Assembly: GCA_020721965.1 (NCBI GenBank)
Contig: DYLS01000034.1
Coordinates: 1-37,960 of the forward strand
Source of the DNA: Blastopirellula marina
GTDB lineage: Bacteria > Planctomycetota > Planctomycetia > Pirellulales > Thermoguttaceae
Direction of reading: 5' to 3'
DNA length: 37,960 nt
Made by a program: the position numbers and the translations under genes. This document shows positions 1 to 37,960 of the stretch, piece after piece. The notes beneath the pieces are model-generated. The model made no database searches. It had not been told where the DNA came from and was given only the letters and a program-made list of their open reading frames with translations. Each line of letters begins with the position of its first letter. The stretch's first letter is position 1.

Positions 1-350
1 TCTATATTGTGGTGTTCTGTGGTCGCTCTACAGACCCCCGTGAATGCTCACATTTTTCGTAACCGTTCACACCCTGGGAACTTTTTTCAAGAAAACTGAT
101 CTGGGCTTAGACCAAACTTCCTGGACGTATTTTTACGTAAATCGTTACTGCGTAAAGACTTCCTGTTGATTTACGCTGCTTGTCGTAGTCATGTAATGAT
201 TTTTCGTAAGTTCTTGTCCCGTAATGAGTTGCGTGATTTGCCTTGTACTCAGAAAGCGGGGGGAGAATCAGGACGCCCCATTGACGTAAGTCATTTTCTT
301 GCAATCACTTGCAATTAGCATCCCCCTAGTTCGCGGGGGGGAAGTTTGGC
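1..350. other. Intergenic, no convincing gene
   Basis: AT-richer than the rest of the window. It contains many short CGTAA / TTACG words between about 125 and 290, which look like a very degraded repeat. A GTAACCGTTCAC word at 59-70 matches the terminal sequence of the ~300-bp dispersed element found elsewhere in the window, so a relic end may lie here. A 65-codon minus-strand frame (107-304) matches nothing I recognise and is not called. Confidence 0.4.
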
Positions 351-416
351 TTAGACACCACTGTTGCGGGGCATAGACACCGCTATTGTGGGACTTGGAA
401 ACCGCTGTTGTGGCAT
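351..416. repeat. Degenerate tandem repeat, 22-bp period x3
   Basis: Three contiguous 22-bp units start at 351, 373 and 395. They share the pattern ACACCRCTRTTGYGG at fixed spacing. The units are diverged but in exact register, with no spacers between them, so this is not CRISPR-like. Confidence 0.7.
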
Positions 417-426
417 AACAGTGGGC

Positions 427-635
427 GTGCTCTTGCCAGGGCATGCCTTCTACATCTGGGCCGATACGCCAACTGCGCCAACTACCCGTCGGTGTTGAAG
501 GCCCATCAGCTCCACTTCTCGCAGGGCATCGTGTGGGACAAGCAGCATCCCGTCCTGACCCGAAAAGACAGGATGGGTAGGCGTGTGGAACGGGTGGCGT
601 TCGCGTGGGAGCGGGGGAAGGTAACGCGGCGTTAA
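427..635 (+). pseudogene. DNA methyltransferase remnant, frameshifted
   Basis: Two reading frames join into one recognisable segment. From 427 the frame reads VLLPGHAFYIWADT; about 20 nt later the adjacent frame continues with ANCANYPSVLKAHQLHFSQG, then IVWDKQHPVLTRKD and a VAFAWERGK end. The order (PG.FYIW, NYPS, VWDK.HPVLTRKD.MG, AF.W..GK) is typical of the C-terminal part of N4/N6-type DNA methylases of restriction or phage origin. One missing base near 463-467 (GATACGCC) explains the frame change. No N-terminal part with the DPPY-type catalytic motif is present and no ribosome binding site precedes it, so this is a fragment. The family assignment comes from remembered motif patterns and would need a profile search. 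Confidence 0.5.
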
Positions 636-639
636 GGCC

Positions 640-697
640 AGTGCTCAGAGGCGCACAACGGCAAGCGAAGCGGCGCTGTTCCGGCGAGGTTGCAGCA
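640..697. repeat. Imperfect palindrome after the TIR-like gene
   Basis: AGTGCT at 640-645 and AGCACT near 692-697 form an outer inverted pair. An inner self-complementary core (AACGGC ... GCTGTT around GCGAAGCGG) lies between them. It starts 16 bp beyond the stop of the minus-strand TIR-like gene. The size and position fit a terminator-like hairpin without a T tract, or a small attC-like recombination site. Similarity to the two larger copies (1552-1712, 2335-2494) is in layout, not in sequence. Confidence 0.4.
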
Positions 698-712
698 CTT
701 TGATGGATGGCA

Positions 713-1519
713 TCATTTTGACTGCGTGTACTCTTTTAACATAGCAAGGAGCTGGGGATGAAGTTTGTTTACCTCATCAATCATGTGGTGACCATCGTAC
801 GTCCATGCATACCCCAACCGCGGTTCGGTTACGATCGTAAGTGCGCCTAGGTCCATCAAACGCCTAACCACAAGGTTCTGCTCGAGCCCTGTTAACACTT
901 GCCCCATTGTCTTCGCGGGCAACGGCATCTCTATGTAGGGAGCGTTGGCATTGTGAGCGATGAACGTTAAGCACGCGGTATCGAGCACCGCCGCCCGTTC
1001 CGCCGCTCGCGACAGCGTGAACTGCTCGCAGTCGACAAGGGTCTTAGACAACGCGCCGGAGAGCTTGTCGACTTGTTGTTTGTCTCGCGCCGGCGCATGC
1101 TCTGTCAGAGAGTACTGTATGGGCCAACGGTGCTGAAGAATGTCGAACGGCAGTTCGGTAGCCGGCCCATAATCGCTATTCATCACTAATATGGTCCTCT
1201 CCCATCCAATTGATCTCGCGGCAAACCCCAACTCGATCAGGACGTTGGGGTTCGGGAGCTTCTTTCCGCCATCGGTCGCACCAACGAACGTAACGTCGGC
1301 GACGAACACTGCGCATTCCTGTATACGCTTGAAGATCGTTTGGACAATATTCGGGGTTCCAGGCACGCCCTGCGTATCGGACTCCGGGCGGGGAGAAAGC
1401 TCCGGTTGGCTATCTGTGGCCGCGTTTTGCGCAGCATTGGTTAACGCGTCCCAGATAAAATCCCTGTTTGCGTGCCTCGGCCTATCAAGCTGCCAAGCAA
1501 AGAATATGGTTCTAGGCAC
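713..1519 (-). CDS. TIR-like nucleotide-binding protein
   Basis: Predicted 268-residue protein. I start it at GTG 1519 because a GGAAGGG ribosome binding site lies about 8 nt upstream and because relatives begin with a short lead into F.(S/A)WQ.D.P..NR; the ATG at 1609 would run into the neighbouring repeat. The protein opens with FFAWQLDRPRHANRDFIWDA, then GVPGTPNI, ECAVFVADVT, then KKLPNPNVLIELGFA and ELPFDI. The conserved glutamate in NVLIELGFA sits where TIR-like NAD- or nucleotide-binding domains carry their catalytic Glu. The C-terminal ~90 residues look alpha-helical, with no further motif. Proteins of this type are often single-gene or CBASS/Pycsar-like defence effectors; NAD hydrolysis here is inference. 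It lies among a methylase remnant, a pseudogene and cassette-like repeats. No cyclase or partner gene is beside it. Confidence 0.65.
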   Translation of the reverse strand: MPRTIFFAWQLDRPRHANRDFIWDALTNAAQNAATDSQPELSPRPESDTQGVPGTPNIVQTIFKRIQECAVFVADVTFVGATDGGKKLPNPNVLIELGFAARSIGWERTILVMNSDYGPATELPFDILQHRWPIQYSLTEHAPARDKQQVDKLSGALSKTLVDCEQFTLSRAAERAAVLDTACLTFIAHNANAPYIEMPLPAKTMGQVLTGLEQNLVVRRLMDLGALTIVTEPRLGYAWTYDGHHMIDEVNKLHPQLLAMLKEYTQSK

Positions 1520-1551
1520 TAACGACCCTTCCGCGCAGATGTTGTCCAACT

Positions 1552-1712
1552 TGTTTATAGGAAGTTTCCGCCTATCACCTGTCCGCCCCAGATTTGAAGC
1601 CTTACACACGCGCAGGTAATTGCCGTAAGTCGAATTGTGCCGGCCGGTTGCTCATTTCTCGTGGCTTTTCCGAGGCGTTAGCCCGTTTCTGGTTAGCGAT
1701 GCTTGGACCCGC
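1552..1712. repeat. Folded ~155-bp repeat, copy A (attC-like)
   Basis: Aligns along its whole length with 2335-2494 (roughly three quarters identical by eye). Shared landmarks are a GAAGTTTC hairpin near 1557-1575, TTGCCGTAAGTCG, GGCCGGTTGCTC, GTGGCTTTT and GGCGTTAG. The outer GCCTTAC/GCGTTAG arms are partly decayed. It lies between the 3' end of the minus-strand pseudogene and the 5' end of the TIR-like gene. Confidence 0.7.
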
Positions 1713-1732
1713 GAGCCAGTCCATGCGCCGGG

Positions 1733-2296
1733 CTACGCACGCCGCGGCTGTCGGCGGCCAGAGACCTTTGGTTTCAGGAAACGCGATTGCCGCCGCTCCG
1801 GTGCACCGCCTTGTTCGCCGGACACGCGCTTAATTTTCAAGGGATCTCCGGTTTGCAAGTCCACACCAGTCCACGCCCCGGAGGCCGCGCCAAAAACGTA
1901 GAAAAAACGATTGTCTTTTAGCGTGATGCAATTGGGTTGGACCGTAGGGACTGCGTTGCTTCCCATTTCCAGGCTGACGTTGTCCCAAGCGCCGGTCTTG
2001 GCGGAGAAGCCATATACGACATGTCCATCTTTCAATGCCACCATCCCCTGAGCCACAATCGGTTCTACGGCCGGTGATAAAGGGGAATCAAATGTGATTC
2101 GATTCCAGACGTTTCGTTCAATGCTGTATGCGATAACAGCTTTCCGATTCGCCGGCACAACGACGATGACGTAGCCGTCTTGAATCCACGTTGGCTCGCC
2201 AAGACCGGAGGGTTGATTTTCCTACGCTAATGCGAATGGGGCAGAAAGTAATGCCAATACTAGCGTCGCGGAGGATGCGAAACGTGTTTTAGTAAC
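1733..2296 (-). pseudogene. Secreted repeat protein, amber-interrupted pseudogene
   Basis: The minus-strand frame from 2296 reads VTKTRFASSATLVLALL... ending APFALA. This is a clean signal peptide (basic start, hydrophobic core, ALA cleavage site). It is followed at once by an in-frame TAG (2222-2224), and then the same frame continues open to 1733. The first codon is GTT where GTG would be expected, 6 nt after an AGGAG ribosome binding site, so the start is damaged too. The mature part has repeated segments with the pattern YxFxxxxGAWxxVxL (VYGFSAKTGAWDNVSL, YVFGAASGAWTGVDL), which suggests beta-repeat (propeller-like) blades. The basic tail near 1733 may be read-through past the original stop. 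Two lesions in an otherwise coherent frame make a decayed gene more likely than programmed read-through. Confidence 0.65.
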
Positions 2297-2334
2297 GGCC
2301 TCTCCTGTGTGGACGGGGTTTTGTCCGGCGAACT

Positions 2335-2494
2335 GGTTTATACGAAGTTTCTGCGTATCAGTTGTAGACCGCAAATGTGCGGCCTAACACGCAGGCAGTT
2401 GATTGCCGTAAGTCGCATTATGCCGACCGGCTGCTCCGTTCTCATGGCTTTTACGGCGCGTTAGGCCGTTTCTGGTTATCGCCGCTAGGAGCCC
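2335..2494. repeat. Folded ~155-bp repeat, copy B (attC-like)
   Basis: Better preserved than copy A. GCCTAACACGC at 2383-2393 pairs with GCGCGTTAGGC near 2457-2467, apart from one mismatch. Inside it GCCGTAA pairs with TTACGGC. These are the RYYYAAC / GTTRRRY ends and nested stem expected of an integron attC site about 85 bp long. Similarity to copy A extends about 45 bp to the left and 25 bp to the right of that core, which is more than attC alone requires, so a different mobile repeat remains possible. Confidence 0.65.
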
Positions 2495-2599
2495 GAGGAA
2501 ACGCGTCCGCTAGGCCGCGGCCGCCACGGCCGCCCCGCCCCCGTACCCGTCAACCGGCGCGAGGCATTTTATTCCAGAGGCAGGCGCCCGTCAATTATC

Positions 2600-2733
2600 T
2601 GAGGGTGTCCGGGAATTAGATTCCGCAGATTACGCAGATTCTCAACCGCACAGATACGCGAAACCGTGCGGCCAAATGTCCGAACACCATTGAAAACAAG
2701 AGGTTACGACTGCCAAATTCCCGGACATCCTCA
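2600..2733. mobile_element. 134-bp MITE with 6-bp target duplication
   Basis: The left end TGAGGGTGTCCGGGAATT (2600-2617) and right end AATTCCCGGACATCCTCA (2716-2733) are inverted repeats matching at 17 of 18 positions. ATTATC flanks the element on both sides (2594-2599 and 2734-2739), a perfect target-site duplication. The interior has no reading frame of note but has a hairpin, CCGCAC...GTGCGG. This is a non-autonomous insertion that would need a transposase in trans; none is in the window. Confidence 0.8.
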
Positions 2734-2739
2734 ATTATC

Positions 2740-3140
2740 TGGCAGCCGGTGGGGAGCTGCGAACGTCAAGGTTGGCAGCATTAGTCTCTTGAAACCTGCT
2801 TGGCGGTTCCCACCGCCCTAGTGTGGATTACTCTAGCACAGGCACGCTTGCCCGCCCAGGAAGCTGCATGACCGACGAAACCCAAGTTGCCGAAGAGCTT
2901 TACGCCTTTGCTCAGGCACTGGTGGAAAGAGTCGCTACGTGGCGGCGGTCGGCGGTGTCCCTGCGAGCTGTGGAAAGGTTCTGCGGGCTACCGCCCGATA
3001 TCGACGACGGGAGAAGAACCTGAAATTGTGGCAGCGCACGTTGCCCCTGGAAGCGAGTGGAGTCGTTGCTTAATCAGACCCCGAAAGAGTCTCATTTCGG
3101 TTGAAACAATTCAGCGCTCCTCGGAGTGACATGGCTGACG
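2740..3140. other. Intergenic, no supported gene
   Basis: A plus-strand frame with an ATG at 2868 runs 51 codons after a GGAAG-like site, but its product matches nothing I know and it breaks off without a domain. I see no other structure here. Confidence 0.35.
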
Positions 3141-3476
3141 CTCGTCCCTCTTGTCATTTCGAGCGAAGCGAGAAGTCTTGGCAAATCTTTTGCAGGGATT
3201 CTCCTCACTGCAAAACCATTTGCGATGCTGTCATTTCGAACGGCGCGAGAAATCTTTTGAGGCGAGGAGTCTTCTCGGCAGGGGTAAGATTTCTCCTCGC
3301 TGGCGCTCGTCGGAATGACAGGGCCGGCGCGCAATGACGTTGGTGCGATCGTCCGAATGACAGTCCATTCCGAACGTCTGAACAACCCTGAGGCACCTCT
3401 GAACTACCCTCGGGCATGTCTGAACGATCCTCGTTGTTTCAGAAGATCTTTTCCGTTATCGCTCAGCCGTGAAGGG
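3141..3476 (+). repeat. Dispersed ~300-bp element, copy 1 (R1)
   Basis: Shares the family order: GTCATTTCGAGCGAAGCGAG, a TTTTGCAGG / CACTGCAAAACC block, a second GTCATTTCGA block, GGGGTAAGATTTCTC, CGCTGGCGCTCGTCGGAATG, a CTCTGAAC.ACCCTCG block, and an end near GCTCAGCCGTGAA. Its right end abuts the pyrG stop codon (3477-3479). The CGTC-GAATGACA unit is present about three times (3303-3352), and TCTGAAC recurs every 21 bp at 3377, 3398 and 3419. The left terminal repeat is missing, so this copy is old or truncated. Confidence 0.75.
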
Positions 3477-5406
<1,930 letters not shown>

Positions 5407-6228
5407 TCACTGATTGTAGCGAGCCTGATAGCGTTCCACAAACCGGCGGTAATCCTCGGGGGTATCGATCCCGGAGGAAGGGGTGGAAATGAGTCCGACC
5501 ATGATCGCCGCGCCGTGGTAGAGGAATCGCAGTTGTTCGAGCTTCTCCACTTGTTCCAGATCGGGCGGCGTCCACTCCCCCAACCGCAGCAAAAAATCTC
5601 GACGGTAGGCGTAAATACCCAGATGTTGCAGGAAAACGGGAGGGTCGGCTTCCAGCAGGCGGTCGTCCCACTGGCGGGGATGGGGGATCGGGCTGCGGCT
5701 GAAGTACAAGGCTCGGCCTCGCACGTCGCGGACGACCTTCACGCAGGCGGGGTCGTGTAGAAGCTCACGGGAGCGGAGCGGTACCGCCAGCGTCCCCACC
5801 GGGACATCCGGATTGCGCTCCATCAGCTCCACCAGCCGATCAATCGCCTCCGGCGCCATCTCCGGTTCATCGCCCTGGAGGTTGACGAATAGCTCGACGT
5901 CGGGCATATCTCGGGCCACTTCCGCCACACGGTCCGTCCCGCTCTGGGCGTTAGGATCGGTCATCCACGCTTTTCCGCCAAAGGCGGCCACAGCGCGGCG
6001 AATCTCTTCGCAGTCGCAGGCCACGCACACGCCCGCTGGCCTCTTCGCCAATGTCGCGACCTCGTAGGTATGCTGGATCAGGGGCTTCCCTGTCTCCCGC
6101 AGCAGCATCTTGCCGGGCAGACGCACGGAGGCCAGCCGGGCCGGGATGACCACCCAGCATTTCAGACCGGGCATTGCACGGGATGCCTCCCCGGCCGACA
6201 AGTCGCGAGGTAGCGGTGTTACGCCCAT
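5407..6228 (-). CDS. kdsB: 3-deoxy-manno-octulosonate cytidylyltransferase
   Basis: Activates Kdo with CTP to CMP-Kdo for lipopolysaccharide core assembly. I prefer ATG 6228 because GGAG lies 9 nt upstream; GTG 6243 would add five residues. About 273 residues, slightly longer than the usual ~250 because of a ~22-residue lead before the domain. Motifs in order: VVIPARLASVRLPGKML (nucleotide-binding start), SGTDRVAE, LQGDEPE, YFSRSPIPH, HLGIYAYR, VEKLEQLRFL and GIDTPEDY. All are characteristic of KdsB. It shows that the organism makes a Kdo-containing glycolipid, hence an outer membrane. Its neighbour pyrG supplies CTP. Confidence 0.95.
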   Translation of the reverse strand: MGVTPLPRDLSAGEASRAMPGLKCWVVIPARLASVRLPGKMLLRETGKPLIQHTYEVATLAKRPAGVCVACDCEEIRRAVAAFGGKAWMTDPNAQSGTDRVAEVARDMPDVELFVNLQGDEPEMAPEAIDRLVELMERNPDVPVGTLAVPLRSRELLHDPACVKVVRDVRGRALYFSRSPIPHPRQWDDRLLEADPPVFLQHLGIYAYRRDFLLRLGEWTPPDLEQVEKLEQLRFLYHGAAIMVGLISTPSSGIDTPEDYRRFVERYQARYNQ

Positions 6229-6254
6229 GATCGTTGACTCCACAGCCCCTGCTT

Positions 6255-6440
6255 CCCGAATTTGTCTTGGTGTCTGTTCGTGTCCTTAGCCGATAACGAA
6301 GTTCTTTCTTCGTGTTTCTTCGTGTCCTTAGTGGATTACTTTACGAAACGCTTGGGTGACCGCCTGCCATGACGATGGCAGTTGAGATAACCACGAAGGA
6401 CACGAAGTTTCACGAAAGTTTTTTCTTGATGTTTCTTGGT
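6255..6440. repeat. CACGAAG-type low-complexity spacer
   Basis: The words TTCTTCGTG and CTTCGTGTCCTT recur on the plus strand at 6276-6332, and their complement (ACGAAGGACACGAAG) appears at 6392-6410, so the spacer can fold back on itself. I have seen similar CACGAAGG-rich spacers in other bacterial genomes. No gene. Confidence 0.5.
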
Positions 6441-6476
6441 GGTTCCCGCAGGATTTTCTTGGTGTCCTAGAGAATC

Positions 6477-8402
6477 TTACTGCTGGAAGAGCACCTCTGC
6501 CGTGGCGTCGGGGACGGGGGCGGGGGGCAGTGGCATGGGCTGTTGCGGGTCGGTTTGCGGACCGTCGGATGGCGGGAGGCCGTCGTTCGGCGTGGCGTTT
6601 TGCGGGCCATTCGTTGGCGGCTGCGGGGGTACGACCTCCGATTCGGATCCATCCTTGTTCGGCGCTGGCGCGGCATTGTCAGGTTGGGACGGGGGAGTCG
6701 CCGATTGCGGCGGCGCAACGGACGGTTCGTTCGGGGCGGGCTGCGGGCTGGGTGCTGCTGCGGGACCCGCGGCCCCCTGGCCCGACCCGGTAGTAGGGAA
6801 CGAAGTGAGTATGGTCGCCGGCTGACGGTATCGAATCTCCCAGCCGCCGCCCAACGCCTTGTAAACCGCGACCAGATTCAGCGCCACCTTGCCCCGCGAT
6901 TCAGCCAGGGCATCTTGCTGTTGCACCAATGCCCGCTGCGAGTCGATGACCCGCTGGAAGTCGGTCAGGCCTTCCTGATACTGGGCCATAGCCAGGTCGG
7001 AGGCGGCGGCCGTGGCCTGCGTGGCTTGTTCGAGGGCAATCAGCCGCCGTTTTTCTTCGAGGAAGGCGGTGATCATGTCTTCCGCCTCTTCGTTCGCCCG
7101 CAGCACCGCCTCTTGATATCCCAGCACGGCCTGCCGGAAGCGCGCGTCCTCCATCAGAACGGAGTTGCGAATCCGGCCGTAGTTGAGGATGTTCCAGCGG
7201 AAGCCCGGCCCGATCAGGCCAGAAAAGCTGCGGCCACTAAAGAGGTCGCTGAAGTTCTCGGCCTGGTAGGCAATCTGACCGGTGATGGCGATGTGGGGAT
7301 AGAACTCGGCCTCGGCGATGCCGATGCGGGCGCTTTGGGCGGCAGCCAACCGCTCGGCCCGCTTGACGTCGGGGCGCTGCCGCAGAAGGTCGGCGGGGAT
7401 GCCGATCACGACTTCGGCCGGGACCTCCGGAATCTTGCCGGTTTGTCCGAGGATCGGGTCCAGGTCTTGCGGCGGTTCTCCCAACAGCGTGCACAGGCGG
7501 TTCTCGGCCACGCGGCGGAAGGACCGCAGCATGGGGATCAAGGCCTCGGTGTTGGCCAAGATGGCCCTCGCCTGATGCACGTCGAGCTGGCTGACAATGC
7601 CCTGCTCGAAGCGGGCCTGGGCGATAGCCAGCGTGTTCTTTTGCAACTCCACATTTTGCTGTGCCAGCGTCAGCCGCTCGTCGATGGTCCGCAACTGGAC
7701 GTACGTGGAGGCGGTTTCGGCTTGCAGCAGGACCAGGGCCGCGTTGTAGGCCTCTTCTTCCGCCTGGACGTTGGCCTCCGCCGATTCGATCATGCGGCGA
7801 AAACGCCCCCAGAAATCCAGCTCCCAGGCCGCCTCGGCGCCCAAGGTCCAGGTGTCGAACGCCATTTTGAAGCCGGGGATCGAACTGAACCGCGACATGG
7901 GGAAAGCGTTGTGGCTGCTCTGGGTCCGCATGAAGGAGCCGATGGCCTCTTGCTGTTGTGGCCACCAGGAACCGCGGGCCACGCCGAGCATGGCTCGCGC
8001 CTCGAGGATGCGCTCGGCCGCGATCTGCAGCGGCAGGTTTTCCTGATAAGCGGTCTGCACCAGTTCATTGAGCACCGGATCGCCGAAGACTCGCCACCAC
8101 GCGGCGTAATCGGCGGAACCTGTGCTGATTCCAGGCTCCGAGGCATCGAGGTAGGCCTCGCCAACCTCCGAACCAGGCGGGCAGTAATTGGGGCCAACCT
8201 TGAATCCCTGGGCCACCCACTCGCGAAAACCGGTCATGCAACCCGCCGCAAACAGCAGAACGGATAGCACGGATACGAGCCGTGTTGTGAAATCGAAACG
8301 GCTGAAATTACCCTGCCGGTCTTGCTCCGGCGCTTTCGCCGCAATGGAATGTCGGCCCTCCGGTGATGTTTTGAATTCCCTTCTCGTTGAAATGGACTTC
8401 AT
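6477..8402 (-). CDS. NodT/TolC-type outer-membrane efflux lipoprotein
   Basis: Outer-membrane channel of a tripartite efflux system, about 641 residues from ATG 8402, which has GGAG 9 nt upstream; the frame stays open further upstream but lacks a good start. A long N-region leads to a hydrophobic segment ending LLFAAGC, a lipobox whose cysteine would be acylated. Two outer-membrane-efflux repeats follow, with QRPDVKRAERLAAAQSARIG and AEAEFYPHI, the hallmark of the NodT family, and long coiled-coil helices. After the canonical end (ALGGGWEIRY) there is an extra ~110-residue Pro/Gln/Asn/Ser-rich tail that most family members lack. It is divergent from the TetR-MFP-RND operon and is presumably its exit duct. 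Confidence 0.9.
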   Translation of the reverse strand: MKSISTRREFKTSPEGRHSIAAKAPEQDRQGNFSRFDFTTRLVSVLSVLLFAAGCMTGFREWVAQGFKVGPNYCPPGSEVGEAYLDASEPGISTGSADYAAWWRVFGDPVLNELVQTAYQENLPLQIAAERILEARAMLGVARGSWWPQQQEAIGSFMRTQSSHNAFPMSRFSSIPGFKMAFDTWTLGAEAAWELDFWGRFRRMIESAEANVQAEEEAYNAALVLLQAETASTYVQLRTIDERLTLAQQNVELQKNTLAIAQARFEQGIVSQLDVHQARAILANTEALIPMLRSFRRVAENRLCTLLGEPPQDLDPILGQTGKIPEVPAEVVIGIPADLLRQRPDVKRAERLAAAQSARIGIAEAEFYPHIAITGQIAYQAENFSDLFSGRSFSGLIGPGFRWNILNYGRIRNSVLMEDARFRQAVLGYQEAVLRANEEAEDMITAFLEEKRRLIALEQATQATAAASDLAMAQYQEGLTDFQRVIDSQRALVQQQDALAESRGKVALNLVAVYKALGGGWEIRYRQPATILTSFPTTGSGQGAAGPAAAPSPQPAPNEPSVAPPQSATPPSQPDNAAPAPNKDGSESEVVPPQPPTNGPQNATPNDGLPPSDGPQTDPQQPMPLPPAPVPDATAEVLFQQ

Positions 8403-8570
8403 CGCAGGTATCTCCCCCCCTGAATGCGGGATTTCATCGACTCTTTGAGTGGGAAAGTGACAGGTTGTGAGGCCGTCCAGGTCAGCACGAACATGCGTTG
8501 TTTTCGTTGCATCTCGCAAATTCGCTGGATCAGATGCTTTCAGTATCTTCGAAAAAACCGGCTTACCCGC

Positions 8571-8599
8571 TTGATTGAAAAACGCATCGGTCGTATAAA
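8571..8599 (+). promoter_or_regulatory. Sigma70-like promoter for the efflux operon
   Basis: TTGATT (8571-8576), an exact 17-bp spacer, then TATAAA (8594-8599). It points to the TetR gene 194 bp downstream. It is the best -35/-10 pair in the divergent intergenic region (8403-8792). This is prediction from consensus only. Confidence 0.5.
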
Positions 8600-8614
8600 T
8601 GACTAAGCGGTCAT
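8599..8614. promoter_or_regulatory. Candidate TetR-type operator
   Basis: ATGAC-TAAGCG-GTCAT is a perfect 5-6-5 inverted repeat that overlaps the last base of the -10 box above. TetR-family repressors commonly bind such palindromes and act on their own operon, so autorepression is the natural reading. It could also affect the divergent outer-membrane gene. Confidence 0.5.
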
Positions 8615-8753
8615 CTTTCTGAAAACAAAGTCGGAGAATGGGGCGTATGAGTCAAATAGGGTGATCGCTCGAATCATACCAAATGACGGGAATGACATTT
8701 CGCCGAAGAAGGGATACGGATGCGAATCTTGGAAAGGTATCCATGCTAGAGAT

Positions 8754-8768
8754 GGGTATCTTATACCC
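8754..8768. promoter_or_regulatory. Leader palindrome before the TetR gene
   Basis: GGGTAT-CTT-ATACCC, a perfect 6-3-6 inverted repeat, ends about 24 bp before the TetR start and just upstream of its ribosome binding site. A second GGATAC...GTATCC pair lies at about 8711-8741. It could be a second operator or an mRNA hairpin that affects translation. Confidence 0.4.
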
Positions 8769-8792
8769 TTGGTTGGTGGAGGAAGAGCGGGA

Positions 8793-9428
8793 ATGTCCAG
8801 TTTGACGGAGCGGTGTCGAAAGATGGTCGGCAACGCCATGAAGGAAGGGATTCTTCAGGCCGCGCTGGACGTGTTACGAGCCGAGGGTTTCGAGCATTTG
8901 ACCATCGAAAAGGTGGCCGAGGCCGCTGGCATCGCCAAGGGTAGCGTTTATAACCACTTCCGCAACAAACAGGAGTTGGTGACGCAGGTCTTCGAGCGGT
9001 CCATAGAGCCAGCGATCGAGGCGGGCGGGCGGATCGTCGAAGGCTCCTTCGGCGCGGTCCAGAAGTTGGAGGCCATGCTCCGGCTGTGGTTCAGTCATTT
9101 CTCTCAGCACCGCGGGCTGTTCGACTTTCTCTTTCGCGACCCGCACGTGCGAGAGCTGTGCTTCACCTCCCAGCGGAGCAAGAGTGCCTTGGCCATCGAG
9201 CGGTTCCGCCACATTTTCGATCAGGGAATCCGGGAAGGGGATTTTCGCCCCGTCAACGCCATGTCGGCTGCGGAAATGGTCGTGGGAGCCGTGCAATTCT
9301 GCATCGAACGGCAGTTGGAGAGCGGCGAGCAGCGGCCCATCGAAAGCTCGATTCAGGAGCTGATGGACCTCATTCTGGGAGGGGTGGGGCGAAGGGAAGG
9401 GCAAGAGGGACAAAATTATGGCGTCTAA
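8793..9428 (+). CDS. TetR/AcrR-family transcriptional regulator
   Basis: About 211 residues. ATG 8793 is chosen because GGAGGAAG precedes it; an upstream in-frame ATG at 8661 would add 44 unrelated residues. The N-terminal helix-turn-helix is clear: AALDVLRAEGFEHLTIEKVA, then EAAGIAKGSVYNHFRNKQEL (residues ~20-60). The C-terminal helical ligand-binding half is typical in length. It is the first gene of an operon with an RND pump and its stop overlaps the next start by 11 bp, so it most likely represses this pump until an efflux substrate binds. Confidence 0.92.
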   Translation: MSSLTERCRKMVGNAMKEGILQAALDVLRAEGFEHLTIEKVAEAAGIAKGSVYNHFRNKQELVTQVFERSIEPAIEAGGRIVEGSFGAVQKLEAMLRLWFSHFSQHRGLFDFLFRDPHVRELCFTSQRSKSALAIERFRHIFDQGIREGDFRPVNAMSAAEMVVGAVQFCIERQLESGEQRPIESSIQELMDLILGGVGRREGQEGQNYGV

Positions 9429-10677
9429 ACAAAGGTGGTGGATCCAAATCGGCATCACCGTTGGGGTGGCGAGTCTGTTGGTTGTCGGGGCGATCTTGGC
9501 CGCGGCCGCCTTGGGGGCATTCGGGCCGGTGCGCGCGGAGAGTGCTCCTTCCCCTTCGGAAGAGGAGGCAAAGCCGGCATCTCAGTCGCCGCCCGCTAGC
9601 CAGGACGCCGTCCCCGTGGTCTTGACCCCCGCCAAGGAGATGGTCTTCGAGGAGCGGCTTACCATTGCCGGATCGGTACTAGCCAAACACTATGCCTTGG
9701 TATCCGCCCGTATTCCAGGTACGCTCGATCAAATCTTTGTGGAAGAGGGGGATTACGTCGAGGCGGGAAAGACGAGGCTCTTTCAGACCGATTCGGTCAA
9801 GCTGGCTCAAGCGGTAGCCATCGCCCAGGAGCAACTGCGGGTGGCCGACTATGCGGTTCGCGAGAAAGAGGCCCTTTTGGAAAAGACGCTGGTAGCGCAG
9901 GAGCAGGCGCTGACGGACCTCGCGCGATACCGCGACCTCAACGCCCGCAGCGCCGTGGCCACGCAGGTGGTCGAGCATCAGCAGGCGCAGTGCCGCCAAT
10001 TGGAGGCCGATGTACGGCACGTGCGGACGTTGATCGACCTGGCCAAGGCGCAATTAGAGCAGGCGCGGCTGAACGTGAAGATCGCGGAGAAGGATTTTGC
10101 CGATTCGCTCGTTCTGGCGCCGATCAGTGGGCGGGTCTCCGTGCGGCTCAAGGAGCCGGGCGAGAGCGCCGGCGGCGGGGAACCCGTGCTGCGGATCGAC
10201 GACCTGTCGCTGGTCGAAATCAGCGTCTTTGTGCCGGCCGAGTATTTCGACCGGATCGAAGTGGGTCGAAGCAAGATGCGAGTCAGTGTCGGCGCAATTG
10301 AGGTGGGTGAGTTGCTGGTCACGTACAAGAGTCCGATCGTGGAGCCGAAACTGCGGACGTTTCAAGTCAAGTGCCTGTTGAAGAATCCACCGGCCGAGGT
10401 GGTGCCGGGCCGCCTGGCTCAAGCCACCGTCGTGCTGCAATCGCGGCGTGGGGTGGGCGTGCCCATCGCCGCGGTCGTCAAACGCGAGGGCAGGAACCTG
10501 ATCTTCCTCGCGCAGGGGGGCAAGGCCGTGGAGCGAGCCGTGCCCCTGGGGCAACAAACGGACGGTTGGTGGGAGGTCGTCACGGGGCTTGAGCCGGGCA
10601 CGCCCGTCGTCGTCAAGGGCCAGACCCTGGTCAGTGACGGCTGGCCCATTCGCGTGATCGAGGAGGCCGGACCATGA
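9418..10677 (+). CDS. RND efflux membrane-fusion protein (HlyD/AcrA-like)
   Basis: Periplasmic adaptor between pump and outer-membrane channel, 419 residues. An N-terminal membrane anchor (residues ~9-35) is followed by a Ser/Pro/Glu-rich linker. Then come the first lipoyl half (ARIPGTLDQIFVEEGDYVEA), a long alpha-helical hairpin (~115-215) and the second half (LAPISGRVSVRLKEPGE), then beta-barrel and membrane-proximal domains ending near VVKGQTLVSDGWPIRV. The start overlaps the TetR stop and its last codons overlap the RND start (ATGA), so the three genes are translationally coupled. Confidence 0.93.
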   Translation: MASKQRWWIQIGITVGVASLLVVGAILAAAALGAFGPVRAESAPSPSEEEAKPASQSPPASQDAVPVVLTPAKEMVFEERLTIAGSVLAKHYALVSARIPGTLDQIFVEEGDYVEAGKTRLFQTDSVKLAQAVAIAQEQLRVADYAVREKEALLEKTLVAQEQALTDLARYRDLNARSAVATQVVEHQQAQCRQLEADVRHVRTLIDLAKAQLEQARLNVKIAEKDFADSLVLAPISGRVSVRLKEPGESAGGGEPVLRIDDLSLVEISVFVPAEYFDRIEVGRSKMRVSVGAIEVGELLVTYKSPIVEPKLRTFQVKCLLKNPPAEVVPGRLAQATVVLQSRRGVGVPIAAVVKREGRNLIFLAQGGKAVERAVPLGQQTDGWWEVVTGLEPGTPVVVKGQTLVSDGWPIRVIEEAGP

Positions 10678-13600
10678 CCCTCTCCGATTTCGCCGTCCGT
10701 CGCCCGGTAGCCACAAGCTGCTTGTTCATCGGCTTGACCATCCTGGGCATCAACGCATATCGCAATATGGGCTTGGAATTGATGCCCAAGCTGGACATCC
10801 CCTTCATCACCGTGCTGACGGTCTATCCTGGGGCTTCGCCGGAAGAGCTGGAAATCGACGTCGCCAAGCGGATCGAGGACGCGGTGTCGTCGGTGGAGGG
10901 GCTGAAGCACGTCTCCTCCATTTGCATGGAGAATGTGGTTCAAACGCTCCTGGAATTCGAGATGAGCGTGGACGTGGACATCGCGGCCACGGACGTGCGG
11001 GAGAAGATCGACCTCATCCGCCAGGACCTTCCCGAGGATGCGGAAGACCCCGTCATTCAGAAGTTCGACATCAACGCCAAACCGGTGGCCACGCTGGTCT
11101 TGAGCGGCACGTTGGGCGTGGAGGAGCTTTACGATTATGCCGACAACGAGTTGCGGGACCGCTTGAGCGTCTTGGAGGGCGTGGCCGACGTGCAGCTCAT
11201 CGGCGGCGCCAAACGCGAGGTGCATCTGGAGCTGGACCGCGACAAGCTCGCCGCGCGGGGCCTTTCCACGATGGACGTGGTCCGCGCTGTGCAGTCCGGC
11301 GTGCGGACCATCCCCTCGGGACGCATCCGCGAGCACGGCATCGAGTACAGCGTCAAGTTCGACGCGGAGTACGAGGAGCTGTCGGGCCTCAACGACCTCG
11401 AAATCGCCAATTCCGATGGCAAGCGCTGCTACCTCCGCGACGTGGGACGGGCGGTGATGGGCACCGAGGAGTTGCGGCAGCGGGCGTACCTCGACGGCCG
11501 GGAAGCCATTGCCATCAAGGTCATCAAAAAGGCCGATGCCAACGCGGTTCGCACCGTGGATGGCGTCCGCCAGGCCTTGGAACGCCTCAATCGCGATCTC
11601 CCGGCCGGGGTGAAGCTGGAGTGGGTCTCCGACGACGGCACCTTCATCAAGGCCATGAATCAGGACGCGTGGATGAACGTGGGCATCGGCATCGTGCTCA
11701 CCGCCGCTATCCTCTTCCTGTTCCTCTATAACCTGCGGTCGCTGATCGTCGTCAGTATCAGCATGCCGTTGACCATCGTCATCGGTCTGTTCTTCATGCA
11801 GGTGCTGGATTACACGTTGAATACCTCCACGCTGATCGCCATCGGGTTGTCGGTGGGCATCCTGGTCACCAACTCGATCGTGGTCCTGGAGGCGATCGTG
11901 GCTCGTCTGCAAGAGTCGGGCGATCCCAAGGAGGCAGCCAGGCTGGGGACCTCCGAGGTCTTCATCGCGGTGCTCGCCAGTGCCTTGACCAACGTGGTGG
12001 TGTTATTTCCTCTGGCCGCCATGCGGACCCGCGTTGGCCTTTTCATCAGTCCCCTGGCCATGACCATGTTCATCATGACCGTGGTCTCGCTGTTCATTTC
12101 CTTTACCCTCACGCCCATGCTCTGCTCCTTGCTCCTGAAGCCTGTGCCGGCCGGCTCGCGGTCGGTGTTGGCCAGGATGGAGCGGGCCTTCAACGGCCTT
12201 TTGGAGGCCAACGTGGCTGTTTACCGCCGGTTGCTTCGCTTTACCGAACACCGCCGTTGGGCCGCCCTGCTGATCCTGCTGGGGGTGGTCGGATTGTTCA
12301 TCCACTCCCTGTTCCTGGCCGGCAAGGTGGGGACGGGCTTTTTTTCCGACTCCGACCGCGGCGAGGTGTATGTCCGGCTGGAGTTCCCCACTCAGTACGA
12401 CTTAAATGCCACCGTGGCACAGGTTCAGGAGGCCGAGCGACGCCTCCGCGGCGTGCCCGAGCTGCGCCACGTCCTGTCCACGGTCGGCAAGGCGGAGGGC
12501 GTGTTGGGGCAAAGCAGCGAAGGCGTGTACATCGCCCAAGTGCTCCTCATTTTTTCTCAACGGATCGAACGTGATGTCACCATCTATGATCTCATGGATG
12601 AGGTCCGCAAGCGGCTCGACAATTTTCCCGATGCGTTGGTCACCGTCAGCATCCCGTCGCTCATCGGCGGCCAGTCCAACCCCGTGGAAATGGAGATCGC
12701 GGGACAGGATTTGCGGGAATTGGACCGGCTGGCCTTGGTGGCGCTGGCCCGCGCGCGGCGGATCCCCGGCGTTTTGACCCCCGACACCTCGGTCCGGGCA
12801 CCGAAACCGGAGCTTCGCATCAGCCCGCGGCGCGACATCCTGGCCGACCTCCAAGCACCGGCCGTGGGGCTGGGCATGATCTTGCGGGGCAACTTGGAGG
12901 GGATCAAGGCGGGGACCTTCAAGTCGCGGGCGACGGCGCGGAACTACGACATCGTCGTGAAATTCGCCGAACAACAGGGAAAGGATCAGGTCGCTCAATT
13001 TCTGTTTCCCGGGGCGGAAGGGCACCCCCTCGTCCTGGCCGCCTTGGGAAACGTCGAAGAGCGCTCCATGCCCATCCAGATCATTCGCAAGGACAAACAA
13101 CGCATCTCCAAGCTGACCTCGCAACTGGCGACGGACCTTCCCCTGGGAAAGGCCGTGCAAGAGATCAGCGCGGACCTCGATACAAACGTCGCCTTTCCAC
13201 CGGGCTATCGCTACACGTTTGCCGGTCTGTACGAGACCATGCAGGAGGGGCTGGGCGGGCTGGCCGAGGCCGGACTGATCTCCGTCCTCTTGGTCTTCCT
13301 CTCGCTCGCCGCCATCATCGAATCGTTCAAGCGAACGTTCCTCGTGCTGATCACGATCCCCCTGGGGCTGATCGGCTCCATTTGGGGCCTGTATCTGATG
13401 GGAGAGAGCCTCAGTATCTTCGCGGTCATGGCTATCGTGATGCTGACCGGCATCGTGGTCAACAATGCCATTTTGATCGTGGACGCGTTCAATCTGTTTG
13501 TCGCGCAAGGCCAGCCGCCGCATGAGGCGATGATTCGGGCATCCTGCGATCGCTTCCGCGCCATCGTGATGATCACCTTGGCGGCCGTCTTGGGCATGCT

Positions 13601-13757
13601 CCCCCTGATGTTGGGGAAAGGGATCGGGGCCGAACCGCGGGTGGGGGTGGGCGCGGCCAGCGTCGGCGGGATTCTGGTCTCCGGCGTGCTGACGCAGATT
13701 ACCGTACCCGTTCTTTACGACCTGCTCACGCGCGGCCTCAGCCGCAGGGGAAAATAG
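10674..13757 (+). CDS. RND-family efflux permease, TM4 aspartates absent
   Basis: Inner-membrane pump of 1027 residues, standard length for the AcrB-like superfamily: two halves of six transmembrane segments, each with a large periplasmic loop. It starts MTLSDFAVRRPVATSC, typical of the family. In TM4, where AcrB has LVDDAIVVVE with the proton-relay Asp pair, this protein reads LVTNSIVVLE (T399, N400). In TM10 the usual lysine position is N930 (GIVVNNAILIVD). The hallmark charged relay is therefore missing, although the fold and helical packing motifs are kept. It is the last gene of the TetR-MFP-RND operon. It may use other residues or another ion, or it may belong to a divergent subfamily; substrate unknown. 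Confidence 0.92.
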   Translation: MTLSDFAVRRPVATSCLFIGLTILGINAYRNMGLELMPKLDIPFITVLTVYPGASPEELEIDVAKRIEDAVSSVEGLKHVSSICMENVVQTLLEFEMSVDVDIAATDVREKIDLIRQDLPEDAEDPVIQKFDINAKPVATLVLSGTLGVEELYDYADNELRDRLSVLEGVADVQLIGGAKREVHLELDRDKLAARGLSTMDVVRAVQSGVRTIPSGRIREHGIEYSVKFDAEYEELSGLNDLEIANSDGKRCYLRDVGRAVMGTEELRQRAYLDGREAIAIKVIKKADANAVRTVDGVRQALERLNRDLPAGVKLEWVSDDGTFIKAMNQDAWMNVGIGIVLTAAILFLFLYNLRSLIVVSISMPLTIVIGLFFMQVLDYTLNTSTLIAIGLSVGILVTNSIVVLEAIVARLQESGDPKEAARLGTSEVFIAVLASALTNVVVLFPLAAMRTRVGLFISPLAMTMFIMTVVSLFISFTLTPMLCSLLLKPVPAGSRSVLARMERAFNGLLEANVAVYRRLLRFTEHRRWAALLILLGVVGLFIHSLFLAGKVGTGFFSDSDRGEVYVRLEFPTQYDLNATVAQVQEAERRLRGVPELRHVLSTVGKAEGVLGQSSEGVYIAQVLLIFSQRIERDVTIYDLMDEVRKRLDNFPDALVTVSIPSLIGGQSNPVEMEIAGQDLRELDRLALVALARARRIPGVLTPDTSVRAPKPELRISPRRDILADLQAPAVGLGMILRGNLEGIKAGTFKSRATARNYDIVVKFAEQQGKDQVAQFLFPGAEGHPLVLAALGNVEERSMPIQIIRKDKQRISKLTSQLATDLPLGKAVQEISADLDTNVAFPPGYRYTFAGLYETMQEGLGGLAEAGLISVLLVFLSLAAIIESFKRTFLVLITIPLGLIGSIWGLYLMGESLSIFAVMAIVMLTGIVVNNAILIVDAFNLFVAQGQPPHEAMIRASCDRFRAIVMITLAAVLGMLPLMLGKGIGAEPRVGVGAASVGGILVSGVLTQITVPVLYDLLTRGLSRRGK

Positions 13758-13880
13758 TCCTACAGCGCAAGGTCCCCTTGATGGCACGATGCTGCATGAT
13801 GTGCCCAGCATCTTCTGCGCGGCGATATGTCCTATCACCACAAGATACTGAGCCAACCCAACAATCCTGCACTGGAGTTA
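13755..13880. repeat. Stop-codon-associated repeat (R2) in both senses
   Basis: The RND stop codon begins TAGTCCTACAGCGCA, matching the sequence at the galK stop (TAGTCCTACATCGCA). On the opposite strand 13786-13880 contains a longer copy that aligns with 20240-20340: GCAGGATTGTTGGGTTGGCT, then a TGGTGATRGGACRTA block and CTGGGYACA. On that strand it reads in sense with the convergent sensor kinase gene ending at 13976. Confidence 0.65.
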
Positions 13881-13928
13881 TAGCAGCCTTCGCGGTCCCG
13901 CAACCCTTGCGGGGACCTGGTTTGCTAT
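13880..13928. terminator. Nested hairpin between convergent genes
   Basis: GGTCCCGCAA (13894-13903) pairs with TTGCGGGGACC (13907-13917) around a 3-base loop. An outer pair ATAGCA (13880-13885) / TGCTAT (13923-13928) encloses it. It lies between two converging genes, where a bidirectional terminator is expected, but no T run follows on either strand. Confidence 0.5.
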
Positions 13929-13975
13929 GTCCTCCCCGCGGCCCGCTGTGCTGCATCTTCACCGTGGCCGGGCTG

Positions 13976-15394
13976 TCAGGCGATGGAGGGAAGATTGCTT
14001 ACCGCGGGCAAACGCAAGCGGAATATGCTCCCCTTGCCGAGCGTGCTCTCCACATCCACCTCGCCGCGATGGATTTGCATGATGTGTTTGACGATGGAGA
14101 GGCCCAGGCCCGTCCCCCCCAGTTCGCGGCTGCGTCCTGGATCGACGCGATAGAACCGCTCGAAGATGCGGGGAAGGTGGCGGCTCTCGATCCCCCAGCC
14201 TTGATCGGCGACGGCGATCTCGACCCACGGGCCGCGCTGCTCCGCCGTGATGCGGATCGTCTTGCCCGGATCGCTGTACTTGATGGCGTTGTCGATGAGA
14301 TTGATGAGGGCCTGTTCCAGCAAGCGTGAATTGGCTAGGACCATCGTCTGCGGCTCGGCGGTGACCTCCAAGGTCATGTTTCGTTCTTGGGCCCGCACCC
14401 GGCTCAGTTCCACGCTCTCGCGGACCACATCCTCCACGGAAAGGGGTTCCAGGGGCACCGGCTCCTGATCCTCGCGTTCGAGCTGGGCCAGGCTGAGGAT
14501 GTCATCCATCAGGGCGTCCAGCCGCTCGGTCTGTTCGCGAATGATTTGCAGGAATCGGGCGGCCGATTCGCGATCGTCGAGTGCCCCGTCGAGGAGCGTC
14601 TCCACGAAGCCGTGGATGAGGGTCAGGGGGGTGCGCAGCTCGTGGCTGACGTTGGCCGTGAAGTCGCGCCGCACCCGCTCCAGATAGCGAACCCGCGTCA
14701 CGTCGTGGAAAAAGATCAGGAAGCCCGCGGGACGGTGATCTTGCCCCATCAGCCTGGCGCCCTGCACCTCGAACGAGCGGGACCCGGCATCGCCCCCGGC
14801 CAATTCGATCTGCCCGGCGCGGCCGTTCGTCCTGAGCGCCTGCACGTATGCGGCGAGTTTGGCATCGTGGATCACGGCTTCCAGGGGTTTGCCGCGGGGA
14901 TCGGTGGCCTCGAACCGCAACATCTGGTGACAGGCCTCGTTGAAGGCCCAGATCTGCCCCTCGGGGTCCAGCACGAGGATGCCTTCGGGGAGGGCCTGAA
15001 AGACGCCTTCCAGGCGCGCCGCGCGGGCCTGAAGTTCGGCCTGCGACCGGCGGGCCAGCTCGGCGACATCGCGGGCGGTGTCCCACAGCCGTGCTAGCTT
15101 GTCCGGGGCTTGGTAGCCTTGGGATACGGCGGGCGGCGAGAAATCGCCCTGACCCCAGCGATCCAGCAAGCGGCGGAGATCGTCGATCGTGGCCTCGAAT
15201 CGAACGCCCCACCAGAACAGCCCTGCCACGCCGGCCGCCAGCATGGCCCAGGGCGCGTATGCCCCATGCGGCGACAGCGGCGGTAACAGGAATAGTACGA
15301 GGATCAGCAATTGAGGAACGAGGACGGCACCGATCAGGCGGAAGGCGAGGGCCTTTCCGCGCGGCTTGCGATCGTGGTCGAAAGTATGGCTCAT
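13976..15394 (-). CDS. PhoR-like membrane sensor histidine kinase
   Basis: 472 residues. Two transmembrane helices (~18-40 and ~48-66) with almost no periplasmic loop are followed by a short linker, a PAS domain (residues ~125-235, with VFQALPEGILVLDPEGQIWA), the HisKA box ANVSHELRTPLTLIHGFVET (H251) and a HATPase domain with LINLIDNAIKYS, ADQGWGIE and GGTGLGLSIV. The arrangement matches the PhoR type of phosphate-sensing kinases. ATG 15394 has a GAAGGGGA site upstream. No response regulator gene adjoins it, so the partner must be elsewhere; the phosphate role is inference from architecture only. Confidence 0.88.
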   Translation of the reverse strand: MSHTFDHDRKPRGKALAFRLIGAVLVPQLLILVLFLLPPLSPHGAYAPWAMLAAGVAGLFWWGVRFEATIDDLRRLLDRWGQGDFSPPAVSQGYQAPDKLARLWDTARDVAELARRSQAELQARAARLEGVFQALPEGILVLDPEGQIWAFNEACHQMLRFEATDPRGKPLEAVIHDAKLAAYVQALRTNGRAGQIELAGGDAGSRSFEVQGARLMGQDHRPAGFLIFFHDVTRVRYLERVRRDFTANVSHELRTPLTLIHGFVETLLDGALDDRESAARFLQIIREQTERLDALMDDILSLAQLEREDQEPVPLEPLSVEDVVRESVELSRVRAQERNMTLEVTAEPQTMVLANSRLLEQALINLIDNAIKYSDPGKTIRITAEQRGPWVEIAVADQGWGIESRHLPRIFERFYRVDPGRSRELGGTGLGLSIVKHIMQIHRGEVDVESTLGKGSIFRLRLPAVSNLPSIA

Positions 15395-15701
15395 GATGCG
15401 TCCCCTTCGGTCTGGAATCCGCGCAGATGGCGGTGGAATGCCCCGCGAGAGGGCTTGCCTGCCAGGCTCCAGCCTTCACATTACGGTTTGCAAGGCGGCG
15501 CTAGGCGGCATGGCATGTGGTTGACCCGTTCTTTTGCGCTACGTAAAGTGAATGCTGGTAAAGAAATGTAAATGGACGAAACTGTCGGCCCGGTGTGGAC
15601 CGGCCGGTGTGCCTTTGTGCGTAACGTCTTGTGGCACGCTTAAACGGTTCTTGGCGTCTCCTCGCCTGAAAGAATGCTTCCCCTTATTGTAAACGACGCT
15701 T
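15395..15701. other. Divergent spacer between sensor kinase and hisF
   Basis: Both flanking genes start here, so promoters for both should lie within. 15530-15575 is AT-richer (ACGTAAAGTG, AAAGAAATGTAAATGG) and 15580-15612 holds a CCGGCCGG-rich patch, but I find no clear -35/-10 pair. Confidence 0.35.
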
Positions 15702-16469
15702 ATGTTGGCGAAGCGGGTCATCCCTTGTTTGGACGTCGACCGGGGCCGGGTGGTCAAGGGGACGAACTTTCTCAATTTGCGAGATGCGGGCGACCCCGTG
15801 GAAATCGCCCGACGCTACGAGGCCGAAGACGCCGACGAGCTGGTCTTTTTGGATATCACGGCCAGCCATGAGGGACGGGACATCATCCTGGACGTGGTCC
15901 GCCGCACCGCGGACGAGGTATTCATGCCGCTGACGGTGGGAGGCGGGATTCGCTCGCTGGAGGACATCCGCAATCTGCTCCAGGCAGGTTGCGACAAGGT
16001 TTCGATCAACTCGGCGGCCTGCCGCAATCCCGATCTCGTGGCCCAGGCCGCCCGACGCTTCGGTAGCCAGTGCATCGTGGTCAACATCGATCCCAAACGG
16101 GTCATGCGCGACGGCAGGGAGTTCTGGGAGGTCCACATCAACGGTGGCCGGATCGGGACGGGGCTGGAGGCCGTGGCCTGGGCACGCGAGGTGGAACGGC
16201 TAGGAGCCGGCGAGATCGTCCTCACCTCCATGGACGCCGACGGCACTCGCGGCGGCTACGATCTGGAGATTACCCGGGCTGTCCGGGAGGCCGTGGCCAT
16301 CCCCTTGGTGGCCAGCGGGGGGGCGGGCAACCCGCAGCACATGGCCGACGCCATCCTCAAGGCCGGTGCGGACGCCGTGCTGGCGGCCGGCATCTTCCAT
16401 TTCGGCGTATATTCCATCCGCGAGACCAAGGAATACCTGGCCGCTCAAGGTATCCCCGTCCGCTTGTGA
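15702..16469 (+). CDS. hisF: Imidazole glycerol phosphate synthase, cyclase subunit
   Basis: Closes the imidazole ring in histidine synthesis, using ammonia from the HisH glutaminase and releasing the purine intermediate AICAR. 255 residues, the normal length, a (beta/alpha)8 barrel. The start [20 protein letters not shown] carries catalytic D11, and VVNID carries D130. [13 protein letters not shown] and [12 protein letters not shown] supply the two phosphate-binding sites. No other his gene is in the window, so the pathway genes are scattered, as is common in this phylum. Confidence 0.97.
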
Positions 16470-16701
16470 TCGGCCGGGTGCGGACGGGGCGACCGCCGCC
16501 GCCCTCCGCGGCATGAGCTTCGCTTTCGCGCCCCTTCAGACCCATCTCTCGTCGAGCCCCCCAGCGTGTCTCCGCGGAAAAAGCCGCGAGATGGCGCTTT
16601 GCAATCTGTGCGACTCTGTTGCAATCCGTGTGACCTTGCGGGCCGCCACCTCGGGCTTACGCCCGAGGCTCGAGTCCATCCAAGACGCAATCAGGCCCAA
16701 C
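16470..16701. other. Intergenic, nothing recognised
   Basis: No supported reading frame. A short run of CYGTGYGACYYTG words (16607-16640) is the only pattern, and it is weak. Confidence 0.35.
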
Positions 16702-16993
16702 GTACTCGTTCACAGAGGTTCTCGTGACTGCCAAACGGCTCGCCCTCTTGTCATTTCGAGCGAAGCGAGAAATCTTGCGAAGTCTTTTGCAGGAATTCGC
16801 CTGGCTGCAAAACCACTGGCGCTACTGTCATTTCGAGCGGAGCGAGAAATCTTCTCGCCAAGGGGTAAGATTCTTCCTCGCTGGCGCTCGTCGGAATGAC
16901 AATCCGTTCCACACTCAAGGAACCTCTGAAACCTCGGAACAACCCTCGTTGTTTCACAAATCTTGTCCGTTATGCCTCAGCCGCGAACGTTAC
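16702..16993 (+). repeat. Dispersed ~300-bp element, copy 2 (R1)
   Basis: The left end GTACTCGTTCAC and right end GCGAACGTTAC are imperfect inverted repeats. The interior follows the family order described for copies 1 and 3, with one CGTCGGAATGACA unit. No target duplication is visible, so its edges have drifted. Confidence 0.8.
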
Positions 16994-17286
16994 CAAACCG
17001 GAATGCCGTGTCGCTTTATCGGATTATGCAGATCGTGCCGCCGCTGCCCCCAGAGTGGGGCTCGGGTTTTCTCATCGCAAATTTGGACGATGCGGGGGGA
17101 TTCGTCCTATGCTTATCCATCCTTTCCCATCCCATTGGCCGATTCACGCCGTGAGAGATTGGGTGTTTTGCACTGCGGACTGACGGAAACACATCACGGC
17201 AGCCGTTGCCGGCGATATCGTGGAAGCCCGTCGAAGTGCAGTCCTGGCATGATCGTTGTGCTTTCGAATGATGACAGGTAGCGACC
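16994..17286. other. Leader region of the hybrid kinase gene
   Basis: No supported gene. It must contain the promoter of the downstream kinase unless transcription enters from hisF. I cannot point to a convincing promoter. Confidence 0.35.
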
Positions 17287-20208
17287 GTGGGGGCCAATTC
17301 AGTCCATCCGACCGGTCAAACCCAAATGGAGGGTTCGCTGAAAGAACAAGGCAGTGCCATGAGCGAGTGTGGCTTGCATCAGACATGTTGTGAGGAGCGA
17401 TCCGCCGGGGGCCTGGGTGTCGTGCCCCGACTTCGCGGAGCGATCGCGGTTATCGTGATCGTTCTTGGGCTTGTCACGACCTATTTCTACCATCGCCTCG
17501 AATCGTGGGAGCAAAGACTTCGTCGCGAGGCGGCCGTGGAAAGGTACAGCTCGGAGTTCGTCCGGGCAATCAGCGCGGAGCTGAATTCGCTGGCCGACAT
17601 CGCCAGGAACGCCTGCCTGCTGTACGCGGCTAGCGACAAGGTGGAGCCGAACGAATGGGCGACCTTCGAGCGAATGCATGACCTTGCCCGGCGGCCCGGC
17701 CTGGAAAGTATCGAATATCGCGTCGGACCGATCCTGCCCGGGTTAAAAGAGGGTTCGCTTTTCGACCATGCCAGTTGGTCCCCCGGCATCGATCTGGTGG
17801 AAGCCCTCGATTCAACGCCGCCGGACCGCCGCTGGGGGCTGCGGATGTGGATGCCGGTTTATAGCAAGGCCGCCGTCCTGAGAGCTTCGCATGGGCGCGG
17901 GGGCGAGGAAGGCGAAACGAATTCGGACCGACGAGAGGGCACCGACCCTCGCGACAGCGACTGGGTCAGAGGGCTGGCCGCTTGTCGCCCCTCCGGCTTT
18001 ATCGTGATGCGGATCGACCCTGGGCCGCTGCTGGATCGCGTCCGTTTTTCGTCTCTTCCGGGACGAGAATTGGCGCTGTACTGGCGCCGACCCGATCAAC
18101 CCGAGGGCCGATTGTTGGCCCGATCTGCGAATGTTACGCTCGCTTCCTACCAATCTCAAGGAAACGCGGGTGTGGATGCAGTACACGGCACGTCCCCGGT
18201 CCAGGCGGAAAGGGAAAGAGCGGCTGCGGAGGCGGGTCAGGTGAACTTGAGACCCGTGCCGTGGAAACTTAGCCCGCTTTGGCTAAAGATCATCTTTCCC
18301 GCAGATTGGGGAGTGGACGCAGGATGGGGGCGACGAGCCTTTACTTGGATATGGGGAGGTCTGGCGGCGCTGGCCGCCGCGGGAATCGTCCTGGGAATGG
18401 CACGACTGCCGTCGGCCCTCAAGCATGCCCAACGCGTGGTTGCGGCGGCGCTGGCCGAGAGCCGGCGGCAGTATCGCGTCCTCTTCGACTCCGCCTTGGA
18501 GGGCCTCATAGTCTTGGACGAGGATTTTCGCATCCGCGAGATCAATCTCGCCGGCGCGCGACTGCTCTGCCGGGATGCCCGTCAAATCATCGGCCGACGC
18601 CTGGACGAGTTGGTGTCCTTGAAGGATGATACGCTCCGCCAGCAGGTGGACCGCGTCATTCGGTGGCAGGTGCCGGAATGCGGCGAGTGGCATTGGACGG
18701 TGGCCGACCTCCCGTGCGAGATCGAAGGCGCCCTGGCGGCGGTGCGAATCCGCGGAAAGTGGTGGTGTTTAGCCGCCTTTCACAACGTGACGCAGCAGAA
18801 CGCCGCCCGCCGGGAATTGGAAGCCACCTCGCGTTCGCTGCGCGAGGTCAATGCGCGGTTGCGGGCATACTCCGAGGCCGTCGAGCAGACATCGCACCAA
18901 CGCATCGCCCTGGTAGCCAGCATGTGGCACGAGCTCCGCGCGCCGCTGTCCCTGATCGTCAGTTATGCCAGGCAGCTCTGGGAAGACGAGACGGAGGCTG
19001 GAGGGAACACTGGCGGGAGCAGTGCAGGGAACACGGTGGCCGCCGTGGCTGCCGGCGTGCAGGGCCGCGAACCGTGCCCGGAGGAGACCGCCGACGCCTC
19101 CCGGCGCGAGGCCATCGAAGCGATTCTCCACAATGCTGAACACCTGCTTCCCTTGGTCAACGATATCTTGGATTTCTCCAAGCTGGAGGCCGGCCAAGTG
19201 CGGCTCGACATCCAGCCGGTCTCGCTCCGCGAAGTCGTCGATCACGTCGTTGCCATGTATCGCATTCGTGCCCAAGGCAAGGGCATTCGTTTGGAGTGGG
19301 AAGTAGCGCCCAGCGTGCCGCAACGCATCCTGACGGACCCTTTGCGGCTGCGGCAGGTCCTCGGAAATCTCACGGACAACGCCATCAAGTTCACGGAGGC
19401 GGGGTGCGTGCGAATCGAAGCCGAGTTTGTGCAGGGCCAGGGCGATCCGAAAGTGTACCTCCGTGTCCGCGACACGGGCATAGGCATGAGCGAGGATCAA
19501 TTGGGGCGGCTTTTCCAGCCATTCGCTCAGGCCGCAGCCGATACCAGTCGGAAGTTCGGCGGCACGGGGCTGGGGCTGATGATCTGCCGCCGGTTGGCAC
19601 ACCTGCTGGAAGGCGACATCTGGGCCGAGAGCAAGCCTGGTCGGGGAACGGTGTTCCACGTCCAGGTGTCCGCCAGGATCGCTCCTGCCGGGGCCGCAGC
19701 CTCCGACGCTGGCTCGCACGCGGCGCCGCTGGGTGCACGCCAGGAGGGACTGGCGGATGGCGGCGACCATCTCTCGCGGCTAAGCGAGCGAAAAGAGTCC
19801 CTTCGCATCCTGTTGGCCGAGGATTCGGTGGAAAATCAGCGACTGATCCGGCGGCTCTTGGAGCGTGGTGGGGCCACGGTGACCACGGTCGAAAATGGTG
19901 CCCAGGCCGTGCACGCCGTGCTCCACGACCATCAGCCCGGCGCCCCGCCAGCGCCCGAATTCGACCTGGTCCTGATGGACGTGGAGATGCCGGAGATGGA
20001 CGGCCCCACCGCCGTCCGCACGTTGCGGCAATCCGGGTGCGGCATCCCGATCCTGGCCTTGACGGCACACAGCGATCCAGATTTGATGCGGGGCTTTTTG
20101 GAGGCCGGTTATTCCGCCTGTCTGGTGAAGCCAATCACGTCGGCGGAGTTGTGGCAAGAGATCCACCGCCGCCTTTCGCAGCCAGTGCGGTGCCCGGCCC
20201 AGGTCTAG
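17287..20208 (+). CDS. Hybrid sensor histidine kinase with receiver domain
   Basis: About 973 residues from GTG 17287; ATG 17359 (MSECGLHQ, weak AAGG upstream) is an alternative. Order: one transmembrane helix (~50-68), a ~290-residue CHASE-like extracytoplasmic region (RNACLLYAASDKVEPNEWAT...), a second helix (~355-375), a PAS domain (~395-515), HisKA, HATPase (LTDNAIKF, RVRDTGIGMS, GGTGLGLMIC) and a C-terminal receiver with D898 in LVLMDVEMPEMDG and the VKPI lysine. The phospho-acceptor is H548 in MWHELRAPL. Oddity: a Gly/Ala/Glu-rich insert of about 30-40 residues separates the two HisKA helices. An internal phosphorelay is expected; no histidine phosphotransfer gene is nearby. Confidence 0.9.
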   Translation: MGANSVHPTGQTQMEGSLKEQGSAMSECGLHQTCCEERSAGGLGVVPRLRGAIAVIVIVLGLVTTYFYHRLESWEQRLRREAAVERYSSEFVRAISAELNSLADIARNACLLYAASDKVEPNEWATFERMHDLARRPGLESIEYRVGPILPGLKEGSLFDHASWSPGIDLVEALDSTPPDRRWGLRMWMPVYSKAAVLRASHGRGGEEGETNSDRREGTDPRDSDWVRGLAACRPSGFIVMRIDPGPLLDRVRFSSLPGRELALYWRRPDQPEGRLLARSANVTLASYQSQGNAGVDAVHGTSPVQAERERAAAEAGQVNLRPVPWKLSPLWLKIIFPADWGVDAGWGRRAFTWIWGGLAALAAAGIVLGMARLPSALKHAQRVVAAALAESRRQYRVLFDSALEGLIVLDEDFRIREINLAGARLLCRDARQIIGRRLDELVSLKDDTLRQQVDRVIRWQVPECGEWHWTVADLPCEIEGALAAVRIRGKWWCLAAFHNVTQQNAARRELEATSRSLREVNARLRAYSEAVEQTSHQRIALVASMWHELRAPLSLIVSYARQLWEDETEAGGNTGGSSAGNTVAAVAAGVQGREPCPEETADASRREAIEAILHNAEHLLPLVNDILDFSKLEAGQVRLDIQPVSLREVVDHVVAMYRIRAQGKGIRLEWEVAPSVPQRILTDPLRLRQVLGNLTDNAIKFTEAGCVRIEAEFVQGQGDPKVYLRVRDTGIGMSEDQLGRLFQPFAQAAADTSRKFGGTGLGLMICRRLAHLLEGDIWAESKPGRGTVFHVQVSARIAPAGAAASDAGSHAAPLGARQEGLADGGDHLSRLSERKESLRILLAEDSVENQRLIRRLLERGGATVTTVENGAQAVHAVLHDHQPGAPPAPEFDLVLMDVEMPEMDGPTAVRTLRQSGCGIPILALTAHSDPDLMRGFLEAGYSACLVKPITSAELWQEIHRRLSQPVRCPAQV

Positions 20209-20345
20209 GGCAAAGTCCCTCCCGTGTACTACTGCCGCGCAGGATGGTTCGTTTGGCTACCACAGCGCAGGATTGTTGGTTTGGCTCGACATGTTTTGGT
20301 GATGGGACGTAGCGGCCCAGAACGTATGCTGGGTACACCATCCAA
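20209..20345 (+). repeat. Stop-codon-associated repeat (R2), sense copy
   Basis: Begins right after the hybrid kinase stop. It contains a 30-bp tandem pair: GCGCAGGATGGTTCGTTTGG (from ~20235) and GCGCAGGATTGTTGGTTTGG (from ~20265). It then continues with CTCGACATG, TTGGTGATGGGACGTA and CCAGAACGTATGCTGGG, aligning with the minus strand of 13786-13880. The rest up to 20488 shows nothing else. Confidence 0.65.
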
Positions 20346-20488
20346 ATCAGGCGGACTTTGCGCGGGAGTACGAGGGCGATTCCCCGCCAGGCCGTCTCCC
20401 CAGATGGGAGCCGAGCGGGGAAAATGGTGATTTCGGGCGGGTCGAGGTCGAGGTATCCACCCATCACTCCGAAAGTCATGAGGTTGTC

Positions 20489-21457
20489 ATGGTCAAGCGC
20501 ATTCTGGTAACCGGCGGGGCGGGCTTCTTGGGTTCCCACCTGTGTGAACGACTCGTCGAGATGGGGCACGATGTCATCTGCCTCGACAATTTTTTCACCA
20601 GTCAAAAGTCCAATGTCATGCATCTGTTGGACCGCCCAAACTTCGAACTGATCCGGCACGATATTACGCTCCCGATTTGGTTGGAAGTGGATGAGATTTA
20701 CAACCTGGCCTGCCCTGCCGCCCCCGGTCATTACCAATACAATCCCATCAAGACCATGAAGACATCGCTGATGGGGGCGATCAACGTTCTGGGCATGGCC
20801 AAGCGCTGCCGAGCCAAGATTTTGCAGGCGTCCACCAGCGAGGTGTACGGCGACCCCGAGGTTCATCCCCAGCCCGAAACCTACCGCGGGGCCGTCAACC
20901 CGATCGGTCCCCGAGCCTGCTACGATGAGGGCAAACGCGCCGCCGAGGCCCTGTTCATGGACTACCACCGCATGAACGGGGTTCCGGTCCGGATCGTTCG
21001 CATCTTCAACACGTATGGTCCCCGGATGCACCCCTACGACGGCCGCGTCGTGTCGAACTTCATTCGGCAGGCCCTCGCAGGTGAGGACATCACCATTTAC
21101 GGGGACGGCTCGCAGACCCGCTCTTTTTGCTACCGCGACGACATGGTCGAGGGGATGATCCGGATGATGAACGTCGCGGAGGACTTTACCGGACCGGTCA
21201 ATCTGGGGAATCCCGAGGAGTTCACGATCCGGGAGCTGGCGGAGTTGGTGCTGGAGTTGACCGGCTCTCCATCGCGGCTGGTCTTCAAGCCGCTGCCGCC
21301 GGATGACCCCACGCGGCGCAGGCCGGACATCGCGCTGGCCAAGTCGAAGCTCGGTTGGCAGCCTACCATGCCGCTGCGCGAGGGATTGACGCGAACGATC
21401 GCCTGGTTTCGATCGATCGATATCAGCAGTTACCGCCCACCCACGCCGCGCTACTGA
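20489..21457 (+). CDS. uxs: UDP-glucuronate decarboxylase (UDP-xylose synthase)
   Basis: Converts UDP-glucuronate to UDP-xylose with a bound NAD+; a donor for exopolysaccharide or surface glycan. 322 residues, an extended short-chain dehydrogenase fold. It shows the GGAGFLG dinucleotide loop (9-15), LDNFFTSQK after strand 2, [17 protein letters not shown] (T116, E118 region), the catalytic pair Y145/K149 in RACYDEGKR, and [20 protein letters not shown], a combination specific to the decarboxylase rather than to epimerases or dehydratases. ATG 20489 follows AGGTTGTC. It stands alone between repeat-containing spacers and converges on a minus-strand gene. Confidence 0.93.
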
Positions 21458-21518
21458 AGAGCGGGCAACTGAAAAACAGCGGAGGCCGCCGAATCGGTAT
21501 GCTTGTGGGAGGGTGCCA

Positions 21519-21550
21519 CGGCGGCTATGGACGCCGGGAGATGGCCGCCG
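21519..21550. terminator. Weak bidirectional hairpin
   Basis: CGGCGGC (21519-21525) pairs with GCCGCCG (21544-21550) around an 18-base loop, between two converging genes. No T tract follows, so termination is only suggested. Confidence 0.3.
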
Positions 21551-21573
21551 ATGCCCTGGTCGGAGCTGAGGTT

Positions 21574-22407
21574 TCAACCGGTGTCGGGTGGGGCGTCCGG
21601 AGCTTCTTCGTCGCGGTTCATGCGGACCTGGCGTTGAGCCTCCTCCCAGGCGGCCTTGCGGTCCTCCAGGGTGGCGGGTGACACGTCGGAACGGACGTAC
21701 GTCAGATACCAGTCGGCGGCACCGGCCTGCGGGATGGGCAACCGCGTCATGCTCAGCAGAATGAAGAACGTCTTCCGTTTTCCTTGGTCATCGCGATACG
21801 TGATGGCGTAGCTCTGCACGACGACGTCGCTGTTGTTCTCGCGGTAGATTTTTTCTGTGTTGAAGTAGCGGATCTGGCCGTCGCCTCGCTTTCCTAGAGC
21901 CAAAAGGGCCTGGGCCTCTTTTCGCCCGAGGAAGGCCTCCAGCTCCCGGCGGGCAGGCTGGCCGACGGCGTATTTTTCGGGCAACTTTTCATCCAGGGGT
22001 TGCCGGAGGGGAGCGGCCACGCTGAGCTGATGGGCGCGGAGCAAATCCCCCGATCGCACCAGCTCCAGCCAGGTCTGGCCGAACTGCTGGGCCTCGGCGT
22101 CCACCAGGGCGCGATGGGTAAACCATTGAGCCGGGGCCACGCCCAATAGGAATAGCCCGATCGCCACGCTGAACCGTGCGGCCGTCCGTCCCAATCGCGG
22201 CGGGTCTTGGCGTTGGATGGAGACCCCGGCCCACACGCCCACGATCAACGCCAGCGCCGGAAGAAACCAGAGAAAGGGCGAGAAGAAGGCCAACGGGGAA
22301 ATCAGGGCCAGGATCAGGGCCGCCACCGCCAGACCACTCAGGGGACGATATTCGGCGGCCTCCGCCGGCGCGGCGAATGCGGTTTCCACTCGACGGGGTT
22401 CACTCAT
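21574..22407 (-). CDS. Conserved membrane protein of unknown function
   Basis: 277 residues from ATG 22407 (GAAAGG upstream); 27 more codons are open upstream but lack support. After a short cytoplasmic lead, two or three transmembrane helices (LSGLAVAALILALISPLAFF; FLWFLPALALIVGVWAGV; AARFSVAIGLFLLGVAPAQW) make a DUF4190-like membrane core. A ~180-residue soluble domain follows that contains VVVQSYAITYRDDQGKRKTF and ADWYLTYVRSD and looks like an alpha+beta NTF2/Tim44-type fold. The tail is acidic and Pro-rich. It lies downstream of the CvpA-like gene on the same strand (~145 bp). I do not recognise a function. Confidence 0.7.
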   Translation of the reverse strand: MSEPRRVETAFAAPAEAAEYRPLSGLAVAALILALISPLAFFSPFLWFLPALALIVGVWAGVSIQRQDPPRLGRTAARFSVAIGLFLLGVAPAQWFTHRALVDAEAQQFGQTWLELVRSGDLLRAHQLSVAAPLRQPLDEKLPEKYAVGQPARRELEAFLGRKEAQALLALGKRGDGQIRYFNTEKIYRENNSDVVVQSYAITYRDDQGKRKTFFILLSMTRLPIPQAGAADWYLTYVRSDVSPATLEDRKAAWEEAQRQVRMNRDEEAPDAPPDTG

Positions 22408-22552
22408 ACGGCAGCCTTTCGCAACGCGTCGCTGTGCTCTTGGTGCGACGGCCCTCGTTCCCCGACGCGGGGCGGGGCCTTGCTGCAAACGCTACGCAGG
22501 ATGATCCGGAACGGTTCACCCCACCCCCACGGATGGATCGGCTGGGACTTGG

Positions 22553-23194
22553 CTATCGGGTTTCGGCTCCTGAGGCCTTGAAGCCGCTGCCGCCTTCCAC
22601 CTGGCTCTTCAGCGCCTCTTGCCGCTTTTGATAGACCTGGAAAATGTTGTTCTTGCCCGGGAATGAGGCCACATTCGCCCCATAATTGGCGGCCTCCTCC
22701 GCGGACACACTTCGCGATAAGGCGCCCGTGGACATCCAGTTGGCCCACAAGGCCCAGCGCAAACCGAGAGGATTCCCTGCATCGCTCACCAGAGACATGC
22801 CGAACGGCGACGGGCCCAAGGGAGCGAAATGCAGCGAAAAGAGCAAGAGCGTGTTGAATATGCCGCCACAGGAAAGCCCCAACAGTACCGCGAACGTCCG
22901 ATCGACATAGACGTTGAACTTGACATTCACGCGGGAAAGGACGGCGGTCAGCGAATGCAAAATCACCATCGCAACCACGAACACCCCCCAAAAGGCGATG
23001 AAGTCGTAAAAGTAGGTCAGTCCGGACCCAATATTGTTTTCCAGGAATCGGGCAGCCGGCTCGAAAAAGTTGGTTGCCAGCACCCCGGAAAACAGCATAT
23101 TCCAGAACCGGATGAACGCCCCCCACGCGCTATCCCGAAGGGCGAAGCCGATGAACGCGCCGGAGATGGCAATCAGGATGATCGTTAGGATCAT
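22553..23194 (-). CDS. CvpA-like membrane protein
   Basis: 213 residues. ATG 23194 has GAGG eight bases upstream. MILTIILIAISGAFIGFALR begins a four-helix membrane region: helices at ~1-18, ~27-42, ~60-80 and ~95-115, with GLTYFYDFIAFWGVFVVAMV and VDRTFAVLLGLSCGGIFNTL. The D(R/K)..G...G pattern in the last helix is that of CvpA (colicin V production family), whose members help maintain the envelope. A Lys/Gln/Ser-rich tail follows. It is separated from the pilus-ATPase pair upstream by an inserted R1 element, which may have broken a former operon. Confidence 0.65.
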   Translation of the reverse strand: MILTIILIAISGAFIGFALRDSAWGAFIRFWNMLFSGVLATNFFEPAARFLENNIGSGLTYFYDFIAFWGVFVVAMVILHSLTAVLSRVNVKFNVYVDRTFAVLLGLSCGGIFNTLLLFSLHFAPLGPSPFGMSLVSDAGNPLGLRWALWANWMSTGALSRSVSAEEAANYGANVASFPGKNNIFQVYQKRQEALKSQVEGGSGFKASGAETR

Positions 23195-23249
23195 ATTGGA
23201 TACCTCACTGTTGAGACGGCGCTTCTGAAGAGCGCGCGTCGCGATCAGG

Positions 23250-23569
23250 GCTACGACGTAGTCGTTCACAGGGGTTCTCGCCACTGCGAAAGACTCGCCC
23301 TCTTGTCATTTCAAGCAACGCGAGAAATCTTGCAAAGCTAGAAATCTTGCGAAATCTTTTGCAGGAATTTTTCTCACTGCAAAGCCGCTCGCCCTGCTGT
23401 CATTTCGACCGAAGCGAGAAATCTTCTCGTCAAGGGGTAAGATTTCTCCTGGCTGGCGCTCGTCGAAACGACATTCCGTCTTTACTCAAGGAACCTCTAG
23501 AACCTGTAACCCTCGTTGTTTCACAAATCTTTTTCGTGATAGCTCAGCCGTGAACGGTTACGCTACGAC
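23250..23569. mobile_element. Dispersed element copy 3 with 8-bp target duplication (R1)
   Basis: The element proper is 23258-23561 (304 bp). Left end GTAGTCGTTCACAGG, right end CCGTGAACGGTTAC (inverted, imperfect). It is flanked on both sides by GCTACGAC (23250-23257 and 23562-23569), a perfect 8-bp duplication. This marks the family as a transposable MITE-like element rather than a static palindrome. The right duplication contains the stop codon of the GspE-like gene. No coding capacity. Confidence 0.85.
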
Positions 23570-25335
23570 TTCTGCAACACCCGCTGTAGCTCCTCCAGCG
23601 TCGTGATGCCTTGCGCCACCAGAAGGATCCCTTCCTCTTGCAGGCTGACCATGCCGGCCGCCTTGGCGGCCTTGCGGAGCGTCGCGTAGTCTGGTGTGCC
23701 GGCCAGCACCTTGCGAACCGTGTCGTTGACCACAAGAAGCTCGTAGAACGCTGCCCGACCGAGATAACCCATGCCTTGGCACTGGGGGCAGGGTTCCGGC
23801 CGCTCCTGCGTGGGCGCCCCGGGGCGATACAAGGCCTGCACGCGACCGGGCGGTATGCCCAGCCGTTGCAGGAGTTCCGGCGACGGTGCGTACGGCTGCT
23901 TGCAGGCATCGCACAAGCGCCGCAAAACCCGCTGATTCAACACGCCGATCACCGCCTTGGGAAAGGTCTTCGATCGCGGTTGCAGCTTCAGCAGCCGCAG
24001 CAGCGCCTCGCAGCAGTCCCTGGCCCGGACCGTGGTGATGATCAAGCGGTCGTTTTCCACCTCCTGCGCGGTCAGCTCCAGAATCTCGCCGTCCGGAATG
24101 TCGCGAAAGACCACCACGTTGGGTTCCAAGTGGAACCACTTGTCGAGCATATCGGGCAGCAGCGTCCGATCGGAACTCTTGTATGCGTGGACGTGGACGT
24201 TTTCCACGGACTGGTAGACGGCATTCTCCTCCTGGATGGCGATCCATTCGCGGGAGAACCGGTCCGCGGATGTCAGGGCGCAGGTCACCGTGGTCCGCAA
24301 GCCATACGAGGGCGGGGCTGAAAAAACGATGACCCCGCGGTGCTCGTCGAGCAACTTGGCGAGCTGCTCATGAAGCTTGGGGCGCATGCCCAGGTCGTCC
24401 AGTTTTCGAAACCGTGTCTGCTTTTCCTCGATGCGCAGGACGACCTTTTCGCCACCTGCCGCCCCTTGCGAGAGGAATGTGGCGGACAATGGCACGTCGG
24501 CGTATTTGAACTCGAAGCGGCCCTCCTGGCGGTTCACGTGGTCCTGGGGATTCAGGCCACACAAGATCTTGAGGGATTCCACGGCGGGGAGAACCTGTTG
24601 CAGCGGGATGGGCGGACGGTTCATCCACATCCCGTCGATCTCGTATTGGCACGCGGCGCCAGCGGCCTGAAGATCGAAGACGGCCCCTTCGGCCCGGTGC
24701 TCCACGGCACCGGCTACCAGCTCCCGTGCCGCTTGATAACCTGGATGCTGCCGGGCGGGGATAAGCCGCAGGTTGCGGACCTGATCGTTCGGTCCCACGG
24801 CCTGGAAGCGGATCGGCGGCGGGCGATCGTCCGGACCCAACTCCACCACCTTTTTCCCCGACAGGCGGGCGATGACCTTGCGGAGGTGCAAGGGCGTGAA
24901 GACGCGATCCTCCCGATCGACCTTGCCGTTGCGATGAATCACATACGCGATGAACGGCCCGAATACTGCCAAAACCGCCAAGAAGATGCCCACGGGAAAG
25001 ATGGGAAAGCCGAATGCGATCCCAAAAACCACCATGAACACGAAAAACACCAGCGGGTTCCAGAGCTTGGTATTGAGGTGCAATCGCTGCACATCCTGGC
25101 TCACCCAGTCCCCGATCTTGGCCCAAAGGAGAAACAGCAAGATGAAGGCGAACAGCTTGATCAGGCTGAAATAGAAGCCTGGCCCAGACCAACCGGATTG
25201 GGCCAAGGGAAGCACGCCGGGGGAGAGGGGCTGGGCAAGGATGGGGCCGGCATGGCCGCCCATCGCGATGGCCGCTGCCATCACACCCGCGCTTCGCAAC
25301 ATTCGTCGTGGCGGAAACAACCAGGGTTGCATCAA
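23563..25335 (-). CDS. Membrane-anchored degenerate PilB/GspE-like protein
   Basis: 590 residues. The N-terminus has a signal-like segment (residues ~11-35) and two or three transmembrane helices (~54-72, ~94-115, ~117-133), unlike cytoplasmic PilB/GspE. Residues ~150-590 follow the PilB layout, but the ATPase signatures are ruined: Walker A reads SAPPSYGLRTT (339-349) instead of TGPTGSGKT(T), with the lysine lost; Walker B reads EPNVVVFRDIPD (404-415) instead of DPD..MVGEIRD; the TGH of the His box is NDR (428-430). The four zinc-type cysteines are intact: LCDAC (C475, C478) and CPQC (C516, C519). It lies 13 bp downstream of pilT on the same strand. A structural or regulatory pseudo-ATPase anchoring a type IV pilus/secretion motor is the best inference. 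Confidence 0.8.
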   Translation of the reverse strand: MMQPWLFPPRRMLRSAGVMAAAIAMGGHAGPILAQPLSPGVLPLAQSGWSGPGFYFSLIKLFAFILLFLLWAKIGDWVSQDVQRLHLNTKLWNPLVFFVFMVVFGIAFGFPIFPVGIFLAVLAVFGPFIAYVIHRNGKVDREDRVFTPLHLRKVIARLSGKKVVELGPDDRPPPIRFQAVGPNDQVRNLRLIPARQHPGYQAARELVAGAVEHRAEGAVFDLQAAGAACQYEIDGMWMNRPPIPLQQVLPAVESLKILCGLNPQDHVNRQEGRFEFKYADVPLSATFLSQGAAGGEKVVLRIEEKQTRFRKLDDLGMRPKLHEQLAKLLDEHRGVIVFSAPPSYGLRTTVTCALTSADRFSREWIAIQEENAVYQSVENVHVHAYKSSDRTLLPDMLDKWFHLEPNVVVFRDIPDGEILELTAQEVENDRLIITTVRARDCCEALLRLLKLQPRSKTFPKAVIGVLNQRVLRRLCDACKQPYAPSPELLQRLGIPPGRVQALYRPGAPTQERPEPCPQCQGMGYLGRAAFYELLVVNDTVRKVLAGTPDYATLRKAAKAAGMVSLQEEGILLVAQGITTLEELQRVLQKS

Positions 25336-25348
25336 CGGATTCCCGGTA

Positions 25349-26497
25349 TTAAAGGATTCCCGGCTCTTTGACTTCGATTCCCTTGAGGGCCATGCTCAAG
25401 GCCTCTGGATTGGGCGCCACCTCGAAGGCCGTCGCCCGATCGATCAATCGCCGCTCCACCAATTGCTTCAGGCTGAGCGTGAAATCTTGCATCCCTTCCT
25501 GGTATCCCAGCCGGATGGCGTCCGGCAATTTGTGATCTTGCCCCTCCAAGATAAGCTTGCGGATGGTGGGGTTGAAGATCATGATTTCGCAGGTAGGCAC
25601 CCGCTGCACCCCTTCCTTGATGGATGGGAGCAACTTCTGTGCGACGATGCCCTTCATATTGAAGGCGATGGCGCTGCGGATGGCGCTGTGCATTTCACTG
25701 GGGAAGAGGTCCAAAATCCGGCCCAGCGTACTGGGAGCGGTGGAGGCGTGAATGGTTCCAAACACCAGGTGCCCTGTCTCAGCCGCCTGAATGGCGGTCT
25801 CGAACGTCTCGCGGTCGCGCATTTCGCCCACCAGCATGACGTCCGGGTCTTCACGGACCGCGTGCTTCATGCCGATCATGAAATCCTTGACATCGATGCC
25901 GATTTCCCGCTGGTTGATCAGGCACTTATCCTCGGTGAAGGTGAACTCGATGGGGTCCTCCAGCGTGAGGATATGCTTGCGGTAATTGCGGTTGACCCAA
26001 TTCAGCATCGAGGCGATCGTGGTGCTCTTTCCCGAGCCGGTGACGCCCGCCAACAAAATCATCCCCTGGTGAAACTTGCAGAGTTCTTCCAGGATGGGCG
26101 GCAAAAAGAGCTTCTCGAAGTCGGGGATGTAATTGTTGATCCGCCGCGCCACCAACCCCAGGTAACCCATCTGCTGGAGCACGTTCACGCGGAATCGCCA
26201 GCGGACCTCGTCGATTTCCACGACATAGGCAAAGTCGCATCCGCCGTCCTCATCCAAGATGCGGCGCAGGCGCTCGTCCAGCATCGGGAAGATGAGCCGC
26301 ACCATTTCGTCTTCGTCGATCGGCTCGCGATTCAACGGGCGAAGGGTCCCGGCCACGCGAACATAAGGAGGCCGCCCCACCTTGAGGTGCAGGTCGCTCC
26401 CCTGCAACTTCACCAGCGAGCGGAACAGCTTGTCGATTTCGAGATTAGCAGGGCGTTTGCCGAATCGCTTTTTGTCTTCTTCTACCGGGATGGTCAT
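25349..26497 (-). CDS. pilT: Twitching-motility/pilus retraction ATPase PilT
   Basis: Hexameric cytoplasmic motor that depolymerises type IV pilin. 382 residues from ATG 26497, preceded by GGAAGGGGG; 46 more open codons upstream are rejected. Intact motifs: GSDLHLKVGRPPYVRVAG in the N-domain, Walker A GVTGSGKSTT (151-160), Asp box LTLEDPIEF, Walker B DPDVMLVGEMRD (217-228) and His box TGHLVFGTIH (241-250). It could be PilT or its paralogue PilU; the C-terminal AIRLG motif is replaced by AIRLGYQEGMQ. First gene of a minus-strand pair with the degenerate PilB-like protein. Confidence 0.92.
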   Translation of the reverse strand: MTIPVEEDKKRFGKRPANLEIDKLFRSLVKLQGSDLHLKVGRPPYVRVAGTLRPLNREPIDEDEMVRLIFPMLDERLRRILDEDGGCDFAYVVEIDEVRWRFRVNVLQQMGYLGLVARRINNYIPDFEKLFLPPILEELCKFHQGMILLAGVTGSGKSTTIASMLNWVNRNYRKHILTLEDPIEFTFTEDKCLINQREIGIDVKDFMIGMKHAVREDPDVMLVGEMRDRETFETAIQAAETGHLVFGTIHASTAPSTLGRILDLFPSEMHSAIRSAIAFNMKGIVAQKLLPSIKEGVQRVPTCEIMIFNPTIRKLILEGQDHKLPDAIRLGYQEGMQDFTLSLKQLVERRLIDRATAFEVAPNPEALSMALKGIEVKEPGIL

Positions 26498-26885
26498 GGG
26501 CCGAGGCCCCCTTCCTCCACGTTGGCATGGCTGACAAGAACAAGCATCCGTGATCTCGACCGCTCCGCGCCGCCCCGACCGACAGACTTGGGGATCGCGG
26601 CGATCAAACCTATATCTTCCCTTCCCAGACCGCATGGTTTCAAGCGGGTACCGCCAGTGGCCTGGTCCGCGGCCACCGATGCCGGCCGTGTGACGAGCAT
26701 CCGCCGCCGGATTCCATGCGGCCCGCCACGAGAAGCGGCGTCAAAAGGCCAAGCAGGACAACGCTTTGCGGCGAGGGAGGGCGGGACCTCCTCGCTTTCG
26801 ACCCTGCGTGGCCACTGTTCGTCGCCACCTCGATGCCGCATGGTGGTTGCTGGAAACGGTGGCCGCCCCACGCCAGCTTCCCTCG
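26498..26885. other. Leader region of pilT
   Basis: GC-rich spacer with several overlapping open frames on both strands but no ribosome binding site or recognisable product. The pilT promoter should be here; no clear -35/-10 pair was found. Confidence 0.35.
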
Positions 26886-26951
26886 GTACGTGCTCGGCAT
26901 GTGCTCGCTACGTGCTTGGAATGTGCCCGGTATGTGCTCGATACGTGCCCG
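26886..26951. repeat. Tandem repeat, 11-bp period x6
   Basis: Six contiguous 11-bp units start at 26886, 26897, 26908, 26919, 26930 and 26941. Consensus NNAYGTGCTCG, with alternating TACGTG and ATGTG cores. The period equals about one helical turn, so identical faces of the DNA repeat. It lies ~390 bp upstream of the pilT start. Confidence 0.8.
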
Positions 26952-26979
26952 TTTAGCGACTGTTCACGGGTGGCATAAT

Positions 26980-27341
26980 GTAGGCGTTCACAGCGGGCTC
27001 CGGAGTGCAAAACGACTTGTCCCCCCCTGTGCTCTCGCTCCTGTCATTTCGAGCGAAGCGAGAAATCTTGCGAAGCATGAAGTCTTCTCGACAGGGGTTA
27101 AGATTTCTCCTCGCTGGCGCTCATCGAAATGACATGCCTGGCGATTGTCGAGACGACATTGCTGGCGCTTGTGGAAATGACATTGGTGACGCTTCTCGAA
27201 ATGACAATCCGTTCCAAACGGAGTACTTGCAAGTTGCGTCCCTTGCGGACCCAATAACATCTGAACAATCCTTGGGAACCTCTGGACAACCCTCGTGGTT
27301 TCACAAGTCTTGTCCGTTATAGCTCAGCCGTGAACGGTTAC
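26980..27341 (+). repeat. Dispersed element copy 4, expanded inside (R1)
   Basis: Left end GTAGGCGTTCACAG, right end GTGAACGGTTAC. At 362 bp it is the longest copy, because the CGCTCATCGAAATGACATGC-type block is present as 24-bp units at 27118, 27142, 27166 and partly 27190, where copies 2 and 3 have one. No target duplication is visible. Confidence 0.8.
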
Positions 27342-27351
27342 ATAGCTTGCG

Positions 27352-27460
27352 AGCCGTCATATCCCAACACTTCAGGCCGTGATGTTCCATCACAACCAGC
27401 CGTCATATTGCATCGTTACAAGATGTTGAGGCGAGCAAACAACCCTGCGATGTAGGACTA
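27352..27460 (-). repeat. Stop-codon-associated repeat (R2), sense copy at galK
   Basis: On the minus strand it begins with the galK stop codon itself: TAGTCCTACATCGCAGGGTT. It continues with TTGCTCG, CAACATCTT, TGGTTGTGATGGAACATCAC and GGCC, aligning with the copies at 13786-13880 (minus) and 20240-20340 (plus). Confidence 0.6.
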
Positions 27461-28624
27461 AGCCGCCGGATCGGCATCGCGTGAGAAGAGCACGCTGGCC
27501 CCCGCCGTGGCGCCCGTGATGTACACGGCGGGTTCGTTGCCCGTCTTGGCGCGATACTCGCGGCTGACATTTTCGGCAAATTGCGTGGCAGCGGCCTCTT
27601 GAACCAGGGCCACGGCGCAACCGCCGAAGCCAGCGCCGGTCATTCGGGCACCGTAGCACGACGGTTGCTGCAAGGCGATTTCGACCATGGCATTCAAGGC
27701 CTGGCTGGAGACCTCGTAATCGTCCCGCAGGCTGGCGTGGCTCTCTACCATCAGTCGTCCCAGACTTTCAGCGTCGCCCTTTTCCATGGCTTGAGCGGCC
27801 AGTTGCGTGCGGGCATTTTCGCCAACGACGTGCCGGACGCGGCGGGCCGTAAGCTCGTCCAGTTCCCCCGCCCGCGCGGAAAGGGCTTCCACGCTCAAAT
27901 CCCGGAGGGCCTTGAGACCGAAGCTCGCCGCGGTCGATTCGCAGGCCTGGCGTCGTTCGTTGTAGGCCGAGTCCGCCAATCCGCGCCGTGTGCCCGTATC
28001 CAGAATGACCACCTTCACCCCGGCGGGGAGGGGAACGGGCCGGGACTCCAGGCTGCGGCAGTCGATCAAAAGGGCGTGATCTTCCTTGCCGCACGCCGAG
28101 ATCAGTTGATCCATGATCCCACATTGCACGCCTACCCAGCGGTTTTCCGCCCGCTGGGCAATCAGGGCCATGCGGACCGGATCCCAGGGGAGATTGGAGG
28201 CAGCGGCGAAGGCCCGAGCGACGGCCACTTCTAGGGCCGCGGAGGAGGAAAGGCCCGCTCCAATCGGCACGTCGCCCAGCAACACCCCGTCCCAGCCCCG
28301 CAGATCAAAACCCTCTTCCCGAAGGGCCCATGCCGTGCCTTGGACATACTCGATGGGGGTGTTCCCTTGACGGCGCATGGCATTGAGATGGAATTCGCGC
28401 CATTGCGAATCGGCGGTAATGTAAACGCGAACCCAGCGATCTGGGCGGCGGCGCAGCCCGACCCAAACGGCGCGTTCGATGGCCATGGGCAACACGAACC
28501 CCTCGTTGTAATCCGTGTGCTCGCCGATCAGGTTTACGCGGCCCGGCGCCCGGACCACCCAATCCAAATCTCCGCCCGCCTGTTCCTGAAACCTACGTTC
28601 CACGGTGGAGACATCGATGCTCAT
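27458..28624 (-). CDS. galK: Galactokinase
   Basis: Phosphorylates galactose at C1 with ATP, the entry step of the Leloir pathway. 388 residues, the family's usual length, a GHMP kinase. Signature APGRVNLIGEHTDYNEGFVL (26-45), the ATP loop PIGAGLSSSAALEVA (119-133), the catalytic-base region GIMDQL with D171, and the C-terminal GARMTGAGFGGC are all intact. No galT, galE or transporter adjoins it. Upstream (28625-28940) lie two tandem arrays. Confidence 0.95.
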   Translation of the reverse strand: MSIDVSTVERRFQEQAGGDLDWVVRAPGRVNLIGEHTDYNEGFVLPMAIERAVWVGLRRRPDRWVRVYITADSQWREFHLNAMRRQGNTPIEYVQGTAWALREEGFDLRGWDGVLLGDVPIGAGLSSSAALEVAVARAFAAASNLPWDPVRMALIAQRAENRWVGVQCGIMDQLISACGKEDHALLIDCRSLESRPVPLPAGVKVVILDTGTRRGLADSAYNERRQACESTAASFGLKALRDLSVEALSARAGELDELTARRVRHVVGENARTQLAAQAMEKGDAESLGRLMVESHASLRDDYEVSSQALNAMVEIALQQPSCYGARMTGAGFGGCAVALVQEAAATQFAENVSREYRAKTGNEPAVYITGATAGASVLFSRDADPAA

Positions 28625-28651
28625 ATCCGCCGCCTCTGCCTAGTTCTAAGG

Positions 28652-28719
28652 ACGCAGTAGTCCTGGGGATGAAGTACTCCCTCGGATGAAGTAGTCGTCG
28701 GGACGAAAAACGTGGGACT
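28652..28719. repeat. Degenerate tandem repeat, 17-bp period x4
   Basis: Units begin at 28652, 28669, 28686 and 28703: ACGCAGTAGTCCTGGGG, ATGAAGTACTCCCTCGG, ATGAAGTAGTCGTCGGG and a weaker fourth. It starts 28 bp upstream of the galK start codon, so it lies in the galK leader or promoter region. Confidence 0.65.
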
Positions 28720-28841
28720 CGCAGTGACAGTCAAGAAATAATTCATCCTGCTCATCGAATCCCAGTAGGTCAAGGTGGTGCCATGCCAGGTCGTGTTGAA
28801 CGTGTCGATGGTGTGGGCCGTTCGTTGCCATTATGGCAGGG

Positions 28842-28939
28842 GAGAACAGTTATTCCAGGGGAAATCAGCTATTCCCTGGGAAATCAGTTATTCCAGTGGA
28901 GAGCAGTTATTCCGCGGGAGAGCAGCTATTCCAGGGAGG
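28842..28939. repeat. Tandem repeat, 19-bp period x5
   Basis: CAGYTATTCC occurs at 28847, 28866, 28885, 28904 and 28923, exactly 19 bp apart; full units read like CAGTTATTCCAGGGGAAAT. It lies between the divergent galK and HD-GYP regulator genes. The rest of this 506-bp spacer shows nothing else recognisable. Confidence 0.85.
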
Positions 28940-29130
28940 TCTGCCGCGTTGCCTGTTTGCGAATCCTGCCGTTACCCACCCTGCGGGAACCCAGGCGTAT
29001 CCGCAAGCTATAGTTTCGTAAGAACATTGGGAAGTGACCGGCAGGATGTCACGGTCGGGGAATCGCAAGAGCGAGGATCGCGCTGGAACAAGCCAAAAAC
29101 GCGGCGACAACGCCCGGGAGGCAGTCCATC

Positions 29131-30294
29131 ATGCCGAAACGCTCGATCATGGTTGTCGATGACTGCGAAGTCAATCGTGACATTCTCGTGGAGCTGTTGG
29201 GCGACGAGTTCGACGTTACGACGTGTGTTAGCGGGGAAGAGTGCCTCAAGAGATTGCCGGGGGTCGTACCCGACGTCGTTCTGCTGGACATCATGATGCC
29301 GGGCGTCGACGGCTACGAAACCTGCCGCCGCATCAAGGAAAGCCCCCTCGGCCAGTTTGTGCAGGTGATGCTGGTCAGTGGTCGAGGTGCGTTCAGCGAG
29401 CGTTTGGCGGGGTACGCGGCGGGCGCGGACGACTACGTCGTCAAACCCTTCGAACACGAGGAATTGCTGGCCAAGCTCCGCGTGCTGTTTCGTTTGCGGG
29501 ACATGATGGAGCGTTTGTGGCAGGCCAACGCCAGGATGCAGCAATTCAACCAAGAGTTGGAAAAGCTCGTCGCGGAGCGGACGCGTGAGGTGCTGGAGGC
29601 GCAGGACCTCACCATCACGGCCCTGGCCCAGCTGGCCGATTCCCGCGATCCGGAAACCGGCGACCATATCGCGAGGATGCGGCAATACTCGCGCATTTTG
29701 GCCGCCGAGTGGGTTGCCATGAAACCTGAGGCGGGATTGGGTTCCCGCTTCGCAGACGAGGTCTATCGCGCGGCCTCACTGCACGATATCGGCAAGGTGG
29801 GCGTCCCAGATTCCATCTTGCTGAAGCCCGGCAAGCTGACCGAGGAAGAGTTCGAGGTCATGAAGCGGCACACGCTGATTGGGTACGAAACACTGGTAGA
29901 GACATCGGGCGGCAAGTTGGATCGAAGCTTCTTGAAAATGTCGGTGGAGATCGCCCGGCACCATCACGAGCGCTGGGACGGTCGCGGCTATCCCGACGGA
30001 TTGAAGGGTGAGGCCATCCCCTTGCCTGCCCGAATCGTGGCCGTCGCCGACGTTTTCGACGCCTTGACATCCAAACGTGTTTACAAGAACGCCATTCCAC
30101 CCGACGAGGCGGCCGCCTACATCGAGCGGGAGTCCGACCGCCATTTCGATCCCACGGTGGTCGAGGCCTTTCGCCGCCGCTGGGACGAAATACTGGCGTG
30201 CTACCGCAGGTGCCACTTCGGTCAGGCCGCGGCCCCCATCCCGCCGACTCCCTCCTGGACGACCAGCCCGGCGGTTGGCGCCTCCGCGGAGTGA
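29131..30294 (+). CDS. HD-GYP response regulator (RpfG-like)
   Basis: Two-component output protein that probably hydrolyses cyclic di-GMP. 387 residues; GGGAGG lies 9-10 nt before ATG 29131. The receiver domain (1-120) has D10/D11, phospho-acceptor D53 in LLDIMMPGVDGYE and K105 in VVKPFEHE. A coiled-coil linker (~125-160) leads to the HD-GYP domain (~165-360) with LHDIGKVGVPDSILLKPG (H218, D219) and HHERWDGRGYPDGLKGE, then ARIVAVADVFDALTS. All metal-binding residues are present. No kinase adjoins it; the hybrid kinase and PhoR-like kinase are candidates but 9-15 kb away. Confidence 0.93.
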   Translation: MPKRSIMVVDDCEVNRDILVELLGDEFDVTTCVSGEECLKRLPGVVPDVVLLDIMMPGVDGYETCRRIKESPLGQFVQVMLVSGRGAFSERLAGYAAGADDYVVKPFEHEELLAKLRVLFRLRDMMERLWQANARMQQFNQELEKLVAERTREVLEAQDLTITALAQLADSRDPETGDHIARMRQYSRILAAEWVAMKPEAGLGSRFADEVYRAASLHDIGKVGVPDSILLKPGKLTEEEFEVMKRHTLIGYETLVETSGGKLDRSFLKMSVEIARHHHERWDGRGYPDGLKGEAIPLPARIVAVADVFDALTSKRVYKNAIPPDEAAAYIERESDRHFDPTVVEAFRRRWDEILACYRRCHFGQAAAPIPPTPSWTTSPAVGASAE

Positions 30295-30644
30295 CCACTT
30301 TTTCTAAGCGACCACGCCCAGTCTGTTATTGGAGAGCGGGTCTCGCTGCGGATGGCTCGAGCGATGACGGGCCGGAGGGCGCGGAATGCCACGGCCGCCC
30401 GGCAGGGGGCGGGGGCGCCCTTTTCCTCACGCGGGGGTTGTTCCATCCCTGGGCACTCTACACAATAGCGGTTTCGGGATCTGGCTTGTCGATCGTGGGT
30501 GGCCACCGCCGGATGATGGGGCGGCTGCTCAAGCCTTGCCGCGGGAGCACACGCCCTGCGATTGGCGGCCCTCGCTGGCGGCTGGATACTCGATTCCGGG
30601 GAATGTCGGCTAGAACAGAACAGGCCAAGCGGAGGTCTCCTGAG
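30295..30644. other. Spacer with a weak hairpin
   Basis: CCGCCC (30395-30400) and GGGCGG (30407-30412) pair around a 6-base loop, followed by GGGCGCCCTTTTCC. This could terminate the HD-GYP transcript. No gene is supported; an open frame runs through from 30198 but its upstream part is not the real start of the next gene. Confidence 0.35.
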
Positions 30645-31658
30645 ATGCGCTCGGAACCGCGTGTCATTCTGTCGGGATTTGCGGACGAAGCGGCGGTCAA
30701 CAAGAAGGCCTTGGAGCAGTTCGTGGCCTTCGCGGCCCTCGGCTTGCAGTATTACAGCATCCGCTTCATGGACCTGGGCGGCGGCGTCAAAAACGTCATG
30801 AAGTTGTCGTCCGAGGAGCTGGCCACGGTCAAAAGGCTCCAAGCCGACTTCGGGCTGCGGGTAAGCTCCTTGGGCTCGCCCATCGGGAAGATCAAGCTCC
30901 GCGATGAGGAAGACGGTACCAAGAACGTTTACATCCCATTTGAGCGGTACCTGGCCGAGGACGTGGCGCGGGTCTGCGAACTGGCGGGGGTTCTGGAAAC
31001 GAAGTTGATCCGCGGGTTCTCGTTCTATCACCCCAAGGGGCACGATCCTGCGCCGTTTGTGAATGAGGTCGTGGACCGCCTTGGCTCGATCGCCGATCGT
31101 TGCGCCCAGTCGGGCCTGATCTTCGGCCTGGAGGTAGAGGCCAATCTCGTCGGCCAGAATGGTCACATCCTGGCCAAAATCCATCGCCAGCTCGCTCATC
31201 CGAATCTAGTGCTGGTCTTCGATGGGGCCAATCTGGTGGTGCAAGGGTACACCGCGGAAGAAATTTACCAGCAATACCTGGCGATGAAGCCGGGCTTGGG
31301 CTGGCTGCACATCAAGGATTATCGCCGACCCCAGCGCGAAGCCAAGGGTGGCCATGTCGACGAGCACGTGCTCAAAAATTTCGTGCCGGCGCATCTGGGC
31401 GATACGGGCCACGAGGTCATCCTTCGCGATTTCGCCCAGCTCCTCCCCGACCTGGAAGCCCGGCTCGGCAAGCTCGGCGCGCCAGGCGTATTTCTCGATC
31501 TGGAGCCGCATGTCAAGGGCGGTGGCCAATTTGGCGGTTTCAGCGGCCCAGACGGCATGGGTGTGGCCCTCCGCGGCCTGTGCCGCCTATTGAACTATGT
31601 GGGGATTCGCTACCACCTGCGCGATTTTGAGGATGTCCGCGCGGCCCGGGGATTCTGA
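30645..31658 (+). CDS. Sugar phosphate isomerase/epimerase-like TIM barrel
   Basis: 337 residues. ATG 30645 is chosen for its GGAGG site 9-10 nt upstream. Xylose-isomerase-like barrel (AP endonuclease 2 superfamily). Metal-ligand candidates appear in the expected order: GLEVEANLVGQ (Glu), LVFDGANLVVQG (Asp), GWLHIKDYRRP (His, Asp) and FLDLEPHVKGGG (Glu). Proteins of this type isomerise or epimerise sugars or inositol derivatives and are numerous in planctomycetes; the substrate cannot be told. No transporter or dehydrogenase lies beside it. Distinctive features are a C-terminal Gly-rich segment (GGGQFGGFSGPDGMG) and a final helix. Confidence 0.8.
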   Translation: MRSEPRVILSGFADEAAVNKKALEQFVAFAALGLQYYSIRFMDLGGGVKNVMKLSSEELATVKRLQADFGLRVSSLGSPIGKIKLRDEEDGTKNVYIPFERYLAEDVARVCELAGVLETKLIRGFSFYHPKGHDPAPFVNEVVDRLGSIADRCAQSGLIFGLEVEANLVGQNGHILAKIHRQLAHPNLVLVFDGANLVVQGYTAEEIYQQYLAMKPGLGWLHIKDYRRPQREAKGGHVDEHVLKNFVPAHLGDTGHEVILRDFAQLLPDLEARLGKLGAPGVFLDLEPHVKGGGQFGGFSGPDGMGVALRGLCRLLNYVGIRYHLRDFEDVRAARGF

Positions 31659-31692
31659 ACCGTGAGCGCTGCGGGAATCCCCCGCTGACGCA

Positions 31693-31878
31693 CGAACCGC
31701 CATCGCAAACGATACACCGACACAAATGAACCACTGATGCAAGCGAACCGTCGGCGCAAGTGAACCACTGTCGCAAACGATACGGCGGCTCAAACGAGAT
31801 GCTGGCGCGAGCGAATCGCAGATCAAACGAAATGCGAGCGCAAATGAAGTGCCAGCGCAAACGAGCCGCCAGCGTAAG
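31693..31878. repeat. Tandem repeat, 17-bp period x11
   Basis: Eleven contiguous units begin at 31693, 31710, 31727, 31744, 31761, 31778, 31795, 31812, 31828, 31845 and 31862 (one is 16 bp, the rest 17). Consensus about CGAACCRCYRGCGCAAA; unit examples are TGAACCACTGATGCAAG and CGAGCCGCCAGCGTAAG. It lies between two converging genes, 35 bp after the isomerase-like stop. A minus-strand frame crosses it but has no start signal. Confidence 0.9.
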
Positions 31879-31947
31879 CTGGCGGTGGAAAAACCGTTCG
31901 CGGATGGCCAGCGCGGCGGCTGTCGCTAGAACCGGATCGACCGGCCT

Positions 31948-32709
31948 TCACGTTGCGAAGGGGTTATCGCTTGCAGGCGGTGCCGGGGCTGGGGCCTCCG
32001 CTGGGGCCGGCGCTGTGGCCGGGGCTGGCGGTTGTGCCGGGGCGGCTTCTGCCGGTGCCGCAGGGGCGGGCGGAGCCGCTGGAGCCGCTGGAGCGGCAGG
32101 TGGTTCCGCGGGCGCCGGTGCCGGGGCTGGGGCCTCCGCTGGGGCCGGCGCTGCGGCCGGGGCTGGCGGTTGTGCCGGGGCGGCTTCTGCTGGAGCGGCA
32201 GGGGCGGCCGGACCCTGTGGTTCCTCGTTAGGTAGTCCTTGTGCTGGGGCCGACTGATCCAGGACGCGGGCCTCTTCTCGCCGCAATTCCTCGTACCGTG
32301 CCCGACGCAGCTTTTCTTGCTCCACCATGGCTTTCAGCCGGGCCTCGTCGCGGTAGTCTTCAATGATCAGGCGGACGGGTCCTTGAATCCGCTCCAGGGC
32401 CTTGCTGACCGAGAAGACCAGCGTCGTATCCTGCAACTCCAGCTTCGCCCCCTGCTGGAAGTCTTCCCTCGCCTCATCTTCCCTCCCCAGATTCCAAAAC
32501 GTCAAGCCGCGGAAGTAGTAGCAGCGCGGATCGTTGCTCCCGTTTTCGATAGCCTGGTTGATGTAATTGAAGGCGCCGGCGTAGTCGCGCTGAAAATAAC
32601 GATGCACGCCTTTCCCGTAGAAATGCGCCAAAATGGCGTCCTGCGCCCACGCGGTAGCGGTACACAGAACCAATCCCCCCGCAACCAAAAGCAGTACTTT
32701 CCGCACCAT
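31948..32709 (-). CDS. Secreted TPR-like protein with Pro/Ala tail
   Basis: 253 residues from ATG 32709 (MVRKVLLLVAGGLVLCTATA, signal peptide, cleavage after AWA-QDA). The mature part has one or two TPR-like helical pairs (AHFYGKGVHRYFQRDYAGAF and RCYYFRGLTFWNLGREDEAR) and a charged helical stretch (~120-160, RLKAMVEQEKLRRARYEELR). The last ~95 residues are almost only Pro and Ala, with a few Glu and Gln, ending SDNPFAT. Likely a periplasmic structural or scaffold protein; I recognise no enzyme activity. A good promoter lies ~200 bp upstream. Confidence 0.75.
   Translation of the reverse strand: MVRKVLLLVAGGLVLCTATAWAQDAILAHFYGKGVHRYFQRDYAGAFNYINQAIENGSNDPRCYYFRGLTFWNLGREDEAREDFQQGAKLELQDTTLVFSVSKALERIQGPVRLIIEDYRDEARLKAMVEQEKLRRARYEELRREEARVLDQSAPAQGLPNEEPQGPAAPAAPAEAAPAQPPAPAAAPAPAEAPAPAPAPAEPPAAPAAPAAPPAPAAPAEAAPAQPPAPATAPAPAEAPAPAPPASDNPFAT
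31981..32189 (-). repeat. 138-bp direct duplication inside the Pro/Ala tail
   Basis: 31981-32051 and 32119-32189 are almost identical (one visible difference, CTGTGG versus CTGCGG). The offset of 138 bp equals 46 codons, so the duplication keeps the frame and doubles the APAPAEAPAPAP block. Confidence 0.8.
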
Positions 32710-32906
32710 GGAGTCGACTCCTAACGGCCTGACGGAGCAAAATCGGAGGATGAAACCCAACGAGACGTCCCTGTCGCGCCGGCCACGCAATACCACGAAA
32801 GCCCTGGCACCGGACCCAACGGCTTCCTTGTGCCGTGTCCTTGATAAGCCCGGATCGGGACAAGACCTAATCACCCAGTCAAAAAAACAGTCTTACGATA
32901 CCGGTC

Positions 32907-32935
32907 ATAATAATTAAACAGTTTGGGGATTTCAA
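32907..32935 (-). promoter_or_regulatory. Sigma70-like promoter for the TPR-like gene
   Basis: On the minus strand: TTGAAA (32935-32930), exactly 17 bp, then TATTAT (32912-32907), in an AT-rich patch that stands out from its surroundings. It points at the gene starting at 32709. The rest of the 32710-33026 spacer holds nothing else I recognise. Confidence 0.6.
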
Positions 32936-33026
32936 GCAAAGGCCGCGGGTTTCGCAAAGTTCGAAAAGAAGGATGATCGGGTAGTTTGTGCCGATGCCGA
33001 TGGGGTCGCGTTCGCCTGAACACTCG

Positions 33027-34304
33027 CTACTTTCGGCGGAGCAAGTGGCCGCCCCCCGGCGGAAAGTCCAGAGAAGCGGCATCGCGTCCCGCCTCCGACC
33101 AGGTTCGGGCGACCGGATCGAACCGTTCCCAGAGGCCGGATCCTTGCAACTCGGCCGTACGCGCCGCGCGGTAATCCAGATTCACCACGACCACATGGCT
33201 CGCGGAATCCGGGTCTTGGCCGAATAGGCCGAGTACAAAACCGTCGGCTGCGGGGGCGCCGGAGCGACTCGATGCCGCAATCGCCGTTACCCGGAGGGCA
33301 GAGTTTTCAGGCAAAGCGATTCCGCCCCACGGCACCTGGCCGACGTGATACACGGCCAGGGACCTGAGCGGCTGGAGCTGCTCGGCGATGGCCTCGAACT
33401 CATGGTTGAGGGCCTTGGCGGCGGGATACAGCGAGGTGGGCGTTCCATCAGGATTCACCATGCCGCCGACATGGTTGGGCCAGCCATACACATAATGGCA
33501 TATTCCTTGAGCACCGTAGGCCAAGGAAGTGTACACCAGATACCGCAGCTCGTCGCCGTTGGGGACGCGCATGGAGGGTGTCCAACTACATGCTTGGATG
33601 ATGTTTAAGAACGGCACGCCGGCTTGCAGGGCGGTCTCGCGGATCATCGCCAGGTTGAGGAAGTATTGGTCGCCGTCGCCATCCGCGCGGAAGTGGTAGT
33701 GGTCGTAGCTCACCAGGTCCGGCTTCACGATCTGCATGTAAAGCCGCAAATGTTCGCGGTAGGCCGTCACCACGTCCCCCTGGGTTCCCAATTGCGCGTT
33801 GCTGGCGTAAGTGGGGAAGAGATTGATGAAGGCCAGGTGGGCTGGGTCGCGCTGGCGGAGGTAGGCGACCAGCTTGCCCAATCCGGGAAAGTCGGAGGCA
33901 CTCGGCTCATCACGGAGGAAGTAGCCGTACAGGGCGGGATGGGCTTTGACGCGATCGATCAGCGCATCCAACTGCGATTGGCGATCGGGGTCGTCGAGGG
34001 ATTGCGGGGAGAGGAGGGGGTGTTGCAGGTAGGCCCGCAGCCCGTGCCTGGCCGCGACATCCAAATCCTCCTCTCTGGCCCAGACCAGGTTCCACCCGCC
34101 CTCCGCCATTTGTGTGGCCACGGCGTCGCTCAATGCCGGACCGGCCCAATACGTGACGATCGGCTTGCCGATGGTCCAAGGGGCGGTGACTGGGCCGTCA
34201 CCAGCCCATGCAGCAGGATAGGGCAGCACGAGCATCGTGATAGCCGTAACGGCGGTCGCCGCGAGCGTGGCAAGGGGCACTGCAATTTGTCGGGTGGTTC
34301 GCAT
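33027..34304 (-). CDS. Secreted glycoside hydrolase-like protein
   Basis: 425 residues, with GGGAAGG before ATG 34304. The signal peptide (1-34) ends PYPAAWA. A TIM-barrel-like catalytic half (~45-310) shows EGGWNLVWAREED, HPALYGYFLRDEPSASDF (E133, a candidate acid/base in the YG.FLRDEP pattern of GH42/GH5-like clans), DLVSYDHYHF, FLNIIQACSW and YGAQGICHYVYGWPN. A C-terminal beta-sandwich (~330-425) ends the chain with aromatic and basic residues. I cannot assign a GH family with confidence; it is likely to act on polysaccharides outside the cytoplasm or in the periplasm. No transporter or sulfatase adjoins it. Confidence 0.65.
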   Translation of the reverse strand: MRTTRQIAVPLATLAATAVTAITMLVLPYPAAWAGDGPVTAPWTIGKPIVTYWAGPALSDAVATQMAEGGWNLVWAREEDLDVAARHGLRAYLQHPLLSPQSLDDPDRQSQLDALIDRVKAHPALYGYFLRDEPSASDFPGLGKLVAYLRQRDPAHLAFINLFPTYASNAQLGTQGDVVTAYREHLRLYMQIVKPDLVSYDHYHFRADGDGDQYFLNLAMIRETALQAGVPFLNIIQACSWTPSMRVPNGDELRYLVYTSLAYGAQGICHYVYGWPNHVGGMVNPDGTPTSLYPAAKALNHEFEAIAEQLQPLRSLAVYHVGQVPWGGIALPENSALRVTAIAASSRSGAPAADGFVLGLFGQDPDSASHVVVVNLDYRAARTAELQGSGLWERFDPVARTWSEAGRDAASLDFPPGGGHLLRRK

Positions 34305-34646
34305 GGGTGAGGGCCTTCCCTGTGGATCGACGTGGAGTCATCGGAGTCTGGTCAGCTTTGCGGCCGGCGCAAAGCAATCAAAGCAACCATTGGGATAGCC
34401 TGCGAAACCCGGTTTGTCAACCGCTACGATGAGAGGAAAAGAGCGGGTGGCACGGAGCCATTCGCAACGTTCGCGGGTAGAGCGATGCGGAAAACGTGGT
34501 GTTTTCACGGACCGCGTGCCAAAGACGCCCTGCTCGTAGCCGCCGCTTGCTCATAGGGGAAGGATGTTGTGGTCGATACGGCGTGACATGCCGAATGCTC
34601 AGTGAACGGTTACAGCCATTCGGGTCGCATCCGACGGGTGAGCCGA
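34305..34646. other. Spacer with a relic R1 end
   Basis: GCTCAGTGAACGGTTAC at 34596-34612 closely matches the right end of the R1 element (GCTCAGCCGTGAACGGTTAC), but no body of the element precedes it: a solo or heavily decayed end. No gene is supported; a plus-strand frame of 74 codons (34332-34556) has no ribosome binding site or recognisable product. Confidence 0.4.
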
Positions 34647-34790
34647 AGGAGGCCGCGGCTTAACGCGAACGCACTTTATGCTGGGCGTGCTTTGCCGCGA
34701 ATGTGCAGTGCGGCGGATGTGGTTTGCGCCGAACGGGGCTTGCACTAGCCGCGGCTTGTGGTAGCCGGGGTTTGTGGTGGACGCAGTTTA
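34647..34790. repeat. Degenerate tandem repeat, 16-bp period x9
   Basis: Nine contiguous 16-bp units begin at 34647, 34663, 34679, 34695, 34711, 34727, 34743, 34759 and 34775. Most end in TTTG, CTTG or TTTA (e.g. CGGCGGATGTGGTTTG, TGGTAGCCGGGGTTTG). The array ends on the stop codon of the next minus-strand gene, so on that strand it is the 3' untranslated region. Confidence 0.8.
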
Positions 34791-37544
34791 CTGCCGGGAA
34801 GGCGGGACGGAGGCCCCGCTGGCGGCCACGCGGTTGCTGTCTCTTGGTCCGATGGCCAGCCCCAGCCAGCCGTTTTCCAGCTCCAGTTGGGTGATGGTCA
34901 GGTCGGCTAAACTGGGATGCTTTTTCAGGAAGCCAGCCGAGACGCGCCAGGGTCGCGACTTCGAGAAGGTTTTACTGAACACCCCACGCAGGGCGATTTG
35001 AGACCGCAGGTCCATGGGGCCGATGAGTTGCACGACGCCGTCCCGGACGAATTGAATCTGGTCCTCGGCAACCTCTGGGCGGTAGTGGGCACGGACCTCG
35101 AAGTTCTCCCAGTGATTGGGCGGCGCGCTCAAGTCCGCCACGGCGAGCACGACGGTGAGTCGGCCATCGCGAAACTCGACCCTGGCCGCGTTTTCGCTGG
35201 CGAAGGTGAGGGAGGCGTCGGCGCGGGCGGCAGTGCTTTCTTCAGCATCGGGCTGGGGGAGGCGAAGGCGTTCGCGGAGCTTGGCCTCGAGGTTGGGCAG
35301 CGCGAAGGTCCGCCCTTCCAGGCGGAATTGCGCCAGAAAGTTGTTGATGGCGGATTCGTGCACCTGGCAGCTTGCCAGGCTGTCCGCGGCCGCCCAAGGA
35401 CGGAGCGTGTGGCCCCCCGGCTGCCAGGCATCGCCCAACCGCCATCGCAGAATCAGGCGTTGTTCCGTGGTTTGGGCGCCGATCCAGGTCGGCCCGAGCG
35501 AAAACTCCGATAGCCGCGACAGAACGTCGGTTTCGAGCTTGCGGTTCATCTCCGCGAATTGGCTCTCGCTCTCGCGCTCGATCTCCGCTAAGGCCCGGCC
35601 CGCCAGCTTCCATTTCACCTCCGCGTTCATCGCCAATCGCCGTTCCGCCAGTTGGCCCCGGGCTACTTCCTGAGCCAGGAAGCCGAGGACGGGGATGGGG
35701 TCCAGCGTGGTGGAGACCTGCCGCAGCTCGACCCGATTCCGCACGTCGATTTCGGCCGGGTGAAAAAGAATCCCGCCGGGTGAAAGCTCGATCACCTTGC
35801 GGGCTTCGTACTCCGCGTAACCATCGTTGAAGAACGTAGCCGGGCCGGCCTGCGACCACGTGTCGGAGGTCACCTGACCTCGGACCATCAGGGCCAGGCG
35901 GGCGCGCTGCGGGTCAGGAATGAAGCGGAAATAGGCCGTGGTGTCGGCCAAACTAGTGCCGAAAACCGGGCGTCCAAGGATGGTATCCGAGACGGGGAGC
36001 GTTTGCGGTGTCCGTTCGGGGATCATCCGATTCAGCAACGCGGCCGTCACCACCACGCGGACGTTGGCGTTGCGATACAGGGTTTGCAAGGTCCGCGCCA
36101 CGGCCAGGGCGGCTGCATCGGTGGACGGGGACAGGCGGTAATAGAGGCGCATCACGGCCTCGGCATCGGCGGGGGTGGCCGTCTGCTCGTATCGCTCCAC
36201 GCACCGCAGCAGATCGCCCGCCGTGATCGCATCGCCCCGCCAAAACGTAAGCTCTTTCAAGTAGGCAGCCAAGGCCGGGTGATCGAGAAAACGACGTTGG
36301 TCTGGAGTGAGGTCGCGGCTCGTGATGTCGCGAAGCGTGGCCTCCGCAAGCTCGCGGCAGTGCTCTTCCGCCAAGACGGACCGCTGGGTAACGACTTCCC
36401 GAACGGCCTCCGTGCGGAGGAATTCCCGCCACGTTTGGCCCTCGGCACCCTGCAAGTATTCCTCCGCGGCCGCCGTGCGCTGAGCCAGTCGAGCCCAACC
36501 GCTATCGCAGACGGCACCCAGCACACGCCCCAGCCCTCCCATGGCACCCGTAAGCTTCCAAACGTTGATGCGCCGGATCAGGGCATATCGGAGCTGGCGG
36601 AACTCTCCAGCGTCTCGGTCGTCAGCGAGCCGGTTTTGCAAGCTCGCCGCCTCATCGAGAAGGTGTTGGAGTCGCACCAAGGCGGTTTGGGCCTCGGTCA
36701 AGGCATCGTCCTCGAAGGCCCAACCCAGGGTCTCGATGTCGTCGCGGACCTTGGCAACCCAATCTCCCACGATCGCGTGAGAGGCGAAGACCTGCAACTG
36801 ATCGAGCAGGGCTTGCGGCGGCACCCAGCGGGATGGCCTGCGGAGGTCCTCCGCTGCCTCGGCGGGGCGGTCGTTCGGAGCCGACGGCGCAGGCCCCAGC
36901 TCGGCTTGCGCGACCGGCGGCGTGTGAATCGCTGCCGCGTCGCCAGGATCGATCATCCGCAATTCGTTGGCCCCCCCCAAATCGCCGGTGTCGGAGCGGA
37001 TTTCAACGGTGGCATGGCCGGACCCATCCCCGGCAGGTGCCTGGTCCCCCATGCTATCGGCGTCGTCCGCCGGCGGCACCATTGCCAGCGACGGCCAGCC
37101 CGACAGGTCGTCTGCGACGGTGTGGTGGGGAGACGTATTCACGAGGCCAGCGTTGGCGTCGTTCGCGGCCATTTCGTCTTCGGACGGTTGCTGGGCCGAC
37201 GCAGTTGCGGGCGCAAGGGGCTCCGGACGCTCTCCAAACAAAATCGTTCCATGCGAGGCATCCTCGGCCGATGGGGCACTCGCAGTCGACGCCGCGCTAG
37301 GACGGCCAAGGTTGTTCGGCGACTCGGCCTGAGGATCGAAATGCGATGGCGGAATGGGGGTCGGCAGCGTTTGCAATTCGTGGGCTGCCCCTCCAAAGGC
37401 AAGTTGCGGCATTTGGCGAAGGTGGGGTGGATCGGCACGCTCCACCGTCCTCCATGCCCGGGGTGCCGTCGCGCTCAAGGCGAAAAGTATCACGAGAACC
37501 ACCAGGAACGGCCAGGTCGGCTCGCGTCGTTCCGATGAAGACAT
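34788..37544 (-). CDS. Large membrane-anchored protein of unknown function
   Basis: 918 residues; GGAGGG lies 8 nt before ATG 37544. One N-terminal transmembrane helix (PFLVVLVILFALSATAP, ~12-28). Residues ~40-240 are low-complexity (Pro, Ala, Ser, Asp). From ~240 a conserved-looking globular region begins (SRWVPPQALLDQLQVFASHA), with helical segments rich in Leu/Arg. The C-terminal third is beta-rich and contains ELSPGGILFHPAEIDVRN and AEIERESESQFAEM. I see no catalytic motif. The form (anchor, disordered stalk, large extracytoplasmic domain) is frequent among planctomycete proteins. It stands alone in its strand context. Confidence 0.75.
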   Translation of the reverse strand: MSSSERREPTWPFLVVLVILFALSATAPRAWRTVERADPPHLRQMPQLAFGGAAHELQTLPTPIPPSHFDPQAESPNNLGRPSAASTASAPSAEDASHGTILFGERPEPLAPATASAQQPSEDEMAANDANAGLVNTSPHHTVADDLSGWPSLAMVPPADDADSMGDQAPAGDGSGHATVEIRSDTGDLGGANELRMIDPGDAAAIHTPPVAQAELGPAPSAPNDRPAEAAEDLRRPSRWVPPQALLDQLQVFASHAIVGDWVAKVRDDIETLGWAFEDDALTEAQTALVRLQHLLDEAASLQNRLADDRDAGEFRQLRYALIRRINVWKLTGAMGGLGRVLGAVCDSGWARLAQRTAAAEEYLQGAEGQTWREFLRTEAVREVVTQRSVLAEEHCRELAEATLRDITSRDLTPDQRRFLDHPALAAYLKELTFWRGDAITAGDLLRCVERYEQTATPADAEAVMRLYYRLSPSTDAAALAVARTLQTLYRNANVRVVVTAALLNRMIPERTPQTLPVSDTILGRPVFGTSLADTTAYFRFIPDPQRARLALMVRGQVTSDTWSQAGPATFFNDGYAEYEARKVIELSPGGILFHPAEIDVRNRVELRQVSTTLDPIPVLGFLAQEVARGQLAERRLAMNAEVKWKLAGRALAEIERESESQFAEMNRKLETDVLSRLSEFSLGPTWIGAQTTEQRLILRWRLGDAWQPGGHTLRPWAAADSLASCQVHESAINNFLAQFRLEGRTFALPNLEAKLRERLRLPQPDAEESTAARADASLTFASENAARVEFRDGRLTVVLAVADLSAPPNHWENFEVRAHYRPEVAEDQIQFVRDGVVQLIGPMDLRSQIALRGVFSKTFSKSRPWRVSAGFLKKHPSLADLTITQLELENGWLGLAIGPRDSNRVAASGASVPPSRQ

Positions 37545-37830
37545 GCTCGTTTCCCTCCGTGGGAGACTTGACGAGGGCGGAATTACCGGGTCGCGATTGG
37601 GCCTATGACTCCGCGGACATTTTGGCGGAGTTATGCCGCAGGCTCCACCGATTTGGGGAGAGTCGACAAATAGGCTTACTTACGAAAATCGGCCGCTTCG
37701 TTCGAACGCAAAAGATCAAACTATCCAGGCATCACGAATCCATTACCTGTCATATATTTCCCATTTTTACTGGAAATCGGACCGAGGGCATCGAAACCCT
37801 GCGCTCAGGCCGTCGCGGTATTTTTTGGCT
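37545..37830. other. Upstream region of the 918-residue protein
   Basis: No supported gene. 37690-37790 is AT-richer than its surroundings (CATATATTTCCC, TTTTTACTGG) and is the likely place for the promoter of the minus-strand gene; I could not fix a -35/-10 pair. Confidence 0.35.
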
Positions 37831-37942
37831 ACAGCCGCTTGGGATATAGTCGGTAGCCATCACCGACGGCGGCCCAAGATCGGGCGGCGGCAACGCCCGA
37901 CGACCACAGCCGCTTGGAATACATCGGCAGCAATCACCCCAT
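37831..37942 (+). repeat. Direct repeat pair, ~78-bp spacing
   Basis: CTACAGCCGCTTGGGATATA followed by GTCGGTAGCCATCACC (from ~37831) recurs as CCACAGCCGCTTGGAATACA followed by TCGGCAGCAATCACC (from ~37909). It runs towards the window edge, so more units may follow. Confidence 0.6.
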
Positions 37943-37960
37943 TGCTAGAGATTAGTGCCG

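Follow-up and report, generated by a model that had tools for sequence, protein, structure and literature searches.

ATPases of the PilB/PilT type occur very widely and are described as active motors. In the Dot/Icm type IV secretion system, the PilT-like ATPase DotB docks on DotO, a membrane-associated ATPase ring that is VirB4-like and not PilB-like; the docking is what the pair proposed here would share with DotB-DotO, and the VirB4-like nature of DotO is what separates them. The extension ATPases of the PilB/GspE/PilF group (T2SSE domain; Thermus PilF, 5oiu and 5it5; Geobacter PilB, 5tsh) have the core domain and the tetracysteine in common with the protein described below, which differs by an added signal-like segment and three hydrophobic helices and by the absence of the Walker A Lys, the Walker B Glu and the His-box His. 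In type IVa pili, two paralogous ATPase-fold proteins, PilT and PilU, work together, and passages of two papers state that in Vibrio cholerae a Walker-mutant, putatively hydrolysis-dead PilT still permits retraction driven by active PilU and that there is none without PilT (PMC6821130, PMC6762196). Both of those partners are PilT-type and naturally active, whereas here one partner is a membrane protein of PilB type that has lost its motifs naturally.

The membrane pseudo-PilB protein and its neighbours

The window, that is, the whole 37,960-nucleotide stretch of Blastopirellula marina DNA analysed here, encodes on its minus strand a 590-aa PilB/GspE-like protein (23563..25335; start TTG at 25335 or ATG at 25332), which begins 13 bp past the stop codon of an intact pilT, as the initial annotation had placed it with coordinates and strand. 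The Pfam T2SSE model matched residues 206-585 (E 3.7e-35, 121.7 bits against a cut-off of 24.9), indicating a PilB fold, and the best solved relative by sequence was Thermus PilF (E ~2e-40). A structure prediction from four sequences was poor (mean pLDDT 56.4) and, because the model is weak, was used for fold-level conclusions only; a Foldseek search with this low-confidence model retrieved PilF, PilB and GspE. The protein missed the NCBIfam equivalog cut-offs for GspE (157.7 against 630.25 bits) and PilB (128.7 against 675.65 bits), and an active relative from family f4 likewise scored under them (442.5 and 400.6 bits, respectively).

The motifs were compared by aligning the protein with canonical PilB/GspE proteins from its own genome. 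The results showed that the canonical Walker A sequence VTGPTGSGKTTTL is replaced by FSAPPSYGLRTTV, so that the GxxxxGK[ST] consensus is unmatched, with Lys changed to Leu and Arg as the following residue. Alignment and conservation delimited this degenerate Walker A (APPSYGLRTT, residues 340-349; 24289..24318, minus strand), a degenerate Walker B in which canonical PDVILVGEIRD has become PNVVVFRDIPD, GE being changed to RD (residues 405-415; 24091..24123, minus strand), and a degenerate His box, NDRLIITTVRARDC (residues 428-441; 24013..24054, minus strand), in which canonical GHLVFSTLH has become DRLIITTVR, with His changed to Arg. The CxxC...CxxC tetracysteine, a putative zinc-type site, is retained in the alignment as C475 and C478 (23902..23913, minus strand) and C516 and C519 (23779..23790, minus strand). 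This own-genome alignment agrees with the initial annotation, which had described the three catalytic motifs as lost and the tetracysteine as kept. Judged by these motifs, the protein lacks the residues needed for ATP binding and hydrolysis and probably cannot use ATP; motif loss is not in itself proof that nucleotide binding is absent.

At the N-terminus, a signal-like segment (residues about 10-35; 25231..25308, minus strand) was recognised by eye as RR, a hydrophobic stretch and ILA-Q. A membrane region follows (24934..25179, minus strand), in which a hydropathy scan gave three segments (residues about 54-72, 95-113 and 115-133), read as three predicted helices at about 53-75, 94-111 and 115-134, where two or three had been anticipated along with the signal-like segment; seven Lys/Arg residues stand directly past the third helix, and a W, D, W and N are invariant in an alignment of 32 sequences. 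The three hydrophobic segments make it an inner-membrane-type protein and set it apart from PilB/GspE ATPases defined as soluble and devoid of transmembrane helices; of the canonical PilB/GspE proteins of the same genome, four of five have no hydrophobic segment and the fifth (L004) has one weak segment within the core. A profile of the transmembrane region matched 74 of 292 genomes, each with one membrane-type match (no more than 16 candidates being scored in any genome). Two f2 genomes are without this region (L091, L096), the profile giving no match in G381 and G334, and thus the membrane anchor is not indispensable.

The adjoining pilT (382 aa; 25349..26497, minus strand) encodes a retraction-type ATPase that passes TIGR01420 (PilT/PilU) with 396.8 bits against a cut-off of 319.1 and has intact motifs (GVTGSGKSTT, VGEMRD, TGHLVFGTIH). 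The third conserved gene of the module encodes a CvpA-like (Colicin_V) membrane protein (22553..23284, minus strand; start codon uncertain), assigned by its conserved position and by a PF02674 score of 28.5 bits, slightly below the cut-off of 29.3; among eight CvpA-like relatives, one from the same genus passes (45.2 bits), six are below the cut-off and one has no match. Next, as in many Pirellulales loci, is a gene for a DUF4190-like membrane protein (21574..22488, minus strand; start codon uncertain; PF13828 25.2 bits, below the cut-off of 35), whose family is present in both f1, the window's own family, and f2 loci. The neighbours common to most loci are the CvpA-like, DUF4190-like and hisF-like genes, the last recognised by eye.

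Linkage was scored where pilT lay on the same strand with its start no more than 2.7 kb upstream, counting loci with enough flank. By this measure pilT was linked in 39/44 f1 and 8/8 f2/f3 loci, in 15/15 loci from other classes and 19/20 further ones, and in 16/17 f5/f87 loci (17/18 with the scans combined). Linkage was weak in f4 (2/6, then 0/3 loci); two more f4 loci (L107, L108), too short to be included in the counts, are pilT-linked. The gap between the two genes is loose in places, reaching about 1.3 kb in L079. Of 84 PilT rows, 82 had intact motifs, and the remaining two come from a single ORF that is split into halves. The CvpA-like gene, with most assignments resting on sub-threshold Pfam scores, came next in 34/38 f1, 4/5 f2/f3, 5/6 f4 and 15/15 other-class loci; no such gene was found beside the copies from f33 (0/2) or f39 (0/2).

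Motif retention among homologues and the history of catalytic loss

The initial annotation had regarded homologues with GKT and DEIRD-type motifs as a sign that this copy was simply decaying. Such homologues exist: K, GE and H are all kept in f4 (21/21), f5 (16/17), f33 (2/2) and f39 (2/2), and the f4/f5 proteins are active membrane PilB-like ATPases that have the transmembrane region and core in common with the window protein and differ from it in their intact Walker A, Walker B and His box. The pattern does not extend to Pirellulales, where the catalytic Walker A Lys is absent from all 67 distinct proteins, or to other classes, where 34 of 35 proteins are without it and one keeps it. All 67 Pirellulales proteins, and 15 of 15 from other classes, have the tetracysteine; the zinc-type cysteines are also lost in one f7 genus (4 genomes). 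Since the two same-class families f4 and f5 nearly always have intact motifs, the group probably descends from a membrane ATPase that was active.

The trees differ on the number of catalytic losses, the PilT tree favouring several independent ones and the ATPase-core tree grouping all degenerate copies. Masking of the motif columns gave a core tree that unites the Pirellulales and other-class copies with a soluble paralogue from f4 (100/99), and a grouping of Pirellulales with f4/f5 is rejected on this alignment (p-AU 0.0049). The PilT tree instead places Pirellulales beside f4, then f5, then f87 (100/99), and a clade of Pirellulales and other classes is rejected (p-AU 0.0027, from a quick tree with a long-branch warning). 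The tree of the transmembrane region joins Pirellulales with f4/f5 (88/80), the alternative not being rejected (p 0.37). When columns conserved in the active forms were removed from the core, Pirellulales with f4/f5 was no longer rejected (p 0.112), although the best tree still united the degenerate copies (98/97.5). In a larger masked core tree, f74 and f87 copies that keep GKTTT yet have lost other motifs meet the degenerate groups at an open fork; their position suggests stepwise, repeated loss together with long-branch effects. Ancient duplication with differential loss is a possible alternative history.

The soluble degenerate PilB-like paralogue was matched in 38 f4 genomes (matches only counted) and lay away from pilT in all four loci inspected. 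The f5 genomes among the matches listed gave one match each, of the membrane form in those retrieved; on this ground, the idea of a pseudo-subunit required in each lineage was abandoned.

Candidate roles beside PilT

Domain E-values, a dN/dS of about 0.10 and the recurrence of this arrangement in further genomes support the finding beyond chance. We tentatively favour, as the best explanation, a non-hydrolysing membrane ring that docks and positions PilT. The pseudo-ATPase would still fold and oligomerise like PilB, probably as a hexamer that its helices anchor in the membrane, and the ring would offer a fixed docking site for the PilT hexamer. ATP hydrolysis would be supplied by PilT alone, and the ring would position PilT or pass its motion to a membrane partner, for which the CvpA-like protein is the best candidate. 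From an ancestral active membrane ATPase, catalysis may have become dispensable because PilT does the work. Passages of the two papers on PilT and PilU speak against hexamers in which both proteins are mixed (PMC6821130, PMC6762196), and subunit mixing is thus unsupported by that precedent. Of the initial annotation's reading, a conserved, membrane-fixed and probably non-catalytic partner encoded beside PilT stands, and the fixed platform that it proposed for PilT to act on is a best guess from sequence.

A bolder and somewhat unlikely version is a planctomycete-specific, putatively pilin-free machine unrelated to pilus retraction, in which a pseudo-PilB ring embedded in the membrane would be driven by PilT and linked to a CvpA-like scaffold or channel, and the PilB half would have lost catalysis several times independently, only ring and anchor being needed.

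The pocket itself bears on a regulatory role. In the window's Thermogutta-like family, the replacement residues are fixed (L346 in 56/59, R411 and D412 in 57/59 each, R437 in 58/59 proteins), giving GLR, RD and RA[KR], and each ranks in the top 10% of core columns by conservation across the 59 f1 proteins, as if the pocket had been refitted with conserved Leu, Arg, Asp and Arg and not merely eroded. Such fixed replacements would be superfluous for a pure scaffold and favour a brake or sensor, which would bind a different ligand in its pocket, or nucleotide that it does not hydrolyse, and would switch PilT on or off instead of serving as a mechanical platform. The same positions are, however, variable in 15 other-class proteins, so that a ligand role would be lineage-specific. 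We consider the brake or sensor unlikely.

The presence of T2SSE and PilC/GspF-type genes in 34/34 selected genomes, and an operon PilT that genuinely belongs to the PilT family, would suit a role as accessory subunit in a classical type IV pilus or type II secretion system: the protein would join canonical PilB/PilC encoded elsewhere, and PilT would retract that pilus. This is quite unlikely, given that another, canonical PilT, sharing 39.9% identity with the module PilT, is encoded next to pilB genes on contig C98 of the genome from which the window comes, and that the common neighbours are the CvpA-like, DUF4190-like and hisF-like genes. The proposal that the pseudo-PilB replaces the usual extension ATPase was rejected: a search for a separate canonical PilB, as had been advised, found five PilB/GspE proteins with full motifs in this genome, and the PilC/GspF-type genes remain.

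A relict in slow decay, kept solely for the sake of its membrane segment or of neighbour expression, would account for the repeated loss of catalytic residues and for the genus that is also without zinc-type cysteines, but is very improbable in view of long open frames, the retained tetracysteine, the fixed replacement residues and a dN/dS of 0.103 overall and 0.099 over residues 331-440. This purifying selection, together with the motif pattern among homologues, argues against simple decay of the window copy, which we reject.

The module in Planctomycetota

A membrane pseudo-PilB protein of this kind was described neither among the open-access papers listed, searched by their abstract openings, nor by any of the family models. 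In passages of an essential-gene paper on P. limnophila, PilT, GspE and pili are unmentioned and the locus Plim_0410-0401 is annotated partly as type II secretion (PMC10632474). The PilT-pseudoPilB-CvpA-like module has so far been seen only in planctomycetes, coverage outside the phylum being one pattern-based scan. If the proposed role is true, a conserved, membrane-embedded and naturally inactive PilB beside PilT would be a natural experiment on the non-hydrolytic role of the ring, and close relatives with intact motifs make it directly testable which functions outlast the loss of ATP hydrolysis. The recurrence of the pairing across several major branches of Planctomycetota hints at an undescribed machine, which, if real, would be one of the envelope, in a phylum of unusual cell biology.

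The membrane pseudo-PilB and its PilT

The membrane pseudo-PilB/GspE is encoded on the minus strand by a reading frame of 590 residues (23563-25335) with a TTG start located 13 bp after the pilT stop codon. The T2SSE domain (Pfam) spans residues 206-585. Compared with the genome's own canonical PilB/GspE proteins, it has substitutions at the lysine of Walker A, at the glycine and glutamate of Walker B and at the histidine of the His box, and keeps both CxxC pairs. A signal-like N-terminus is followed by three hydrophobic segments; positively charged residues cluster behind the last of these, consistent with a core in the cytoplasm. The PilT of the pair has all its motifs and exceeds the cut-off score of the PilT/PilU family. 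On all of these points the initial annotation had described the sequence accurately.

On either side of the pair lies a copy, in direct orientation, of a non-coding repeat roughly 280 bp long (23294-23561 and 27032-27341), with a further copy at 16760-16993. The copies are 82-91% identical in matched pieces, and the repeat is a dispersed element with at least 48 full or partial matches in the genome (40 of 227 candidates scored). No Rfam family reached threshold in the window. There are also two short tandem arrays, one of 19-bp units (28812-28932) and one of 11-bp units (26882-26958).

The reading of the window protein as a decaying copy was rejected on a dN/dS of 0.103 against an 84%-identical relative, and of 0.099 over residues 331-440 of the same pair. 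For comparison, dN/dS was 0.032 for the adjoining PilT pair and 0.034 for another pair of the membrane proteins. A relative with 83% identity is recorded as Thermogutta sp.

Catalytic motifs and gene neighborhood across families

Motifs were counted in a selection of loci rather than in all genomes that the searches matched: 118 reading frames were selected, two fragment or duplicate rows were removed to leave 116, and a second set comprised 40 further genomes. In the 116-protein set the catalytic lysine was missing in 59/59 proteins of the window's own family (f1, taken as Thermoguttaceae), in 8/8 of f2/f3 (same order, taken as Pirellulales) and in 15/15 from other classes (f7, f46, f51, f57, f63, f67, f73, f74 and f76), which we suspect to be Phycisphaerae-like. 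It was present in 18/18 membrane-type f4 and 1/1 f5 proteins (same class) and in 2/2 each of f33 and f39 (same phylum). In the 40-genome set it was missing in 19 of 20 other-class proteins, the exception (f74) having kept the lysine and lost Walker B and the His; it was present in 16/16 f5 proteins, one of them without the His, and in f87 (same class), where GE is changed to DE and the His is lost, and f4 motifs were intact in 3/3. The expectation that homologues share the degenerate site held throughout Pirellulales and in nearly all other-class proteins but failed in f4, f5, f33 and f39; together with purifying selection, this pattern argues against simple decay. The four cysteines were retained in every planctomycete protein of the 116-protein set and in 36/40 of the further set, the four exceptions being membrane pseudo-PilB copies of a single f7 genus (g63, L149-L152) in which zinc-type cysteines are lost too; a distant Nautiliaceae locus (L016) has a different residue at one cysteine column.

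At the f1 dead site, L346 (56/59), R411 (57/59), D412 (57/59) and R437 (58/59) rank among the most conserved residues of the core, whereas these positions are variable in the 15 other-class proteins, all of which keep the second glycine of Walker A. Thus, the window lineage seems to have refitted the pocket with new constrained chemistry, while the other classes seem to have preserved little beyond the fold.

Of 292 planctomycete genomes, 74 each had a single match to a profile of the transmembrane region and the other 218 had none (with at most 16 candidates scored per genome); the two f39 genomes were absent from these matches. The aligned region has an invariant W, D, W and N common to the groups. 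A family-wide search matched 119/119 genomes, a count that says little because canonical PilB also matches at that threshold. In genus g35 (L052, L080) pilT is followed by a tandem pair of degenerate PilB-like genes of the membrane type, and two f2 loci (L091, L096) have degenerate copies linked to pilT that lack the transmembrane region.

Linkage to pilT (same strand, start within 2.7 kb upstream, only membrane loci with enough flank) was found in the first locus set for 39/44 f1, 8/8 f2/f3, 15/15 other-class, 1/1 f5, 1/1 f33, 2/2 f39 and 2/6 f4 loci; in the later set pilT was near in 19/20 other-class, 16/17 f5/f87 and 0/3 f4 loci. PilT motifs were intact in 82/84 rows (one contig contributing two PilTs), both exceptions being halves of one split frame, and the P-loop was intact in 12/12 PilTs added later. 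A CvpA-like gene (22553..23284, minus strand, in the window) lies next in 34/38 f1 loci (one counted negative has a CvpA-like frame starting outside the counting rule), 4/5 f2/f3, 1/1 f5, 5/6 f4 and 15/15 other-class loci, whose proteins form a separate cluster counted as CvpA-like on sub-threshold Pfam matches, and in 0/2 each of f33 and f39. By eye, a hisF-like gene is upstream of pilT in 21/34 f1, 5/5 f2/f3 and 5/15 other-class loci; that of the window sits elsewhere.

Number of catalytic losses

PilT trees grouped Pirellulales with f4, then f5, then f87, and the PilT data rejected a clade of Pirellulales and other classes (p-AU 0.0027). Given that motifs are intact in f4 and nearly all f5, co-inheritance with PilT would imply separate losses in Pirellulales, the other classes and f87. 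The ATPase-core tree unites the degenerate copies, even after masking of motif columns, and the core rejects Pirellulales with f4/f5 (p 0.0049); once columns conserved in active forms were dropped, the rejection weakened (p 0.112). The transmembrane-region tree leans to the PilT topology without deciding, and the f74 and f87 copies (GKTTT kept, other motifs gone) form an open fork with the degenerate copies. We favor repeated loss of catalysis, the core tree being distorted by long-branch attraction; a duplication early on, followed by differential loss, is possible. A soluble degenerate PilB/GspE-like paralogue occurs in f4 (L143, L144, L145, L148), with matches in 38 f4 genomes; in these four loci it does not lie close to pilT.

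Canonical extension ATPases and the proposed role

The suggestion that the pseudo-PilB replaces the extension ATPase was contradicted by the search for a separate canonical PilB, since the window's genome encodes five canonical PilB/GspE proteins and T2SSE and T2SSF families were matched in 34/34 genomes tested. Another contig of this genome (C98) carries a canonical PilT adjoining pilB genes.

Hexameric rings are the assembled form of both PilB- and PilT-family proteins; solved relatives of the window protein were found by sequence and, from a low-confidence model, by structure. A PilB ring that is anchored in the membrane, incapable of ATP hydrolysis and shares its locus with an active PilT would most readily be interpreted as a platform for docking and coupling PilT, with the CvpA-like protein as the best candidate membrane partner. 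The nearest experimental precedent is PilT-PilU: Walker-mutant PilT still supports retraction powered by PilU, PilT loss abolishes retraction, and one of two papers argues against mixed PilT/PilU hexamers (PMC6821130, PMC6762196). Neither a dedicated model in NCBIfam or Pfam nor a description in the open-access literature was found for the membrane pseudo-PilB. It is a membrane-embedded branch of PilB/GspE, tied to PilT, that is probably inactive by nature.
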